A DNA stretch of 64,000 nucleotides, from NCBI RefSeq assembly GCF_014207705.1, contig NZ_JACHIU010000001.1, forward strand, positions 2,286,501 to 2,350,500, written 5' to 3'. Below are positions 1-64,000 of the stretch, piece after piece. Below the pieces are notes generated by a model, which did no database searches, had not been told where the DNA came from, and saw only the letters and a program-made list of their open reading frames with translations. Source of the stretch: Sphaerisporangium rubeum (GTDB lineage: Bacteria; Actinomycetota; Actinomycetes; Streptosporangiales; Streptosporangiaceae). Every line of letters begins with the position of its first letter. The first letter of the stretch is position 1. Made by a program: the position numbers and the translations under genes.

Positions 1-804
1 ATGCAGGTGGTCTTCCAGGACCCTCTGGCGTCCCTCGACCCCCGCATGACGGTGCACGACATCGTCGCCGAGCCCCTGGTCACCCACGGCCGCGGCGACG
101 TCGCGGGCCGGGTGCGGCGGCTGCTGCGGCTGGTCGGGCTCGACCCGGCGGACGCCGTCCGGTACCCGCGGCACTTCTCCGGCGGCCAGCGGCAGCGCGT
201 CGCCATCGCGCGGGCCCTCGCTCTCGAACCCCGGCTGGTGGTGCTGGACGAGCCGGTGTCGGCGCTCGACGTCTCCGTGCGCGCCGGCGTGATCAACCTG
301 CTGGGGTCGCTGCGCGACAGACTCGGCCTGTCCTACCTGTTCGTCGCGCACGACCTCGCCGTGGTGCGCTACGTCGCCGACCGGGTGGCCGTGATGTACA
401 TGGGCCGCATCGCCGAGATCGGCCCCGTGGAGCGGGTGTACGGCGCGCCGGCGCACCCTTACACCGAGGCCCTGCTGTCGGCCGTGCCGATCCCCGACCC
501 GCGCAAGGAGCGTGAGCGGCGCAGGATCCTGCTGGACGGCGAGGTGCCGAGCCAGGCGCGGCCGCCGTCCGGCTGCCGGTTCCGCGGCCGCTGCCCCGCC
601 TACCGGACGCTTCCCGAGCCGCTGCGCAAGCGCTGTGCCGACGAGCGGCCCGAGATACGGCAGGTCGCCGGGGAGGCCGAGCACGGCGCGGCCTGCCACT
701 ACCCCGGACGTCTCGCCCATAGTGGATCGTTCCAGAAGTCCGCGGCCGATCCGGACCACCTCAGGTGGCCGGCGGACCCGCCGACGAACGTGGAGGAATC
801 GTGA
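1..804 (+). CDS. Oligopeptide/dipeptide ABC transporter ATP-binding protein, 5'-truncated
   Basis: This is the C-terminal two thirds of an OppF/DppF-type ATPase that powers peptide import at the membrane. The window opens at the Q-loop (VVFQDP, residues 3-8), so Walker A and the true start lie upstream and the ATG at base 1 is internal. The ABC signature FSGGQRQRVAIARAL (about 59-73), Walker B LVVLDEP, the H-loop VAHD and the oligopeptide-specific tail APAHPYTEALL are all present. A CRFRGRCP cysteine motif near residue 190 is typical of the family tail. The stop codon overlaps the GTG of the next gene, so the two belong to one operon. Peptide or nickel as substrate cannot be separated from sequence. 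Confidence 0.93.
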   Translation: MQVVFQDPLASLDPRMTVHDIVAEPLVTHGRGDVAGRVRRLLRLVGLDPADAVRYPRHFSGGQRQRVAIARALALEPRLVVLDEPVSALDVSVRAGVINLLGSLRDRLGLSYLFVAHDLAVVRYVADRVAVMYMGRIAEIGPVERVYGAPAHPYTEALLSAVPIPDPRKERERRRILLDGEVPSQARPPSGCRFRGRCPAYRTLPEPLRKRCADERPEIRQVAGEAEHGAACHYPGRLAHSGSFQKSAADPDHLRWPADPPTNVEES

Positions 805-2537
805 CAGCAACCCGGAGATCCGCACGCCGTCTCTCCTTGTGGACGCGCGGAGCCGCGGCGGTGCTCGCGCTGACGGCCGTCCTGCCGTCCGCCGCGTGCG
901 GGAGCGGCGGCGAGAGGGCCGGACGGCACGCCGGGGACGCGCGGCAGGCGATCAAGGCGTACGACGTCAACCCGCTGCCGCGGTCACGGGTGCGCGACGG
1001 CGGCACGCTGCAGTGGGGGCTCACCGAGTTCCCGGCCCAGTGGAACCTCAACCACGTCGACGGCAACCTCGCCGACGTCAAGAAGGTCGTCGACGCGCTG
1101 ATGCCGGCCGCGTTCCGCGCCGACGAGAAGGCCGCGCCGTCCCCCAACACCGACTACGTGACCGCGGCCACGGTGACCGCCACGAACCCCCGCCAGGTCG
1201 TGACGTACACGCTGAACCCCCGCGCCAGGTGGTCGGACGGCACCTCCATCACCTGGCAGGACTACCAGGCGCAGTGGAAGGCCATGCGCGGCGCCGACCC
1301 CGACTTCCACGTCGCCTCGACCACCGGCTACCAGGACATCGCCTCGGTGGAGAAAGGCGAGAACGACCACGAGGTGAAGGTCACGTTCCAGACGCCGTTC
1401 TCGGAGTGGCAGTCGCTGTTCTGGCCCCTGTACCCGCGCTCGGCCAACGCCACCCCCCAGGCGTTCAACACCGGGTGGCTGAACCGCATCCCCGTCACGG
1501 CGGGCCCGTTCAGGTTCGCGGCGTTCGACCAGACCGCCAAGACCGTCACGGTCGTCCGCGACGAGCGGTGGTGGGGGGACAGGGCCAAGCTGGACAAAAT
1601 CGTTTTTCGCGCGCTCGACGGTGAGGCGCTCGTCGGCGCGTTCACCAACGGGGAGCTGGACGTCTTCGACATCGGGCCGTCCGCACCCGACTACGCGCGC
1701 GCCAAGGGGGCCAAAGGCGCGGTGATCCGGCAGGCCGCGGGGCCGGACTTCCGGCACTTCACCGTCAACGGCGAGAGCCCGGCCCTGTCGGACCCCAAGG
1801 TGCGCCAGGCCATCGCGCTCGGCCTGGACCGCGACGCCATCGCACGGTCCGACCTGCAGGGCCTCGGGTGGAAAGGCGCGCTGCTCGGCAACCACTTCTT
1901 CATGAACACCCAGGAGGGCTACCAGGACAACTCCGGTGAGCTCGGCAGGTACGACCCGGCGCGCGCCGAGCGCCTGCTGGACGAGGCGGGCTGGCGGCGG
2001 GCCAGTCCCACGAGGCGGCGCGGCGGCACGGAGCTCACCGTGCGGTTCGTGGTGCCGGCGGGGTTGCAGCTCAGCAAGTCCGAGGGGGAACTGGCGCGGG
2101 CCATGCTCGAACGCATCGGGGTGAAGGTCACGATCCAGGCGGTGCCGGGTGACGACTTCTTCGCCAAGTACATCATCCCCGGCAACTTCGACATCGCGCC
2201 GTTCTCCTACTTCGGCACGCCTTTCCCGGTCTCCAGCAGCTACGCCACGTACGCCGCCGCCGTGAAGGGCTCCGACGGCAAGCCCCGCTGGAACGCCAAC
2301 TTCGGCCGTACGGGCCGCCGCGAGATCGACACCGCGATGCGGCGCGCGTCGTCCTACCTCGACCCCGGCCGGGCCCGCGCCGAGACCAACGAGGCCGACC
2401 GCATGATCTGGCGCGAGGTCAACGTGATCCCTCTCTACCAGCGTCCGCAGAACTGGGGGGTCAAGGCCACCCTCGCCAACATCGGCGCTCCGGGCTTCTA
2501 CACCCTGCGCTACGCCGACATCGGCTTCACGGCCTGA
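801..2537 (+). CDS. ABC transporter substrate-binding lipoprotein, family 5 (peptide)
   Basis: This is the extracellular solute-binding protein that should deliver peptides to the transporter whose ATPase precedes it. I chose the GTG at 801 because GGAGG lies just upstream and the codon overlaps the previous stop as GTGA. The 578-residue product has an Arg-rich n-region, a hydrophobic core and a lipobox SAAC with Cys33, so it should be lipid-anchored. The RWSDGTSITWQDY segment and the later DPKVRQAIALGLDR segment are characteristic of the SBP_bac_5 fold. No permease gene follows it; permeases are presumably upstream of the window. Confidence 0.93.
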   Translation: MTATRRSARRLSLWTRGAAAVLALTAVLPSAACGSGGERAGRHAGDARQAIKAYDVNPLPRSRVRDGGTLQWGLTEFPAQWNLNHVDGNLADVKKVVDALMPAAFRADEKAAPSPNTDYVTAATVTATNPRQVVTYTLNPRARWSDGTSITWQDYQAQWKAMRGADPDFHVASTTGYQDIASVEKGENDHEVKVTFQTPFSEWQSLFWPLYPRSANATPQAFNTGWLNRIPVTAGPFRFAAFDQTAKTVTVVRDERWWGDRAKLDKIVFRALDGEALVGAFTNGELDVFDIGPSAPDYARAKGAKGAVIRQAAGPDFRHFTVNGESPALSDPKVRQAIALGLDRDAIARSDLQGLGWKGALLGNHFFMNTQEGYQDNSGELGRYDPARAERLLDEAGWRRASPTRRRGGTELTVRFVVPAGLQLSKSEGELARAMLERIGVKVTIQAVPGDDFFAKYIIPGNFDIAPFSYFGTPFPVSSSYATYAAAVKGSDGKPRWNANFGRTGRREIDTAMRRASSYLDPGRARAETNEADRMIWREVNVIPLYQRPQNWGVKATLANIGAPGFYTLRYADIGFTA

Positions 2538-2544
2538 CGGCCCC

Positions 2545-4287
2545 TCAGTCCGGTGGTTCGTCGGGGATGTCGGCGATGTCGTCCAGGGCGGCGGCCAGCT
2601 CGTCGGGGTGGTCGCCGATGCGCTCGGCGATCTCCATGAGGACGTGGAGGACGTCGTGGCGGTCGTGGCCGAGGTCGAGCAGGCGCTGGGCCGCCTCCCA
2701 CATCTGCTCGGGGTCGCCGTCCCACAGGCGGGTGGCGATCTCCTCGTGCCAGGCCAGGTGCTCGGCGAAGTCCGGCCGGTCGTGGTCGGCGATGTGGTCG
2801 ATCTCCAGCAGCACCCGCCGGTCGGCGTCCTCGGCCGGGTGGAGCGACTCCAGGTCGACGTCGCCGTGCGTGCCCTCAAGGAAGGGGAACGCGAAGGCGC
2901 GGCGCGCCAGGGCCGACAGGTCGCCGTCGGGAAGCAGGCGGCGCACCAGGGAGCGGTCCAGCCCGAACGTCGTCGGGTCCCGGTAGGCCTCGGTGAAGCG
3001 GCCCGCGGCCTCCCACACGGCGTCGAGCGTGGCCTTCAGGCCCTCCTGCGGCAGGCCGGTGCGCGGCGCCGCGAACCGCACCCACGACAGCAGGACGTGC
3101 GGCATGGCCTCCTGCTCGGCCGGGTCGAGCAGGACTTTGCGCGGCAGCCAGTCGAGCAGGAACGTCTCGCACTTGGTGGGGCTGACCCGCAACGGCCGGT
3201 TGAAGTCCTGGTCGCAGCCGTAGTCGATGATGTGGTCGGCGCACCGCGAGGCCGCCGAGGGGTCCGACAGGTGCTCGGCGAAGTCTGAGGCGAGGAACTC
3301 GGCCGCCAGCATGGCGCGGCGGTCCCTGCTGTACGGCGCCTCGCTGAACAGCGGCGCGGGCCGCTTGCGTCCGGGAGGCAGCGCCTTGATGCGGGCACGC
3401 GCGAAGGCGTGGAAGGCGCTGTAGCCCTCGCTGACGGCCGCGGGGGACTTGCGGCCGAGGGACTCGGCGGTGGCCCGCATCGCGAACTCCAGCAGCGCAC
3501 GGGCCTGCTTGGGCTCCAGCTCCTCGAACCGCAGCATGGGATTGCCCGCGGCCTCGGCGTCGGCACGCACCAGCAGCTCGTCGACCTCGGAGGAGACCCA
3601 CGCGTCGCGGGCCATGCCGCGCATGTTGTAGTCGACGACCACCACCAGCGCGTGCGGCTCCTCGGACGCCACCTGGGCCGTCTCCTGAGACGCGGGACGG
3701 GTCTCCCGTACCTGGGCCGCGGCGTCGGGCCCGGGCCGCGCGGCGGGGACACCCGGCTGGTGCTCACCCGCGCGGCCGGCGGCCGCCTCGGCGGCGACCC
3801 GCGCGTGCGCGGAGGCCGCGGCCCCGGCCGTGCCGGGGGTGTCCGTGCGGTAGGCGAAGGTGCACACCACGGTGTCCTGGTCGCCGTAGGCGTCACGTGA
3901 GACGTAGCACCCGCGCGGTTTGACGGCGCCGACCCGCTCGGCCCAGCGGGGCCGTGCGACGTCCGACTCCATCAGCGCGAGCGCGGCCCCCTCGGCCTTG
4001 GCGGCCTGGCGGGAGGTGCCGAGGTAGGCGATGGCGATGAGCAGGGTGAGCGCGGCCGGGGTGCCGGCCTTGGCGGCGTACTCGACCAGGCCCTCGCCGA
4101 GGAACTCCTCGACGTCCCCACGGCGCAGCCGGCGACCCCACCACGCGCCGAGCATGTCGGAGACCATCAGCTCGGCGTCCAGCGGAGTGCGCACGGCGAG
4201 AAGCTCTCGTGCCGCGAGAAGCATCTCGGCGAACACGTCGTCCGGCGGTCGGGTGCCCCTGGGGGCGCGTCGTCGTCGGCGGCTCAC
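2545..4287 (-). CDS. Conserved actinobacterial protein of unknown function
   Basis: The 580-residue protein has no signal peptide or membrane segment. It starts with a basic stretch (SRRRRRAPRG) and is otherwise mostly helical with many acidic residues. A low-complexity Ala/Pro linker near residues 165-210 separates an N-terminal helical region from a larger C-terminal region containing CDQDFNRPLRVSPTKCETF and ends with many Asp/Glu and Trp residues. Proteins with this C-terminal half are, from memory, widespread in actinobacteria without assigned function. The start is unsure: the GTG at 4287 has AAGGAG only one base away, and an upstream GTG at 4335 is also open. It converges on the peptide-binding protein, with only 7 bases between stops. 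Confidence 0.7.
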   Translation of the reverse strand: MSRRRRRAPRGTRPPDDVFAEMLLAARELLAVRTPLDAELMVSDMLGAWWGRRLRRGDVEEFLGEGLVEYAAKAGTPAALTLLIAIAYLGTSRQAAKAEGAALALMESDVARPRWAERVGAVKPRGCYVSRDAYGDQDTVVCTFAYRTDTPGTAGAAASAHARVAAEAAAGRAGEHQPGVPAARPGPDAAAQVRETRPASQETAQVASEEPHALVVVVDYNMRGMARDAWVSSEVDELLVRADAEAAGNPMLRFEELEPKQARALLEFAMRATAESLGRKSPAAVSEGYSAFHAFARARIKALPPGRKRPAPLFSEAPYSRDRRAMLAAEFLASDFAEHLSDPSAASRCADHIIDYGCDQDFNRPLRVSPTKCETFLLDWLPRKVLLDPAEQEAMPHVLLSWVRFAAPRTGLPQEGLKATLDAVWEAAGRFTEAYRDPTTFGLDRSLVRRLLPDGDLSALARRAFAFPFLEGTHGDVDLESLHPAEDADRRVLLEIDHIADHDRPDFAEHLAWHEEIATRLWDGDPEQMWEAAQRLLDLGHDRHDVLHVLMEIAERIGDHPDELAAALDDIADIPDEPPD

Positions 4288-4506
4288 GCTCCTTACCCTC
4301 TCGCATTCTCCGGCCGGACGTCGCGCGGAACGCACGCCGGTGACCCCGCTGTTACCCGGAAATTCTTACTTTCCTCCCAGTGGGCCGGTCAGCGAGGCCG
4401 GTCATGGCCCTCTGGAGCCATCCGGTCGTGACCCATGTGAATCATCCGCTTATGGCCCATATGCGTCATATGAGAGCTGTGTTATGGATCGGGGAGATCC
4501 GCCGGC

Positions 4507-4788
4507 TCAGCGGCGTGACCTCGCGGGTTCGAGGAGCGGGGCCGACCACGCGAGGGCCAGCAGGCGCTCACGGGCCAGACGCTCCACGACGGCGGCGGTC
4601 GCCTCGACGCCGAGGTGTGCGGCGCAGGCCGACACATCGCGCACATATCTGCCGATGAGTTCCACGGGCACGCCGGCGAACTCGCCGGAGAGGCGGGCGA
4701 CGACAGGCGCGGGTGGCGCGACGGTACGCGGATCGGTGGTTCCCCCGGACGGACGCAGTGCGAGAGCAGGCATGATAGGCGTTCGCAA
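4507..4788 (-). CDS. Small three-helix-bundle-type protein (DUF3562-like)
   Basis: This short acidic-to-neutral helical protein has a central stretch, VVARLSGEF followed by IGRYVRDVSACAAHLG and VVERLARERLLAL, that resembles the actinobacterial three-helical-bundle dimerization family. Function is unknown. The C-terminus ends in a basic cluster. The start is uncertain: a TTG at 4788 gives 93 residues and an ATG at 4773 gives 88; neither has a well-spaced Shine-Dalgarno sequence. It stands alone between the unknown 580-residue gene and the divergent SpoIIE phosphatase gene. Confidence 0.6.
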   Translation of the reverse strand: MRTPIMPALALRPSGGTTDPRTVAPPAPVVARLSGEFAGVPVELIGRYVRDVSACAAHLGVEATAAVVERLARERLLALAWSAPLLEPARSRR

Positions 4789-5253
4789 TCTCCCGGAAGG
4801 CCGGGGGCATGGTCACCCCCGTGCAGTGCTCTGAGGGGACGTGCGTATCCAATTCCATCGTGTCTCGCCAAGCTGTCAACCCCTTGTCCCGTAAGGGTTA
4901 GGGGTACTCCCGCACCTCGCGGCCCAACCTGTGGGAAGCTGTTCTCCGGGCGCGTCCGGCTGCCGTCCGGCCGCGCCGTGCCGCGGGAGCGGGTCCCGCG
5001 GCGGCGGAGCGCGGAGGGAGGGTTTCGCCGATCCGCCGAAGACCGTGCGGAGCCCGGGGCCGGTGACGAGAAAGTCGGCCGATCTCGCTGCACACGGCGG
5101 TGGCTTTTTGACAGGATGCGTTGACCGCATCGCGGCCGGGGCTTCCGTCCGCGCGTGCGCATCGCCGATGATGTAGTGCAGTTCCGCGCTACCAATCACA
5201 GTTATGGAGATGTGCCTCGTGGGAGACCCTGGCACGCGACGGAGGTGCCGACC
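4789..5253. other. Intergenic region, divergent promoters expected
   Basis: This 465-base gap separates two divergent genes and must hold both promoters. A minus-strand TTGACA sits at 4874-4879, without a convincing -10 at standard spacing. No RNA gene or repeat is evident. Open frames here are short and lack codon bias that differs from the opposite strand. Confidence 0.4.
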
Positions 5254-7353
5254 ATGAGCGCCGAAACCTCCGTGCCCCGTCCCCGGGAGTCGGGTGTGGA
5301 CATCTCAGACCCCGCCCTTTTCGAGGGCTTGCTGGCCGAGGCCCCGTTCGCCTTCGCGTTCTTCGACACCGGCGGCAGGTTCACCCGGGTCAACCAGAGC
5401 TTCGCCGACATCGGCGGGCTGACCGCCGGCGACCTGGTGGGCCGCTCCGTGGCCGAGGCACTCTCCGGCGAGTTCGCCTCCCTTGTCGAGGCCGCGCTCA
5501 ACCGCGTGCTCGAAGAGCACCGCGCCGTCGCCAACGGCGACCAGCGCCTGCGCGCCGCCTCCTCCACCGGCGGCATCCGCCACTGGGTCCTGTCGTTCTA
5601 CCCCATCCACGGCGACAAGGGCGCGCTCGCCGGGGTCGCGCTGTTCGGCGTGGACGTCACCGAGCGCCAGCTCACCGAGGAGGAGCTGCGCCGCAGCGAG
5701 GAGCGCTACCGCTCGCTGGTCGAGTCGCAGCAGCAGCTCGTGTGGATCACCGCGCCGTCCGGCGCCGTCATCGAGGACGCGCCGCAGTGGCGTGCCATCA
5801 CCGGCCAGAGCCTTGAGGAGTACCTCGCGCACGGCTGGCTCGAGGTCGTGCACCCCGACGACCGTCCCGCCGCGGAAGAGGCGTGGCGCGAGGCTCTGCG
5901 CGGCCGCACCATGTTCGAGTGGAGCTACCGGGTCCGCACCAGGGCCAGCGGCTACCGCCACTTCGAGGTGCGCGCGGTGCCGATCATCCGGCACGGCCGC
6001 GTCGTCGAGTGGGTCGGCGCCAACAGCGACGTCACGCCGCAGCGTGAGGCCGAGGAGATGCGCGGCAGGCTCACCGACCAGCTCGGCGCCGCCGCGCTGC
6101 GCACGGCCAGGCTGCAGGGCGCCACCGCCATGCTGGCCGAGGCGCTCACCGTCGAGCAGGTCGTCCAGGTGATCATCGACGTGGGCCGCACCGCGCTGGC
6201 CGCCGACCGGTCCGCCGTGGCGCTGCTCGACACCGACCGCGCCGTGCTCAAGCTCACCAACAGCGGCGGCATGCCCGACATCCCGGGTGTCGCCGGTGAG
6301 GAGATCCCGCTCGGCCATGCCAGCGTGATGACCATGGCCGTCAACAGCCGGCGGCCGGTGTTCGCCGAGTCCCCCGAGAGCCTGCGAGCCCAGCTCGTGG
6401 AGGCCGGCGCGGACGAGGCCACGATCGCGGGGTTCCTGGAGCACAGCGACGAGCGGTCCTGGGTGGGGCTGCCGCTGCTCGCGGCGGGCCGTGCGCTCGG
6501 CGCGCTCAGGTTCGCGCACACCCGTCCGCAGAAGATCTCCCAGGAGGACGGCGTCTTCCTGGAGGCGCTCGCCGGCCAGTGCGCGCTCGCCGTGGAGCGC
6601 GCGACGCTGTTCGAGCGCGAGCACCGCACCGCCGAGACGCTCCAGCGCAGCCTGCTGCCTGATCGGCTGCCGGTGATCCCCGGCGTGGTCCTCGCGCAGC
6701 GGTTCAGGTCCGGCAGCAGGCACGTCCAGGTGGGTGGCGACTGGTACGACGCGTTCCTCCTGGAGGACTCCCGGGTGGCCGCGGTGGTCGGCGACGTCAT
6801 GGGCAAGGGCGTCAAGGCCGCGGCGGGCATGGGCCGCATCCGCAACGCGATGCGGGCCCTCGCGCTGACCAACCCGCCTCCCGCGGCCGTGCTGACCGGT
6901 CTCGACCGGGTGTTCGGCGCCACCGAGGAGGAAGAGCAGGTCACCACCCTGGCCTACATGGTCGTCGAGCCCGGCAGCGGTGAGGGCACGCTGGCCCTGG
7001 CCGGTCACCCGCCGCCTCTGCTGGTCTCCCCACAGGGCACGGCGGTGCTGGCGGAGGGCGAGCCGGGCACGCCGCTCGGCTGGCCGACCACCCGCAAGCA
7101 GCTGAAGTTCTCCGTCCCGCCGGGCCACACCGCGGTGCTCTACTCCGACGGTCTGGTGGAGAACCGCAAGCGCGGCCTGGACGCCGGGCTGGCAGAACTT
7201 TGTTCTGTCGTCGGCGAGGCACCCCCAGAGGTCCTGGGAAATCCGCACATGTTGCTTGACTTCCTGGTGGATCGCATGCTGGCGGGGTATGAGCAGGACG
7301 ATGACGTCACTGTGCTCGCCGTCCACGTGCCTGCCGCCACAAAGAGTGACTGA
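5254..7353 (+). CDS. PAS-PAS-GAF sensor with SpoIIE-type PP2C phosphatase domain
   Basis: This 699-residue cytosolic protein should be a serine phosphatase that controls a partner-switching pathway, dephosphorylating an anti-sigma antagonist of the SpoIIAA type. Domain order is PAS (about 15-140, DTGGRFTRVNQSFADIGG), PAS with PAC (about 145-270), GAF (about 300-450) and SpoIIE/PP2C (about 470-695). The phosphatase motifs GGDWYDAF and VGDVMGKG carry the metal-binding Asp residues, and YSDGLVENR is typical of the C-terminal part. I chose the ATG at 5254 because GGAGGT lies 7 bases upstream; an in-frame start further upstream has no such site. No HATPase domain or anti-sigma gene is adjacent, so its target is unknown. 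Confidence 0.9.
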   Translation: MSAETSVPRPRESGVDISDPALFEGLLAEAPFAFAFFDTGGRFTRVNQSFADIGGLTAGDLVGRSVAEALSGEFASLVEAALNRVLEEHRAVANGDQRLRAASSTGGIRHWVLSFYPIHGDKGALAGVALFGVDVTERQLTEEELRRSEERYRSLVESQQQLVWITAPSGAVIEDAPQWRAITGQSLEEYLAHGWLEVVHPDDRPAAEEAWREALRGRTMFEWSYRVRTRASGYRHFEVRAVPIIRHGRVVEWVGANSDVTPQREAEEMRGRLTDQLGAAALRTARLQGATAMLAEALTVEQVVQVIIDVGRTALAADRSAVALLDTDRAVLKLTNSGGMPDIPGVAGEEIPLGHASVMTMAVNSRRPVFAESPESLRAQLVEAGADEATIAGFLEHSDERSWVGLPLLAAGRALGALRFAHTRPQKISQEDGVFLEALAGQCALAVERATLFEREHRTAETLQRSLLPDRLPVIPGVVLAQRFRSGSRHVQVGGDWYDAFLLEDSRVAAVVGDVMGKGVKAAAGMGRIRNAMRALALTNPPPAAVLTGLDRVFGATEEEEQVTTLAYMVVEPGSGEGTLALAGHPPPLLVSPQGTAVLAEGEPGTPLGWPTTRKQLKFSVPPGHTAVLYSDGLVENRKRGLDAGLAELCSVVGEAPPEVLGNPHMLLDFLVDRMLAGYEQDDDVTVLAVHVPAATKSD

Positions 7354-7591
7354 ATGAATCAGTCATAAGGGTTGCTTTCGGGTATCGGTGACCCGCTTCC
7401 GTACGCACTACTGTTCCGGTCGGCCTAGGGTGGAGGGGCAACCGCCGTGAGGCGGCCGTAAGGACTGCGGGGTCATGCCACAATGCTGGGCAGGTACGTC
7501 GCGGTTCGCACGGCCCACCACCGAAAAGAAGCAAGCGCCCCTAGCGGGCACCTGGGTCCATTCTCACCATGCGTTCGTTCGAGAGGTGTTC

Positions 7592-9337
<1,746 letters not shown>

Positions 9338-9463
9338 CCCACCCCGGTGGCCACCACCCCACCCACCCCAAGGTGGCCACCACCCCCAACCAGCCCGGCT
9401 CCACCACCCTCGCATCCACATGCGGCCAGCCGCCACTGGCCCATGATGCGGGCCGCCCTCGTA

Positions 9464-9800
9464 GGTCCATGGCGCGGGCCGGCAGTTTAGGTCCGTGGTG
9501 CGGGCCGGCAGTTTAGGTCCGTGGTGCCGGTCGTCTAGGTCCGTGGTGCGGGCCGGCCGCTATCGGCCGTGGCGCGGGCCGGCCGTTTAGGTCCGTGGTG
9601 CCGGCCGCTACCGGCCGTGGTGCGGGCCGGCCGCTACCGGCCGTGGTGCGGGTCGGCCGTTTTGGTTCGTGGCGCGTGCCGGCCGTCATTCGTCCATGGT
9701 GCGGACCGGCCGTTTTGATTCGTAGTCGGGTGGGCCCTTCGGTCCGTGGCGCGGATCGACAGTTTTGGTCCATGATGCCGGCCAGCCGCCACTGGCCCTT
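9464..9800. repeat. Degenerate 26-base tandem array
   Basis: The unit begins GGTCCGTGGTGCGGGCCGG and ends in AGTTTA or a variant. Copies start at 9464, 9490 and 9516 with a period of 26, then continue with length changes and substitutions (GGCCGTGGTGCGGGCCGGCC, GGTTCGTGGCGCGTGCCGG) for roughly a dozen copies. Copies are purer at the left end and decay rightwards. No unique spacers separate the units, so this is not a CRISPR array. Confidence 0.75.
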
Positions 9801-9803
9801 GGC

Positions 9804-10640
9804 GCGAGCCAGCGGTCGCCAGTTCCTGGCGCGATGACCTCTCCGTGTGTGCCGTCGGCACGCTCTCGACTGGCGCCGACGCGGTGGGTTGCGGTGCGGT
9901 GAATCCGGCGCCATCGTACGGTGGTCCGCCGGTCGGTGGTGGCCGGGTCGGTCCTGGACGGCCGATGTGGGACACGGCGGTTACCCGCTTGCTCGTGATG
10001 GTGAAACGAGGTGGTCAGTGCGACCAGGTCACTGCGCGGTGATCTCTCTTTGCCGTACGTCGAACCCACTGGATAGAACACACGATTCCCGTCACGCATA
10101 TGGCGTCCCGTCACGCATATGGCGCGAGCCAGCGGTCGCCGATTCCTGGCGCGATGGCCTTTCCCTGTCGTGCCGTCGGTACGTTCTCGATTGGCGCCGA
10201 GGCGGTGGGTTGTGGTGCGGTGAGTTCGGCGCCATCGTACGGTGGTCCGCCGGTCTGTGGTGGCCGGGTCGGTCCTGGACGATCGGTGTGGGACACACGG
10301 CGGTTACCTGATCGCTTGTGACGGTGAAACGCGGTGGTCAGTGGACTATGTCACTGCGCGATGACCTTTTCGTGTCGTGCCGTCGGCGCGTTCTCGATTG
10401 GCGCCGAGGCGGTGGGTCGTGGTGCGGTGAATTCGGCGCCATCGTACGGTGGTCCGCCGGTCTGTGGTGGCCGGGTCGGTCCTGGACGGTCGATGTGGGA
10501 CACACGGCGGTTACCCGCTTGCTCGTGAGGGTGAAACGGGGTGGTCAGTGCGACCAGGTCACTGCGCGGTGATCTCTGTTTGCCGTACGTCGAACCCACT
10601 GGATAGAACACACGATTCCGGTCATTGCATGACGGCCCGA
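9804..10640 (+). repeat. Three tandem copies of a long intergenic repeat
   Basis: Each copy contains a 63-base core with two GGCGCC sites exactly 35 bases apart (cores at 9872-9934, 10193-10255 and 10400-10462). The copies also share the left flank (GTGCCGTCGG..CG.TCTCGA) and a right flank GTCGGTCCTGGAC. Copies 1 and 3 share a further 100-base tail, about 9990-10087 and 10530-10620, including CGTACGTCGAACCCACTGG. Copy 2 lacks most of it, so periods are 321 and 207 bases. A short direct repeat CCCGTCACGCATATGGCG occurs twice at the end of copy 1 (about 10,087-10,125). Confidence 0.85.
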
Positions 10641-10867
10641 AGCCGCCGTACGGGCCTTGACCAATGCGGCAATTCCCATACCCCCTCCAAAGCCCTCTCG
10701 GCAATCGTCTTGAAGGCCGCTGACCGGCGGATCATCACTCCAACACGCCGGAGGCCACCCACTACGTCCCGAGGGGGATCGTGTTCCTGACCAGCAGGTC
10801 ACAAGCGTCTACCCTTGGCAGGCGGCCCAGCTCACAATGGCCGTGAGCGTCCGACGTGCCGACGACT

Positions 10868-10930
10868 GACCGGTGAGCCGCCGTACCGCGGCGCCGGAAC
10901 CACCGCACCACACCCCACCGCGTCGGCGCC
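10868..10930 (-). repeat. Inverted copy of the GGCGCC-35 dispersed repeat
   Basis: Read on the minus strand this has the same order as the tandem copies: GGCGCCGACGCGGTGGGG, then GTGGTGCGG, then a second GGCGCC 35 bases after the first (10,925-10,930 and 10,890-10,895), then TACGG and CCGGTC. Flanks differ from the three direct copies, so the 63-base core is the conserved unit. Confidence 0.8.
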
Positions 10931-11016
10931 AAAACCAGCACACCGACGTGACGGTGCGGAAGGTCCGCCGAGACCGCTCCAAACCCCGGCTCCGTGGGGG
11001 CCACCACGGGCAAGGC

Positions 11017-11306
11017 GGTGCTTGGATCGCCACGAGCAGGACGGTGCTTGTGGTCGCCACGAGCGACGCGGTGCCTGTGGCCGCCACGGCAACGCGGTGT
11101 GTGTGGTCGCCACGGCAACGCGGTGTGTGTGGTCGCCACGAGTAGGACGGTGCTTGTAGTCGCCACGGCAACGTGGTGTGTGTGGTCGCCAGGGGTAAGG
11201 CGGTGCTTGGGTCGACAGGAGTGGGACGGTGCTTGGGGTCGCTGCGGGCGACGTGGTGTGTGTGGTCGCCGCGGGTAGGTGGTGTGATTGATCGGCACGG
11301 GCAGGT
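11017..11306. repeat. 26/27-base tandem array (minisatellite)
   Basis: Eleven units begin with GGTG at 11,017, 11,043, 11,070, 11,096, 11,122, 11,149, 11,175, 11,202, 11,228, 11,255 and 11,281, giving periods of 26 and 27 in near alternation. The unit reads GGTGTGTGTGGTCGCCACGG plus a variable end such as CAACGC or AGTAGGAC. It has no clear similarity to the array at 9464-9800 beyond its length. Confidence 0.85.
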
Positions 11307-11340
11307 GTCGTCGGTCGCTGGGTAGTTGGTGGTTCTTAGC

Positions 11341-11494
11341 GGGGGATTGATGGAGATTTGGGGGGGTTCTGGGGGGTGGGTGGTGGAGGAGGTGGGGGTG
11401 AGGGTGATTGATTTGGGGTGGTGAGGGTGGGTTAGGGGGGCTTGGGGGTTGGGAGGTGGTGGGGGAGGGTTGACGCGGGGGTTCGGACTGGGGG
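11341..11494 (+). other. G-rich tract with G-quadruplex potential
   Basis: The plus strand carries more than ten runs of three to seven G within 150 bases, with almost no C before 11,440. Short loops between runs (for example GGGGGGTGGGTGG) fit the usual G-quadruplex pattern. It ends about 60 bases before the gene at 11,556, so it sits in or near that gene's promoter region. Confidence 0.6.
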
Positions 11495-11542
11495 TTAACA
11501 TGGCCGTAACCCTCCGGTAGCGCCGTAAGTCTTGACGTTTTC

Positions 11543-11548
11543 TAGGCT
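11543..11548 (+). promoter_or_regulatory. Candidate -10 element of a leaderless promoter
   Basis: TAGGCT begins 13 bases before the ATG at 11,556 and matches the actinobacterial TANNNT -10 pattern. Its position puts transcription start on or next to the ATG, and there is no Shine-Dalgarno sequence. No good -35 is visible. Confidence 0.45.
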
Positions 11549-11555
11549 CCGCGCC

Positions 11556-12524
11556 ATGGGTGTGATCGAAGTGGATCGGGCTCGTGCTCGGGGGCCACGA
11601 CTGATCGCAGGCCGTCCGTGGACGGACGACGTGCTCGACGAGGCCGTGCATGCCCTAGGGCGTGGGCACCTCGAATACGCCCTTCCCGCTCTCGTCGGTT
11701 CCCGGGGGGACCACGAGGTGCGCGCTCTACGTGTGGAGGCGCTGGGAAGGGCCGCCGTGGGTCTCACCGGGGGCATCGAGGCCCTGTTGTCGCGAGACCG
11801 AGCCAATCCCGATCTGTGGCTGTGGCTGGCCCGGGTCCGTATCGAAGAGGCCTGGCACGTCAAACCGGACGTGCGCGCGCGGGCCGTGCAGGCCGACCGG
11901 TTACAGATGTACCAGCGTGCCATGGAGTCCGCGAGAACGCCGCTGCACACCGCGGCGCGGCTCGCGCCGGACGATCCGGTGCCGTGGATCTGCCTGTTGT
12001 GGATGGCCATCGGCCTGGAGTGGCCGAGGCGGGAACGCGACGAGATCTACGAGGAAGCCATGGCCCGCGCGCCGCGTCTGTACGCGACCGCCGTGGCCCG
12101 CCTCGTCAGCCTGTCGCCGGGCTGGGGCGGCACGACCCAGGAGATGCTGGCCTTCGCCCGCGCCTCCGCGACCCGGGCCCGCACCGGTGACCCGATGTCG
12201 GCGTTGCTGCCGCTGGCCTACTTCGAGTACATGTCCGCCGAGCGGGTGAGCCGGTCGCGATTATGGGATTCGTTCGAGGTGCAGCGGGAGCTCACCGTGG
12301 CGGCCGGCCTGTGGCACGACGGCCGCGGCGGCCCCCCGCACCCGAGGGCCGTGGAGGCGCACAACGCGTTCGGCGCGGCGTTCTACCTGGCCGACATGCG
12401 CCGGCCCGCTCGCGGTCACCTTTCCCGCACGGCCGGTAGATTCAGCACTCTGCCGTGGTCGCATCTCGGTGACCCGGCGAAGGAGTACGGCAAGGCCTGC
12501 TCGCGACTGAACATCACGAACTGA
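11556..12524 (+). CDS. Conserved helical protein of unknown function
   Basis: The 322-residue soluble protein is rich in Ala, Arg, Leu and Trp. It reads like a set of helical hairpins (ALVGSRGDHEVRALRVEALG; WLWLARVRIEEAW; LHTAARLAPDDPVPWICLL; RDEIYEEAMARAPRLY), which suggests a TPR- or DUF4034-like alpha-solenoid. No catalytic motif is visible, so I assign no function. The ATG at 11,556 is preferred because a TAGGCT element lies at leaderless spacing; a TTG at 11,532 would extend the frame by 8 codons. Its 3' end overlaps that of yaaA by 11 bases on the opposite strand. Confidence 0.75.
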   Translation: MGVIEVDRARARGPRLIAGRPWTDDVLDEAVHALGRGHLEYALPALVGSRGDHEVRALRVEALGRAAVGLTGGIEALLSRDRANPDLWLWLARVRIEEAWHVKPDVRARAVQADRLQMYQRAMESARTPLHTAARLAPDDPVPWICLLWMAIGLEWPRRERDEIYEEAMARAPRLYATAVARLVSLSPGWGGTTQEMLAFARASATRARTGDPMSALLPLAYFEYMSAERVSRSRLWDSFEVQRELTVAAGLWHDGRGGPPHPRAVEAHNAFGAAFYLADMRRPARGHLSRTAGRFSTLPWSHLGDPAKEYGKACSRLNITN

Positions 12525-13278
12525 TGACGATGTCCACGGTCCACGGATCGCCGGCCTTCGGCGGCGGGCCGAGTTCGGCCGTGTGACCGATCTCGGTGAG
12601 CAGCGCGGCGAGCGCCTTCGGGCTGCGGGGGCTCGCCGCGCTTTCGAGCAGGGAGCGCGCGACCGCGCCACGGGTCGCCTTGGCCATGTGGCTGACCACC
12701 GAGCGCGCGCCGTTCACCTCACGCAGCACCCGGATCGTGACGGCCGGTGACGCCGGCCGCCAGGCGGCGGCGTAGGTCGAGGAACGCAGATCGACGACGA
12801 GCCCCCGTTCGGAGCCGAGGGCCTCGGTGAGGAACGGCCGCCAGTGGGCCGCCAGACCGCCGAGAGGCGGCAGCCGCACCCCCATGGACAACCGGTAGGG
12901 GGGAACGCGGTCCCGTAGGCGCAGCGCGCCCCACAGGCCCGAGAACACGATCACGGAGCGGCCCGCGCGCCGGCGCGCGGCGGCGTCCAAGGTGGCGAGG
13001 CCCAGGTTGTCGTACAGGACCCCGGTGTACAGCCGGCCCACCGGCAGCGTGGCGGCGGTGCGCAGCTCACGGTCGACGGCGAGCTCCCCGGCCTGGCCGG
13101 GGGTGAGGCCGAGGACGGCCAGCGCGTCGCCTTGTGGCCCGCGGGCCACGGCGGTGAGCGCGTCGAGGACCTTCTCCCGGGCCGAGGTCAGCGCGGGGAA
13201 GCTCAGGGCGTCCAGGTCCAGGGGCCGGCCGTCGCCTTCGGCGGCCTTTCCCTCGGACGGCGGCAACAGGATCAGCAC
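12514..13278 (-). CDS. yaaA: YaaA family protein (peroxide stress / UPF0246)
   Basis: The 254-residue protein opens with MLILLPPSEGKA, the hallmark of the YaaA/DUF328 family, followed by FPALTSAREKVLDAL and the conserved GRLYTGVLYDNL. In E. coli YaaA limits free iron and DNA damage during peroxide stress; the same role is likely but not proven here. The later VIVFSGLWGALRL and DLRSSTYAAAW motifs also match the family. It starts at a GTG with a TAGGAT element at leaderless spacing. Length fits the family. Confidence 0.9.
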   Translation of the reverse strand: MLILLPPSEGKAAEGDGRPLDLDALSFPALTSAREKVLDALTAVARGPQGDALAVLGLTPGQAGELAVDRELRTAATLPVGRLYTGVLYDNLGLATLDAAARRRAGRSVIVFSGLWGALRLRDRVPPYRLSMGVRLPPLGGLAAHWRPFLTEALGSERGLVVDLRSSTYAAAWRPASPAVTIRVLREVNGARSVVSHMAKATRGAVARSLLESAASPRSPKALAALLTEIGHTAELGPPPKAGDPWTVDIVISS

Positions 13279-13284
13279 GGCGCG

Positions 13285-13290
13285 ATCCTA
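13285..13290 (-). promoter_or_regulatory. Candidate -10 element of leaderless yaaA promoter
   Basis: On the minus strand TAGGAT is followed by six bases and the GTG start of yaaA, the arrangement expected of a leaderless transcript. No Shine-Dalgarno sequence is present. Confidence 0.5.
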
Positions 13291-13469
13291 GCGCCCGCCC
13301 AGGTCAGGGGACCTGGCGAGCCCTAAGCGTCCCGGCGATCCTCTGCGGGGCGCCGGATGTGCCGGCGTCCCGCCATGGCACGCGGCGGGGTCAGAGCCCG
13401 TCAGGGCACCGTGCCGCCGCGTCTGGTGTGCGGTTGTGATCTATTGGATGCGGAGCGTCGAGCAGGGGC

Positions 13470-13700
13470 TCAGCGCTCGTCGTTGGTCGCGGTCGAAGGG
13501 GTTTCGCTGAGCCGTGCCGACTCGTCCTGGATTTCGGCACCCTTGTCGCGCAGAGCCGCGACGTGCCGTCGCCCGTGGTGGGCGCAGAACAACAGCTCCC
13601 CGCCCACGGGGAGAGACGCGCGGATGTACGCCTGGGCGCCGCACCGGTCGCACCGGTCCACGGCGGTCAGCGGCTTGGTGGGGGCGAGAGCTCCAGTCAC
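13470..13700 (-). CDS. Small zinc-finger-like protein (DUF7455 type)
   Basis: The 76-residue protein contains DRCDRCGAQAYIRA and LLFCAHHGRRH, giving a Cys-X2-Cys plus Cys-X-His-His set that could bind one zinc ion. Actinobacteria commonly carry such a protein near hrdB and the topoisomerase IV genes; function is unknown. I chose the GTG at 13,700, which has GAAAGG 6 bases upstream. The acidic C-terminal tail looks disordered. It is divergent from parE. Confidence 0.8.
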   Translation of the reverse strand: MTGALAPTKPLTAVDRCDRCGAQAYIRASLPVGGELLFCAHHGRRHVAALRDKGAEIQDESARLSETPSTATNDER

Positions 13701-13904
13701 GTATCGCCTTTCGGGTCACCCCACTGACGTGGGGATTTTGGCGTCAGTCACTTGGCACAACATCTAACCCGCGGCGGACGTTCCCAATCGTGCCCGCGAT
13801 ACGCCGAGAGCAGAATGTGTCGTTAAGTGAGGTGATTCCGCCGCGGGACGACGCAGTACACCGTAGTGGTGGGACGCTTAGGGGCGGCGTGGCAGCGGAA
13901 ACGG

Positions 13905-13910
13905 TAGGCT
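13905..13910 (+). promoter_or_regulatory. Candidate -10 element upstream of parE
   Basis: TAGGCT matches TANNNT. Transcription would begin near 13,917, just before the ATG of a 9-codon frame at 13,919 and about 28 bases before the parE GTG. A -35 match is weak. Confidence 0.4.
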
Positions 13911-13918
13911 ACGCACAC

Positions 13919-13944
13919 ATGTTCGATGTTCAGTGGGAGTGGGA

Positions 13945-13948
<4 letters not shown>
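13919..13948 (+). CDS. Possible 9-residue leader peptide coupled to parE
   Basis: An ATG at 13,919 opens a frame encoding MFDVQWEWE whose TGA (13,946-13,948) overlaps the parE GTG at 13,945 as GTGA. A TAGGCT element at 13,905 would place transcription start within about two bases of this ATG, so it could be translated leaderless. Two Trp codons in nine is notable for a short frame. Whether it is made is unknown; the short GTGGGA repeats here could equally be the parE ribosome-binding region. Confidence 0.3.
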
Positions 13949-16017
<2,069 letters not shown>

Positions 16018-16052
16018 GCCGGAGCGTGAGGCCCCGGCCCAGGCGTGCTCGA

Positions 16053-16553
16053 TCACACTTCGACAGGCATGAGCTTGCCGCTGTGCACGTCGTACACCGC
16101 GCCACCGACGTTCAGCCGCTCCGGCAGGTAGGGGTAGGTGCGGATGCGCACGAGGTCGCGGCGCAGGGCCGCGTCCTGGTCGGGCACCGTGTGGAACTCC
16201 AGGCTCCGGGTGTCCATCCCGAAGTCGTCGAGGAGCAGGCGGTGCACGTCCTCGTCGGTTGACTTGGCCATACGGCAGTCGGTGTGCGGCATCACGAGCA
16301 CGCGGTCCACGTTGAGCAGGTAGACGGCGAGCACGAGCGTGCGCAGCACGTCGTCGGTCACCCGGGCCCCGGCGTTGCGCAGGATCTTCGCGTCACCGGC
16401 TTTGAGCCCGAGCAGGCCGAGCGGGTCGATGCGCGAGTCCATGCACGTGACCACGGCCAGGGTGCGCGCGGCACGGCCGGTCAGAGAGGAGATCGAGAAG
16501 TTCTTCGCGTACTTCTCATTGGCGGCCAGCAGGTCGTCAAAAGCTCCGGTCAT
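16053..16553 (-). CDS. Beta-class carbonic anhydrase
   Basis: The 166-residue enzyme should interconvert CO2 and bicarbonate, supplying bicarbonate for carboxylases such as the acyl-CoA carboxylase encoded in this window. Zinc ligands Cys37 (in TCMDSR, with Asp39 and Arg41), His90 and Cys93 (in MPHTDC) are all present, as is the NAGARVTDD segment of the active site. The length fits the short actinobacterial beta-CA subgroup. No signal peptide is seen. It is transcribed convergently with parE. Confidence 0.92.
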   Translation of the reverse strand: MTGAFDDLLAANEKYAKNFSISSLTGRAARTLAVVTCMDSRIDPLGLLGLKAGDAKILRNAGARVTDDVLRTLVLAVYLLNVDRVLVMPHTDCRMAKSTDEDVHRLLLDDFGMDTRSLEFHTVPDQDAALRRDLVRIRTYPYLPERLNVGGAVYDVHSGKLMPVEV

Positions 16554-16694
16554 GCCACCAATCTTCCCGGATGCCGAAATCCGTAATAGCAGTGGGTGGG
16601 TCCGGAATCAGGATCGTAAAGATCCCGCACCGCGCCGTCGCTCGGGGTGATGATGAAGTCACTCGGAGTGTGGTTCGTGGGAGGGTTCCTCATC

Positions 16695-17018
16695 GTGGGC
16701 ATGAACGATTCGGTGGCCGGCTACCTGCGCGGCCGGGCCAGATGGCGCCTGGACCGTGTGCAGCGCAACGACGGCGCCTGGAACGCGCGCTGCGCACTGG
16801 CCCTGCTGGACGCCGCCGCCTACGCGCAGGCGCTCCCCGAGGACGACCCGCTGATCCTCGCCCTGGAGGACGCCGGTTGCTTCGGCCCGCACGGCCTCGG
16901 CGACTTCGAGCCGGTGGAAGCCGTCGCGAAACTCATCGACTTCTGGTCAGAAGGCGAGCCGTGGGAACTCCTCACGGCCATCCCCCCGGTGGCCCGGGGG
17001 GACGCCGTGCGCCGCTGA
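16695..17018 (+). CDS. Small conserved protein of unknown function
   Basis: The product is about 107 residues, helical and charged, with DRVQRNDGAWNARCALALLDAA and an acidic middle (LPEDDPLILALEDAG). No motif points to a function. The start is ambiguous: GTG at 16,695 has GGGAGG about 9 bases upstream, ATG at 16,701 follows in frame, and ATGs at 16,647-16,653 would add a short hydrophobic leader but lack a ribosome-binding site. It lies between carbonic anhydrase and a small membrane protein with normal GC bias for the region. Confidence 0.6.
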   Translation: MGMNDSVAGYLRGRARWRLDRVQRNDGAWNARCALALLDAAAYAQALPEDDPLILALEDAGCFGPHGLGDFEPVEAVAKLIDFWSEGEPWELLTAIPPVARGDAVRR

Positions 17019-17118
17019 CCACGCTGTCGGCCGCGGCCGGAGAATGCCGCTACGAGCGAAGGTTCCGCCGTGATCGCGACGTCTCCTCGGACCACTGGCG
17101 GTATCGCCGGCCCGCTTC

Positions 17119-17124
17119 TACGCT
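17119..17124 (+). promoter_or_regulatory. Candidate -10 element of a leaderless promoter
   Basis: TACGCT is followed by six bases and the GTG at 17,131, the geometry of a leaderless transcript. There is no Shine-Dalgarno sequence before the GTG. Confidence 0.45.
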
Positions 17125-17130
17125 CCGGTC

Positions 17131-17664
17131 GTGGCGAGCATCAACTACTTCGAGGCCTGGGGGATGTGGTGGGAAGGGAAGTCCACGCTCGGTCATGATC
17201 TCTTCGGTGTCATGTCCATGGTGTGGGTGGGCCGTATCGGGAAGATCCTGAGCTTCGCAGGCGGCCTGACCCTCCTGCTGGACATCATCGGTGCCGAGCG
17301 TCTGCGGCGCCTGGCTCCCGCCATCAGGAAAGGTGGCTGCCTGCTCGTGCTGGCCTGTTACGGGTCGGCGTTCTTCTTGGCGCCGGCCGCGGCGGAGCAT
17401 TTGTTCTTCCTGCTGGACCTGGTGGAACGGATGCCCGACATCCCGGTGATCAGGTTCGTGCTCTACGTCGCCGCCTTCCTCGTGACCATGGTCCTGGTGA
17501 TCTTCGGTCCGCTCTTTCTGTTCTACGCGCCTGGACTGGTGCTGATGTGGGTTCAGGAGCAGGTGGCGCGCCTGCTGGCCCACGAACGCAACGTGACGAT
17601 CATGCGGATCGGCGCGCTGGTCTGCGTCGTGGTGGGCTTCCACTTCGATCTGCTGGCTTCGTAG
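17131..17664 (+). CDS. Predicted membrane protein of unknown function
   Basis: The 177-residue protein has about four hydrophobic segments: near residues 40-52 (ILSFAGGLTLLLDII), 69-88 (LLVLACYGSAFFLAP), 105-132 (FVLYVAAFLVTMVLVIFGPL) and near the C-terminus (MRIGALVCVVVGFHF). The N-terminus is rich in Trp and Met (YFEAWGMWWEG). I do not recognise the family. The GTG start is supported by a TACGCT element at leaderless spacing. It ends 14 bases before the stop of the convergent redoxin gene. Confidence 0.65.
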   Translation: MASINYFEAWGMWWEGKSTLGHDLFGVMSMVWVGRIGKILSFAGGLTLLLDIIGAERLRRLAPAIRKGGCLLVLACYGSAFFLAPAAAEHLFFLLDLVERMPDIPVIRFVLYVAAFLVTMVLVIFGPLFLFYAPGLVLMWVQEQVARLLAHERNVTIMRIGALVCVVVGFHFDLLAS

Positions 17665-17678
17665 CCTCTCGTGGAGTG

Positions 17679-18260
17679 CTAGGCGGGTTCGTTGCCCGGC
17701 TTCCACTTGATGCCGCAGCCGAGGCTCGGCGCCTGGTCTCCCGGCGCCTCCTGGCCGGCGAGGACCGCGTCGATCGCGCGGCGCAGCGACGACCCCGTCA
17801 CCGGGACCTGGTTGGACGGACGCGCGTCGTCGAACTCCCCGCGGTACGCCAGCCGCAGGTCGCCGTCGTACAGGAAGAAGTCCGGTGTGCAGGCCGCTCG
17901 GTAGGCGTGCGCCACCTCCTGTGACTCGTCCACGAGGTACGGGAACGTGAAGCCGGCTCGCGCCGCCTGCTCGGCCAGGCGCGCGGCGCCGTCGTCGGGG
18001 TAGTTCGCCACGTCGTTGCTGCAGATCGCGACGGTCGCGACCCGGCCCGCGTAGTCGGACGCGAGGGCCCCGATGCCCTCCTCGATCCGCCGCACGTACG
18101 GGCAGTGGTTGGACAGGAAGATCACCAGAGTCGCGGAGGCACCCTTGAGATCGGTCAGCGACACCCGCGTGCCGTCGACGGCGGGCAGATCGAACTCCGG
18201 TGCCGGGGAACCCAGCGGAACCATGAATGAAGACACAGCCATGTGACCATTGTCGGCCAT
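17679..18260 (-). CDS. Thioredoxin-fold redoxin (AhpC/TSA-like)
   Basis: The 193-residue protein belongs to the redoxin superfamily: GSPAPEFDLPAVDGTRVSL, then FLSNHCPYVRRIEEG with a single active-site cysteine (NHCPYV), then VAICSNDVANYPDD and the late DFFLYDGDLRLAYRGEFDD. This pattern matches the PRX-like1 subgroup, thought to act as a thiol-disulfide or peroxide reductase; substrate unknown. A second cysteine pair partner is not obvious, although the tail has SLGCGIKW. Start codons at 18,260, 18,242 and 18,224 are in frame and none has a clear ribosome-binding site. Confidence 0.85.
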   Translation of the reverse strand: MADNGHMAVSSFMVPLGSPAPEFDLPAVDGTRVSLTDLKGASATLVIFLSNHCPYVRRIEEGIGALASDYAGRVATVAICSNDVANYPDDGAARLAEQAARAGFTFPYLVDESQEVAHAYRAACTPDFFLYDGDLRLAYRGEFDDARPSNQVPVTGSSLRRAIDAVLAGQEAPGDQAPSLGCGIKWKPGNEPA

Positions 18261-18352
18261 CCGGTTTCACCCACGTCCCGCGGGCAGGTACCCCGGCGAA
18301 CCGGTACCGGCTGCCGGCAGCCGTCTCACATATCCCGGAGAGGAGCCTCCTC

Positions 18353-18721
18353 ATGCCGCCGATCGCGACGATGCGCGCCGTGGTCCTCGACTGTCCCGAC
18401 CCAAGGGCCCTGGCCCGCTTCTACTCGGCCGTCATCGGCTGGCCGGTGACGTACGAGGACGACGACTGGGTCACCCTGGCGGAGGACGGCGCCGGCTACC
18501 GCATCTCGTTCCAGCGCGTCGAGGATCACCGGCCTCCCGTGTGGCCCGGTTCGGCGCACCCGCAGCAGTTCCACCTGGACGTGACCGTCGTGAACCGCGC
18601 CGAGGCGGGCCGCCAGGTCGAGGCCCTCGGAGCGCAGAAGCACGCGCACCAGCCCGGCAAGGACTTCACCGTCTACACCGACCCCGCCGGCCACCCCTTC
18701 TGCCTGGTGGACGCCGACTGA
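18353..18721 (+). CDS. VOC (glyoxalase/bleomycin resistance) family protein
   Basis: The 122-residue protein has the vicinal-oxygen-chelate fold: MRAVVLDCPDPRALARFYSAVIGWPV at the start and FTVYTDPAGHPFCLVDAD at the end. Such proteins bind a metal and act as isomerases, dioxygenases or drug-binding proteins; the substrate cannot be told from sequence. This glyoxalase-like subgroup (DPAGHPFCL) is very common in actinobacteria. GAGAGGAG lies about 8 bases before the ATG. It is divergent from the redoxin gene and is followed by a 30-base tandem repeat. Confidence 0.88.
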   Translation: MPPIATMRAVVLDCPDPRALARFYSAVIGWPVTYEDDDWVTLAEDGAGYRISFQRVEDHRPPVWPGSAHPQQFHLDVTVVNRAEAGRQVEALGAQKHAHQPGKDFTVYTDPAGHPFCLVDAD

Positions 18722-18730
18722 CCGCATGCC

Positions 18731-18810
18731 GACCGGCCACCTGCCGATCGACCGTCCGCCGACCGGCCACCTGCCGATCGACCGTCCGCCGACCGGCCGC
18801 CTGCCGATCG
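18731..18810. repeat. 30-base tandem repeat, 2.7 copies
   Basis: The unit GACCGGCCACCTGCCGATCG plus ACCGTCCGCC occurs exactly at 18,731-18,760 and 18,761-18,790, with a partial third copy at 18,791-18,810. It lies in the 150-base gap between the convergent VOC and parC genes. Confidence 0.9.
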
Positions 18811-18872
18811 GCCCCATGGCGCGAGCGGACCCGGCGCGCCGACTGCCGAGTGCGGCGCGCCGGGGACGGCCG

Positions 18873-21374
18873 TCAGTCGGTCTCCTCCACGGCAGGCACG
18901 CCGAGCCCCGGTGCCGGGATGGCCACGGCCCCGAGCGCGCCGCCGAGTGCGGCGATCGGATGGGGGAGCGCCGTGCCGGACCCGTCGCGGCGGCCGAGCT
19001 CGGACGGCAGCGGCACCGGCTTGCCGGTCGAGGACACAGCCTTGACCGGAGCCGGGCCGGCCCAGGCGAGGATCAGGCGGTCCTCACCCTTGAGGAACCG
19101 CTGCGCGCGGACCCCGCCGGTGGCGCGGCCCTTGGGGGGGAACTCGGCGTAGTCGGCGATCTTGACGCCGCTCGTGCCGGTCCCCGGCAGCGCGTCCGCG
19201 GCCCCGGCCACGGTGACCACACGGGACTCCTGCGCGGCGTCGACCGCGCCGAACCAGATCACCCGTGCGCCGTCCCCGAGCCGTATCCCCGCCATGCCGC
19301 CGGCGGGCCGGCCCTGGGGACGCACCGACGAGGCGGGGAACCGCAGCAACTGCGCGTCCGACGTGACGAACACCAGGTCGTGCTCCTCGGACGTCAGCTC
19401 CACGGCCCCGACCACGGTGTCCCCCGGTTTGAGGCCCATCACCTCGAACTCGTCCCGGTTGGCCGGGTACTCCGGCACCACCCGTTTCACGTTGCCCTGC
19501 GCCGTGCCGAGCGCCAGCCCCGGCCCGGACGGATCGAGCGACCCGAGCCCGATGACCGTCTCACCCGCCGACAACGTGACGTACTCGCTCACCGGATGCC
19601 CCCCCGACAGCGACGGCGGTGAGCTGGACGGCGGCAGCGTGGGCAGGTCGACCACCGACACCCGGATCAGCCGTCCGGCCGAGGTCACCACCCCGACCTC
19701 TCCGCGCACCGTCGTGCGCACCACCGACACCAGCACGTCGTGTGAGGACCGCTCCTCTCCCGCGCCGAGCGGCTCGGCGCCGCTGGTGCGGGCCAGCAGG
19801 CCGGTGGAGGACAGCAGCACCAGGCACGGGTCGTCGGCGACCTCCAGCGGGATGCCGCCGGCGACCGGGACGGCGTCCGCCTCCAGCAGCACGGTGCGCC
19901 GCGGCGTGCCGTAGGTCTTGGCGACGTCCTTCAGCTCGGCCGACACGACCTTGCGCAGGCGGTCGTCCGAGGACAGGATCGCGGTCAGCTCGGCGATCTC
20001 CGCACGCAGGGTCTCGCGCTCGGTCTCCAGCTCCAGCCGGTCGTACTTGGTGAGGCGGCGCAGCGGCGTGTCGAGGATGTAGGAGGCCTGGATCTCCGAC
20101 AGGTCGAACACCTGCGTCAGCCGCGCGCGCGCGTCGGCGGTGTCCTCGGAGGAACGGATGACGGCGATGACCTCGTCGATGTTCAGCAGCGCCACGATGA
20201 GGCCGTCCACCAGGTGGAGCCGGTCCTCGCGCTTGCGCCGCCGGAACTGCGACCGCCGCCGCACCACGTCGATGCGGTGGTCGACGTACACCCGCAGCAG
20301 CTCGCGCAGCCCGAGCGTGCGCGGCTGGCCGTCGACCAGCGCGACGTTGTTGATGCCGAACGTCTCCTCCATCGGCGTGAGCCGGTACAGCTCGGCGAGC
20401 ACCGCCTCGGGATGGAAGCCGTTCTTGATCTCGATGACCAGGCTCAGGCCCTTGTGCCGGTCACTGAGGTCCTTGAGGTCGGCGATGCCGAGCAGCCGCT
20501 TGGACGTCACCAACTCCTTGATCTTGGTGACGACGCGCTCGGGCCCGACGTTGAACGGCAGCTCGGTGACCACGATGCCCTTGCGGCGCGGTGTGACCTG
20601 CTCGATCGTGGTCCTGGCCCGCATGCGGAACGTGCCACGGCCCGACTCGTACGCGTCGCGGATGCCGGCGAGGCCCATGATCAGGCCACCGGTCGGCAGG
20701 TCGGGGCCGGGGACGAACCGCATCAGATCGTCAAGCGTGGCGTCGGGGTGGTCGATCAGGTGGCGCGCCGCGGCGATGACCTCGTTGAGGTTGTGCGGCG
20801 CCATGTTGGTCGCCATGCCGACCGCGATGCCGGCCGCGCCGTTCACCAGCAGGTTGGGGAAGGCGCTCGGCAGGACCGTCGGCTCGGTCTCCTGGCCGTC
20901 GTAGTTGGGCTTGAAGTCGACGGTGTCCTCGTCGATCGACTGCACCATGAGCATGGCCGCGGGGGCCAGCCGCGCCTCGGTGTACCGCATGGCGGCCGGC
21001 AGATCGTCCGGTGAGCCGAAGTTGCCGTGGCCGTCGACCAGCGGCAACCGCATCGAGAACGGCTGCGCCATGCGCACGAGCGCGTCGTAGATCGCCGTGT
21101 CGCCGTGGGGGTGGAGCTTGCCCATCACGTCCCCGACCACACGTGAGGACTTCACATGCCCCCGGTCGGGCCGCAGGCCCATCTCGCTCATCGAGTAGAG
21201 GATGCGGCGCTGGACCGGCTTGAGGCCGTCGCGCGCGTCGGGCAGCGCGCGCTGGTAGATCACCGAGTATGCGTACTCGAGGAAGCTGGTACGCATCTCG
21301 GCCGACACGTCGATGTCGACGATGCGTTCCTCGAAGTCCTCGTCCAGCGGGGGTGCGGTGTTCCGTCGGGCCAT
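18873..21374 (-). CDS. parC: DNA topoisomerase IV subunit A (ParC; GyrA-like)
   Basis: This is the DNA cleavage and rejoining subunit that pairs with ParE. The winged-helix region carries [24 protein letters not shown] and [17 protein letters not shown], the quinolone pocket with Thr at the position of E. coli GyrA Ser83. The catalytic Tyr is in [10 protein letters not shown]. The C-terminal beta-propeller lacks the GyrA box QRRGGKG, which argues for topoisomerase IV rather than gyrase. The start MARRNTAPP at 21,374 is chosen by family similarity; MFDMARR at 21,383 is possible and neither has a strong ribosome-binding site. The product is 833 residues. Confidence 0.93.
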
Positions 21375-21440
21375 ATCGAACATTGTGCCGAAGACCGGAA
21401 CCCCTACGCGACTCGGCGCCGTTTCACCCCCATACGTACC

Positions 21441-21480
21441 GCGCTCTCCGGGTCTCTCCGGGTCTCTCCGGGTCTCTCCG
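21441..21480. repeat. 10-base direct repeats upstream of parC
   Basis: GGTCTCTCCG occurs three times without gap at 21,451-21,480, preceded by the related GCGCTCTCCG. The period is one helical turn. The array lies 70 bases upstream of the parC start in the divergent parC-recQ promoter region, so it could be a binding site or simple slippage. Confidence 0.8.
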
Positions 21481-21562
21481 GCCACGAGGCCGTTCGCGGC
21501 CTCCGTCCACAGGCTCGCGCACCTGCCGCCGGAGTGTCCCCCGGACCTGGTAACAAGGACCC

Positions 21563-23743
21563 ATGGCCACCTCACCCGACCCCACCCGCCCCGAGACCCC
21601 GCGCGTGGCCGCCGGTCACGACCCGGACGGCGACCTGCGCGCCGAGGCCGAGGCGAGGCTGCGCGCGCTCGCGGGGGAGCACGCCGTGCTGCGCGAGGAC
21701 CAGTGGACGGCGATCCGCGCTCTGGTCGTCGATCGCCGCAGAGCGCTGGTGGTGCAGCGCACCGGGTGGGGCAAGTCCGCGGTCTACTTCGTGGCCACCG
21801 CGCTCCTGCGGGCCCGCGGCTCCGGGCCGGCGGTGATCGTCTCCCCGCTGCTCGCCCTGATGCGCAACCAGATAGCCGCCGCCGAGCGTGCCGGTGTGCG
21901 GGCCGCCACCGTCAACTCCGCCAACGTCGACGAGTGGGACCGCGTGCACGACGACGTGGCGCGTGGCGCCGTCGACGTCCTGCTCGTCAGTCCCGAGCGG
22001 CTCAACAATCCCGACTTCCGCGACCAGGTGCTGCCGGGCCTCGCCGCGAACGCCGGCCTGGTCGTGGTGGACGAGGCCCACTGCATCTCCGACTGGGGCC
22101 ACGACTTCCGTCCCGACTTCCGCCGCATCCGCACCCTGCTCGCCGCGCTGCCCTCCGGCACCCCCGTCCTCGCCACGACGGCCACCGCCAACGCGCGCGT
22201 CACCCGCGACATCGCCGAGCAACTCGCCTTCGAGGCCCGTGACGCCGCGGGGGCCGGGGAGCCGGTCCCGGCGAACGGCGGCACGCTGGTGCTGCGGGGC
22301 CCGCTGGAGCGCGAGAGCCTGCGGCTGAGCGTCGTGCGCGCCGCCACGCCGGAGCAGCGGCTGGCGTGGCTGGCCGGAGCGCTGCGCGAGATGCCGGGGT
22401 CGGGGATCGTCTACACCCTCACGGTGGCGGCGGCCCAGGAGGTCGCGGCCTACCTGCGGGAGCAGGGGCACAAGGTCGCGGCGTACTCGGGGCAGACCGA
22501 TCCGGCCGAGCGCGTGGAGGCCGAGCGAGCGCTGCTGGCCGACGAGGTCAAGGCCCTGGTCGCGACGTCCGCGCTCGGCATGGGCTTCGACAAGCCCGAC
22601 CTCGGTTTCGTCGTCCACATCGGCGCGCCGCAGTCCCCCGTGGCGTACTACCAGCAGGTCGGCCGGGCCGGACGCGGGGTGGAACGCGCCGAGGTGATCC
22701 TGCTGCCGGGCCCGGAGGACCGGGAGATCTGGGCCTACTTCGCCTCGCTGGCCTTCCCGTCCGAGACCGTGGTCCGCGCCACCCTGGCGGTGCTGGCCGA
22801 GCACGGCGGCACCATGTCCACCGCCGCTCTGGAGACCGGCGTCGACCTCAGCCGCACCCGCCTGGAGACCATGCTCAAGGTCCTGGACGTGGACGGCGCG
22901 GTCCGGCGGGTGCGCGGCGGCTGGCAGGCGACCGGGGTGCCGTGGTCGTACGACGCCGAGCGGTACGCCAGGGTGGCCGCGGCCCGCGCCGACGAGCAGC
23001 GCGCCATGCTCGACTACATCGCCACCGGCGAGTGCAGGGAGCGCTTCCTGCGCCTCCACCTGGACGACGACACCGCGGTCCCCTGCGGCCGCTGCGACAA
23101 CTGCACCGGCACCCGGCGCACCGCGGAGGCCGAGCCCGCGGCGGTCAGCGCCGCACGCGAGCGGCTGCAGCGTCCCGGCGTGGAGATCGAGCCGAGGAAG
23201 ATGTGGCCCACGGGCCTGCGCGACCTCGGGCTCTCCGGCCGCATCCCCGCCGGCCTCACCGCCGAGCCCGGCCGCGCGCTCGGCCGTCTCACCGACATCG
23301 GCTGGGGCCACACCCTGCGCCGCCTGCTGTCCGCCGGCACCCCCGACGGCCCCGTCCCCGATGACGTCTTCGACGCCGTGGTCCGGCTCCTCGCCTCCTG
23401 GGACTGGCGGGAGCGTCCCACCGGCGTCGTCACCATGCCGTCGGCGACCCGGCCCACCCTGATCGCCGACCTCGGCCACCGCCTCGCCGCCATCGGCCGC
23501 CTCGCTCACCTCGGGTCCCTGACCTACCTCCACGGCCCACCCGGCCACCAGCACAACAGCGCGCAACGCGTCAAAGCCCTGCGCCACACTCTGGCCCCGC
23601 CGTCCGCCGACCTGACCGCCGGCCCCGTCCTGCTGATCGACGACCACACCGACACCGGCTGGACCCTCGCCTACGCCACCACCCTCCTGCGCGGCTCGGG
23701 AGCCCCTGCCGTCCTGCCGCTGACCCTGGCCACCACGACCTGA
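21563..23743 (+). CDS. recQ: RecQ-family DNA helicase with C-terminal phosphoribosyltransferase-like domain
   Basis: The 726-residue protein has superfamily 2 helicase motifs: Walker A-like [28 protein letters not shown], the TTATAN motif III and QQVGRAGRG (motif VI). A RecQ zinc module follows (ECRERFLRL and CGRCDNCTG, four cysteines). Beyond it lies a winged-helix-like linker and, near residues 690-715, [21 protein letters not shown], the PRPP-binding loop of a type I phosphoribosyltransferase. It should unwind DNA during repair or replication restart; the role of the added domain is unknown. There is no HRDC domain. It is divergent from parC. Confidence 0.93.
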
Positions 23744-23764
23744 CCGGCACGGTCGCCGGCGCCT

Positions 23765-23809
23765 GGCGGCGCCGAGGGGATCATCACCGGTGTCTCCCTC
23801 GGCGCCGCC
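23765..23809. terminator. Hairpin downstream of recQ
   Basis: GGCGGCGCCGAGGG (23,765-23,778) pairs perfectly with CCCTCGGCGCCGCC (23,796-23,809) across a 17-base loop. It starts 22 bases after the recQ stop. No U-tract follows, which is usual for actinobacterial terminators. Confidence 0.6.
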
Positions 23810-23830
23810 GTACGGCCGGTCCCCCGGCAG

Positions 23831-23933
23831 GCGGTCGCGGCCACGGGCAGGTTCCCGTCCGACCGGGCTTGCGGTCGGCGGTCGCGGCCACGGGCAGGTC
23901 CCCGTCCGGCCGGACTTGCGGTCGGCGGTCGCG
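23831..23933. repeat. 47-base direct repeat, 2.2 copies
   Basis: GCGGTCGCGGCCACGGGCAG begins units at 23,831 and 23,878, and a short third start GCGGTCGCG lies at about 23,925. Units differ at a few positions. They fill the gap between the recQ hairpin and the stop of the convergent gene at 23,934. Confidence 0.85.
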
Positions 23934-24584
23934 TTACCGGTGAGGCCGGATGAGGGTGTTCTGGAAGGAGGCGATCTGCCAGAGGCCGGAGTTCTTCACC
24001 GCCACGTTGGTGTTGATGGAGAGGGTGTCCGGACGGCAGGCCGTCTCCTTGTTGTAGAGCACGCAGCTCTTGCGCACGATGATCGCCATGGTGGGGGAGA
24101 CGAACCGGATGCGCTCGTCCATCTCCAGCAGGCGGGTGTTCTTCAACTGGGTGTTGAAGTACTGCTGGAGCTTGGTGGTGATGGTCTGGCGGCTGTGGAG
24201 GTGCTCGCCGAGGATGTTCACCAGGTCGGCGTCGGGAGTGTAGATCGACGCGTAGCCCTTGGCGTCGCCGTGGGCCCAGGCGGTCTCCTGGCGCCGCCGG
24301 ATCTCGGCGAAGGCCGCCAGGTCCGCTGGGGTGTACCAGACGGGGGCGAAGCGGATGTCGTCGTCCGGCGCGGTCGCGCTCGCGGTGAGCGGTGCTGTGG
24401 TGAGCACGGCGGTGAAAGCCGGTGCGGCGGCGAGCGGGGTGGTGGAAGCCGGTGCGGCGGTGGCGAGGGCCGTGGTGAACGGTGCGGTGGTGGCGAGGGC
24501 GGCGGTGGTGCCGGGTGCCGTGAGGCCGAGGCCTCCGGCGATCACCAGCAGGATCGCCTTACGTCCGTGGCGACGAATGCCCAT
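23934..24584 (-). CDS. Secreted NTF2-like (SgcJ/EcaC/DUF4440 type) protein
   Basis: The 216-residue precursor has a Sec signal peptide (MGIRRHGRKAILLVIAGGLG) followed by a long Ala/Thr/Pro linker with three near-repeats of TTAPFTTALATAAPA type. The mature domain has EIRRRQETAWAHGDAKGYASIYTPDADLVN and later LWQIASFQNTL, the cone-shaped NTF2-like fold of the SgcJ/EcaC group. Ligand or reaction is unknown. The ATG at 24,584 has GGGAGGA 3 bases upstream. Two cysteines (SCVLYNKETAC) could form a disulfide, which fits an exported protein. Confidence 0.85.
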   Translation of the reverse strand: MGIRRHGRKAILLVIAGGLGLTAPGTTAALATTAPFTTALATAAPASTTPLAAAPAFTAVLTTAPLTASATAPDDDIRFAPVWYTPADLAAFAEIRRRQETAWAHGDAKGYASIYTPDADLVNILGEHLHSRQTITTKLQQYFNTQLKNTRLLEMDERIRFVSPTMAIIVRKSCVLYNKETACRPDTLSINTNVAVKNSGLWQIASFQNTLIRPHR

Positions 24585-25076
24585 TGTTCCTCCCATCCGA
24601 AGCCGGCCGCGTCGAGGCGTCCTTGTACGCCGATCGGCCGGCGGTGGAAACCAGCACGTGCGAGTACGCCGGCCCGGGATCACGGGCGACGTGAACACAT
24701 GAAGATCACCGGAGGGTTGCTGGACCGCGGAGTCCGTGTGGTGAGAGGGTTCGACGGCCGGCGGTCCCGGCATCTGGTGTCGTGGAACGTGGTTTTCCTA
24801 GGAAAGGCACGCCGTTTCAGAAGGCATGCCGATCACATCCCCCTTTGCGAGAAACCTCGGTACCTGTCTTACCCCGAATGGCGCATTAACCACATACGTG
24901 GAGAATGTCGGATTTGATACCTATGGCCGTTCTCGGCGGTGAACGCCGCCATTTGATCGGCAACGGCGGCCTTGGCCGCGCATCAGGGTCCGGTACGGCG
25001 GCGGCCGGCGCGGCGCGACGGGGTCGGCCGCAGGGGTGTGGTCATGGCCCGTCGCGCCGCGAGACGCGGCGCGGGA
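24585..25076. other. Intergenic region with no supported gene
   Basis: Nothing in this 490-base gap is convincing. An ATG at 24,699 opens 72 codons to 24,917 but has no ribosome-binding site and an Arg-rich, family-less product. The stretch 24,780-24,930 is less GC-rich than its surroundings and may hold the promoter of the secreted-protein gene. Confidence 0.4.
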
Positions 25077-25970
25077 TCAAAGACGGGGACGTGCGCCGAG
25101 GTTGCCGATGGCCTTGGCGGCCAAGGCGTTGCCGGCGGCGAGCGCGTCGGCGGGCTGTTTGCCTTCCAGCCAGGGCTGGAGGAAGCCCGCGGCGAACGCG
25201 TCGCCGGCACCGGTGCCGTCCACCACACGCTCGATGTGGTCGGCCGGGACCCGCACCGGCTCGGGCCGGTTGTTGGTGTACCAGAGCGCGCCTTCGGCAC
25301 CCATCTTGATCACGACCTGGGGGAACCAGGCGGTGAGCACCTTGGCGGCGGAGGCGGGGTCGTCGCGGCCGGTGAGCACCTTGGCCTGGGCCTCGTTGAG
25401 CAGCAGCAGCTTGGCGCTCTGCGTCCACTCCAGGAAGGCTTCGGCGCCGGTGCGCTCAAGTGGCGCGGCGGAGGCGCAGTCGACCGAGATGGACATGCCG
25501 GCCCGGCGTGCGAGCTCCAGTGCGGCGAGCCCGGCGTCGCGGGAGCCGTCGTTGAGCAACGTGTATCCCGAGACGTGCAGATGGCCACCTTGCATGAACA
25601 GGTCGCGCGGCAGGTCGTCGGGGGAGAGCGCCGCGTTGGCGCCGGGGTCGGAGAGCAGGGTGCGCTCACCCTTGTGGGTGACCAGCACCACGCAGGTGCC
25701 GGTGGGACGCTCGGGATCCATCACCAGACGGGCGTCGACGCCGTACCCCATCAGCTCCATGTCCCGGTTGCGGCCCGTGATGTCGGCGCCGCGGCGGCCC
25801 ACGAAGGCGACTTCCGCGCCTTCGACGGCCAGCCAGGAGGCGATGTTGGCCCCGGAGCCGCCACCGTGCATGGTGACGACGGCCGGAGTGTCGCTCGCCC
25901 GGGCGAGGGGGTAGCGGGCGCGTGCGACCGCATCGGTCATCAGATCGCCCACCACGACAACCCGCGTCAT
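25077..25970 (-). CDS. PfkB-family carbohydrate/nucleoside kinase
   Basis: The 297-residue cytosolic enzyme should phosphorylate a sugar or nucleoside with ATP. The N-terminal GGGSGANIASWLA glycine motif binds the sugar, and the C-terminal DGTGAGDAF (about residues 251-259) carries the catalytic Asp257 and anion hole. LLLNEAQAKVLTGRDD and VIKMGAEGALW also match ribokinase-type enzymes. Substrate cannot be decided; it lacks a sugar transporter neighbour. It is divergent from the GNAT/acyl-CoA synthetase gene with 111 bases between. Confidence 0.9.
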   Translation of the reverse strand: MTRVVVVGDLMTDAVARARYPLARASDTPAVVTMHGGGSGANIASWLAVEGAEVAFVGRRGADITGRNRDMELMGYGVDARLVMDPERPTGTCVVLVTHKGERTLLSDPGANAALSPDDLPRDLFMQGGHLHVSGYTLLNDGSRDAGLAALELARRAGMSISVDCASAAPLERTGAEAFLEWTQSAKLLLLNEAQAKVLTGRDDPASAAKVLTAWFPQVVIKMGAEGALWYTNNRPEPVRVPADHIERVVDGTGAGDAFAAGFLQPWLEGKQPADALAAGNALAAKAIGNLGARPRL

Positions 25971-26081
25971 GATGTCACCACCTTGTTGGCACTACAGGAG
26001 GCTGCTGACAGAAAACCTAACAGCTTCAAGCCGGGGCGTGGGGCATAGAGCGGACACGCGGGCACAGTCGATGCACAAGCG

Positions 26082-28760
26082 TTGCTGAACAATCCCGACA
26101 TAGTGCGCCTTAGTCTCATCAATGTGGAACCTCAGTACCCCGCGCATTGGGAGGCCGACGTCGTCCTGGCCGACGGAGGGACCGCGCACCTGCGCCCCAT
26201 CCGTCCCGAGGACGCCGATCTCCTCCGTTCGTTCTACTCCCGTCTGTCCGATCAGTCGATCTACTTCCGCTTCTTCGGCCCCCGTCCCAGACTGTCGGAC
26301 CGCGAGGTCACCTGGTTCACCACCGTCGACTATGTGGACCGCGTCGCGCTGATCGCCACCCTCGGCGCCGAGATGGTGGCCGTCGTCCGCTACGACCGCG
26401 TCGCCGACCAGGAGGCGGAGGTCGCGTTCCTGGTCGAGGACGCGCACCAGGGCAGGGGAGTGGCGTCGGTGCTCATGGAGCACCTGCGCGCCGCGGCGCG
26501 AGAACGCGGCATCACGACGTTCGTGGCCGACGTGCTGCCGTCCAACAGCCGGATGACGGCCTTCTTCCGCCAGGCGGGGTACACCGCGCGCAGCCGGTTC
26601 GCCGACGGGGTCGTGCGCATGACGCTGGACCTCGCGGCCACCGAGACCTCCCGCGAGGTCACCATGGCCCGCGAGCACCGCGCCGAGGCCCGCTCCATCG
26701 AACGGCTGCTCACCCCGTCCTCGGTCGTGGTGATCGGCGCGGGACGCGAGGCCGGCGGCATCGGCCAGACCGTGCTGCGCAACCTGCTCGGCGCGGACTT
26801 CAACGGCCCGGTGTACCCGGTGCACCGGGAGGTCCGCGCCGTGGCCGGGGTTCGGGCCTACAAGAGCGTGTCGGCCATCGACGAGGACGTGGACCTCGCC
26901 GTGGTCGCGGTGCCGGCCGACAGCGTGCTCGACGTCGTGGAGGAATGCGCGCGCAAGGGGGTCAAAGGGCTGATCGTGGTCTCCTCCGGGTTCGGTGAGA
27001 CCGGGGCCGCCGGCCGGGAACGGCAGGACGAACTGGTGCGCATCGCTCGCGCGCACGGCCTCCGCGTCGTCGGCCCCAACTGTCTCGGCATCGCCAACAC
27101 CGACCCCGCGGTACGCCTGAACGCCACCCTCGCCGCGCGGCTGCCCGGACGGGGCCGCGTGGGGTTCTTCAGCCAGTCAGGCGCGCTCGGCACCGCGCTG
27201 CTGCAACGGGTCGCGCAGCGCGGCATGGGGATCTCGACGTTCGTGTCGGCGGGGAACCGGGCCGACGTATCGGGCAACGACCTGCTGCAGTACTGGGAGG
27301 AGGACCCGGCCACCGACGTGATCTTGCTGTACCTGGAGTCGCTCGGCAATCCGCGCAAGTTCGCCAGGCTGGCCCGCCGCACGTCCCGCGTCAAGCCGAT
27401 CGTGGTGGTCAAGAGCGGCGGCATGACGCAAGGGGTGCCGGTGGGCCACGCCGCCCCCGAGCTGCGGCTGCCCGACAGCGCGCTCACCGCGTTGTTCGAG
27501 CAGGCCGGGGTGATCCGGGTCGACGACCTCACCCGGCTGTTCGACGTGGCGCAGCTTCTGGCGTACCAGCCGCTGCCGGCCGGCCGCCGGGTCGGTGTGG
27601 TCAGCAACTCCGACGCGCTGGCGCTGCTCGCCGTGGACGCCTGCCTCGCCGCCGGGCTGGAACCGAGCCCCGCGGCCAACCTCGGCGCGCGCGCCGGGGC
27701 CGCCGACTACCGGCGCGCGCTCGCCGAGCTGCGCGACCAGGTGGACGCCGTCGTCGCGATCTACATGCCGCCGGTGCCTGGCAACGCCGCCGAGGTGGCG
27801 GCCGAGCTGGTCCGCGCGGCCACCGAGTCGGGAAAGCCGCTGCTGGCGACCTTCGAGGGTCGTCTCGGCATGCCGGAGGAGCTGCGCGCCGCCGGGGAGG
27901 CGGACACGGCGACCGGCCCGGCGAAGGGTTCGGTGCCGTCGTACCCGGCCCCGGAGGAGGCCGTGCGGGCCCTCGCGCACGTCGTCCGCTACGCCTGCGG
28001 CCGTGAGCGCGCGCCGGCCGCGCCTTCGCGGCCCGACGGCATCGACACCGCCGGCGCGCGGACGCTGGTGGCCGAGGCCATCGCGTCGGGACCGGCCGGC
28101 GAGATCGACGCCGCCGGGCTGCTGGCCAGGTACGGCGTGGAGGTCTGGCCGGCCGTGGCGGCGGCCTCGCCTGACGAGGCGGAGGCGGCGGCGGAGAAGC
28201 TCGGGTGGCCGGTGGCGCTGCGGTCCGCCGACCCGCAGGTCGCGCACCGGGCCGGCGCGGTACGGCTCGGCCTGGCCGGCGCCGATGACGTGCGACGGGC
28301 CTTCGAGGAGCTGTCGGGCCTGCTCGGGCCCGGGGTCCGGCTCGCGGTGCAGCGTATGGCGCCGCAGCCGGCGGTCGGCGTGGTGGTGCGGGCCGTGGAC
28401 GACCCCGACTTCGGCGCCGTGGTGTCGTTCGGCCTCGGCGACGCCACCGCGCGGCTGCTCGGCGACGAGGCGTACCGGCTGGCGCCGCTCACCGCGCGGG
28501 ACGCGGCGGGCCTGGTGCGGTCGGTGCGGGCCGCGCCGCTGCTGTTCGGCGGCCACGGGTACCCGCCGGTCGCGGTGCCGGCGCTCACCGATCTGCTGCT
28601 GCGGGTGGGGGTGCTGGCCGACGAGCTGCCCGGTGTGACCCGGCTCGACCTCGATCCGGTGCTGGTGTCGGCGGACGGCGTGTACGTCCTCGGCGCGCGT
28701 GCCGCCGTACGGCCGCCGATCTCGCCGCGGCCCGACCACGGGCCCCGGCGCCTGCGCTGA
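26082..28760 (+). CDS. GNAT acetyltransferase fused to NDP-forming acyl-CoA synthetase
   Basis: The 892-residue protein joins a GNAT domain (about 15-180, acetyl-CoA motif HQGRGVASVLMEHL) to a CoA-binding domain (about 195-310, SSVVVIGAGREAGGIGQ), a succinyl-CoA ligase-like domain (SQSGALGTALLQR) and a C-terminal ATP-grasp domain. Proteins of this class act as Pat-type lysine acetyltransferases or as acyl-CoA ligases. The usual SHTGALAG phosphohistidine motif reads GHAAPEL here, keeping the His but not the context, so ligase activity is doubtful and a regulatory acetyltransferase role is favoured. The start is uncertain: TTG 26,082 or GTG 26,124, neither with a Shine-Dalgarno site. Confidence 0.88.
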   Translation: MLNNPDIVRLSLINVEPQYPAHWEADVVLADGGTAHLRPIRPEDADLLRSFYSRLSDQSIYFRFFGPRPRLSDREVTWFTTVDYVDRVALIATLGAEMVAVVRYDRVADQEAEVAFLVEDAHQGRGVASVLMEHLRAAARERGITTFVADVLPSNSRMTAFFRQAGYTARSRFADGVVRMTLDLAATETSREVTMAREHRAEARSIERLLTPSSVVVIGAGREAGGIGQTVLRNLLGADFNGPVYPVHREVRAVAGVRAYKSVSAIDEDVDLAVVAVPADSVLDVVEECARKGVKGLIVVSSGFGETGAAGRERQDELVRIARAHGLRVVGPNCLGIANTDPAVRLNATLAARLPGRGRVGFFSQSGALGTALLQRVAQRGMGISTFVSAGNRADVSGNDLLQYWEEDPATDVILLYLESLGNPRKFARLARRTSRVKPIVVVKSGGMTQGVPVGHAAPELRLPDSALTALFEQAGVIRVDDLTRLFDVAQLLAYQPLPAGRRVGVVSNSDALALLAVDACLAAGLEPSPAANLGARAGAADYRRALAELRDQVDAVVAIYMPPVPGNAAEVAAELVRAATESGKPLLATFEGRLGMPEELRAAGEADTATGPAKGSVPSYPAPEEAVRALAHVVRYACGRERAPAAPSRPDGIDTAGARTLVAEAIASGPAGEIDAAGLLARYGVEVWPAVAAASPDEAEAAAEKLGWPVALRSADPQVAHRAGAVRLGLAGADDVRRAFEELSGLLGPGVRLAVQRMAPQPAVGVVVRAVDDPDFGAVVSFGLGDATARLLGDEAYRLAPLTARDAAGLVRSVRAAPLLFGGHGYPPVAVPALTDLLLRVGVLADELPGVTRLDLDPVLVSADGVYVLGARAAVRPPISPRPDHGPRRLR

Positions 28761-28955
28761 GCTGTGCGCGAAATGACCGGAAACGGACAGTCAACGAAAC
28801 GGATGTGACCTCTGCGACGGGACGCCGGTCTTGATGCCGAGGAGAAGAAGCGGCGCACCACCGGTAGTCCCCACATACTTCTTAATTAGGACATGCCGGT
28901 CACAGTGGTCGGTCGCGAGGTGAAACACCGTGCCCGGACAGGGCAGGATGGACCT

Positions 28956-29546
28956 ATGAGGGAAACCCGAGTCTCGGCCGCTGGTTTGCGCGAGGCCATC
29001 GAACGCAGCGGTTACTACCCCGATCTCGTCGCCGACGCCGCGGAGTCCGCGCTAGGCAAGGAGCCGGTGACGGCGTTCGTGGTGCATCACGAGGCCACCT
29101 TCGACCCCGCGATGGAGGTGCGCAGACACGTCACCGTCGTGGTCCTGTCACCCACCCGGCTGCTGGTCTGCCACACCGACGAGCACCCACCCGCGGACGG
29201 CATGCCGACCTCGCACGCGTCCACCACCACAGAGGCCGTGCGTCTCAGCCGCGTGCAGTCCGTGGCGGTCACCAGGGTCGTCCCCGACCCCGCCTCCTAC
29301 GTGCCGGGGGTCCCGCCGTCGGAGGTCACCCTCACTATCGGCTGGGGAGCGATCTCCCACGTGGACCTGGAGCCCGCCACCTGCGGGGACGAGAACTGCG
29401 ACGCCGACCACGGATACACCGGCGCCATCACCGCCGACGACCTGTCCCTGCGCGTCAGCGAGGCCGCCGACGGCCCCGAGGCCGTCAACAACGTCCTCGC
29501 GTTCGCCAAGGCGCTCTCGGAGGCGACGGCCCGTGCCAACGGCTGA
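28956..29546 (+). CDS. DUF5998 family protein
   Basis: The 196-residue soluble protein is conserved across actinobacteria without known function. It has SGYYPDLVADAAESALG near the start, VVHHEATFDPAMEVRRHVTV in the middle and CGDENCDADHGYTG near residue 150, where two cysteines and a histidine could bind metal. I chose the ATG at 28,956, with GGCAGGA upstream. The next gene starts 14 bases before its stop, so it is co-translated with the sulfurtransferase. Confidence 0.82.
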   Translation: MRETRVSAAGLREAIERSGYYPDLVADAAESALGKEPVTAFVVHHEATFDPAMEVRRHVTVVVLSPTRLLVCHTDEHPPADGMPTSHASTTTEAVRLSRVQSVAVTRVVPDPASYVPGVPPSEVTLTIGWGAISHVDLEPATCGDENCDADHGYTGAITADDLSLRVSEAADGPEAVNNVLAFAKALSEATARANG

Positions 29547-30372
29547 CCCGTCCCCGCTCGTCACCGCCGCCGGGCTCGCCGCGGAGCTTCGTGAGGGTGA
29601 GATCACCCTGCTCGACGTCCGCTGGCGGCTCGGCGGCCCGCCGGGCATCGAGTCCTACCGCGAGGGCCACATCCCCGGTGCGCTCTTCTGCGACCTGGAC
29701 CACGACCTCGCCGCTCCGCCGGGTCCCGGCGGACGTCACCCCCTGCCGTCCGGTGAGGACTTCCAGGCGGCCATGCGCCGCCTGGGGGTCTCCGCGTCCC
29801 GGCCCGTCGTCGTCTACGACGAGGCCGACTCCACCTCAGCCGCGCGCGCCTGGTGGACCCTGCGCTACTTCGGCCACCCTCGCGTCCGCGTCCTGGACGG
29901 CGGCCTGCGGGCCTGGGCCGAGGAGTCCCTCCCCGTGACCAAGGAGATCCCGCCGCCTCCGCCTCCCGGCGACTTCGCCGCCGTCCCCGGCGGCATGGAC
30001 ATCCTCACCCCCGAGCAGGCCGCCGCCGTCGCCGGTGACGGCGTGCTGCTCGACGCGCGCGCCGCCGAGCGGTACCGCGGCGAGGTGGAGCCGGTCGATC
30101 CCGTGGCCGGTCACATCCCCGGCGCCGTCAGCGCACCCACCATGGAGAACGTCGAGCCCTCCGGCCGCTTCCACTCACGTGAGTTCCTGACCGAACGCTT
30201 CAACACCCTCGGCGCCGTCCCCGGCGTCCCGGTGGGGGCCTACTGCGGCTCAGGCGTGACCGCGTCCCACCAGGTGCTGGCCCTGACGATCGCGGGCCTG
30301 CCGGCCGCGCTCTACCCCGGCTCGTGGTCCCACTGGGTCACCGACCCCGCAAGGCCCGTCGCCACCGGCTGA
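29533..30372 (+). CDS. Thiosulfate/3-mercaptopyruvate sulfurtransferase
   Basis: This 279-residue enzyme has two rhodanese domains: an inactive N-terminal one (LLDVRWRLGG, YREGHIPGALFCDLDHDLA) and an active C-terminal one with catalytic Cys238 in YCGSGVTASH. It moves sulfur from thiosulfate or 3-mercaptopyruvate to cyanide or thiols. The loop CGSGVT points to mercaptopyruvate-type enzymes as much as to thiosulfate-type ones. It begins with a GTG that overlaps the DUF5998 gene by 14 bases. Its end lies in a 60-base repeat shared with the end of the convergent CHAT gene. Confidence 0.93.
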   Translation: MPTADPSPLVTAAGLAAELREGEITLLDVRWRLGGPPGIESYREGHIPGALFCDLDHDLAAPPGPGGRHPLPSGEDFQAAMRRLGVSASRPVVVYDEADSTSAARAWWTLRYFGHPRVRVLDGGLRAWAEESLPVTKEIPPPPPPGDFAAVPGGMDILTPEQAAAVAGDGVLLDARAAERYRGEVEPVDPVAGHIPGAVSAPTMENVEPSGRFHSREFLTERFNTLGAVPGVPVGAYCGSGVTASHQVLALTIAGLPAALYPGSWSHWVTDPARPVATG

Positions 30373-30533
30373 CCGGCCGGCGGGCGGCCCGGAGAGCCGA
30401 AGCACACGGAGCCGGCACGGTGGCCCGCGCGGACGGCCACCACCGCCGGCTGCGTGGCCGGTGTCACTGTGTCGCCACCGGCCGGCCGGTCAGCGGACGG
30501 CCGAGGGAGCCGAAGCACATGAAGCCGGGTACG
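30361..30533. repeat. Imperfect 60-base direct repeat at the ends of two convergent genes
   Basis: Segments 30,361-30,420 and 30,473-30,533 align with few differences: both contain GCCACCGG, then a GGCCGG run, then GAGCCGAAGCACA and GAAGCC/GGAGCC. The second copy encodes the last residues of the CHAT protein on the minus strand (CFGSLGRPLTGRPVATQ). The first, read the same way, would encode CFGSPGRPPAGQPVATG, and it also holds the sulfurtransferase stop. Confidence 0.75.
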
Positions 30534-33004
30534 GCGGTGCGCTCGCCGGCGGCGGCCAGGGCCTCGGCGGGGCCGCCGCCACGTGCTAGCAGCGAGTGGA
30601 AGGTCGTCATGAGCGCGTGGGCCTCCTCGTCGCGCACCGGTAGCAGCCCGGCGACGACACAGGCGGAGCCGCGGTCGAGGAAGGCCCCCGGCAGGCCGAG
30701 CGGGGTGCCGTCCACCGGTGCGTACGCCATGCCGGCGTCGCAGGCCGACAGCACGACCAGCCACGGCACGCGTGCCAGCGCGAGGACGTCGTAGGCCATG
30801 AGCGGGCCGTCGTGCAGCGCGACGCTCGACAGAAGCGGGGAACGTGCGCAGAAGCGGCCGTGGGCCGCGATGTGAGCGACGCCGGCCTCGCCGAGTGCGT
30901 CGAGCACCCCGGACACGGTGGCCGCCTCCTCAGGCGTCTCAGACCGGTCAGACGGGACATGCGGGTCATGCGGATCAGACGGCTCAGGCGCGCGGTGGAC
31001 GCGGCGGACGGCGGCGGCCTCGGCGGCGGCGTGCGCGAGGCCGGGACCGGCTACGGCGATCACGTGCGGGGACGGGCCCACCGGGGGGCGGCGCGCCGCG
31101 GCCAGCCAGGAGGCGGCGCTCGCGGCGACGCAGAGGGGTCGGCCGCGTAACGGGGGGAGCGCCGGCCACGGCACCGTGTGCAGGGCCCCGGTGGGGACGA
31201 GTACGAGCGGACGGTCGCCGATGTCCCTGGCCAGCGGGCCGAGAAGTTGCGCGGCCAGCGCCGCCGCGGCGGGGTGCCACGCGGGACTCGCCGGCGTGAG
31301 CCTGTGATCTCTGCCGCGGAGCCGATCCGGGCCGGCCGGGTCAGCGGTGGCGCGGCGGAGAGCATGGCGCAGGCGGAGGGTGGCCTCGGTGGCGGTGGTC
31401 AGCGAGCCGAGGCGGCGCAGCGCGCAGTGGCTCTCGGTGACGACGACGGCGGTCAGCGCGTCGCCGTGGCGGACGAGCTCCACCAGCGCGGCGCCGCGCA
31501 GCGCGGGCCGCAGGTGGTCGGGGGTCACCCGGCGTGTGCGGCGACCCCGGGCCAGGGCACGCCAGTGCTCGGCCCAGGCGAGCACCGGTTCCGGCTCGTC
31601 GTCCAGCAGGGCCAGGCCGAGGCCGAAGTCGGCGAGGCGCTCACCGTCCCGCACGGCGTGCGCGCGGACGGCCGGGTCGGCCAGCCGGTCGTTGCCCTCT
31701 GTCGCGGCGCGCAGCCCGGCGCGCAGCTCGGCCTGAGCGCCGGGGATGTCGCCGTCCAGGCAGCGGTTCAAGGCGGCGGCGTGGCGCAGCACCACCCGGT
31801 GCGCTCTGGCGGCGGGCCGGCCGCTGAGGACGTGCGCCAGCTCGGCACGGGTGTCCGCGATCTTGCCGAGGGTAAGGGTCGTCTCGGCCGTCGTGAGCCG
31901 TAACGCCGCCGCGGGGCCGGCCCAGCCGTCGGCGGCGAGCCTGGCGGCCAGAGCGCGTGCCTCGGTGAGCGACCTGGCGGCGTGCGCGGGGTTCTCGGCC
32001 TGCCTGGCGCGGAACATGGTCTCCTCGGCCAGCGACACCCAGGTGAGACGGCCCTGCGCGGTCAGCTCGGCCGCCGCGTGAACGGCGGTCACGTACGCCT
32101 GGCGCGGGTCACCCTGCAAGAGCTCGATCTGGGCCAGCACCAGGCGCGACTCGGCCAGGGTGACCTGGGCCCCGGCCGCCGTCAGGTCGGGGACGGCTTG
32201 CGCGAGCACCGCGCGGGCCTCACCGGGGAGGTGCGCGGCGAGCAGCGCGTCGGCGAAGTCGGCGCGCATGGCGGCCAGCCGCTCGGGGTACGGCGCGAGC
32301 GCCGTCACCGCGCGCCGGTAGGCCGTGAACGCGGACGCGATGTCGCCGCGCTTGGTGGCGACGAACGGAAGGTTCGCCTGCGCCAAGGCGGAGACGTGGT
32401 CCAGCCCCGCGGCCCCCGCGGCGGCGGCGCACGCCGCGAGATCGCGGGACGCCGCGTCGTACCGCTCCAGGTAGGTCAGCGCGATCCCGCGGTTCAGCAG
32501 GGCTCCGGCGAGGAACTTGGGGTCCCCGGCGCCGGTGAGCGCGGTGACGGCCGTGTCGCACCGTGCGACGGCCTCGGCGTGCCTGCCGAGCCGCACCAGC
32601 GCGACGGCGCGCTGCACGCCGAGCCTCGCGAGGTCGAGCCCGGCCAGGTGTCCCTCGGCGGCGTCCGCGACCTCAAGGGCCCCGAGCGGGTCGCCGAGGT
32701 CGGCGAGGATCGGCACCAGCGACAGCCGGGCCTGCGCCGCTCGGGACGGCAGCCCCTCCGCCGCGTCCACGGCTCTGCCGAGATGCTCCGCGGCGAGCGC
32801 CAGCCGTCCGAACTCCCGCGCCGCGAGCGCCAGCGCGCGGTGCGCCACCGACTCGGCCTCCGCGCACCGGACCGTGACAGCCCGCGCCAGCACGTCCCCC
32901 GCCAGCCTCCGCGCCGCCGAAGGATCGGCCCCGCACAGCCGCACCGCCTCCTCCGCGGCGGTGACCAGCTCACGGCCGAGCGTGCCTTCAGGCCGTCCCG
33001 TCAT
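30464..33004 (-). CDS. TPR-CHAT protein (caspase-like cysteine protease)
   Basis: The 846-residue cytosolic protein has an N-terminal helical-repeat region (about 1-480, Ala/Leu/Arg-rich 35-40-residue hairpins such as AYVTAVHAAAELTAQGRLTW) consistent with tetratricopeptide repeats. A CHAT peptidase domain follows (about 560-840). The catalytic dyad is intact: His715 in HIAAHG and Cys755 in LSACDAG. CHAT proteases of bacteria are implicated in stress and anti-phage cell-death systems; the target here is unknown. Its ATG overlaps the stop of the small beta-rich protein gene (ATGA), and that gene overlaps a sigma factor gene in the same way, so the three form one translationally coupled unit. 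Confidence 0.9.
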   Translation of the reverse strand: MTGRPEGTLGRELVTAAEEAVRLCGADPSAARRLAGDVLARAVTVRCAEAESVAHRALALAAREFGRLALAAEHLGRAVDAAEGLPSRAAQARLSLVPILADLGDPLGALEVADAAEGHLAGLDLARLGVQRAVALVRLGRHAEAVARCDTAVTALTGAGDPKFLAGALLNRGIALTYLERYDAASRDLAACAAAAGAAGLDHVSALAQANLPFVATKRGDIASAFTAYRRAVTALAPYPERLAAMRADFADALLAAHLPGEARAVLAQAVPDLTAAGAQVTLAESRLVLAQIELLQGDPRQAYVTAVHAAAELTAQGRLTWVSLAEETMFRARQAENPAHAARSLTEARALAARLAADGWAGPAAALRLTTAETTLTLGKIADTRAELAHVLSGRPAARAHRVVLRHAAALNRCLDGDIPGAQAELRAGLRAATEGNDRLADPAVRAHAVRDGERLADFGLGLALLDDEPEPVLAWAEHWRALARGRRTRRVTPDHLRPALRGAALVELVRHGDALTAVVVTESHCALRRLGSLTTATEATLRLRHALRRATADPAGPDRLRGRDHRLTPASPAWHPAAAALAAQLLGPLARDIGDRPLVLVPTGALHTVPWPALPPLRGRPLCVAASAASWLAAARRPPVGPSPHVIAVAGPGLAHAAAEAAAVRRVHRAPEPSDPHDPHVPSDRSETPEEAATVSGVLDALGEAGVAHIAAHGRFCARSPLLSSVALHDGPLMAYDVLALARVPWLVVLSACDAGMAYAPVDGTPLGLPGAFLDRGSACVVAGLLPVRDEEAHALMTTFHSLLARGGGPAEALAAAGERTAVPGFMCFGSLGRPLTGRPVATQ

Positions 33005-33543
33005 CGCACGCGGTGCCAGCGGGTGGCGACCGGCGGCAGTTCGGGGCGATGGCAGACGACGCTGAGCCAGCCGTGCGGCAGGCCTGTGGTCGCGAAGTCA
33101 CCGGAGCCGGCGGGGAAACGGACCTTGCTCAGGTACGGCGTGCGGATCTCGACCCGTGTTCCCGCCTGCGGCGCGGGGAGGATCTGTCCCGCGAGGTCGA
33201 AGTGCTCTGCGTACACCGTGACCTCCAGGTCGAAGGTGATCTCACCGGCCGCGAACCGCAGGAGCCGGGTCCCCGCGTCCTCGTGGTCGGTGAGCGACGT
33301 CTCCGCGCCTCGCCGCGGCGCGGCCATCCCCCGGTGGCCTCCATCTCCCTGGACCGGCACGGGGAGCGCCATCACCGCACCCGGCAACCGCAACGCGTGC
33401 ACGGCACGCGCGTCGGCCCCCACCCGCGCCGGCACGGGGTCGGTCCCCGCCGCGATCCGCAGGGCCGCGAGGAGATATTCGTCGCCGTCGATGACAGTGC
33501 CTTCCTGTTCGCGTGGCCGCCGGGACTCCGGTGGTGACGTCAT
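33001..33543 (-). CDS. Small beta-rich protein between sigma factor and CHAT protease
   Basis: The 180-residue protein has a short helical start (DGDEYLLAALRIAAG) and a C-terminal half of predicted beta strands: LLRFAAGEITFDLEVTVYA, then LAGQILPAPQAGTRVEIRT, then FATTGLPHGWLSVVCH and ATRWHRV. The strand pattern resembles carboxypeptidase-regulatory-like beta-sandwich domains that accompany ECF sigma factors in actinobacteria. I infer a regulatory or adaptor role, possibly holding the sigma factor or CHAT protease in check, but no motif proves it. ATGA overlaps exist at both ends. Confidence 0.75.
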   Translation of the reverse strand: MTSPPESRRPREQEGTVIDGDEYLLAALRIAAGTDPVPARVGADARAVHALRLPGAVMALPVPVQGDGGHRGMAAPRRGAETSLTDHEDAGTRLLRFAAGEITFDLEVTVYAEHFDLAGQILPAPQAGTRVEIRTPYLSKVRFPAGSGDFATTGLPHGWLSVVCHRPELPPVATRWHRVR

Positions 33544-34076
33544 GGGTTCTCCTGCTGCCAGATGGCGCGAAGCTGCGCGAGGCAGCGGCTCCGTGTGGGG
33601 CCGATGCTGCCGATCGGCATGTCCAGGTGGTGGGAGATCTGGGTGTAGCGGGCCTCCGGCGCGGTGGCCATCAGGCGCAGGAGAGCGGGACAGGGGGACC
33701 GGAGGCGTTTGACGGCGGACCAGAGGCGGTGGGCCTCGTCGGTGTCGAGGACGGTGGTCATGGGATCGGGGGTACGGGGAGCGGGGAGGTCGTCGGGGAG
33801 GCCGGGGTGGTGGCGTGCGGTGTGGCGGGTCATGCGGCAGGCCTCGTTGCGGGTGACGGTGACGAGCCAGGCGCCGACGCGGGCGGGGTCGCGGACGGTG
33901 TGGTGGTGCTCGGCCAGGCGGAGCCACGCGGCCTGGACGGCGTCGGAGGCGTCGGCGGCGCTCAGGCCGAAGGCCCGGGCCACGGCCCACATGCGGTGGC
34001 CGTAGCGGTCGACCAGCTCTCGCCAGGACCGTTCGTCGAGGAAGTCATGAGACATGGGGGTCATCGAGGAAGTCAT
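33540..34076 (-). CDS. ECF-type RNA polymerase sigma factor
   Basis: The 178-residue protein has sigma region 2 (WRELVDRYGHRMWAVARAFG, then ASDAVQAAWLRLAEH and VGAWLVTVTRNEACRM) and region 4 (LLRLMATAPEARYTQISHHL, IGSIGPTRSRCLAQLRAIW). It should direct RNA polymerase to a small regulon, probably including its own operon. Possible ATG starts are 34,076, 34,064 and 34,055; the last gives the family-like start MSHDFLDERSWREL. None has a Shine-Dalgarno sequence, because the whole start region lies in a 28-base tandem repeat. No membrane anti-sigma factor is adjacent. Confidence 0.87.
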   Translation of the reverse strand: MTSSMTPMSHDFLDERSWRELVDRYGHRMWAVARAFGLSAADASDAVQAAWLRLAEHHHTVRDPARVGAWLVTVTRNEACRMTRHTARHHPGLPDDLPAPRTPDPMTTVLDTDEAHRLWSAVKRLRSPCPALLRLMATAPEARYTQISHHLDMPIGSIGPTRSRCLAQLRAIWQQENP

Positions 34077-34149
34077 GAGACATGGAGGTCTTCGAGGGAG
34101 TCGTGAGCCTTGGGGGTCTTCGAAGAAGTCGTGACACTTGGGGATCTTC
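34038..34149. repeat. 28-base tandem repeat across the sigma factor start
   Basis: Four complete units lie at 34,038-34,065, 34,066-34,093, 34,094-34,121 and 34,122-34,149, with a decayed fifth after them. The first two units share GAGGAAGTCATGAGACATGG. On the minus strand each of the first two units holds ATGTCTCATGACTTCCTC, the start of the sigma factor. Because 28 is not a multiple of 3, the upstream copy's ATG (34,083) opens a different, 12-codon frame ending at 34,045 inside the gene. Confidence 0.88.
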
Positions 34150-34217
34150 GAGGGAGCGGGGACGTCAGGGTGATTACTTCACGTGGTCGGATGAGTGCTT
34201 CGCGTGATGAACGCACC

Positions 34218-35249
34218 TTAGCGGGGAGCGGGGACCATGACACCGAGATCCGGCATGCGGGGGTTGCGCCGCTCGTCGAGGACGTGGGCCGCGGCCTCGG
34301 CGGGGGACATGTGGCGTGCCGCGTCGGCGATGGCGCCGGCGACCACGGCGGCGCTGAACGACGTGCCGCTCCACACGGCGTACCCGTCGAAGCGGTCGAA
34401 GCTCACGAAACTGCTCGCCAGCGCCTCGCCGCGCGCGCAGGCGTCCACCCATGGGCCGAAGGCCGAGAACCGCGCGCGGGCCGCACCCGAGGTGTCCAGG
34501 GCCGCCACGGCGATCACTCCGGGGAGCGCGGCGGGCCAGAACGGCCGGGGTGAGGCGGTGTTGCCGGCGCAGGCGACGACGACCGTGTCCGGCATGGCGG
34601 CCAGCGCGCTCTCGATGAGAGGGGAGGGCCGGTCGTCGTAGGTGTGGCAGCCGAAGGACATGAGCAGCACGTCGACGCGCTCGCCGCGCAGGCACGCCAG
34701 CGCGCGCAGCACCCCGGCCTCGTCGCCGACGCCGTTGCCGTCCAGGACCTTCAGCACGCGCAGCCGCACGCCGGGGGCCTGGCGCAGCAGGAGGCCCGCG
34801 ATGAACGTGCCGTGTCCCGCCTGGCCGTCCAGCACCCCGTCGCCGTCGGCGTCCGGCACCTCCCGCGCCTGGTCGTGGAACCAGTCGCTGCCGGTGAACC
34901 ACGGGTGCGGGGCCACCCCGGTGTCGAGCACGGCCGCGGTCACGCGGGACGGCTCACCGGCGCGGTACGGCGGCGGGGCCGCGGGCCGCGGCGCGCCGGT
35001 GGGGCCGCCGAAGAACAGCGGCTGGCCGATCACCACGTGGTTCGGCGACACCACATGGCCCTGCTCGGCGAGCTCGGCGGCGAGCAGGCAGGGGTCGGCG
35101 CCGGGGGCGAGCCGCAGGACGTAGAAACCGTCGCGGCGCTCGGCCGACTGCGTCCACCGCTCGGCGGCCACGGGGGAGCGGGCCAGCAGCTCACCCGGCC
35201 GGATGAGCGCGCCTCTGCCGGGGTCCCTCTCGACGACCTGAACCTTCAT
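34218..35249 (-). CDS. S8-family serine peptidase (subtilisin-like), no signal peptide
   Basis: The 343-residue protease has a complete catalytic triad: Asp109 (AAVLDTG), His146 (GHGTFIAG) and Ser297 (SGTSFSA), with the oxyanion Asn230 (ACAGN). The first 100 residues form a short N-terminal region with FYVLRLAPGADPCLLAAELA, like an inhibitor I9-type prodomain. There is no signal peptide or membrane anchor, so it should act in the cytosol, which is unusual for the family. GAAGGAGG lies 5 bases before the ATG. It precedes the sigma factor, beta-rich protein and CHAT protease genes on the same strand by about 140 bases, so it probably belongs to the same module. Confidence 0.9.
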   Translation of the reverse strand: MKVQVVERDPGRGALIRPGELLARSPVAAERWTQSAERRDGFYVLRLAPGADPCLLAAELAEQGHVVSPNHVVIGQPLFFGGPTGAPRPAAPPPYRAGEPSRVTAAVLDTGVAPHPWFTGSDWFHDQAREVPDADGDGVLDGQAGHGTFIAGLLLRQAPGVRLRVLKVLDGNGVGDEAGVLRALACLRGERVDVLLMSFGCHTYDDRPSPLIESALAAMPDTVVVACAGNTASPRPFWPAALPGVIAVAALDTSGAARARFSAFGPWVDACARGEALASSFVSFDRFDGYAVWSGTSFSAAVVAGAIADAARHMSPAEAAAHVLDERRNPRMPDLGVMVPAPR

Positions 35250-35440
35250 GACGGCCTCCTTCACGATAGAGTAAACACGGAGTGTGTCATTCCCCATACG
35301 GAAGGTGGCCAAGCTTGATTAGGTATGACCCGGCTCTGGTGCCCTGCCGCGACGGACGGTAGTCTCTCCCTCAGTCACTTGTGATCATCCCAGTATGAGG
35401 ACGTTGGGGAAGGCGCACCTCGTACGAAACGGGAGGTCCG

Positions 35441-35935
35441 GTGTCTGCTCGTGGCGTGCTGTACGTCCACTCGGCTCAGCCCGCGCTGTGCCCGCACATC
35501 GAATGGGCGGTCGCGGGTGTCCTTGGCGTCCCTGTCGACCTGTCGTGGACACCTCAGCCAGCGCAGCCTGGCACCGTGCGCACGCAGGCCGAGTGGGAGG
35601 GTCGTCCCGGCACGGCCGCGGCCATCACCTCGTCGCTCATGGGCTGGCAGCGCATCCGCTTCGAGATCACCGAGGACGCCTCCCCGGGGGTGGACGGCGC
35701 TCGACATGCCTACACCCCCACCCTGGGGGCCTTCACGGCGGTGATCGGCGTCTCCGGAGACATCCATGTCCCCGAGGACCGCCTGCGCAACGTCATGCTC
35801 ATGGCCAGCCAGGGCCGCGCCGACCTGTCCGAGGAGCTCGACAAGCTCCTCGGCAAGCAGTGGGACGAGGAGCTCGAACCGTTCCGTTACGCCGGCGACG
35901 GCGCTCCCGTCCGCTGGCTCCACGCCGCCGTCTGA
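35441..35935 (+). CDS. DUF3145 family protein
   Basis: The 164-residue protein begins ARGVLYVHSAQPALCPHIEW and contains FEITEDASPGVDGARHAYTPTLG and LLGKQWDEELEPFRYAG, the conserved signature of the actinobacterial DUF3145 family. Its function is unknown, but as I recall it lies beside the fabD-fabH-acpP-fabF cluster in many Streptomyces, so a link to lipid synthesis is possible. GGGAGG stands 4 bases before the GTG start. It converges on accD6, with a strong hairpin between. Confidence 0.88.
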   Translation: MSARGVLYVHSAQPALCPHIEWAVAGVLGVPVDLSWTPQPAQPGTVRTQAEWEGRPGTAAAITSSLMGWQRIRFEITEDASPGVDGARHAYTPTLGAFTAVIGVSGDIHVPEDRLRNVMLMASQGRADLSEELDKLLGKQWDEELEPFRYAGDGAPVRWLHAAV

Positions 35936-35984
35936 CCTCGCACCCTCCCCGCGGCCCTCAGGTGGGCCGCTGCCGCGCCGGAAC

Positions 35985-36023
35985 GGCGGAAGGCCACGCA
36001 CATGTCGTGCGTGGCCTTCCGCC
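35985..36023. terminator. Bidirectional terminator between DUF3145 and accD6
   Basis: GGCGGAAGGCCACGCA (35,985-36,000) pairs perfectly with TGCGTGGCCTTCCGCC (36,008-36,023) across a 7-base loop. A second, smaller hairpin GCGGCCC/GGGCCGC lies just before at 35,951-35,970. The pair sits between two convergent genes. Confidence 0.8.
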
Positions 36024-36047
36024 TGTTCCGTACGGCTGTGGCGGCGG

Positions 36048-37478
36048 TCAGAGCGGGATGTTGCCGTGCGCGCCGCGGCCGGGGGTGGCCTGCGCGATGA
36101 TCTTGGCGATGGCGCCGCGGGTCTCGTCGGGCTTGATGACCTCGTCGATGACCCCGATCGCCAGCGCGCGGTCCAGGCCGCCGGCGACCTTCTCGTGCTC
36201 GGCGGCGAGCCTCTCCTCCAGCTCGGCACGCTCCTCCTCGGGAGCGGCGGCGATCTCGCGGCGCTTGAGCACGCGCACCGCGGCGAGCGACCCCATCACG
36301 GCGACCTCGGCGGTCGGCCAGGCGAACACCTTGGTCGCGCCGAGGGACCGGGAGTTCATCGCGATGTATGCGCCGCCGTACGCCTTGCGCGTCACCAGCG
36401 TGACCCTCGGCACGGACGCCTCGGCGAAGGCGTGCAGCAGCTTGGCGCCGCGGCGCACCACGCCGTCGTGCTCCTGGCCCACGCCGGGGAGATAGCCGGG
36501 GACGTCCACCAGGACGACCAGCGGCACCCCGAAGGAGTCACACATGCGGACGAACCGCGCGGCCTTCTCGGCGGAGGCCGAGTCGAGGCAACCGGCCAGC
36601 CGCATCGGGTTGTTCGCGATGACGCCGATCGTGCGGCCGCCGAGCCGGCCGAGCGTGGTCACGATGTTGGGGGCCCACTTCGGGTGCAGCTCCACACCGG
36701 GCTCGTCCAGCAGGCCTTTCACCAGCGGATGCACGTCGTACGCGCGCCGCGCCTCGGTCGGCAGCAGCCCGGAGAAGTCGGCGTCCTGCACCGACGCCGC
36801 GCGCACCCGTCCCTGGTGGCCGAGCAGCACCGCGAGGCGCCGCGCCTGCACCAGCGCGTCGGTGTCGGTCTTGGTGACCACGTGGACCACGCCGCTGCGC
36901 TTGCTGTGCGGCTCCGGGCCGCCGAGCGCGGCCATGTCGATCTGCTCGCCGGTGACGCTGCGCACGACGTCGGGCCCGGTCACGAAGATGCGGCCCTGGT
37001 CGGACAGGATCACGAGGTCGGTGAGCGCCGGGCCGTACGCCGCGCCGCCGGCCGCGGGGCCGAGCACCACGGAGATCTGCGGCACGATGCCGGAGGCCCT
37101 GGTCATCGCGGTGAACACCCGTCCCACCGCGTGCAGGGACTCCACACCCTCGGCCAGCCTGGCGCCGCCGGAGTGCCACAGGCCGATGATCGGCACCCGC
37201 TCGCGCACCGCGACGTCGTAGGCCTGCACGATGTGCTCACAGCCCTCGCCGCCCATGGCGCCGCCCTGCACCCGCGCGTCGCTGGCGAAGGCGACCACGG
37301 GGACCCCCTCCACGCGGCCCATCGCGGCGAGCGCGCCGCTGCGGTCCTCGGGGGAGATCGCGTGCATCGAGCCCTCGTCGAACAGGGCGGTGAGGCGGGT
37401 ACGGGGATCTCGGGGGTCGGATTCCGCCGCCTCCGGAGAAGAGGCGGCACTCACCACCCCGTTGTCGAGCACAGTCAA
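36048..37478 (-). CDS. accD6: Acyl-CoA carboxylase beta (carboxyltransferase) subunit, AccD6-like
   Basis: The 476-residue carboxyltransferase should make malonyl-CoA for the adjacent FAS II enzymes, together with a biotinylated alpha subunit encoded elsewhere. It keeps the AccD/PccB features DRSGALAAMGRVEGVPVV, GGAMGGEGCEHI, GIWHSGGARLAEGV-like LWHSGGARLAEGV, the oxyanion GPAAGGAAYGPAL and VTRKAYGGAYIAM. Sequence and position after fabF match mycobacterial AccD6, which follows kasA-kasB. The frame upstream is open through fabF, so the start is inferred: TTG 37,478 has GGAG 6 bases before it, and GTG 37,472 is an alternative. It starts 14 bases after the fabF stop. Confidence 0.9.
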   Translation of the reverse strand: MTVLDNGVVSAASSPEAAESDPRDPRTRLTALFDEGSMHAISPEDRSGALAAMGRVEGVPVVAFASDARVQGGAMGGEGCEHIVQAYDVAVRERVPIIGLWHSGGARLAEGVESLHAVGRVFTAMTRASGIVPQISVVLGPAAGGAAYGPALTDLVILSDQGRIFVTGPDVVRSVTGEQIDMAALGGPEPHSKRSGVVHVVTKTDTDALVQARRLAVLLGHQGRVRAASVQDADFSGLLPTEARRAYDVHPLVKGLLDEPGVELHPKWAPNIVTTLGRLGGRTIGVIANNPMRLAGCLDSASAEKAARFVRMCDSFGVPLVVLVDVPGYLPGVGQEHDGVVRRGAKLLHAFAEASVPRVTLVTRKAYGGAYIAMNSRSLGATKVFAWPTAEVAVMGSLAAVRVLKRREIAAAPEEERAELEERLAAEHEKVAGGLDRALAIGVIDEVIKPDETRGAIAKIIAQATPGRGAHGNIPL

Positions 37479-37492
37479 GGTCGGCTCCAAGG

Positions 37493-38725
<1,233 letters not shown>

Positions 38726-38808
38726 TTCAACGCGCTCCCATCGAGGTCATGCAGCCGCCGGCGTGCCCCGGCCCGGCGGTGTGGTCCGGGCCTTCGGGCC
38801 GCCGTCGG

Positions 38809-39048
38809 TCAGTTCTGGATGAAGTTGATGACGTCTTTGACGGTCTTGAGGTGCTTGAGCTGGTCGTCGGGGATCTCGACGCCGAACTCGTCCTGCGCGG
38901 CGACGGCGATCTCGACCATCGAGAGCGAGTCGATGTCGAGGTCGTCCACGAAGTTCTTCTCCGGGGTGACCTCGGCGGCAGGGATGCCGGTGATCTCGTT
39001 GACGATCTTGCCGAGGCCCGCGAGGATCTCCTGCTCGGTCAAAGCCAT
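38809..39048 (-). CDS. acpP: Acyl carrier protein
   Basis: This 79-residue acidic helical protein carries fatty acids as thioesters on a phosphopantetheine arm attached to Ser41 in DLDIDSLSMVE. ITGIPAAEVTPEKNF and DEFGVEIPDDQLKHLKTV are standard ACP segments. Its place between fabH and fabF shows that it serves primary fatty-acid synthesis rather than a polyketide pathway. The ATG is preceded by an AGGGAG-like site. Confidence 0.97.
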   Translation of the reverse strand: MALTEQEILAGLGKIVNEITGIPAAEVTPEKNFVDDLDIDSLSMVEIAVAAQDEFGVEIPDDQLKHLKTVKDVINFIQN

Positions 39049-39122
39049 GTCGCGATTTCTCCCTTTATCGGATGTGTTTTCTTTGGTGGATGCGCGGCGA
39101 CCCGGGGGCCGTCCGCGCGAAC

Positions 39123-40079
39123 TCAGGGGATCTCGATCACTTGGCCGGCGTACGTCAGGCCGGCGCCGAAACCGAGGAGAAGAGCCAGGCCGCCGGACTG
39201 GACCTCGCCGCGCTCGATCATGCGGCTGAGCGCCAGCGGGATCGAGGCGGCGGAGGTGTTGCCGGCCAGCACGATGTCCTTGGCGATGACGGCGTTGTCC
39301 GCGCCGAGCCTGCGTGCGATCGACTCGACGATGCGGAGGTTCGCCTGGTGCGGGACGAAGGCCGCGAGCTCCGCCGGGTCCACCCCGGCACGGTCGCACG
39401 CTTCCTTCGCCACCGGGTGAAGTTCGGTGGTGGCCCAGCGGAACACCGTCTGACCTTCCTGGTGCAGGAAGGACGCGCGGTCCTTGATGGCGATCGCGTC
39501 GTGCTTGTCGCCGGCGCTGCCCCAGGCGACCGGGCCGATGCCGGGGGTGTCCGACGGGCCGACGATGGCCGCGCCGGCGCCGTCCGCGAAGATCACGCAG
39601 GTGGCGCGGTCGGTCCAGTCGACCCACTGGGAGAGCTTCTCGGTGCCGATGACCAGCACGTGGGTGGCCGAACCGCACCTGACGGCGTCCGCCGCGGCCG
39701 ACAGCGCGTAGCAGAAGCCGGCGCACGCGGCGTTCACGTCGAACGCGCCAGGCGCGGTGATGCCGAGCCGGTGCGCCACCCGCCCCGCGACGTTCGGGAT
39801 CGGCGTCTCCGGCGTGCACGTGGCCACGATCACGAGGTCCACCTCACCGGCCGCGAGCCCGCTCGCCGCCAGGGCCTTGCCGCCGGCCTGCACCGCGAGA
39901 TCGACCTCCGACTCCTCGGGCCCGGCGACGCGGCGCTCCTTGATGCCGACGCGGCTCTGGATCCACTCGTCGGTGGTGTCGATGGTCTTGGCGAGGTCGT
40001 CGTTGGTGACGACCCCCGCCGGCTGGTAGGCGCCGAACGCCAGCACCCTGGCGCCGGGAGCGCCCCGCAGGATCCTCAC
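39123..40079 (-). CDS. fabH: Beta-ketoacyl-ACP synthase III
   Basis: This 318-residue enzyme starts each fatty-acid chain by condensing an acyl-CoA with malonyl-ACP. The catalytic residues are Cys119 (VNAACAGF), His244 (VPHQANLRI) and Asn274 (LAGNTSAAS). In actinomycetes the primer is often a branched acyl-CoA. The GTG start overlaps the fabD stop by four bases (GTGA). Confidence 0.96.
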   Translation of the reverse strand: MRILRGAPGARVLAFGAYQPAGVVTNDDLAKTIDTTDEWIQSRVGIKERRVAGPEESEVDLAVQAGGKALAASGLAAGEVDLVIVATCTPETPIPNVAGRVAHRLGITAPGAFDVNAACAGFCYALSAAADAVRCGSATHVLVIGTEKLSQWVDWTDRATCVIFADGAGAAIVGPSDTPGIGPVAWGSAGDKHDAIAIKDRASFLHQEGQTVFRWATTELHPVAKEACDRAGVDPAELAAFVPHQANLRIVESIARRLGADNAVIAKDIVLAGNTSAASIPLALSRMIERGEVQSGGLALLLGFGAGLTYAGQVIEIP

Positions 40080-41011
40080 GCGGTGGTCTCCTTGCTGATG
40101 AGGTCGCGGGCGGCGTCGAGGTCGCCCGGGGTCTTGAGGGCGACCGTCGCGACGCCGGGCAGCGCGCGTCTGGCGATGCCGGTGAGGGTGCCTCCGGGGA
40201 CGAGCTCGATCATGGCGGTCACGCCGAGCTCCGCCATCGTGGCCATGCAGCGGTCCCAGCGGACCGGCCGGGCCACCTGCTCGGCCAGGCGCCGCAGGAA
40301 CTCCTCGCCGCGCGGCACGGCCGCGCCGTCGGCGTTGGACAGCAGGACGGGCCCGGGGTCGGCCGGCGTGAGGCCGGCCGCGGCCTCGCGCAACTGCTCG
40401 ACCGCCGGAGCCATGTGGACCGTGTGGAACGCGCCGGCCACCGCGAGCGGACGCAGGCGCGCGCGGGCCGGGGGAGCCTCCGCGAACGCGGCCAGCTCAT
40501 CGAGCGTGCCGGCCGCGACGATCTGCCCCGCGGCGTTGACGTTCGCCGGGGTCAGGCCGTGCTTGTCGAGGGCCGCGAGGACCTCCTGCTCGTCGCCGCC
40601 GAGCACGGCCGTCATGCCGGTCTCGGTGACCGCGGCGGCCTTGGCCATGGCCTGGCCCCGCTCGCGCACCAGCCCGAGGGCCTGCTCGGCGGTCAGCACC
40701 CCCGCGAGCGCCGCGGCGGCGAACTCGCCGACGCTGTGGCCCGCGACCACCGCCGCGGGAAGGGGGGAGCCGTCGAGCAGTGCCTCGGCCGAGGCGAGCG
40801 CGGCGGCTACCAACAGTGGCTGCGCGACCGCGGTGTCACGGATCTCGTCGGCGCCGGCGGTGGTCCCGTAGGCGATCAGATCGAGGCCGGCGACCTCCGA
40901 CCATGCCGAGAGCCGGTCACGCAGACCGGGGGTCTCAAGCCACGGGGTCAGGAAGCCTGGAGTCTGGGCGCCTTGGCCGGGAGCGACGATAACGAGCACA
41001 AAAACCACCAT
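40076..41011 (-). CDS. fabD: Malonyl-CoA:ACP transacylase
   Basis: The 311-residue enzyme loads malonyl groups from CoA onto ACP. The nucleophile Ser93 lies in GHSVGEF and the catalytic His196 in AGAFHTVHM; APGQGAQTPG is the N-terminal oxyanion motif. It is first in the fab operon, downstream of fasR. The ATG at 41,011 has only a weak ribosome-binding site; a GTG at 40,999 (start VLVIVAPGQGAQ) is equally plausible by comparison with relatives. Confidence 0.95.
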   Translation of the reverse strand: MVVFVLVIVAPGQGAQTPGFLTPWLETPGLRDRLSAWSEVAGLDLIAYGTTAGADEIRDTAVAQPLLVAAALASAEALLDGSPLPAAVVAGHSVGEFAAAALAGVLTAEQALGLVRERGQAMAKAAAVTETGMTAVLGGDEQEVLAALDKHGLTPANVNAAGQIVAAGTLDELAAFAEAPPARARLRPLAVAGAFHTVHMAPAVEQLREAAAGLTPADPGPVLLSNADGAAVPRGEEFLRRLAEQVARPVRWDRCMATMAELGVTAMIELVPGGTLTGIARRALPGVATVALKTPGDLDAARDLISKETTA

Positions 41012-41073
41012 GCCCTGTAGGAGTTCACCACAGTGCTAATGATCCGTACGAACTTTGTCACTGTGTTTTTGTA

Positions 41074-41096
41074 GGAAACCTCCATCGGAGATTTCC
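41074..41096. promoter_or_regulatory. Candidate FasR operator / inverted repeat before fabD
   Basis: GGAAA-C-CTCC and GGAG-A-TTTCC form an imperfect 9+9-base inverted repeat with a central gap in the 105-base fasR-fabD gap. Streptomyces FasR is known to activate the fabD operon by binding upstream of fabD, so this is a reasonable site, but it could also be a weak hairpin. Confidence 0.4.
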
Positions 41097-41116
41097 GGCC
41101 CGTTACCAAAGTCCGG

Positions 41117-42280
41117 TCAGGTTACGGCAGTGCGCGACAGCCTGCCAAGGATCAGGCCCACCTGCAAAGTGAAGGCCGACCGGCCCTCCGTCGGCAGGTA
41201 CCCCGTCAGCTCTGTGATCTTTTTCAGACGATAACGCACCGTGTTCGGATGGACGAACAGCAGGCGTGCCGTGGCTTCCAAAGATGTGCCCTGTTCGAGG
41301 TAAGTGGCCAGCGTGTCGAGCAGGGGGGTGCCTTCGAGCGGCCGGTAGACGTTCTCGACGAGTTGTGCGCGCGCGTCCTCGTCGCCGTCGATGGCCCGCT
41401 CGGCGAGCAGGTCCTCGGCCGGTACCGGACGCGGCGCGTCCGGCCAGCCCGCCGCCGCGCGCAGACCCGCCATGGCGGCCCGCGCGGAGCTCGCCGCCGC
41501 CTGCAGGTCCGGCACCTCGGGCCCGATCACGACCGGCCCCGGGCCGAACCGCGGCACGACGTGCCGCGCGGCGTCCTTGACGCTGCCGGCGCCGCCGACG
41601 ATGACGATCAGGCGTTCCCCCTGCACCCCGGCGAGCAGGTCGTGGCCGAGGCGCCTGCCCTTGTCGCGCATGCCGTCGATGAGGGTCTGCGGGTCGGCCT
41701 CCGGCGCGTGGCCGGCGAGCACCACCACCGGGGACGACGTCCAGCCGAGCGCCGCGGCCCAGGAGTGCAGGCCGTCGCCGACCTCGCCGCGCACCAGCGC
41801 GTCCACGATCAGGGCCTCCAGCCGCGCGTCCCACGCGCCGCGCACCTCGGCCTCGCGCGCGTACACGTGCGCCGCCGCGAACGCCACGTCGCGGGTGTAG
41901 CGCAGGATGGCCTGGCGGAGCTGGTCCTCGCCGCCGGGGGCGGCGAGCTCCTGCACCTCGGCCTCCACCACCTCGACCACGATGCGCACCAGGTCCACCG
42001 TCTGCTGCAGCGACACCGAGCGCTTCAGCTCGCGCGGCGCCGTGCCGAAGATCTCGACGCTCGGGGCCGGTGTGCCGCCGTCCGCGCTCTGGAACCAGTC
42101 GACGAACGCCGCGATGCCGGCCTGCGCGACCAGCCCCACCCACGAGCGGTCCTCGGCCGACAGCTGGCGGTACCACGCCAGCCGGTCGTCCATGCGCGCC
42201 ATGGCGGCGGTGCCAAGGCTTCCCATGGCGCGTTCGAGCCGCCGCGCGGTGTCTTTGCGTACCCGGTCGTTCACACCCAT
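41117..42280 (-). CDS. fasR: PucR-type transcriptional regulator of fatty-acid synthesis
   Basis: The 387-residue protein has a long central region (about 60-300) and a C-terminal PucR helix-turn-helix (LEGTPLLDTLATYLEQGTS, then LFVHPNTVRYRLKKITELTG). Position immediately upstream of fabD and domain layout match FasR of Streptomyces coelicolor, which activates the fabD-fabH-acpP-fabF operon. It is not related to the TetR protein also called FasR in mycobacteria. The ATG at 42,280 lacks a clear ribosome-binding site. Confidence 0.88.
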   Translation of the reverse strand: MGVNDRVRKDTARRLERAMGSLGTAAMARMDDRLAWYRQLSAEDRSWVGLVAQAGIAAFVDWFQSADGGTPAPSVEIFGTAPRELKRSVSLQQTVDLVRIVVEVVEAEVQELAAPGGEDQLRQAILRYTRDVAFAAAHVYAREAEVRGAWDARLEALIVDALVRGEVGDGLHSWAAALGWTSSPVVVLAGHAPEADPQTLIDGMRDKGRRLGHDLLAGVQGERLIVIVGGAGSVKDAARHVVPRFGPGPVVIGPEVPDLQAAASSARAAMAGLRAAAGWPDAPRPVPAEDLLAERAIDGDEDARAQLVENVYRPLEGTPLLDTLATYLEQGTSLEATARLLFVHPNTVRYRLKKITELTGYLPTEGRSAFTLQVGLILGRLSRTAVT

Positions 42281-42387
42281 AGGGTGCCAGGTCAGCGCGC
42301 GTGGAACAGCCGTACGGCCCCTGTGGGACCCCGCTCGCGCCGCGTGGGAGGCGACAAGGCGGGCCCGCGTGCGGTAGACCGGGAACT

Positions 42388-43410
42388 GTGGAACCGGCCG
42401 AGGCGCTCAAGAGGATCGCGTTCCTGCTGGAGCGCGCCGGTGAGCCGACCTACCGGGTGCGTGCCTTCCGCGGCGCCGCCGCCGCCATCGAGCCGCTGCC
42501 ACGCGACGAGCTGGCCAGGCTGGCGGCGTCGGGGGAGCTGACCGGCCTGAAAGGCGTCGGCAAGGTCACCGCGCTCGCCGTCACCGAGGCGCTGGACGGC
42601 GCCGTGCCGACGTACCTGCGCCGCCTTGAGGACACCGCGGGACAGGACCTCGGCGAGAGCGCCGCCGCGTTGCGCGCCGCGCTCAGAGGCGACCTGCACG
42701 CGCACTCCGACTGGTCCGACGGCGGCTCCCCGATCGACGAGATGGCCGCCGCCGCGCGCGACCTCGGCCACGACTACCTCGCCATGACCGACCACTCGCC
42801 GCGCCTGACCGTGGCGCGCGGCCTGTCCGCCGAACGGCTGCGCGAGCAGCTCGGCGTCATCGAGGCGCTCAACGAGCGGCTCGCGCCGTTCCGCGTGCTC
42901 ACCGGCATCGAGGTGGACATCCTGCCGGACGGGTCGCTCGACCAGGATCCCGCGCTGCTCGGCCGCCTGGACGTCGTGGTGGCGAGCGTGCACTCCAAGC
43001 TGCGCATGGACGCCGAGGACATGACCCGCCGCATGGTCACGGCCGTCGCGAACCCGCTGGTGGACGTGCTCGGCCACTGCACCGGTCGCATCGTCCGCTC
43101 CGGCGGCAGGCGCGGGGGCCTGCGGCCGGAGTCGGCGTTCGACGCCGAGATCGTCTTCGAGGCGTGCCGCCGCTTCGGCGTGGCCGTCGAGATCAACTCA
43201 CGGCCCGACCGGCTGGACCCGCCGAAACGCCTGCTGCGGCTGGCGTACGAGACGGGCTGCCTGTTCTCGATCGACTCCGACGCGCACGCACCCGGCCAGC
43301 TCGACTGGCAGGTGTTCGGCTGCGAGCGCGCCGCGCTGTGCGGCGTCCCCGCCGGCCGGGTGGTCGGCACCTGGCCGCTGGAGCGCCTGCTGGAGTGGAC
43401 CGCCTCCTAG
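42388..43410 (+). CDS. PHP-domain phosphoesterase with N-terminal helix-hairpin-helix region
   Basis: The 340-residue protein begins with a PolX-like helical DNA-binding segment (AEALKRIAFLLERAGEPTYR, LTGLKGVGKVTALAVTEAL) and continues with a PHP domain whose metal ligands are visible in RGDLHAHSDWSDG, DYLAMTDHSP, EVDILPDG, VASVHSK, DVLGHCTG and DSDAHAPGQLDW. It lacks the polymerase core of PolX, so a nuclease or phosphatase role in DNA repair or metabolism is likely. The GTG at 42,388 is chosen because upstream codons are not family-like. It diverges from fasR. Confidence 0.85.
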   Translation: MEPAEALKRIAFLLERAGEPTYRVRAFRGAAAAIEPLPRDELARLAASGELTGLKGVGKVTALAVTEALDGAVPTYLRRLEDTAGQDLGESAAALRAALRGDLHAHSDWSDGGSPIDEMAAAARDLGHDYLAMTDHSPRLTVARGLSAERLREQLGVIEALNERLAPFRVLTGIEVDILPDGSLDQDPALLGRLDVVVASVHSKLRMDAEDMTRRMVTAVANPLVDVLGHCTGRIVRSGGRRGGLRPESAFDAEIVFEACRRFGVAVEINSRPDRLDPPKRLLRLAYETGCLFSIDSDAHAPGQLDWQVFGCERAALCGVPAGRVVGTWPLERLLEWTAS

Positions 43411-43458
43411 CGAGGTGCCTGTTTCGCGGCTGAGCGGCCGAATGTCGCGCGCGCGGCG

Positions 43459-43464
43459 TAGTTT
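43459..43464 (+). promoter_or_regulatory. Candidate -10 element of a leaderless promoter
   Basis: TAGTTT is followed by six bases and the GTG at 43,471 of the WYL regulator gene, with no standard Shine-Dalgarno site. Confidence 0.45.
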
Positions 43465-43470
43465 CGGGAT

Positions 43471-44154
43471 GTGAACCGTACCGATCGGCTCTACGCTCTC
43501 GTCGAGGAGCTGCGCGCGATCTCCCCCAGGTGGCGGTCCGCACGACAGCTCAGCGAGAGCTTCGGGGTGAGCGTCCGCACCGTCGAGCGCGACATCGCGG
43601 CCCTCCAGCGCGCCGGCGTCCCCATCCGCGCCGAACCCGGCCGCCGCGGCGGCTACGCCATCGGCGAGGCCCACGCGCCGCCGCCGCTCGACCTCACCCC
43701 CGCTGAGGCGGTGGCCGTGGCCGTCGCGCTGAGCCGCGCCGGCAAGCGGCCGTTCGCGGCGCACGCGCACAGCGCGCTGCGCAAACTGGTGGCCGCGAGC
43801 CCCGCGCCCCCCGCCGGTTCCCTCCCCGGTGAGGCCCTGACCGCGCGCCGCGCGGCCATCGCCAAGGTCATCTCCGACGCGCTGCTGCGCACCCAGGTGC
43901 TGCGCATCACCTACGACGACCGCGCCGGCGCCACCACCGAGCGCGAGGTCGAGCCCGGCGTGTTCATCGGCGGACGCGGCGGCCTGTGGTACCTCGTCGC
44001 CTGGTGCAGATTACGCCAGGACGTCCGGGTCTTCCGCCTGGACCGCATCGGCGCCGCGGCCACCACAGGCGAACCCGCCTGGCCACGCAGCCGGCTGGAA
44101 CAGTACGTCCCCGACATCGCCGGCCTCGCCACCGAGGACCCGGTCCGGGACTGA
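43471..44154 (+). CDS. WYL-domain transcriptional regulator
   Basis: The 227-residue regulator has an N-terminal HTH_11 helix-turn-helix (RSARQLSESFGVSVRTVERDI and IRAEPGRRGGYAIG) and a WYL domain (RITYDDRAGATTEREVEPG, LWYLVAWCRLRQDVRVFRLD). WYL domains sense nucleic-acid or other small ligands; the target genes are unknown and it stands alone. The GTG start has a TAGTTT element at leaderless spacing. It converges on aceE with a hairpin between. Confidence 0.9.
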   Translation: MNRTDRLYALVEELRAISPRWRSARQLSESFGVSVRTVERDIAALQRAGVPIRAEPGRRGGYAIGEAHAPPPLDLTPAEAVAVAVALSRAGKRPFAAHAHSALRKLVAASPAPPAGSLPGEALTARRAAIAKVISDALLRTQVLRITYDDRAGATTEREVEPGVFIGGRGGLWYLVAWCRLRQDVRVFRLDRIGAAATTGEPAWPRSRLEQYVPDIAGLATEDPVRD

Positions 44155-44175
44155 GCGGCCCGGCGGGAACGCGGC

Positions 44176-44204
44176 GGCCCCCGCACGCCGTGCGTGCGAG
44201 GGCC
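44176..44204. terminator. Bidirectional hairpin between WYL regulator and aceE
   Basis: GGCCCCCGCACGC (44,176-44,188) pairs with GCGTGCGAGGGCC (44,192-44,204), one mismatch, across a 3-base loop. It lies between convergent genes. Confidence 0.7.
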
Positions 44205-44218
44205 GGGCGGAGAGGTGG

Positions 44219-47017
44219 TCAGACCCCCATGGACTGCGTCTCGTTGCTCTCGCGGGTCGGGTTCGCCGCGACCTCGGTGACGCCGTTCTTCAGGTGGTAC
44301 CGCGAGATGGCCTCACGCAGCGCCTCCTGCTTGACCTCGCCGCGCCGCGCGAGCTGCGTCAGCACCGCCAGGGTGATCGACGCGGCGTCCACGTGGAAGT
44401 GGCGGCGCAGTGCCGAACGGGTGTCGGACAGGCCGAAACCGTCGGTGCCGAGCGAGGACCAGTCACCCGGCACCCACCGGGAGATCTGGTCGGGAACGGC
44501 CCGCATGTAGTCGCTGACCCCGACGAACGGCCCGGGGACGTCGGTCAGCACCTTGGTGACGTACGGCACGCGCTGCTCGGCCTCGGGGTTGAGCAGGTTG
44601 TGCTCGTCGCAGTCGAGCGCGTCGCGGCGCAGCTCCGACCACGACGGCGCCGACCACACCTCGGCCGCCACCCCCCACTCCTCGGCCAGCAGGCGCTGCG
44701 CCTCAAGGGCCCAGCGGCCCGCCACACCGGAGGCCAGGATGTTGGCCCGCGGCCCTTCGACCGCGGGGGCCGCGGCGAAGCGGTACAGACCCTTCAGCAC
44801 GCCTTCGACGTCGAGGTCCTCCGGCTCGGCCGGCTGCGGGTACGGCTCGTTGTACACCGTGAGGTAGTAGAAGATCTCCTCAGGGTTCTCGCCGTACATG
44901 CGCCGCAGGCCGTCCCGCACGATGTGCGCGATCTCGAAGGCCCACGCCGGGTCGTAGGAGACCGCCGCCGGGTTGGTGGAGGCGATCAGCGGCGTGTGGC
45001 CGTCCTCGTGCTGCAGCCCCTCGCCGTTCAGCGTGGTGCGGCCGGCGGTGGCGCCGAGCAGGAAGCCCCGGCCCATCTGGTCGCCGAGAGCCCACATCTG
45101 GTCGGCGGTGCGCTGGAACCCGAACATCGAGTAGAAGATGTAGATCGGGATCATGTGCTCGCCGTGCGTGGCGTACGCGCTGCCGGCCGCGATGGTCGAG
45201 CCCATCGACCCGGCCTCGCTGATGCCCTCGTGCAGGATCTGGCCCTCGAGCGACTCCTTGTACGACAGCAGCAGGTTGCGGTCCACCGCGTCGTACGTCT
45301 GGCCGTGCGGAGAGTAGATCTTGGCGGTCGGGAACATCGCGTCGAGACCGAACGTGCGGGCCTCGTCCGGGATGATCGGCACGAACCTGGCGCCGATCTC
45401 CTTGTCCTTCATGAGGTCCTTCAGCAGGCGGACGAACGCCATGGTGGTGGCGACGTTCTGCTTGCCGGAGCCCTTCTTCAGGTCGGCGTAGACCTTGTCG
45501 CCGGGGAGCTTGAGCGGCTTGGCACGTACTACACGTTTCGGCAGGTAGCCGCCGAGGGCCGCGCGGCGCTCGCGCATGTAGGCGATCTCTTCGTCGTTCT
45601 CGCCGGGGTGGAAGTACGGCGGCAGGTCGCCCTCGAGGTCCTTGTCCGGGATCGGCAGGTACAGCCGGTCGCGGAACTCCTTGAGCTCGGCCTTGCTCAT
45701 CTTCTTCATCTGGTGGGTGGCGTTGCGGGCCTCGAAGTCCTTGCCGAGGGTCCACCCCTTGATGGTCTGCGCGAGGATGACCGTGGGCTGGCCGACGTGC
45801 TCGCGTGCCGCCTTGAACGCCGCGTAGACCTTGCGGTAGTCGTGGCCGCCGCGCGACAGCTTGCGGATGTCGTCGTCGGACAGGTGCTCGACCATCTTGC
45901 GCAGCCGCGGGTCGTCACCGAAGAAGTGCTCGCGGATGTACTCGCCGGACTCCACCGAGTACGTCTGGAACTGGCCGTCCGGCGTGGTGTTCATCTTGTT
46001 GACCAGCACGCCGTCGACGTCGGCGGCGAGAAGCTGGTCCCAGTCGCGTCCCCACACGACCTTGATGACGTTCCAGCCGGCGCCGCGGAAGTACGACTCC
46101 AGCTCCTGGATGATCTTGCCGTTGCCGCGGACCGGGCCGTCCAGGCGCTGCAGGTTGCAGTTGATGACGAACGTGAGGTTGTCGAGCTCCTCACGGGAGG
46201 CGAGGCCGATCGCGCCGAGCGACTCCGGCTCGTCCATCTCGCCGTCGCCGAGGAAGCACCACACGTGGCTGCGGCTGGTGTCCTTGATCTTGCGGCTGAG
46301 CAGGTAGCGGTTGAACCGCGCCTGGTAGATCGCGCCGATCGCGCCGAGGCCCATCGACACCGTGGGGAACTCCCAGAAGTCGGGCATCAGGCGGGGGTGC
46401 GGGTAGGACGGCAGGCCCTTGAAGCCCTGCGACAGCTCCTGGCGGAAGGCGTCGAGCTGCGCCTCGTTGAGGCGGCCCTCCAGGAACGCGCGAGCGTAGA
46501 TGCCCGGCGCGGCGTGACCCTGGATGAACACCTGGTCACCCGACTCACCGTGGTCCTTGCCGCGGAAGAAGTGGTTGAAGCCCACTTCGTACAGCGAGGC
46601 CGCCGAGGCGTAGGTGGCGATGTGGCCACCGACGTTGGTGCGGGCATTGGCCCGGGTCACCATCACCGCGGCGTTCCACCGGATGTAGGCCCGGATCCGG
46701 CGCTCGACGTACTCGTCGCCGGGGAACCAGGGCTCGCGCTCCGGGGGGATGGTGTTGATGTAGTCGGTGCTGCGCAGACCGGGCACGCCGACCTGATGCT
46801 CGCGCGCGCGCTCTAGCAGGCGCAGCATCAGGTAACGGGCTCGGCTCCGACCCTCCGTCTTGACGACGGTGTCTAGCGACTCAAGCCACTCCTGGGTCTC
46901 GCTGGGGTCGACATCAGGGAGCTGGCTGGGTAGACCGTCGCTGATGATCGAGAAACGCTGGCGTCCGGAAGCCACTGGGTCATCGCCTTCCGAGGATCGA
47001 CTGGTAAGCCTCTGCAT
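44219..47017 (-). CDS. aceE: Pyruvate dehydrogenase E1 component, homodimeric
   Basis: The 932-residue enzyme decarboxylates pyruvate with thiamine diphosphate and passes the acetyl group to E2 lipoyl domains. The ThDP motif [20 protein letters not shown] is followed by [16 protein letters not shown], and HGDTYDAV-like [10 protein letters not shown] with [20 protein letters not shown] lies in the pyrimidine domain. Length matches the E. coli AceE type used by actinobacteria. Its E2/E3 genes are not in the window. In Streptomyces, as I recall, aceE lies beside the DUF3052 and AhpE genes; here about 7 kb of other genes separate them. Confidence 0.96.
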
Positions 47018-47344
47018 CGTTGTCTAGGTCGCCCTCCATCCTGGCCGGTTACTCCGGAAAGTGCATCTCTACCGTCCGGTAACCAAGATGTCCCTGCTGG
47101 CAGTGGGCCAGGCGTGGCCTAGACCACCGATGGTAGGACGTTTTCCCCCGACAATGACAATTGGCATCTAAGCATGAGACGTCCCGGCCTCGGCTCAGGG
47201 GTCGCCTCTGGGTGCCCCGCACCCCTCTGCCTCCCCCGCCGGGGGGACTCCCAACCCCGCTCGCGCGCGATGCGCGGCCGGACCGGTGTCACGAGCCTTG
47301 ATCGTACGGCTCCCCGGGAGCCGTCCACACCGGAGGCTCCACTG
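47018..47344. other. aceE upstream region
   Basis: This 327-base gap lies between the divergent aceE and lipoprotein genes. An inverted repeat GGTTAC (47,047-47,052) and GTAACC (47,079-47,084), with CCGG elements inside, lies 30-70 bases upstream of aceE and could be an operator. The rest, rich in CCC runs near 47,215-47,250, shows nothing recognisable. Confidence 0.35.
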
Positions 47345-47860
47345 ATGAAACGTACAACCTTGATCATATCGGTGATGGCGCTGATCGCCGGCGCGGCCGG
47401 CTGCGCGTCACCGGCAGGCGGAGCGGGGACCTCCGCGAGTCCGGCCCCCCGGGTCGACGAGTTCGCCACCTTCAGGGAATTCTCCAGATGCGTGCGCGCC
47501 AACGGCATGCCGGGCTTCCCCGACCCGGTGCGAGGGGCCGACGGGAGGATCACCTTCCCGGTGCCGCAGGGTCACGGCAAGCTGCCGTCCACCAAGGCGA
47601 CCGAGGCATGCCGATCCATCCTGCGCGACATCCCCGGCATGAAGAGCGAGACGATCCCACCCGCCGAGCTGGCGAAGACACGCGAGTTCGCCAAATGCAT
47701 GCGTGCCAACGGTCTGCGCGACTGGCCCGACCCCACGACAGAAGGCGCCTTCCCGCTGCCCCGCCGTCTGCGCGACCTCGGCAAGCGCGGGTTCATCGAC
47801 CAGCTGCGCAAATGCCGGAGCATCCTGCCCGGCAAAGGCCTCCACATCACGGAAGGATGA
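47345..47860 (+). CDS. Small lipoprotein with duplicated cysteine motif
   Basis: The 171-residue precursor has a lipoprotein signal (MKRTTLIISVMALIAGAAGC, lipobox AGAAGC, Cys20). The mature part repeats a motif: FREFSRCVRANGMPGFPDP and, about 75 residues on, TREFAKCMRANGLRDWPDP, each followed by a Pro-rich turn and a later cysteine (ATEACRSIL, QLRKCRSIL). The layout implies two similar disulfide-bonded modules. Its stop overlaps the start of a membrane fusion protein gene (ATGA), so it is probably an accessory of the following MacB-type transporter; function is unknown. Confidence 0.8.
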   Translation: MKRTTLIISVMALIAGAAGCASPAGGAGTSASPAPRVDEFATFREFSRCVRANGMPGFPDPVRGADGRITFPVPQGHGKLPSTKATEACRSILRDIPGMKSETIPPAELAKTREFAKCMRANGLRDWPDPTTEGAFPLPRRLRDLGKRGFIDQLRKCRSILPGKGLHITEG

Positions 47861-48912
47861 CCCCGGCGATGAGACCTGTCGGCCTGTCCCTGGCCGGGGT
47901 GGTGGTCCTCGCCGCCGCCGGAGGCGGCTGGGTCCTGCTTCGTGAACCACCCCCGCCGGCCACCACCGCTCCACCCGCGGGCTCGGCCGTCGCGGTCACG
48001 CTCGGCGACGTGGTCGCGCGGCAGCAGGTCAACGGCACCCTGACCTACGACGGCGCGTACACGGTCACCGGCCACGGCGGCACGGTCACCCGCCTGCCCG
48101 CGACCGGGACCACGGTCCGGCGGGGCGCCACCCTGTACGAGTCGGACGGCCGCCGGGTGCCTCTGCTGTACGGCCCCCGCCCCGCCTGGCGCGACCTGGG
48201 ACTCGGCGTGACCGACGGGACGGACGTGCGGCAACTGGAGCGCAACCTCCGGGCCCTCGGGTACACCGGCTTCACGGTGGACCGTCACTACGACCTCGGC
48301 ACGTACTGGGCGGTACGCCGGTGGCAGCGCGCCGCGCGGCTGCCGGTGACCGGCGCCGTCCCCCTCGGCCAGGTGGTCTTCCTCCCCGGGGCCCTCCGGG
48401 TCACCGGTCACGACATCGGGACCGGACGGCCCGCCACAGGGCAGGTGCTGCACGGCACCGGGGCGGCCCCCGTGGTCACGCTGGACCTCGACCCCGCCGT
48501 GGCGCCGTCGGTGCGCCGGGGGGACCGGGTGCGCGTCACGCTCCCCGACGGTGCCGTCCGCCCCGGTCGCGTGACCCGGGTCAGCGGCGTCGCGCAGCCC
48601 GGCGAACAGCAGGACGGCGCGCAGGCGCCGTCCACCATCCCCGCCACCGTCCGGCTCGCCGGCAAGCGGTTCCGCATGCTGGACCAGGCGCTGGTCCAGG
48701 TGGACATCACCACAGAGCGACGCGCGAACGTCCTCACCGTCCCCGTCGTCGCCCTGCTCGCCAGGCCCGGCGGCACGTACGCCGTCGTGACCGTGGACGG
48801 CGGACGCCGGACGGCCGTGCCGGTCGAGGTGGGACTGTTCGACGAGGTCGCGGGGACCGTCGAGGTGACCGGTGTCACCGAGGGGACCATGGTGGAGGTG
48901 CCGGCCGGATGA
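47857..48912 (+). CDS. Periplasmic-adaptor-like protein with peptidoglycan-binding domain
   Basis: The 351-residue protein has one N-terminal membrane segment ([19 protein letters not shown]) and an HlyD-like body: a first beta/lipoyl half ([20 protein letters not shown]), a peptidoglycan-binding-type insert ([17 protein letters not shown], then [18 protein letters not shown]) and a second half ([26 protein letters not shown]). It should link a MacB-type ABC exporter to the envelope. ATG 47,857 overlaps the preceding stop; ATG 47,869 is a possible start too. Confidence 0.85.
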
Positions 48913-49619
48913 CCGTGAAGGACCACACGGAAGAACCGGTGCTGCGGCTGTCGGAGGTCTGGAAGGTGTACCCCGGCGAGCCGCCGGTGGAGTCGGTGCG
49001 CGGCGTGTCGCTGGACGTCCGGCCCGGCGAGATGGTGGCGCTGCTCGGGCCGTCCGGCTCGGGCAAGTCCACCTTGCTCCACCTCATGGCCGCACTCGAC
49101 CGCCCCACCTCCGGCTCGGTGCGCCTCGCCGGCCACGAGACGGGGACCTACCGCGACCGGCGGCTCGCCGGACTGCGGGCCCGCCACGTGGGGGTGGTCT
49201 TCCAGCGGTTCTTCCTGCTGGAGGGCATGACCGCGCTGGAGAACGTCGCCACAGGGCTGGTGTACCGCGGCATGCCGGATGCCGAGCGGCGGCGTCTCGC
49301 CGCGGAGGCGCTGGCCGGGGTCGGCCTCGCGCACCGTGCCGCGCACCGTCCGTCCAGACTGTCCGGCGGGGAGCGGCAGCGGGTCGCCGTCGCACGCGCT
49401 CTGGCCGGACGACCGGCGATCGTGCTGGCCGACGAACCCACCGGGAACCTCGACTCCGCCTCAGGCGCCGCGATCATCGAACTGCTGCGCGAGCTGAACG
49501 GCCAGGGGACGACCCTGGTGGTGGTCACGCACGACGCCGAGGTCGCCGGCGCCTGCCCGCGCCGGGTGGAACTGCGTGACGGCCTGGTCGTCGGGGACCG
49601 CGGGCCGGTGACGCCATGA
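48909..49619 (+). CDS. ABC exporter ATP-binding protein (MacB/LolD type)
   Basis: The 236-residue ATPase has Walker [13 protein letters not shown]-loop VFQRFFLL, signature [16 protein letters not shown], Walker [14 protein letters not shown] and H-loop [15 protein letters not shown] is the hallmark of the MacB/LolD/FtsE group. It drives the permease encoded next. ATGA overlaps exist on both sides of the gene, so adaptor, ATPase and permease are co-translated. Confidence 0.95.
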
Positions 49620-50809
49620 GCGACGTCAGCCGGATGCGGGGAGCCGACCTGCTGGCCGCCGGCACCCTCGGGCTGCGGTCGCGGCCGCTGCGCGCCGTGC
49701 TCTCGGCGCTCGGCATCGCGATCGGCGTCGCGTCGATCGTCGCGGTGCTCGGGGTCACCCGGTCCAGCCAGGCGGCGCTGCTCGAGCAGATCGACCGGCT
49801 CGGCACCAACCTGCTCACCGTCGCCGACGGCAAGGAGATCGGTGGCGCCGAGGCCCCGTTGCCGGAGCGCGCGAGCACGATGATCCGCCGGCTGCCGGGG
49901 GTGGAGCACGTCGCACCCACCACGCGCCTGAACGGGTTCTCCGTCTACCGCAACGACCTGATCCCGGCAGGGCAGACCGGCGGGCTGGACGTACGGGCCT
50001 GTGACGCCGCACTGCTGGCCACGCTGGACGGTCAGGTCGCCAAGGGCCGGTTCCTCGACGCCGCGACCGCCGGGTACCCGGTCACCGTGCTCGGCCACGA
50101 GGCGGCCCGCATGCTCGGGATCAGCCGCGTGGACGGCGCCACCCGGGTACGGCTCGGCGGCCACTGGTTCGGCGTCGCCGGCGTCCTCGCACCTTTGACC
50201 CTGGCCCCGGAGATCGACAGGGCCGCGCTGGTCGGGTTCCCCGTCGCGGGCCGCCTGCTCGGCCACGACGGCCACCCCAGCCGCCTGTACGTCCGCGCCG
50301 CGCAGGACCGTGTGGAGGCCGTCGCCGCGCTGCTCGCCGCCACCACCAACCCGGAGTTCCCCGAACGCGCCGACGTGAGCCGTCCCTCGGACACGCTCAC
50401 CGTCCGCCTGTCGGTGGCCGAGACCGGCGCCGCGCTGTTCCTCGGCCTCGGGGCGATCGCCTTGCTCGTGGGAGGCATCGGCGTCGGCAACATCATGGTC
50501 ATCTCCGTACTGGAGCGCCGTGGCGAGATCGGCCTGCGCCGCGCGCTCGGCGCCGCTCGCCGGCACGTGGCCGCGCAGTTCCTCGCCGAGTCGTTCCTGC
50601 TCTCCGCGCTCGGCGGCGCGGCCGGTGTGGCGGCCGGCTCACTGGTCACCGCCGTCGTGGCCCGGCACCGCGGCTGGCCGGCGCTGATCCCTCCCGAGGC
50701 ACTGTGGGGCGGCCTCGGCGTGGCCGTGCTGGTGGGAGCCCTCGCCGGGCTCTACCCCGCACTGCGCGCCGCTCGCCTCCAGCCCACCGAGGCACTGCGC
50801 GCCATGTGA
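49616..50809 (+). CDS. ABC exporter permease (MacB/FtsX type)
   Basis: The 397-residue protein has one N-terminal transmembrane segment ([20 protein letters not shown]), a large extracytoplasmic MacB_PCD domain (about 60-270) and three C-terminal segments with the FtsX core ([41 protein letters not shown]). This is the mechanotransmission-type exporter fold used for peptides, lipoproteins or antibiotics. Substrate is unknown. The convergent two-component system is the likely regulator. Confidence 0.93.
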
Positions 50810-50824
50810 CCGCCGGTCCGCACG

Positions 50825-51481
50825 TCAGCCGTCGCCGTCCAGCAGGGCCTCGTCCAAGGGGACGAGGCCCTGCTGGAGCCCGACGATGGCGGCCTGGGTG
50901 CGATCGGCGACCCCGAGCTTGGCGAGGATGCTCGACACGTGGGTCTTCACCGTCTCCTTGCCGAGGGACAGCGAACGCGCGATCTCGATGTTGGAACGGC
51001 CTCGCGCCAGGGCCGTGAGCACCTCGCGCTCACGGGGGGTGAGCGCGGCCAGCGGGTCCGGCGGACCGGACCCGCGCATCCGTCTCACCAGCAGGCTCGC
51101 GATGCGGGGCTCCAGCACGCTGCCTCCGGTCGCGGCGGCCCGCACGGCCTCCACCACGCGGTCCACCGGCGTGGTCTTCGGCAGGTACGACAACGCGCCG
51201 AGGCGCAGCGCCTCCACGATCCGGTCGTCCTCGTGGAAGGACGTCAGCACGATCACCGCCGGCCGGCCCTCCCCGAGGCGGCGCAGCACGTCCAGCCCGT
51301 CCATGCCGGGCATCACCAGGTCGAGCAGCACCACCGCCGGCCGCAGCGCGCGAACCAGCGCCAGGGCCTGCTCGCCGGTGGCGCACTCGCCGGCCACCTC
51401 GACGCCGTCCACCTGCTCCAGGACGAAGCGCAGACCCTGCCGCACCACCTCGTGGTCGTCCACGATCAGCACCCGGATCAC
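50825..51481 (-). CDS. NarL/LuxR-type response regulator
   Basis: The 218-residue regulator has a receiver domain with phospho-acceptor Asp54 (VVLLDLVMPGM) and acidic pocket VDDHE, and a LuxR helix-turn-helix (LTPREREVLTALARGRSNIE, LGKETVKTHVSSILAKLG). Its GTG overlaps the stop of the histidine kinase gene, with which it forms a pair. The last codons coincide with a perfect 16-base-stem hairpin. It likely controls the facing ABC exporter operon, an inference from position. Confidence 0.94.
   Translation of the reverse strand: MIRVLIVDDHEVVRQGLRFVLEQVDGVEVAGECATGEQALALVRALRPAVVLLDLVMPGMDGLDVLRRLGEGRPAVIVLTSFHEDDRIVEALRLGALSYLPKTTPVDRVVEAVRAAATGGSVLEPRIASLLVRRMRGSGPPDPLAALTPREREVLTALARGRSNIEIARSLSLGKETVKTHVSSILAKLGVADRTQAAIVGLQQGLVPLDEALLDGDG
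50840..50875. terminator. Hairpin embedded in the 3' coding end of the response regulator
   Basis: CAGCAGGGCCTCGTCC (50,840-50,855) pairs perfectly with GGACGAGGCCCTGCTG (50,860-50,875) across a 4-base AAGG loop. It lies 30 bases past the exporter operon's stop on the plus strand and within the last codons of the response regulator on the minus strand, so it could end transcription from the left. Confidence 0.75.
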
Positions 51482-53025
51482 CGGGCCGCCACGTGGCCCG
51501 GCAGCGGCACCGACGCCGAGACGACGGTCCCGGCACCGGGCTCTCCCGCCACCTCGAACGTCCCCCCGAGTTCCGCCATCCGTTCGCGCATGAGCTTCAG
51601 CCCCATCCCGTGACCCGGCGACGGACGGTCCGGGTCGAACCCTCGTCCGTCGTCGGCGATCCGCAACCGCACCGCACCCGGCGCACCGCTCAGCCGCACC
51701 TCTACGACGCGCGGAGAACCGTGCCTGACCGCGTTCCCGAGGGCCTCCTGCGTGAGGCGCAGCAGCGCGTGCTCGGCCGCCGGCGGCAGCACGACCTCCT
51801 CAAGAACGGTGCGCACGGTGACGCCGAGCCGGGACTCGTACGCACGGCACAGTTCCTCCAGCGCGGGGACGAGCCCCGCGTCCTCCAGGGCCACCGGACG
51901 CAGCTCCAGCAGCAGGGCCTGCATCTCTCGCATGGTGCGCGCGGCCGTCCGCTCCATGGCCTCGGCCTCGCGGCCGAGCGCGGCCGGCGCGGCCAGGCGC
52001 AGGCCCGCGGCGAGCAGGCTCAGCGAGAAAAGGTCCTGCGAGATGGAGTCGTGCAGTTCCCTGGCGATCCGCGCGCGCTCGGCCTGCCGTGCCTCGGCCG
52101 TCGCCGCGTGCCGCTCGGCCGCCACGGCCGCGCCGAGGCGGTCGGTCATCCGGTTGAAGCCGTCCTCCAGCCGCCCCACCTCGTCGTCGCCCCGCACCGC
52201 CACCCTGCGCGTGAAGTCGCCTTCGGCCACCGCTGACGTGACCGCGGCCAGTCGCGTGACGCGGACGATCAGCCTGCGGGTGCTCAGCATGCCGAAAACC
52301 ACCCCCACCGGCACCACCAGCGCGAGCACGAGCAGCCCGGGAGCGAGCAGAGGACCGACGGAGTCGGTGAGCGGGACCACTCGCAGGTCCGCCGGCGCCT
52401 GGACGTAGACGTACCCGACGGTCCTGAAAGTTTCCGTGGGCTTCCCCGTGGCGGCCCCCGTCCGACCGTCCGCCGGCCCCACCGGATCCGGCACACCGGG
52501 CTCGCCGTCCTTGTCCAGCGGGCCGGAACCGGCGAGCACCGGGCTCATCCACCACACGGCGAGGCCGAGCGGAGTCACCCCCTTGCCGCCGGTGCCCTGC
52601 GGCAACTGCGACCGCGAAGCGGAGAGCACCACCCCCGGCGGGTACACGTCGTCCGCCGTGCCGGTCACCACACGGCCTGTGGCATCCGTCAGCACCTCCA
52701 CCGCCCCTGACGTGCTGTCGAACGGCAGTTCCCGCCTCTTGCCGTCCCGGTCGCCGAATCCGGTCTCGGCGGAGGAGTTCTTCGCCGCCATGGCGAGCAC
52801 GCCCCACTGGCTGAGGCCCGGCGCGAAGACGTTCACCTTGCCGAGCGTGGCGCCGATGACCTTCGCGTCCCTGCCGGCCTGGTTCTGCACCCGCCGCACC
52901 AGATCCGACCTTGATTCGGAGGTGACCATCAGCCCGAGCAGCACGCTCTCCACGATCAGTACCGCCGCCGCGGTGACCAGTACGTAGGACGCCGCCATCC
53001 GTGACCGCAGCCCGAACCGCCACAT
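51478..53025 (-). CDS. Sensor histidine kinase (HisKA_3)
   Basis: The 515-residue membrane kinase has a transmembrane segment near residues 12-34, an extracytoplasmic sensor (about 35-225), a second transmembrane segment (about 226-248), a HAMP domain (LAAVTSAVAEGDFTRRV), the phospho-acceptor helix with His325 (IARELHDSISQDL) and an HATPase domain (ALGNAVRHG, IADDGRGFD, GHGMGLKLMRERM). The ligand is unknown; the sensor has no recognised fold. It is translationally coupled to the response regulator. Confidence 0.94.
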   Translation of the reverse strand: MWRFGLRSRMAASYVLVTAAAVLIVESVLLGLMVTSESRSDLVRRVQNQAGRDAKVIGATLGKVNVFAPGLSQWGVLAMAAKNSSAETGFGDRDGKRRELPFDSTSGAVEVLTDATGRVVTGTADDVYPPGVVLSASRSQLPQGTGGKGVTPLGLAVWWMSPVLAGSGPLDKDGEPGVPDPVGPADGRTGAATGKPTETFRTVGYVYVQAPADLRVVPLTDSVGPLLAPGLLVLALVVPVGVVFGMLSTRRLIVRVTRLAAVTSAVAEGDFTRRVAVRGDDEVGRLEDGFNRMTDRLGAAVAAERHAATAEARQAERARIARELHDSISQDLFSLSLLAAGLRLAAPAALGREAEAMERTAARTMREMQALLLELRPVALEDAGLVPALEELCRAYESRLGVTVRTVLEEVVLPPAAEHALLRLTQEALGNAVRHGSPRVVEVRLSGAPGAVRLRIADDGRGFDPDRPSPGHGMGLKLMRERMAELGGTFEVAGEPGAGTVVSASVPLPGHVAAR

Positions 53026-53146
53026 CCCCGCAGCGTAACGTTTCGGTAGTTATTTCCCCTCCCTCTGCCGGGGGAGGGTCCCCGGCTCTTCCCGGCGGGC
53101 ATGAGGTCGTACGAGCCTTGGAAGGAGGAGGGGAAGGAGGACAAAG

Positions 53147-53341
53147 GTGTACGCGACCATAGGGGATCGGCTCGTCGTGCACGGGACGACGGTGGGGCAC
53201 CCGGACCGGCCGGGCCTGATCATCGAGGTCCGCGGCCCGGACGGATGTCCGCCCTACGTCGTGCGCTTCGACGACGGCCATGTCGGGCTGGTGTTCCCAG
53301 GGCCGGACGCGATTGTCGTCCCAGCTCAACGGGGACCATAA
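53147..53341 (+). CDS. DUF1918 domain protein
   Basis: The 64-residue protein has the DUF1918 layout: GDRLVVHGTTVGHPDRPGLI, then GPDGCPPYVVRFDDGHVGLV and a final VVPA. The fold is a small SH3-like barrel of unknown function; such proteins are frequent in actinobacteria. GGAAGGAGG lies about 8 bases before the GTG. The YjbQ gene starts 9 bases after the stop, so the two form a pair. Confidence 0.9.
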   Translation: MYATIGDRLVVHGTTVGHPDRPGLIIEVRGPDGCPPYVVRFDDGHVGLVFPGPDAIVVPAQRGP

Positions 53342-53350
53342 GATCCGAAG

Positions 53351-53758
53351 GTGAGATCTCAGACGTTCGAGGTGAATACCGGGAGCACGGAAAGGGTGCA
53401 TGACATCACCCGAAGGTGCGAGGAGTTCGCGCGTTCCTGCGGAGGCGACGGGCTGTTGCACGTCTTCGTCCCGCACGCGACCGCGGGGGTGGCGCTGCTG
53501 GAACTCGGGTCCGGCAGCGACGACGACCTCCTCGACGCGCTGCGGGAACTGCTGCCGGCCGACGACCGGTGGCGGCACGCGCACGGCTCGCGCGGCCACG
53601 GCAGATCACACGTCATGCCGGCGCTGATCCCGCCGTACGCGACCATCCCGGTCATCGACGGACGGCTGGCGCTCGGCACATGGCAGTCTGTGGCGATCGT
53701 GGACCTCAACATCGACAACACGGAACGACGTGTTCGTTTGTCGTTTTTGTCGAACTAA
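53351..53758 (+). CDS. YjbQ-family protein (UPF0047)
   Basis: The 135-residue protein matches YjbQ: a first half with DITRRCEEFARSCGGDGLLHVF, the HATAGV histidine motif, RWRHAHGSRGHGRSHVMPAL and LGTWQSVAIVDL. Some YjbQ proteins have weak thiamine-phosphate synthase activity in vitro, but the biological role is not settled. The GTG start follows the DUF1918 gene closely. It runs toward DUF3052. Confidence 0.9.
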   Translation: MRSQTFEVNTGSTERVHDITRRCEEFARSCGGDGLLHVFVPHATAGVALLELGSGSDDDLLDALRELLPADDRWRHAHGSRGHGRSHVMPALIPPYATIPVIDGRLALGTWQSVAIVDLNIDNTERRVRLSFLSN

Positions 53759-53893
53759 CAGATAACGGTGCGGGTCACCGGCCGTGGCGACCGTTGACGA
53801 CGACGGGTCACAGCGTGTGGACTGTGCCGAAGCGGCCTCACGGAGGCCGGTGAACCGCATACGTGCGGGGCCATCCAAGCAGGAGGGACAAAC

Positions 53894-54322
53894 GTGAGCG
53901 CGACCGCGGGTCAGGCGCAGGGCGAGCGCGGCCTGGCCGAGCGACTCGGTCTGAAGCCGGGTCAGGTGGTGCAGGAGATCGGCTGGGACGAGGACACCGA
54001 CGAAGAACTCAGGCAGTCGATAGAGGAGCTCACCGGCAACGAGCTCCTCGACGAGGACGCCGAAGACGTCGTCGACGTGGTGCTCATGTGGTGGCGGGAC
54101 GGCGACGGCGACCTGTTCGACGCGCTGAGCGACGCCATGACCGCGCTGGCCGACGGGGGGCAGATCTGGCTCCTCACGCCGAAGGTCGGCAGGGACGGCC
54201 ACGTCGAGCCCAGCGACATCGGAGAGGACGCCGCCACTGCGGGCCTCTCGCAGACCAGCAGTGTCAGCGCGGCCCGCGACTGGTCGGGTACGCGGCTCGT
54301 CGCGCCCAAGGGACGCCGCTAG
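53894..54322 (+). CDS. DUF3052 family protein
   Basis: The 142-residue acidic protein begins with LAERLGLKPGQVVQEIGWDED and contains ELLDEDAEDVVDVVLMWWRDG and IWLLTPKVGRDGHVEPSDIG. The family is confined to actinobacteria and has no proven function. It lies beside an AhpE-type peroxiredoxin, the arrangement I recall in Streptomyces. AGGAGGGAC lies upstream of the GTG start. Confidence 0.9.
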   Translation: MSATAGQAQGERGLAERLGLKPGQVVQEIGWDEDTDEELRQSIEELTGNELLDEDAEDVVDVVLMWWRDGDGDLFDALSDAMTALADGGQIWLLTPKVGRDGHVEPSDIGEDAATAGLSQTSSVSAARDWSGTRLVAPKGRR

Positions 54323-54343
54323 AGACTTCCTCCGCCGCCATCG

Positions 54344-54378
54344 CTGCCGTACGGCTGACGCTTCGAGCCGTACGGCAG
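54344..54378. terminator. Hairpin between DUF3052 and ahpE
   Basis: CTGCCGTACGGCT (54,344-54,356) pairs perfectly with AGCCGTACGGCAG (54,366-54,378) across a 9-base loop. It lies 22 bases after the DUF3052 stop and may act as a terminator or as a read-through attenuator for the peroxiredoxin gene. Confidence 0.65.
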
Positions 54379-54428
54379 ACGGATGTGCCCAGACGGTCAA
54401 ATGTTCAACGTGCGAAGGGAGAAGCGGC

Positions 54429-54887
54429 ATGGCGGTCGACATCGGCGACAAGGCCCCGGACTTCGCCCTCAGAGACCAGCACGGCGCGCCGGTACGGCTC
54501 TCCGACTTCCTGGGAAAGCGTGTCGTGCTCATGTTCTACCCCCTGGCCTTCAGCGGGGGATGCCACGGAGAGCTGTGCGCCATCCGCGACGACTTCCTCG
54601 TCGCCGCACCCCCCGACGTCCAGGTGCTCACCGTCTCCGTCGACTCCATGTTCAGCCACCGGGCCTGGGCCGACCGGGAGAAGTTCAACTTCCCCCTGCT
54701 GTCGGACTTCTGGCCGCACGGAGCGGTGGCGCAGGCGTACGGTGTCTTCGATGAGGACAAGGGCTTCGCCGTGCGAGGCACCTTCGTCATCGACGGCGAA
54801 GGCGTGGTCCGCTGGAAGGCGATCAACCCCACCGCCGCGCCGCGCGACATCTCCGGGTACCTCCGGGTACTCGACGACATCTCGTAG
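54429..54887 (+). CDS. ahpE: AhpE-type peroxiredoxin
   Basis: The 152-residue enzyme reduces peroxides with a cysteine thiol. The peroxidatic Cys45 lies in YPLAFSGGCHGELC, matching mycobacterial AhpE Cys45; a second Cys50 is close by. DIGDKAPDFALRDQHGAPV and the RGTFVIDGEGVVRWKA segment are typical. I chose the ATG at 54,429 by alignment to AhpE starts. It follows DUF3052 after a hairpin. Confidence 0.92.
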   Translation: MAVDIGDKAPDFALRDQHGAPVRLSDFLGKRVVLMFYPLAFSGGCHGELCAIRDDFLVAAPPDVQVLTVSVDSMFSHRAWADREKFNFPLLSDFWPHGAVAQAYGVFDEDKGFAVRGTFVIDGEGVVRWKAINPTAAPRDISGYLRVLDDIS

Positions 54888-54945
54888 CACCGGCCGCCTC
54901 TCAGCCCCGGAGACGGCCAAGGCGAGGACGAAGGCGGTGGCGACG

Positions 54946-55296
54946 ATGCCCTGCTACCGATGCGGGATCCGCCAGACGGACCCCATCCGCGGCGCCAGCC
55001 CCTGGCGCCGCGCCGTACACCACGACTCCCAGGTCCTGATCTGCCCCACCTGCCAGACCAACCACGACCTGGACTTGGACCGTTGCACCACCTGCGACTC
55101 CACCACCCTCATCTGCCGCCTCGGCGAAATAGAATGCCGCACCTGCGGCACCACCCGCCCCACCCAAACCAGCCCTCCCACCCCCACCCCCCAGATAACC
55201 GGCCTCTCAGAAGAAGTAGCCGCCGCCCTGACCAGAGTCCTAGGCACCACCCCCCACCCCCCGGACCCACCCCCCCGCCGCACCCGAGTGCCCTGA
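54946..55296 (+). CDS. Small zinc-ribbon protein
   Basis: The 116-residue protein carries four Cys pairs: CYRCG, CPTC, CTTC and CRTCG, with an additional Cys in LICRLG, enough for two zinc ribbons. The Pro/Thr-rich C-terminal tail looks disordered. Function unknown. The ATG at 54,946 is in a family-like position; a GTG at 54,937 is in frame. It follows ahpE after 58 bases on the same strand. Confidence 0.65.
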   Translation: MPCYRCGIRQTDPIRGASPWRRAVHHDSQVLICPTCQTNHDLDLDRCTTCDSTTLICRLGEIECRTCGTTRPTQTSPPTPTPQITGLSEEVAAALTRVLGTTPHPPDPPPRRTRVP

Positions 55297-55715
55297 CCCC
55301 ACCCACCCTCGCCTCCGGGCTGTCCGGCTGGTCAAAGGGTCACAACCCACCCACAGCACCTCACTCAGTGCACCTCACTGCACCTGACTCACTCGATCTC
55401 ACTCTCTTGCACCCCACTCACCTGGCCTCTGAGGTGTGCTGGTCGAAGGGCCACAACCCACTCCACCCACTGCACTCCACCACCGCGGCAACCGAACTTC
55501 TCCGTTTCGGTCCAGCAGCGACGCTTTCCGGCGCCGACGCGGTGGGAAGTGGTACGGCGAAATCGGCGCCGCCTTACGGTGACCGGCCGGTGGAGGCGGA
55601 CCTCAGGGCGGTTTTGACGTGCGGGAGACTCGTCCGCGACACTGCGCGGGACACACGGTGAGTGGCGAAGGGGAAAGACTCCGGTGCACAGCTTCATCCT
55701 CGGCGAGGCCGCCGT
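55297..55715. other. Intergenic region with repeats
   Basis: This gap holds no supported gene. It contains an imperfect direct repeat of CTGGTCAAAGGGTCACAACC (55,331 and, as CTGGTCGAAGGGCCACAACC, about 55,439). A copy of the GGCGCC-35 dispersed repeat also lies here. Confidence 0.5.
55530..55592 (+). repeat. Fourth direct copy of the GGCGCC-35 dispersed repeat
   Basis: GGCGCCGACGCGGTGGGA at 55,530 is followed by GTGGTACGGCGAA, a second GGCGCC at 55,565 (35 bases after the first), TACGGTGACC and GCCGGT. It is more diverged than the copies near 10 kb but keeps the spacing. It lies 45 kb away from them, upstream of the ROK gene. Confidence 0.75.
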
Positions 55716-56687
55716 ATGACCACCCATGTCGTGGCCCTGGACGTAGGCGGTACCTCGATGAAAGGCGGCCTGGTCACCGCCGGAGGCGACATCCTCCTCA
55801 CCGACCGCCGCCCCACCCCCCGCACCGAGGGCCCCGGCAAGGTCATCGCCACGATCCGTGAGTTCATCGCCGACCTCGCCGGCGCCGGCGAAACCCCTCC
55901 GACCGCCGTAGGCGTCGTGGTCCCCGGCCCCGTATCCGACAACACCGCCGTCTACTCCTCCAACATCGGCTGGCGCGACGTCCCCGCATCGGACTTCAAC
56001 CCGTTGGACGTCCCGATCCGCCTGGGCCACGACGTCCGCTCGGCCGGCCTCGCGGAGAGCGTCCTAGGCGCCGCACGCCACCAGCAGGACTTCCTCTTCC
56101 TCTCCATAGGCACCGGCATCGCCGGCGCCATGATCCTGAACAACACCCCCTACCCCGGCGCCACCGGCTGGAGCGGCGAGATCGGCCACATCCCCGTCTT
56201 CCCCACCGGCGAACAATGCGCCTGCGGCCAGACCGGCTGCCTGGAAACCTACGCCTCCGCCGCCTCCATAGCCCGCCGCTACACCGAGTCCCTGACCAGA
56301 GCCAGCTCCATCACCCCCACCCCGGCCCCCGCCACCCCACCCACCGCCGAGGACGTCATCACCCGAGCCGAACGCGGCGACCCCCAAGCCACCGAGGTGT
56401 GGAACGAAGCCCTGGAAGCCCTGACCCTGGCCCTGGCCACCTACACCCTCCTCCTGGACCCCACCTCCATCGTCCTCGGCGGCGGCCTGTCCCAAGCAGG
56501 CCCAACCCTGAGCACCCCCGTGGCCGAACGCCTCCAACGCAAACTCACCTGGCGCACCGCCCCCCAGATCCACCACACCCTCCTCGGCACCAACGCCGGC
56601 ATGCTAGGCGCCGCCCTCCTGGCTTGGAAATCGACACAACCCCCCACCCCACCTCTCGATGTGCCCACCCACCCACCGGTACCGTAA
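55716..56687 (+). CDS. ROK-family sugar kinase or regulator-like protein
   Basis: The 323-residue protein has the ROK fold: ATP-binding ALDVGGTSMKGGLV at the start, the sugar/zinc motif GEIGHIPVFPTGEQCACG followed by QTGCLE, and VLGGGLSQAG near the end. No N-terminal winged helix is present, so it should be a kinase of glucose, N-acetylglucosamine or a similar sugar rather than a repressor. The C-terminal half uses unusually long runs of C. The ATG at 55,716 is the family-like start. Confidence 0.9.
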   Translation: MTTHVVALDVGGTSMKGGLVTAGGDILLTDRRPTPRTEGPGKVIATIREFIADLAGAGETPPTAVGVVVPGPVSDNTAVYSSNIGWRDVPASDFNPLDVPIRLGHDVRSAGLAESVLGAARHQQDFLFLSIGTGIAGAMILNNTPYPGATGWSGEIGHIPVFPTGEQCACGQTGCLETYASAASIARRYTESLTRASSITPTPAPATPPTAEDVITRAERGDPQATEVWNEALEALTLALATYTLLLDPTSIVLGGGLSQAGPTLSTPVAERLQRKLTWRTAPQIHHTLLGTNAGMLGAALLAWKSTQPPTPPLDVPTHPPVP

Positions 56688-56706
56688 GGTTGTGGTCCAC
56701 CAGGAA

Positions 56707-56781
56707 GGGCGCTTAGCTCAGCGGTAGAGCACTCGCCTTACAAGCGAGGGGTCACTGGTTCGAACCCAGTAGCGCCCACCA
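56707..56781 (+). tRNA. tRNA-Val (anticodon UAC)
   Basis: The 75-base sequence folds as a cloverleaf: acceptor GGGCGCT pairs with AGCGCCC, the D arm is GCTCAGCGGTAGAGC, the anticodon stem CTCGC/GCGAG holds loop CTTACAA with anticodon TAC, and the T arm is CTGGTTCGAACCCAG. CCA is encoded at 56,779-56,781. It reads GUA/GUG valine codons. Confidence 0.96.
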
Positions 56782-56934
56782 GCCAAAACGCCCCATCTCC
56801 GATCATGGAAACGGGGCGTGGGTGACAACGTGAGTGACTAAGGGTTCTCGGGCATCGGGAAGATGCCGTCCATGGTGGTCGCACCCTCTTGGATGACCGG
56901 GCTGCGCCGCAGTTCTCTGGGGCCCAGTCCTTTC

Positions 56935-57340
56935 GGGGTCGCGCATGGCGGTCTCCACCTGGTTCCGCTCGGTCCGGAGCACAACGAGCGCGACTACCGC
57001 GCCTGGACGTCGAGCGTGGCGCACATCCGCCGCACACCTGGCTTCGAGATGTTCCTGGCCCGAGCCCATGAGCCTCGACGACAACCTGCGCGACCTCATC
57101 TGGTACGTCGGCGGCCCCCGTCGGCGGACCGGTTTCACCTACTCCGTCCTGATCGGCGATGAGGTGGTGGGCTGCGGGGACATCTACCCCTTCGGCCGGT
57201 CGTGCCACGCACGGTGCGCTCGTGGGTGCGCCTGAGCGTCGCGCACCTGGACAAGCCGCTTTACGAGCTGGTCGAGGGCTGGCTGCGCAGTTCCTGGCCG
57301 TTCACCGGCCTCGACTACGTCCCCGCACCGGGTGACGCGA
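56935..57340 (+). pseudogene. Frameshifted GNAT acetyltransferase pseudogene
   Basis: Three frames in succession encode pieces of one GNAT-like protein. The first reads GLHLVPLGPEHNERDYRAWT and HIRRTPGFE. A shift near 57,053 leads to SWPEPMSLDDNLRDLIWYVG and GFTYSVLIGDEVVGCGDIYP. A second shift near 57,195-57,210 leads to VRSWVRLSVAHLDKPLYELV and GWLRSSWPFTGLDYVP. The order and content match a small actinobacterial acetyltransferase of about 170 residues. The start is lost or unclear, so it should be inactive unless sequencing errors explain both shifts. Confidence 0.75.
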
Positions 57341-57359
57341 GCTCTCCACCGAGAGCTTG

Positions 57360-58079
57360 TCACCTCTCCCAAGTGGTGAACGCGATCGTCAGCACGGGGC
57401 CTTGGCCGGCCTCCTGGACGGTGACCAGCGCCGTCCGGCCTTGGTCGGTGCGCGAGCACACCTGCGACCCGGCCGCCAGGTCGGCGAGGGGGATCCGGGC
57501 GACCCGGCTGTCCTCCTCGGCCAGCGCCCTCCTGCACGCGGCGTACCCCCCGGATCCCGCGTCCGCGAGGAGGACCATCGACCGCTCGGTCCCGTCGTAT
57601 GAGTGGATCTCGCCGTCCTCGATGATGATGTCCGTCCGTCCGCCCGGGTCCGGCTGGAAATCCTTCCCCCACTGCTCGACGATCGTCCCGTAGCCCCGGT
57701 GGCCGCTGTCCAGATCGACTTTGTCCGTCTCCGGCGCCGGGAACGACGAGGGCGGGCCGAGCGCGAAGCCCTGCCTGTCGATCACCACCCGCGGGCTCCC
57801 GGGCGGTGCGGTGGTCGGCGGCGAGCCGGTTGTTCTGCCCGGCTGCCGTCCCTCCGTCACGGGGGAGGCCGGCCGCTCCAGGACAAGGACCAGGAGGGTG
57901 ATGATCAGGCTCGCCGATCCGCTCAGCACTGCGATCACGAATCCGAGCCGTTCCATCGACCGCCAGAACGTTGTCGCCTTCCCCGCACGGCGGTGTCTGC
58001 GCGCGAGAACGCCGATCGCGATCCCCGCGGCCAGGACCAGAACGCCGATGACGATCGCGAGGATGCGCATATCGGTCAT
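57360..58079 (-). CDS. Predicted membrane protein of unknown function
   Basis: The 239-residue protein has two transmembrane segments near the N-terminus (ILAIVIGVLVLAAGIAIGVL; FVIAVLSGSASLIITLLVLVL), a Pro/Thr-rich linker and an exported C-terminal domain with two cysteines (YAACRRAL, GSQVCSRTDQGR) and GRTALVTVQEAG. The terminal domain resembles small beta-rich domains that actinobacteria use for extracellular sensing or binding, but I do not recognise it. ATG 58,079 has GGAGAG 6 bases upstream. Confidence 0.7.
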   Translation of the reverse strand: MTDMRILAIVIGVLVLAAGIAIGVLARRHRRAGKATTFWRSMERLGFVIAVLSGSASLIITLLVLVLERPASPVTEGRQPGRTTGSPPTTAPPGSPRVVIDRQGFALGPPSSFPAPETDKVDLDSGHRGYGTIVEQWGKDFQPDPGGRTDIIIEDGEIHSYDGTERSMVLLADAGSGGYAACRRALAEEDSRVARIPLADLAAGSQVCSRTDQGRTALVTVQEAGQGPVLTIAFTTWER

Positions 58080-58717
58080 ATATGTCTCTCCAGCACTCCG
58101 TGCTCGTGGTAAGCCGATGGTGGGGTCATCTTCCCGCACAGATCATCAGGATGGCGTCGAATCCGCGGAGATATCTCTATCCGTTAAGTCAGATATACGG
58201 CGTGATAAGGGGGCCAAAGCGACAATTCTGACTATAAATCGTTTTCCAATATGGCCAGGATTGAGGCTTTTATCGTGTCGGTCGTTGATCATCCCTGGAG
58301 AGATGACAACCTGTCGACGGCGCGTGATGTGGGCTCTGGCACTGATTCCGTGAAGCGAGCCGCTTCAGTCGGCGAGGAGGACGCGTTTGCGCAGACGGCC
58401 GGGGTTGGCTCGGCCGTACATCTGGCGCTTGAGGGCCTTGACGCGATTGACGTGGCCGAACCGTGCCGGGTCGATGGAGACTCTGGTGTGCTCCAAGCTC
58501 CGTGGAGCTGGATCACTGGATTCGTGATGCCACGATGACCATGGTCTCGACCTCTATCGGGGTCGGCATGCCCACCGTCGGCACTCGGGCTCAGCTGAGT
58601 ACGCCGGGCCGGGTCTCGGAACACGGGGATTCCCTGTGGACGCAGATCGTGCACCGATCAGGTTTCCGGGCCGTGTCCGTCTGTATGTGTGAGATCGACT
58701 CACGAGAGGCTGGCACG
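58080..58717. other. Intergenic region with IS remnant, lower GC
   Basis: About 58,140-58,320 is clearly less GC-rich than the genome (ACTATAAATCGTTTTCCAAT, about 58,230) and may be of foreign origin or promoter DNA. A transposase tail follows. I see no intact gene in the 638 bases. Confidence 0.5.
58365..58475 (-). mobile_element. Transposase 3' remnant (ISL3-like C-terminus)
   Basis: Read on the minus strand the segment encodes ARFGHVNRVKALKRQMYG followed by RANPGRLRKRVLLAD and a stop. The pattern VNRxKxxKRQMYGRAxxxLLRKRVLL is typical of the end of ISL3-family and related transposases. The rest of the gene is absent, so this is an inactive fragment; inverted repeats were not found. Confidence 0.65.
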
Positions 58718-59281
58718 ATGCGGAAACTGATCTTCGGCATGAACCTGAGTGTGGACGGCTACATCGCTGCGGCCGGCGACGAGCTCGGCTGGAGCGCGCC
58801 GAGCGATGAGCTGTTCCAGTGGTGGTCCGACCGGGTGGCGGGGACCGGTCTGGCGTTGTACGGGCGCAAGCTGTGGGAGACGATGAGCGCCGACTGGCCG
58901 ACCGCTGACCAGCGGCCTGGCGCCAGCCCGGCGGAGATCGAGTTCGCCCGCCGCTGGCGGGAGATGCCGAAGGTGGTGTTCTCCTCGACGATCAGCACGG
59001 TCGACTGGAACGCTCGTCTGGTCACCGGTGACGCGGTCGCCGAGATCAGCCGGCTCAAGGCCGAGGACGGCGGCCCGATGGACATCTGCGGCGCCACGCT
59101 CGCCGGGGCGGCCATGCGGGCCGGGCTGATCGACGAGTACGTACTTGTCACCCACCCGGTCCTGGTCGGCGGCGGCACGCCGTTCTATACGGCACTGGAC
59201 AGCTGGGTGAACCTGAACCTGCTGGAGACGCGGACGTTTGCCGGCGGCATGGTGCTGACCCGTTACGAGACGAGGCGATGA
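58718..59281 (+). CDS. Dihydrofolate reductase-like (RibD C-terminal) protein
   Basis: The 187-residue protein begins MRKLIFGMNLSVDGYIAAAG and contains LYGRKLWETMSADWPTADQR, KVVFSSTISTVDWNARLVTG and LVTHPVLVGGGTPFY, the RibD_C/dihydrofolate reductase-like family. Members bind NADPH; the substrate of these stand-alone proteins is unknown. GAGAGG lies 9 bases before the ATG. It lies beside a sigma factor gene with an NTF2-like tail, an association I recall in other actinobacteria. Confidence 0.88.
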   Translation: MRKLIFGMNLSVDGYIAAAGDELGWSAPSDELFQWWSDRVAGTGLALYGRKLWETMSADWPTADQRPGASPAEIEFARRWREMPKVVFSSTISTVDWNARLVTGDAVAEISRLKAEDGGPMDICGATLAGAAMRAGLIDEYVLVTHPVLVGGGTPFYTALDSWVNLNLLETRTFAGGMVLTRYETRR

Positions 59282-59585
59282 GCACGGGCCAGATGTTCGG
59301 CTCGTGAGGCCAGGACGAGATCCTTCCTGGTGTGCTCACCGTGACCCTCGGCTATGAGGGACCCTTCCCGGGCCTTCCTTGCCTTCTGAGTGAGCTGCTG
59401 GCCGGCTTGCTGGAGATGGGGGACGACTGCGTCGTTGATCGTGACGATGTTCCTCGGACATGAAGCCGCCCCGCCGGCGCTGCCGGCGGGGCGGTGGTGT
59501 TCGGCTGGTCGGGGTGCTCATTCCTCGGTGACTTCGGTGACGGCGGCCCGTGCGCTGGACTCGTCGGCGATGGGGCCCTGGCTGA
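59282..59585. other. Intergenic region between convergent genes
   Basis: No gene is supported in these 304 bases. A strong hairpin lies near the middle and is listed separately. Short frames on either strand have no ribosome-binding site. Confidence 0.5.
59466..59494. terminator. Strong hairpin between convergent genes
   Basis: CCGCCCCGCCGGC (59,466-59,478) pairs perfectly with GCCGGCGGGGCGG (59,482-59,494) across a 3-base GCT loop. It can serve the DHFR-like gene and, in the other direction, the sigma factor gene. Confidence 0.75.
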
Positions 59586-60593
59586 TCACAGTGTCGGGGG
59601 CAGGCCCAGCCAGGGTTTGTCGGTGGCGTCGAATCCGGTGAGTTCGGCGATCTTTCCGTCGACGATGTGCAGGACCGCGATGGTGAACAGCCGGTACTCG
59701 GGGTCGTCGGGGGTGCGGAGGTAGAGCACGGCGGCAGGCATGCGGTTGACCGTCGTGGTGATACAGCGCCAGTCGTCGTGGCCGCGCTGGAAGAGCCCGC
59801 CGGAGACCCAGCCGTCCACGGCGTCCTTGGCTGTGATGACCGAGGTTCCCGGTTGGGGCAGCATCGTGAAGCGCAGGTCGTCGCGCAGCAGGGCCATCAG
59901 CCCGTCGAGGTCGTTGCGCTCATGGGCCTCTATGTACGACTTCACCACGCCGCGCTCGTCGTTCGACAGCTCGTGGGTGGCGGGGCTCCGCCAGTCGAGG
60001 CGGCGGTCGGGCAGCTGCTCGCGCATCGTCACACGGGCCCGCTGCAGTGCGCTGGTCACCGATGCGACGGTCAGTTCGAGAGCGTCGGCGGTTTTCGACG
60101 CCGGCCAGCCGAGGACGTCGCGCAGGATGAACGCCGCTCGCTGCCTCGGCGGCAGGTGCTGGACGGCGACGATGAACGCCAGCTCGATCGTTTCCCGCGC
60201 CACCACCGATTCCTGTGGGTCCTGCGGGAGCATCCGGTCGGGGTAGGGCTGCAGGTACAGCATTTCGGAGCCGAGGTCCGGCAGCTCGGACGGTACGGGT
60301 ATGCGGTCGTTGCGCTTCTCCAGGAAGTCGAGGCAGGCGTTCGTCGCGATGCGGTACAGCCAGGTCCGCAGTGCCGCCTGGCCCTTGAACGACTCCCGCT
60401 TGTTCCACGCTCGCAGGAACGTCTCCTGCGTCAGGTCCTCGGCATCCTCGTAGTTCGCGAGCATCCGGTAGCAGTGCACCTGCAGCTCACGCCGGTGGCG
60501 CTCGGTGACAAGCGCGAACCGCGCCGTGTCGCCCGAGCGGGCCGCCGCGAGGAACGTGGCCTCGTCGGCGCCGAGCGGTCTGGTGTCGGTCAT
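59586..60593 (-). CDS. Sigma-70 family factor with C-terminal NTF2/SnoaL-like domain
   Basis: The 335-residue protein has sigma region 2 (CYRMLANYEDAEDLTQETFL, LRTWLYRIATNACLDFLEKR) and region 4 (LPPRQRAAFILRDVLGWPAS, LELTVASVTSALQRARVTMR). A SnoaL/NTF2-like domain of about 130 residues follows (VVKSYIEAHERNDLDGLMAL, then LFTIAVLHIVDGKIAELTGF). In related ECF factors this tail regulates activity in place of an anti-sigma factor. GGAAGGA lies 9 bases before the ATG at 60,593. The long 5' frame beyond is unlikely to be translated. Confidence 0.92.
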   Translation of the reverse strand: MTDTRPLGADEATFLAAARSGDTARFALVTERHRRELQVHCYRMLANYEDAEDLTQETFLRAWNKRESFKGQAALRTWLYRIATNACLDFLEKRNDRIPVPSELPDLGSEMLYLQPYPDRMLPQDPQESVVARETIELAFIVAVQHLPPRQRAAFILRDVLGWPASKTADALELTVASVTSALQRARVTMREQLPDRRLDWRSPATHELSNDERGVVKSYIEAHERNDLDGLMALLRDDLRFTMLPQPGTSVITAKDAVDGWVSGGLFQRGHDDWRCITTTVNRMPAAVLYLRTPDDPEYRLFTIAVLHIVDGKIAELTGFDATDKPWLGLPPTL

Positions 60594-60857
60594 GGTCGTC
60601 GATCCTTCCACCGGTGCGAGGGCCGACAGATGCGAGGGCCGACAGGACTGACGACGTGGCGGAGGATTTCTGATCGGTGAGGCCGCTGGCACCGGGACGT
60701 TCGCCAGGCCGGATGGGTGGGGGTCGATCCAGGGGCCGGCGTCCTTGCCGGCGAGCGTTTCCCGCGCCGTAGCCGTATCGAGCTTACCGAGCGGCGGGCG
60801 GGTCGGTTCGGGTGCCATCGCCGATGAGCGCGGTATGTGCCTCCGGTGATTCGGCTC

Positions 60858-62186
60858 CTACTCGATCTCGGTGTCCTCGGGAGCGCTCCTGGCCAGTGCG
60901 GCGAGGGTGGCCAGGGCCGGGGCGAGGGTGCCGAGCGGTGGTGCTGACAGGGCGAGGCGGACGGCGTTGGGGGAGTGGGCCGTGACGACGGTGAAGGCGG
61001 CGCCGGGGGTGACCGCGATGTCGCGACGGGCGGCGGCGGCGACGAAGGTGTCGGCTCGCCATGGGTCGGGTAGGCGCCACCAGCAGTGGTAGGCGTGCGG
61101 GTCGGCCTGGACGGCGAACTCGGCGAGGTGGTCGCGCACGAGCCTCTGGCGCGTGGCGGCGTCGCGGCGTTTGAGCTCTTGGAGGGTGGCGACGGTGCCG
61201 TCGGTGAGCCATCGCGTGGCGGCCTCCACGGCGAATCTCGGGGCGGTCCAGCCGCCTGAGCGCAGCGCCGAGGCGACGCGGTCGCCGATGGACTCAGGTG
61301 TCACCGCGAAGCCGATGGTCAGGCCGGGTGCCACTCGCTTCGACAGACTGTCGGCGACGATGACGTGTTCGGGTGCGAACGCGGCCAGCGGTGGTGGGTC
61401 ATCGCGGAGGAACGTGTAGATGCGGTCCTCGACCGCGTGGATCCCGAGTTCTCGGAGAGCGGCGGCGATCTCGGCGCGCCGCCGTTCGGGCATGGTGACG
61501 CCTAGCGGGTTGTGGAGTGTCGGCTGGAGATAGATGGCGCGCAGCGGCCCGGCCGATCGGATGGCTTCCGGGAGTACCCCGCAGTCGTCCATGGTGAGCG
61601 GGACCAGGGTGATGCCCAGGCGGGTGGCGATGCCCTTGACCAGCGGGTAGGTCAGTTCCTCGACGCCGAGGCGGTCACCGGCCGGGACGAGTGCCGCGAG
61701 CGCGGCGGCGATCGCTTGCCGGCCGTTGCCCGTGATCAGCAGGCGTCCGGGCTCGGGGGCCCAGCCGGGACACGACAGCATCGTGGCCGCCGCCTCCCGC
61801 ACGGCCGGCGTACCTGCCGCGCCTACGGGGGCGAGCGCATCCGCCAGCACGTCGGGACGCAGCATTCCGCCGAGGCTCTCCGCGAGGAGCGCGGGCTGCT
61901 CCGGAGGCATGGGGAAGTTCAGCTCCAGGTCCACTCGCGCTCGGGCCGGCTCGGCGAGTGCGGGCTCGCTCGACGGCGCGGCGGCGCGGATGAAGGTGCC
62001 GCGTCCGACCTCGCCGACCGCGATGCCGCGGCGGATCAGCTCGCCGTACACCCTCGCCGCGGTGGAGCCGGCGATGCCGTGCCTGCGGGCGAACTGCCGC
62101 TGCGGCGGTAGCCGGTCCCCGGGCCTGAGGCGACCGGAGGCGACCTCTGCCGCGAGCGCGTCCGCGATCCGCCGGAAGTCGTCCAT
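60858..62186 (-). CDS. MocR-type regulator (GntR HTH + aminotransferase fold)
   Basis: The 442-residue protein combines a GntR winged helix (LAAEVASGRLRPGDRLPPQR, GIAGSTAARVYGELIRRG) with a fold-type I aminotransferase domain that binds PLP at Lys283 (ADSLSKRVAPG); LHNPLGVTMP is the matching PLP-domain segment. MocR proteins bind direct repeats in their own divergent promoters, and two such repeats lie at 62,201-62,238. It likely controls itself and the facing hydrolase/SDR operon. GAGGTGAC lies directly before the ATG. Confidence 0.93.
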   Translation of the reverse strand: MDDFRRIADALAAEVASGRLRPGDRLPPQRQFARRHGIAGSTAARVYGELIRRGIAVGEVGRGTFIRAAAPSSEPALAEPARARVDLELNFPMPPEQPALLAESLGGMLRPDVLADALAPVGAAGTPAVREAAATMLSCPGWAPEPGRLLITGNGRQAIAAALAALVPAGDRLGVEELTYPLVKGIATRLGITLVPLTMDDCGVLPEAIRSAGPLRAIYLQPTLHNPLGVTMPERRRAEIAAALRELGIHAVEDRIYTFLRDDPPPLAAFAPEHVIVADSLSKRVAPGLTIGFAVTPESIGDRVASALRSGGWTAPRFAVEAATRWLTDGTVATLQELKRRDAATRQRLVRDHLAEFAVQADPHAYHCWWRLPDPWRADTFVAAAARRDIAVTPGAAFTVVTAHSPNAVRLALSAPPLGTLAPALATLAALARSAPEDTEIE

Positions 62187-62200
62187 GTCACCTCTGGTCG

Positions 62201-62238
62201 CTATTGCTCCGAGTGCAATTTCTCTATTGCACCGAGAT
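62201..62238. promoter_or_regulatory. Candidate MocR operator: two 15-base direct repeats
   Basis: CTATTGCTCCGAGTG (62,201-62,215) and CTATTGCACCGAGAT (62,224-62,238) match at 12 of 15 bases with start-to-start distance of 23. The second repeat covers the candidate -10 of the mocR promoter. Direct repeats about two helical turns apart are how characterised MocR regulators (GabR, PdxR) bind. Confidence 0.6.
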
Positions 62239-62266
62239 ATTGCCGCTAATAGCATCGACCTGTCAA
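62237..62266 (-). promoter_or_regulatory. Candidate promoter of the mocR-type gene
   Basis: On the minus strand TTGACA (62,261-62,266) and CAATAT (62,237-62,242) are separated by 18 bases. The -10 overlaps the right-hand MocR direct repeat, which would allow autorepression. Confidence 0.5.
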
Positions 62267-62292
62267 GGCTGGCCGAACAGGAGAGATTCACG

Positions 62293-63117
62293 GTGGACAC
62301 CTTCATCACCGGTCAGATCGCTATCGCTTATGACGACCACAATCCCGAGGGCACTGGGCCGCCGCTGATGCTCGTCCACGGGCACCCGTTCGACCGTTCG
62401 ATGTGGGCACCCCAGGTCGAGCATCTCGGCCGGGACGGACGCCGGGTGATCGTCCCGGATCTGCGTGGCTACGGCCGCAGCAGCGTCGTCCCGGGAAAGA
62501 CGCCACTTCAGACCTTCGCCCAGGACATCGCCGCACTTCTCGACCACCTCGACGTCGCAGAGGTCGTCCTCGGCGGCCTGTCCATGGGTGGACAGATCGT
62601 CATGGAGTTTCATCGCCTGTTCCCGGACCGGCTGCGCGGGCTGGTGCTCGCCGCTACCGCCCCGCAGGCGGAGACCGAAGAAGGCAGGCGGATCCGCAAC
62701 GCCACGGCCGACCGGCTGCTGCGGGAGGGGTTGGACGGTTACGCGGAGGAGGTCCTGGCCAAGATGGTGGCGCCGGCCAGTATCCGGCGGTCCTCCGCGG
62801 TGGCCGAGCATGTCATCGGAATGATGCGGAGGACGCCTCCGGAGGGTGCGGCCGCCGCACTGCGAGGCCGCGCCGAGCGTCCCGACTACCTGGCGTCATT
62901 GTCGCGCGTCCGCGTGCCCACCCTCATCGTCGTCGGCAGCGATGACGAGTTCACCCCGATCGGTGACGCCCGGCTCATGCACGAGGTCATCCCGGGCTCC
63001 GCGCTCGTCGTCATCGAGGACACCGCGCACATGCCCAACCTCGAACGGCCGGCCGAGTTCAACGCGGCGCTGAGCAGGTTCCTCGACTCGATCTCCCGCA
63101 GGCGACGAGCCCTATGA
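62293..63117 (+). CDS. Alpha/beta hydrolase
   Basis: The 274-residue enzyme has the alpha/beta-hydrolase triad: nucleophile Ser97 (GGLSMGGQ), acid Asp218/219 (GSDDEFTP) and His246 (DTAHMPNLERP), with the oxyanion motif VHGHPFDRSMW. It resembles carboxylesterases and 3-oxoadipate enol-lactonase-like hydrolases; the substrate is unknown. AGGAGAG lies 7 bases before the GTG at 62,293. It is divergent from the MocR gene, and an ATGA overlap joins it to the SDR gene. Confidence 0.93.
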   Translation: MDTFITGQIAIAYDDHNPEGTGPPLMLVHGHPFDRSMWAPQVEHLGRDGRRVIVPDLRGYGRSSVVPGKTPLQTFAQDIAALLDHLDVAEVVLGGLSMGGQIVMEFHRLFPDRLRGLVLAATAPQAETEEGRRIRNATADRLLREGLDGYAEEVLAKMVAPASIRRSSAVAEHVIGMMRRTPPEGAAAALRGRAERPDYLASLSRVRVPTLIVVGSDDEFTPIGDARLMHEVIPGSALVVIEDTAHMPNLERPAEFNAALSRFLDSISRRRRAL

Positions 63118-63881
63118 CCATGACCGCGTTCGTCACCGGCGCCAGCAGTGGCTTCGGCGCCGCGATCACCCGCCGCCTCGCGGCCGACGGCGTCCGCGTC
63201 GTCGCGTCGGCGCGGAGAGCGGACCTGCTCGCCAAGGCGGCGGCCGGCCACCCGGGCACCGTCCACCCTCTTGGACTGGACGTCCGGGACAGGGCCGCGG
63301 TCGAGCAGGCGATCGCGTCTCTGCCGGCCGAGTTCGCCGAGATCGACCTGCTGGTCAACAACGCCGGCCTCGCCAAGGGTCTGCTCCCCGCTCAAGACGC
63401 CGACCTGGATGACTGGGACCAGATGCTCGACACCAACTGCAGGGGCCTCATGTACTGCACCCGGGCGATCCTTCCCGGCATGGTGGCACGCGGCCGGGGC
63501 CACGTGGTCAACGTGGGCTCGGTCGCCGGCACCTACCCCTACCCCGGCGGCAACGTCTACGGCGCGAGCAAGGCGTTCGTCCACCAGTTCAGCCAGAACC
63601 TGCGGAGCGACCTGCACGGCACCGGCGTCCGCGTCACCTGCGTCGAACCCGGCATGTGTGGGGACACCGAGTTCTCCACCGTGCGCTTCGGCGGGGATCG
63701 GGAGCGGGCCCGGGCCCTCTATGCCGGGATGCGGCCGCTCGGCCCCGCCGACATCGCCGAGGCCGTGTCCTGGGCCGCATCGCTGCCGGCGCACGTCAAC
63801 GTCAACGTCATCGAGCTCATGCCCGTCACCCAGAGCTTCGCACCGTTCCAGGTGCACCGAAGCCCTCCCGTGCCGTCCTGA
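63114..63881 (+). CDS. SDR-family oxidoreductase (YdfG-like)
   Basis: The 255-residue enzyme has the classic SDR layout: TGASSGFG cofactor motif (8-15), NNAG (82-85), catalytic Ser136, Tyr149 and Lys153 (YGASK). The R pair after the first strand (SARRADLL) suggests NADP. It resembles YdfG-type 3-hydroxy-acid or serine dehydrogenases; the actual substrate is unknown. The ATG overlaps the hydrolase stop, so the pair probably acts in one small catabolic or detoxifying step under MocR control. The last 119 bases of the window after it show nothing. Confidence 0.93.
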   Translation: MTMTAFVTGASSGFGAAITRRLAADGVRVVASARRADLLAKAAAGHPGTVHPLGLDVRDRAAVEQAIASLPAEFAEIDLLVNNAGLAKGLLPAQDADLDDWDQMLDTNCRGLMYCTRAILPGMVARGRGHVVNVGSVAGTYPYPGGNVYGASKAFVHQFSQNLRSDLHGTGVRVTCVEPGMCGDTEFSTVRFGGDRERARALYAGMRPLGPADIAEAVSWAASLPAHVNVNVIELMPVTQSFAPFQVHRSPPVPS

Positions 63882-64000
63882 TCCAGGCGACCGGCGCGTG
63901 ACGGTGCGTTCTCGGGGTCAGTTCGACCAGGTGTATCCGGCTACTGTCACCTGGCCCCGCTTACCGCCTGCGATGTGATCGGCCACGGCATGGACAGGGA

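Follow-up and report, generated by a model that had tools for sequence, protein, structure and literature searches.

A polar, mostly extragenic repeat family in Sphaerisporangium and its relatives, with locus-specific minisatellites on its 5' side

What is the short sequence, built around two GGCGCC sites, that recurs four times behind a sigma-factor gene of Sphaerisporangium rubeum, and why does it stand there? Sphaerisporangium is a soil actinomycete, and the window considered here, that is the whole stretch of DNA that was analysed, comprises 64,000 nucleotides of the S. rubeum genome. The element copies and their surroundings in the window are listed below, the array coordinates being conversions of element-relative output.

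7475..9337, + strand: sigma-70 gene with regions 1.1 to 4, of the principal-sigma type; copies 1-3 lie at its 3' end
9338..11531: spacer from the sigma gene to the next called gene, about 2.2 kb, with four elements and two arrays
9464..9788, + strand: 26-bp tandem array of about 12.8 copies with 68% matches (Tandem Repeats Finder), 5' of copy 1
9866..9932, + strand: element copy 1, core start 9872, PWM score 76.7
10187..10253, + strand: element copy 2, core start 10193, PWM score 73.1
10394..10460, + strand: element copy 3, core start 10400, PWM score 79.8
10870..10936, - strand: element copy 4, inverted, core start 10930 and reading leftward, PWM score 68.5
11004..11270, - strand: second 26-bp array of about 10 copies, 5' of the inverted copy 4
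11532..12524, + strand: next gene rightward, no Pfam match
55347..55403, + strand: short 24-bp array of 2.4 copies, 5' of copy 5
55524..55590, + strand: element copy 5, core start 55530, PWM score 81.8, standing alone
55662..56687, + strand: gene 3' of copy 5, putatively ROK-kinase-like by a motif in its sequence

Shortly 3' of the last gene lies a tRNA gene (56707-56778, + strand), and a CRISPR-DR12 direct repeat at 58281-58310 (- strand; 37.7 bits against a gathering score of 37) may mark a CRISPR array. These two are the only Rfam matches above the gathering score in the window, and no Rfam family was found for the element.

A preliminary description of this DNA had reported five copies with a fixed internal geometry, and all five are where it placed them (GGCGCC pairs at 9872, 10193 and 10400 on the + strand, at 10890-10930 on the - strand and at 55530 on the + strand). 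The starts of the two GGCGCC sites are exactly 35 bases apart in 5/5 copies, and no other pairs with this spacing occur in the window, shuffled sequences giving a mean of 0.25 and 0/100 of them reaching five. The TACGG said to follow the second site is indeed present in all five copies, after a 4-base gap, but this detail is not general, because copies outside the window mostly have a gap of 3 or 4 bases, and in some of them the box reads TGCGG. The shared flanks of the three direct copies were also recovered, as a 195-nt family at 69-92% and a 123-nt pair at 97%.

Beyond the window, the alignment of 74 copies delimits a conserved unit from about -6 to +61, beyond which the sequence is unconserved except for a weak richness in C at about -30 to -20. 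The element, with a core of about 63 bp, reads GGCGCCG-acGCGGYGGGAcGtGGTRCGGYGAATcCGGCGCC-GtCGTACGGYGGccnaCCGG, with the GGCGCC sites at +0 and +35. It thus consists of two GGCGCC palindromes and three RCGGYG boxes that point in the same direction, and is therefore polar. Each group of genomes has its own consensus, while the GGCGCC pair and most RCGGYG positions are kept between groups (across-group consensus GGCGCCGnnnCGGYGRGannGnGGTRCGGYGAnnnCGGCGCC...TACGG). In another genus, g58, the spacing is 36 bases in 25/28 copies, and GTACGGCG directly follows the first GGCGCC in 21/28 copies, both by-eye counts. The alignments were hand-picked, A1 holding 73 of the 115 copies listed and A2 118 of 189, with some weak or partial rows omitted. 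GGCGCC is not under-represented in the 653 kb surveyed (1059 sites against 934 expected, elements included), and the element was rejected as a rare restriction site on this ground.

What is conserved appears to be the sequence rather than a fold. A transcribed structure had been among the suggestions of the preliminary description, and it found no support: on neither strand does the RNA fold better than shuffled sequence (z about -0.5 in each case), the mean stem probability is 0.21, the GGCGCC stem is rarely preferred (probability above 0.5 in 22/112), and 0/9 predicted pairs show compensatory change. The seven GGCGCCG/CGGCGCC pairs are each possible in 117-118/118 sequences, wobbles included, and covariation is not seen because both stem arms are near-invariant. 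Since neither an RNA fold nor compensatory change was found, recognition of the sequence itself, most simply by a protein, is the more natural assumption; a regulator or nucleoid-protein site, as also suggested earlier, would fit conservation at this level.

The family is dispersed, as had been claimed, and reaches beyond one genus. The sequence-only profile R1 (E<=1e-5) finds 118 copies in the 7.5 Mb of the S. rubeum genome, and a 41-base core with at most 3 mismatches finds 76 places, 38 per strand, whereas its reversed control finds 0. Exact-pattern matches in the collection of named genomes comprise 22 stretches, all in Sphaerisporangium records, and a pattern search matches 9/41 genomes, again all Sphaerisporangium. 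With profiles, related copies appear in 27/200 genomes of the family, representing 7/68 genera, and in 3/296 genomes of a class-wide sample (E<=1e-6), all three in the same family; since about 25 candidates per genome were scored in the family search and 17 in the class search, both with stricter filters, these copy numbers are lower bounds from which weak copies may be missing. Hits number 124 in genome G003 and 117 in G010, and the two g58 genomes hold 24 and 25 copies at E<=1e-4. One Sphaerisporangium genome, G004 (99% complete, in about 170 contigs), holds 0 copies at E<=1e-5 and so offers a natural contrast in looking for a protein partner. Copies also occur in clusters of 2-4 within the S. 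rubeum genome. Tandem duplications with units of 179, 143 and 161 bp, in which the element and its 5' flank are repeated 3-4 times in a row, were observed at G000:C1:1325825-1326425, 4128377-4128724 and 3457669-3458050. At six S. corydalis loci (L090, L091, L094, L095, L096 and L097) a second dispersed repeat, starting AAAGGTCCTCGCCTTCGGCTCGGGCAGT (by eye), sits at or near the 3' edge of the element, and many S. corydalis copies are accompanied by it. A plasmid origin was discarded, copy 1 with its flanks (101 bases) having no match among 72,556 plasmids. No description of the element family was found in the open-access literature searched.

The position of the copies relative to genes is the first line of evidence on what the element may do. 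Gene calls were made with our own codon-model script over the 653 kb around 85 copies from the 41-base core search, which fall into 61 loci when copies less than 2 kb apart are merged; the flank and array statistics given further below for S. rubeum cover these 85 of the 118 copies. The sequence had been described as intergenic, and 80/85 copies are clear of called genes, with 2 inside a gene and 3 overlapping one by a few bases. Descent from one coding gene, the alternative then considered, was rejected on the same count; the open reading frames of the window do allow a like reading of the three direct copies. By context, 38 of the 85 copies lie between convergent genes, 32 in tandem regions co-oriented with them, 8 in tandem regions anti-oriented, 5 between divergent genes and 2 in a called gene. 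The 66 oriented loci are distributed alike (30 convergent, 22 tandem co-oriented, 8 tandem anti-oriented, 4 divergent and 2 unclassified), so that at 52/64 classifiable loci the element is 3' of a gene reading towards it, and 12/64 have no co-directed upstream gene. This placement amounts to an avoidance of divergent regions together with a preference for the sense orientation in tandem regions (22 vs 8, p=0.016). At all 52 co-directed loci the stop codon of the upstream gene keeps a distance of at least 54 bp, and at 21/22 tandem co-oriented loci at least 73 bp separate the element from the start codon that follows. At 14/30 convergent loci the 3' edge of the element has the stop codon of the opposing gene no more than 10 bp away. 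A minimum leader length is not general, because in g58 the upstream stop comes as near as 25 bp. The ten upstream genes examined are varied chromosomal genes.

A co-directed upstream gene is likewise common in relatives. It is present for 22/27 copies in G003, 22/27 in S. corydalis and 20/31 in G010, these being counts of copies from 30 of the 124 hits in G003, 30 of the 117 in G010 and the 19 S. corydalis stretches among the 22 with exact-pattern matches; G010 has the weakest upstream context, 7/31 of its copies being divergent. In g58 the figure is 23/28, for 28 of the 30 loci taken from 49 matches in two genomes, L302 and L307 having been dropped as the pattern had matched the wrong GGCGCC pair.

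The second line of evidence is base composition. On the sense strand, the 5' flank is rich in C and poor in G over several hundred bases, and the sequence becomes neutral or G-rich past the element. Across 61 loci, the C>G skew is 0.12-0.22 from -500 to -35 and peaks at -35 to -15 (C 50%, G 21.5%, skew 0.40), where a C-rich, G-poor tract lies at about -30 to -15. In the 128 control 3' flanks, which have no element, the skew is 0.15 over the first 25 bases and 0.05 at most further on. At the element loci the skew reaches 0.38 in the first 25 bases past the upstream stop and, because it is strongest there, it may be a property of these 3' UTRs and not of the element. Taken singly, 42/57 loci have more C than G, 36 of them with a skew above 0.1, while 15/57 show no such excess and 7 lie below -0.1; the cluster in the window is itself slightly negative (-0.076). 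The same C>G tendency is found in all five groups, in a composition that includes coding bases, with G010 flat in one bin (-60 to -45). In PMC12207403, rut sites are C-rich, G-poor stretches of about 70-80 nt, Rho is perhaps used more often in the GC-rich Streptomyces, and strong U-tracts are rare there. By that account, the composition of the 5' flank is the one expected for a stretch on which Rho loads (PMC12207403).

The third line of evidence, absent from the earlier note as were the gene-end placement and the C-rich 5' flank, is the presence of locus-specific minisatellites on the 5' side of the element. Among loci with at least 100 intergenic bases, and excluding arrays whose unit contains the element, an array lies within 200 bp on the 5' side at 30/50 loci and on the 3' side at 2/31 (Fisher 1.2e-6), against 15.6% of random 200-bp segments in element-free regions, which belong to the same stretches and in which decayed copies may lie hidden. 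Where both sides are roomy (28 loci), 13 have an array only 5', 0 only 3', 2 on both sides and 13 on neither. When arrays whose unit contains the element are included, 48% of the intergenic bases at -200 to -101 fall inside arrays, compared with 6.5% in element-free intergenic regions and about 14-20% over the first 300 bases from the element start. Several arrays extend from directly behind the stop codon of the upstream gene to a point 5-60 bp short of the element. Their units, of 14-89 bp, are unrelated between loci, with 0/435 pairs alike at E<=1e-3 among 30 array loci. Elements are better conserved at loci with arrays than at loci without (median score 78.0 vs 65.65, p=0.004). The skew is no stronger inside arrays than outside (0.146 vs 0.202), so that selection of the arrays as rut sites is not obvious. 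Outside S. rubeum the same side is favoured, G003 being the sole other group in which this is significant singly (5' 17/25 vs 3' 2/13, p=0.005). The counts are 9/29 vs 2/19 in G010 (p=0.16), 9/28 vs 3/27 in S. corydalis (p=0.10) and 5/16 vs 1/12 in g58 (p=0.20), and the four groups pooled give p=5e-5 with an odds ratio of 5.2. At the g58 loci L306, L308 and L310, the 5' arrays have a 19-bp unit that contains the TACGGCG box of the element itself.

The best reading of these data is that the element is directional, mostly extragenic, and marks candidate 3' ends of transcription units. Going further, we tentatively propose, as quite possible though still short of probable, a putative transcription-end element that is recognised by a protein and perhaps assisted by Rho, at which a stalled complex promotes tandem duplication. 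In such a model, a sequence-specific protein would bind the core, as DNA or as nascent RNA, and would stop RNA polymerase arriving from the upstream gene, while Rho would load on the C-rich 3' UTR; transcription would thus be prevented from entering the gene that follows or faces it. Tandem duplication just behind the stalled complex would be promoted by that complex, or by a nick or slippage during synthesis at its 5' edge, and each site would in this way come to have an array of its own. A candidate binding protein has to be assumed, because a Rho terminator needs no conserved 63-bp core; to our knowledge, neither such a core nor a dispersed family is a property of rut sites. The likeness to Rho-dependent terminators, as these are defined in PMC12207403, lies in a C-rich, G-poor stretch past the gene followed by a stop zone. 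Against the termination reading, placement at 3' ends is also what purifying selection leaves of any neutral insert.

The latter argument leads to the main rival, a selfish, non-autonomous mobile repeat of the MITE or REP kind with no host function, which we consider possible but doubtful. Its copies would survive at gene ends as insertion into genes or promoters is harmful, and the arrays would be scars of replication or co-inserted junk. High copy number, a separate consensus in each group, the avoidance of divergent regions and the tandem copies all agree with it, and so does comparison with relatives, the check that had been proposed on sites lacking the element. At ten syntenic sites (those of 16 down-gene-end query sites that have a syntenic upstream gene), the element is missing in 30/31 species comparisons, and the gene gap has a median of 63 bp at the empty sites, vs 267.5 bp at the same sites in S. 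rubeum; a tandem array is present in 4/30 of the empty gaps. The insert behind the sigma gene is missing in 10/10 relatives, in which the nearest matched gene edge comes 128-252 bases on, vs 2.2 kb here, with no element in the 1.5 kb past the sigma gene and no array between it and the next matched gene.

Other findings count against a selfish repeat, beginning with the sites common to several species. Of 60 stretches examined in relatives, 4 hold a copy above a score of 14. The copy at 25,628 is found in the same place in G001, a weak copy in G008 follows the same gene as that at 1,346,848, and a weak copy in G002 lies in the intergenic region of 6,271,641. At 2,061,995 a G010 copy is near the gap, not in it, and a G003 copy is near too; at 5,343,185 a decayed copy was seen by eye in G008. 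The family is therefore old yet turning over, with some sites common to species and most syntenic sites empty. At L034 (in G007) and L037, a copy lies between the same gene pair, whose orthologues in S. rubeum are about 2.6-4.3 kb from a copy of the element.

Nor were the usual signs of transposition recovered. There is no target-site duplication, the agreement of flank k-mers (k=3-10) staying within the permuted maxima over 61 loci and 30 permutations, and the consensus examined by eye has no clear terminal inverted repeats, its ends sharing at most CCGG. The Y1/RAYT transposase domain PF01797, which represents the one transposase class searched for across genomes, has no match in the S. rubeum genome (G000), G002, G008 and G010, and 7/11 genomes of the genus do match it (G001, G003, G004, G005, G006, G007 and G009). 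In the copy-rich G003, however, the match consists of two fragments of 36 profile positions, whereas the copy-poor G004 and G005 have full-length matches. On this basis, mobilisation by a RAYT/IS200 transposase was rejected, as was a passenger transposase between paired copies, since none is encoded among the 10 genes between neighbouring copies; the 10 upstream genes include none either. Tandem co-orientation (22:8) and a C>G flank are not predicted for a selfish repeat. A non-autonomous mobile element, as suggested earlier, is possible in spite of these negative results.

Known bacterial repeats offer partial parallels. REP/BIME sequences, which go with RAYT proteins, are likewise short, extragenic, clustered and species-specific, often with more than 100 copies, and the roles suggested for them in PMC2817692 include protein binding and transcription termination. 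The S. rubeum element differs in having neither the conserved GT(A/G)G head of REP nor its form of an imperfect palindrome, 20-40 bp in size according to PMC3733652; further differences are the lack of a Y1 match in S. rubeum and the locus-specific minisatellites 5' of the element. BrickBuilt of Porphyromonas gingivalis is also an intergenic dispersed element with a minisatellite array, which according to PMC4596501 has one 23-nt unit common to its copies, and terminal inverted repeats. Here, in contrast, the array units differ by locus and lie outside the conserved core. The MIRU repeats of mycobacteria are actinobacterial and intergenic as well, and are associated with stop codons and tandem variation; they would be set apart from the present element by their sequence, their length and its separate polar core.

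A more radical alternative would make the element a polar array maker, in which the 63 bp drive repeated tandem duplication of the DNA on their 5' side, whatever its sequence, and each copy would come to have a minisatellite of its own at a gene end. We consider this rather unlikely; it would be a kind of genetic element without a description in the open-access literature searched.

Less probable again is a polar gene-end site to which a topoisomerase or a protein of chromosome architecture binds, and which would relieve supercoils behind converging transcription and whose breaks would lead to tandem duplications. BIME-gyrase sites have a comparable role, and conservation of sequence rather than structure, several boxes in the same direction, the preference for convergent over divergent regions and the clusters of 2-4 copies are consistent with it. 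The binding protein is purely hypothetical, however, and 118 sites in 7.5 Mb are few; there is no replication-strand bias beyond that of genes, and in the class-wide sample the element was not found outside the family, whereas gyrase is universal.

A polar replication barrier, at which forks would stop, slip and duplicate the DNA just replicated, appears very improbable. With the origin placed at dnaA and the terminus assumed opposite, 46/61 flank-studied loci are co-directional with replication, as this explanation expects, but the bias shrinks genome-wide to 60/92 oriented clusters on the leading strand, against a gene background of 327/569 (p=0.14), which also led to the rejection of KOPS-like replication polarity. 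Moreover, 5' arrays do not differ by replication direction (23/38 leading-oriented and 7/12 lagging-oriented loci, though 12 are few); a stall of sense-strand synthesis in either fork direction is conceivable. The fork barrier of yeast rDNA is a polar site that is bound by a protein where transcripts end and has tandem amplification next to it. The present element is unlike it in that its array side does not differ with fork direction.

Finally, a structured RNA or intrinsic terminator is hardly credible, for although the GGCGCC arms can pair in nearly every copy and the element is in sense orientation to transcription, the stable hairpin was rejected with no fold signal, covarying pair or Rfam match, and the consensus contains no T-tract.

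Should the element be the maker of the arrays, the family would show, as a natural experiment, how tandem duplication begins in bacteria, since a single conserved trigger would act on many unrelated sequences, on a fixed side, and orthologous sites that lack it could be compared. Should it be a transcription-end module, as we tentatively favour, high-GC actinomycetes would have in it a family of sequence-specific terminators. On either reading, the loci offer candidate variable markers, and the definite consensus a starting point for a search for the binding protein in this family.
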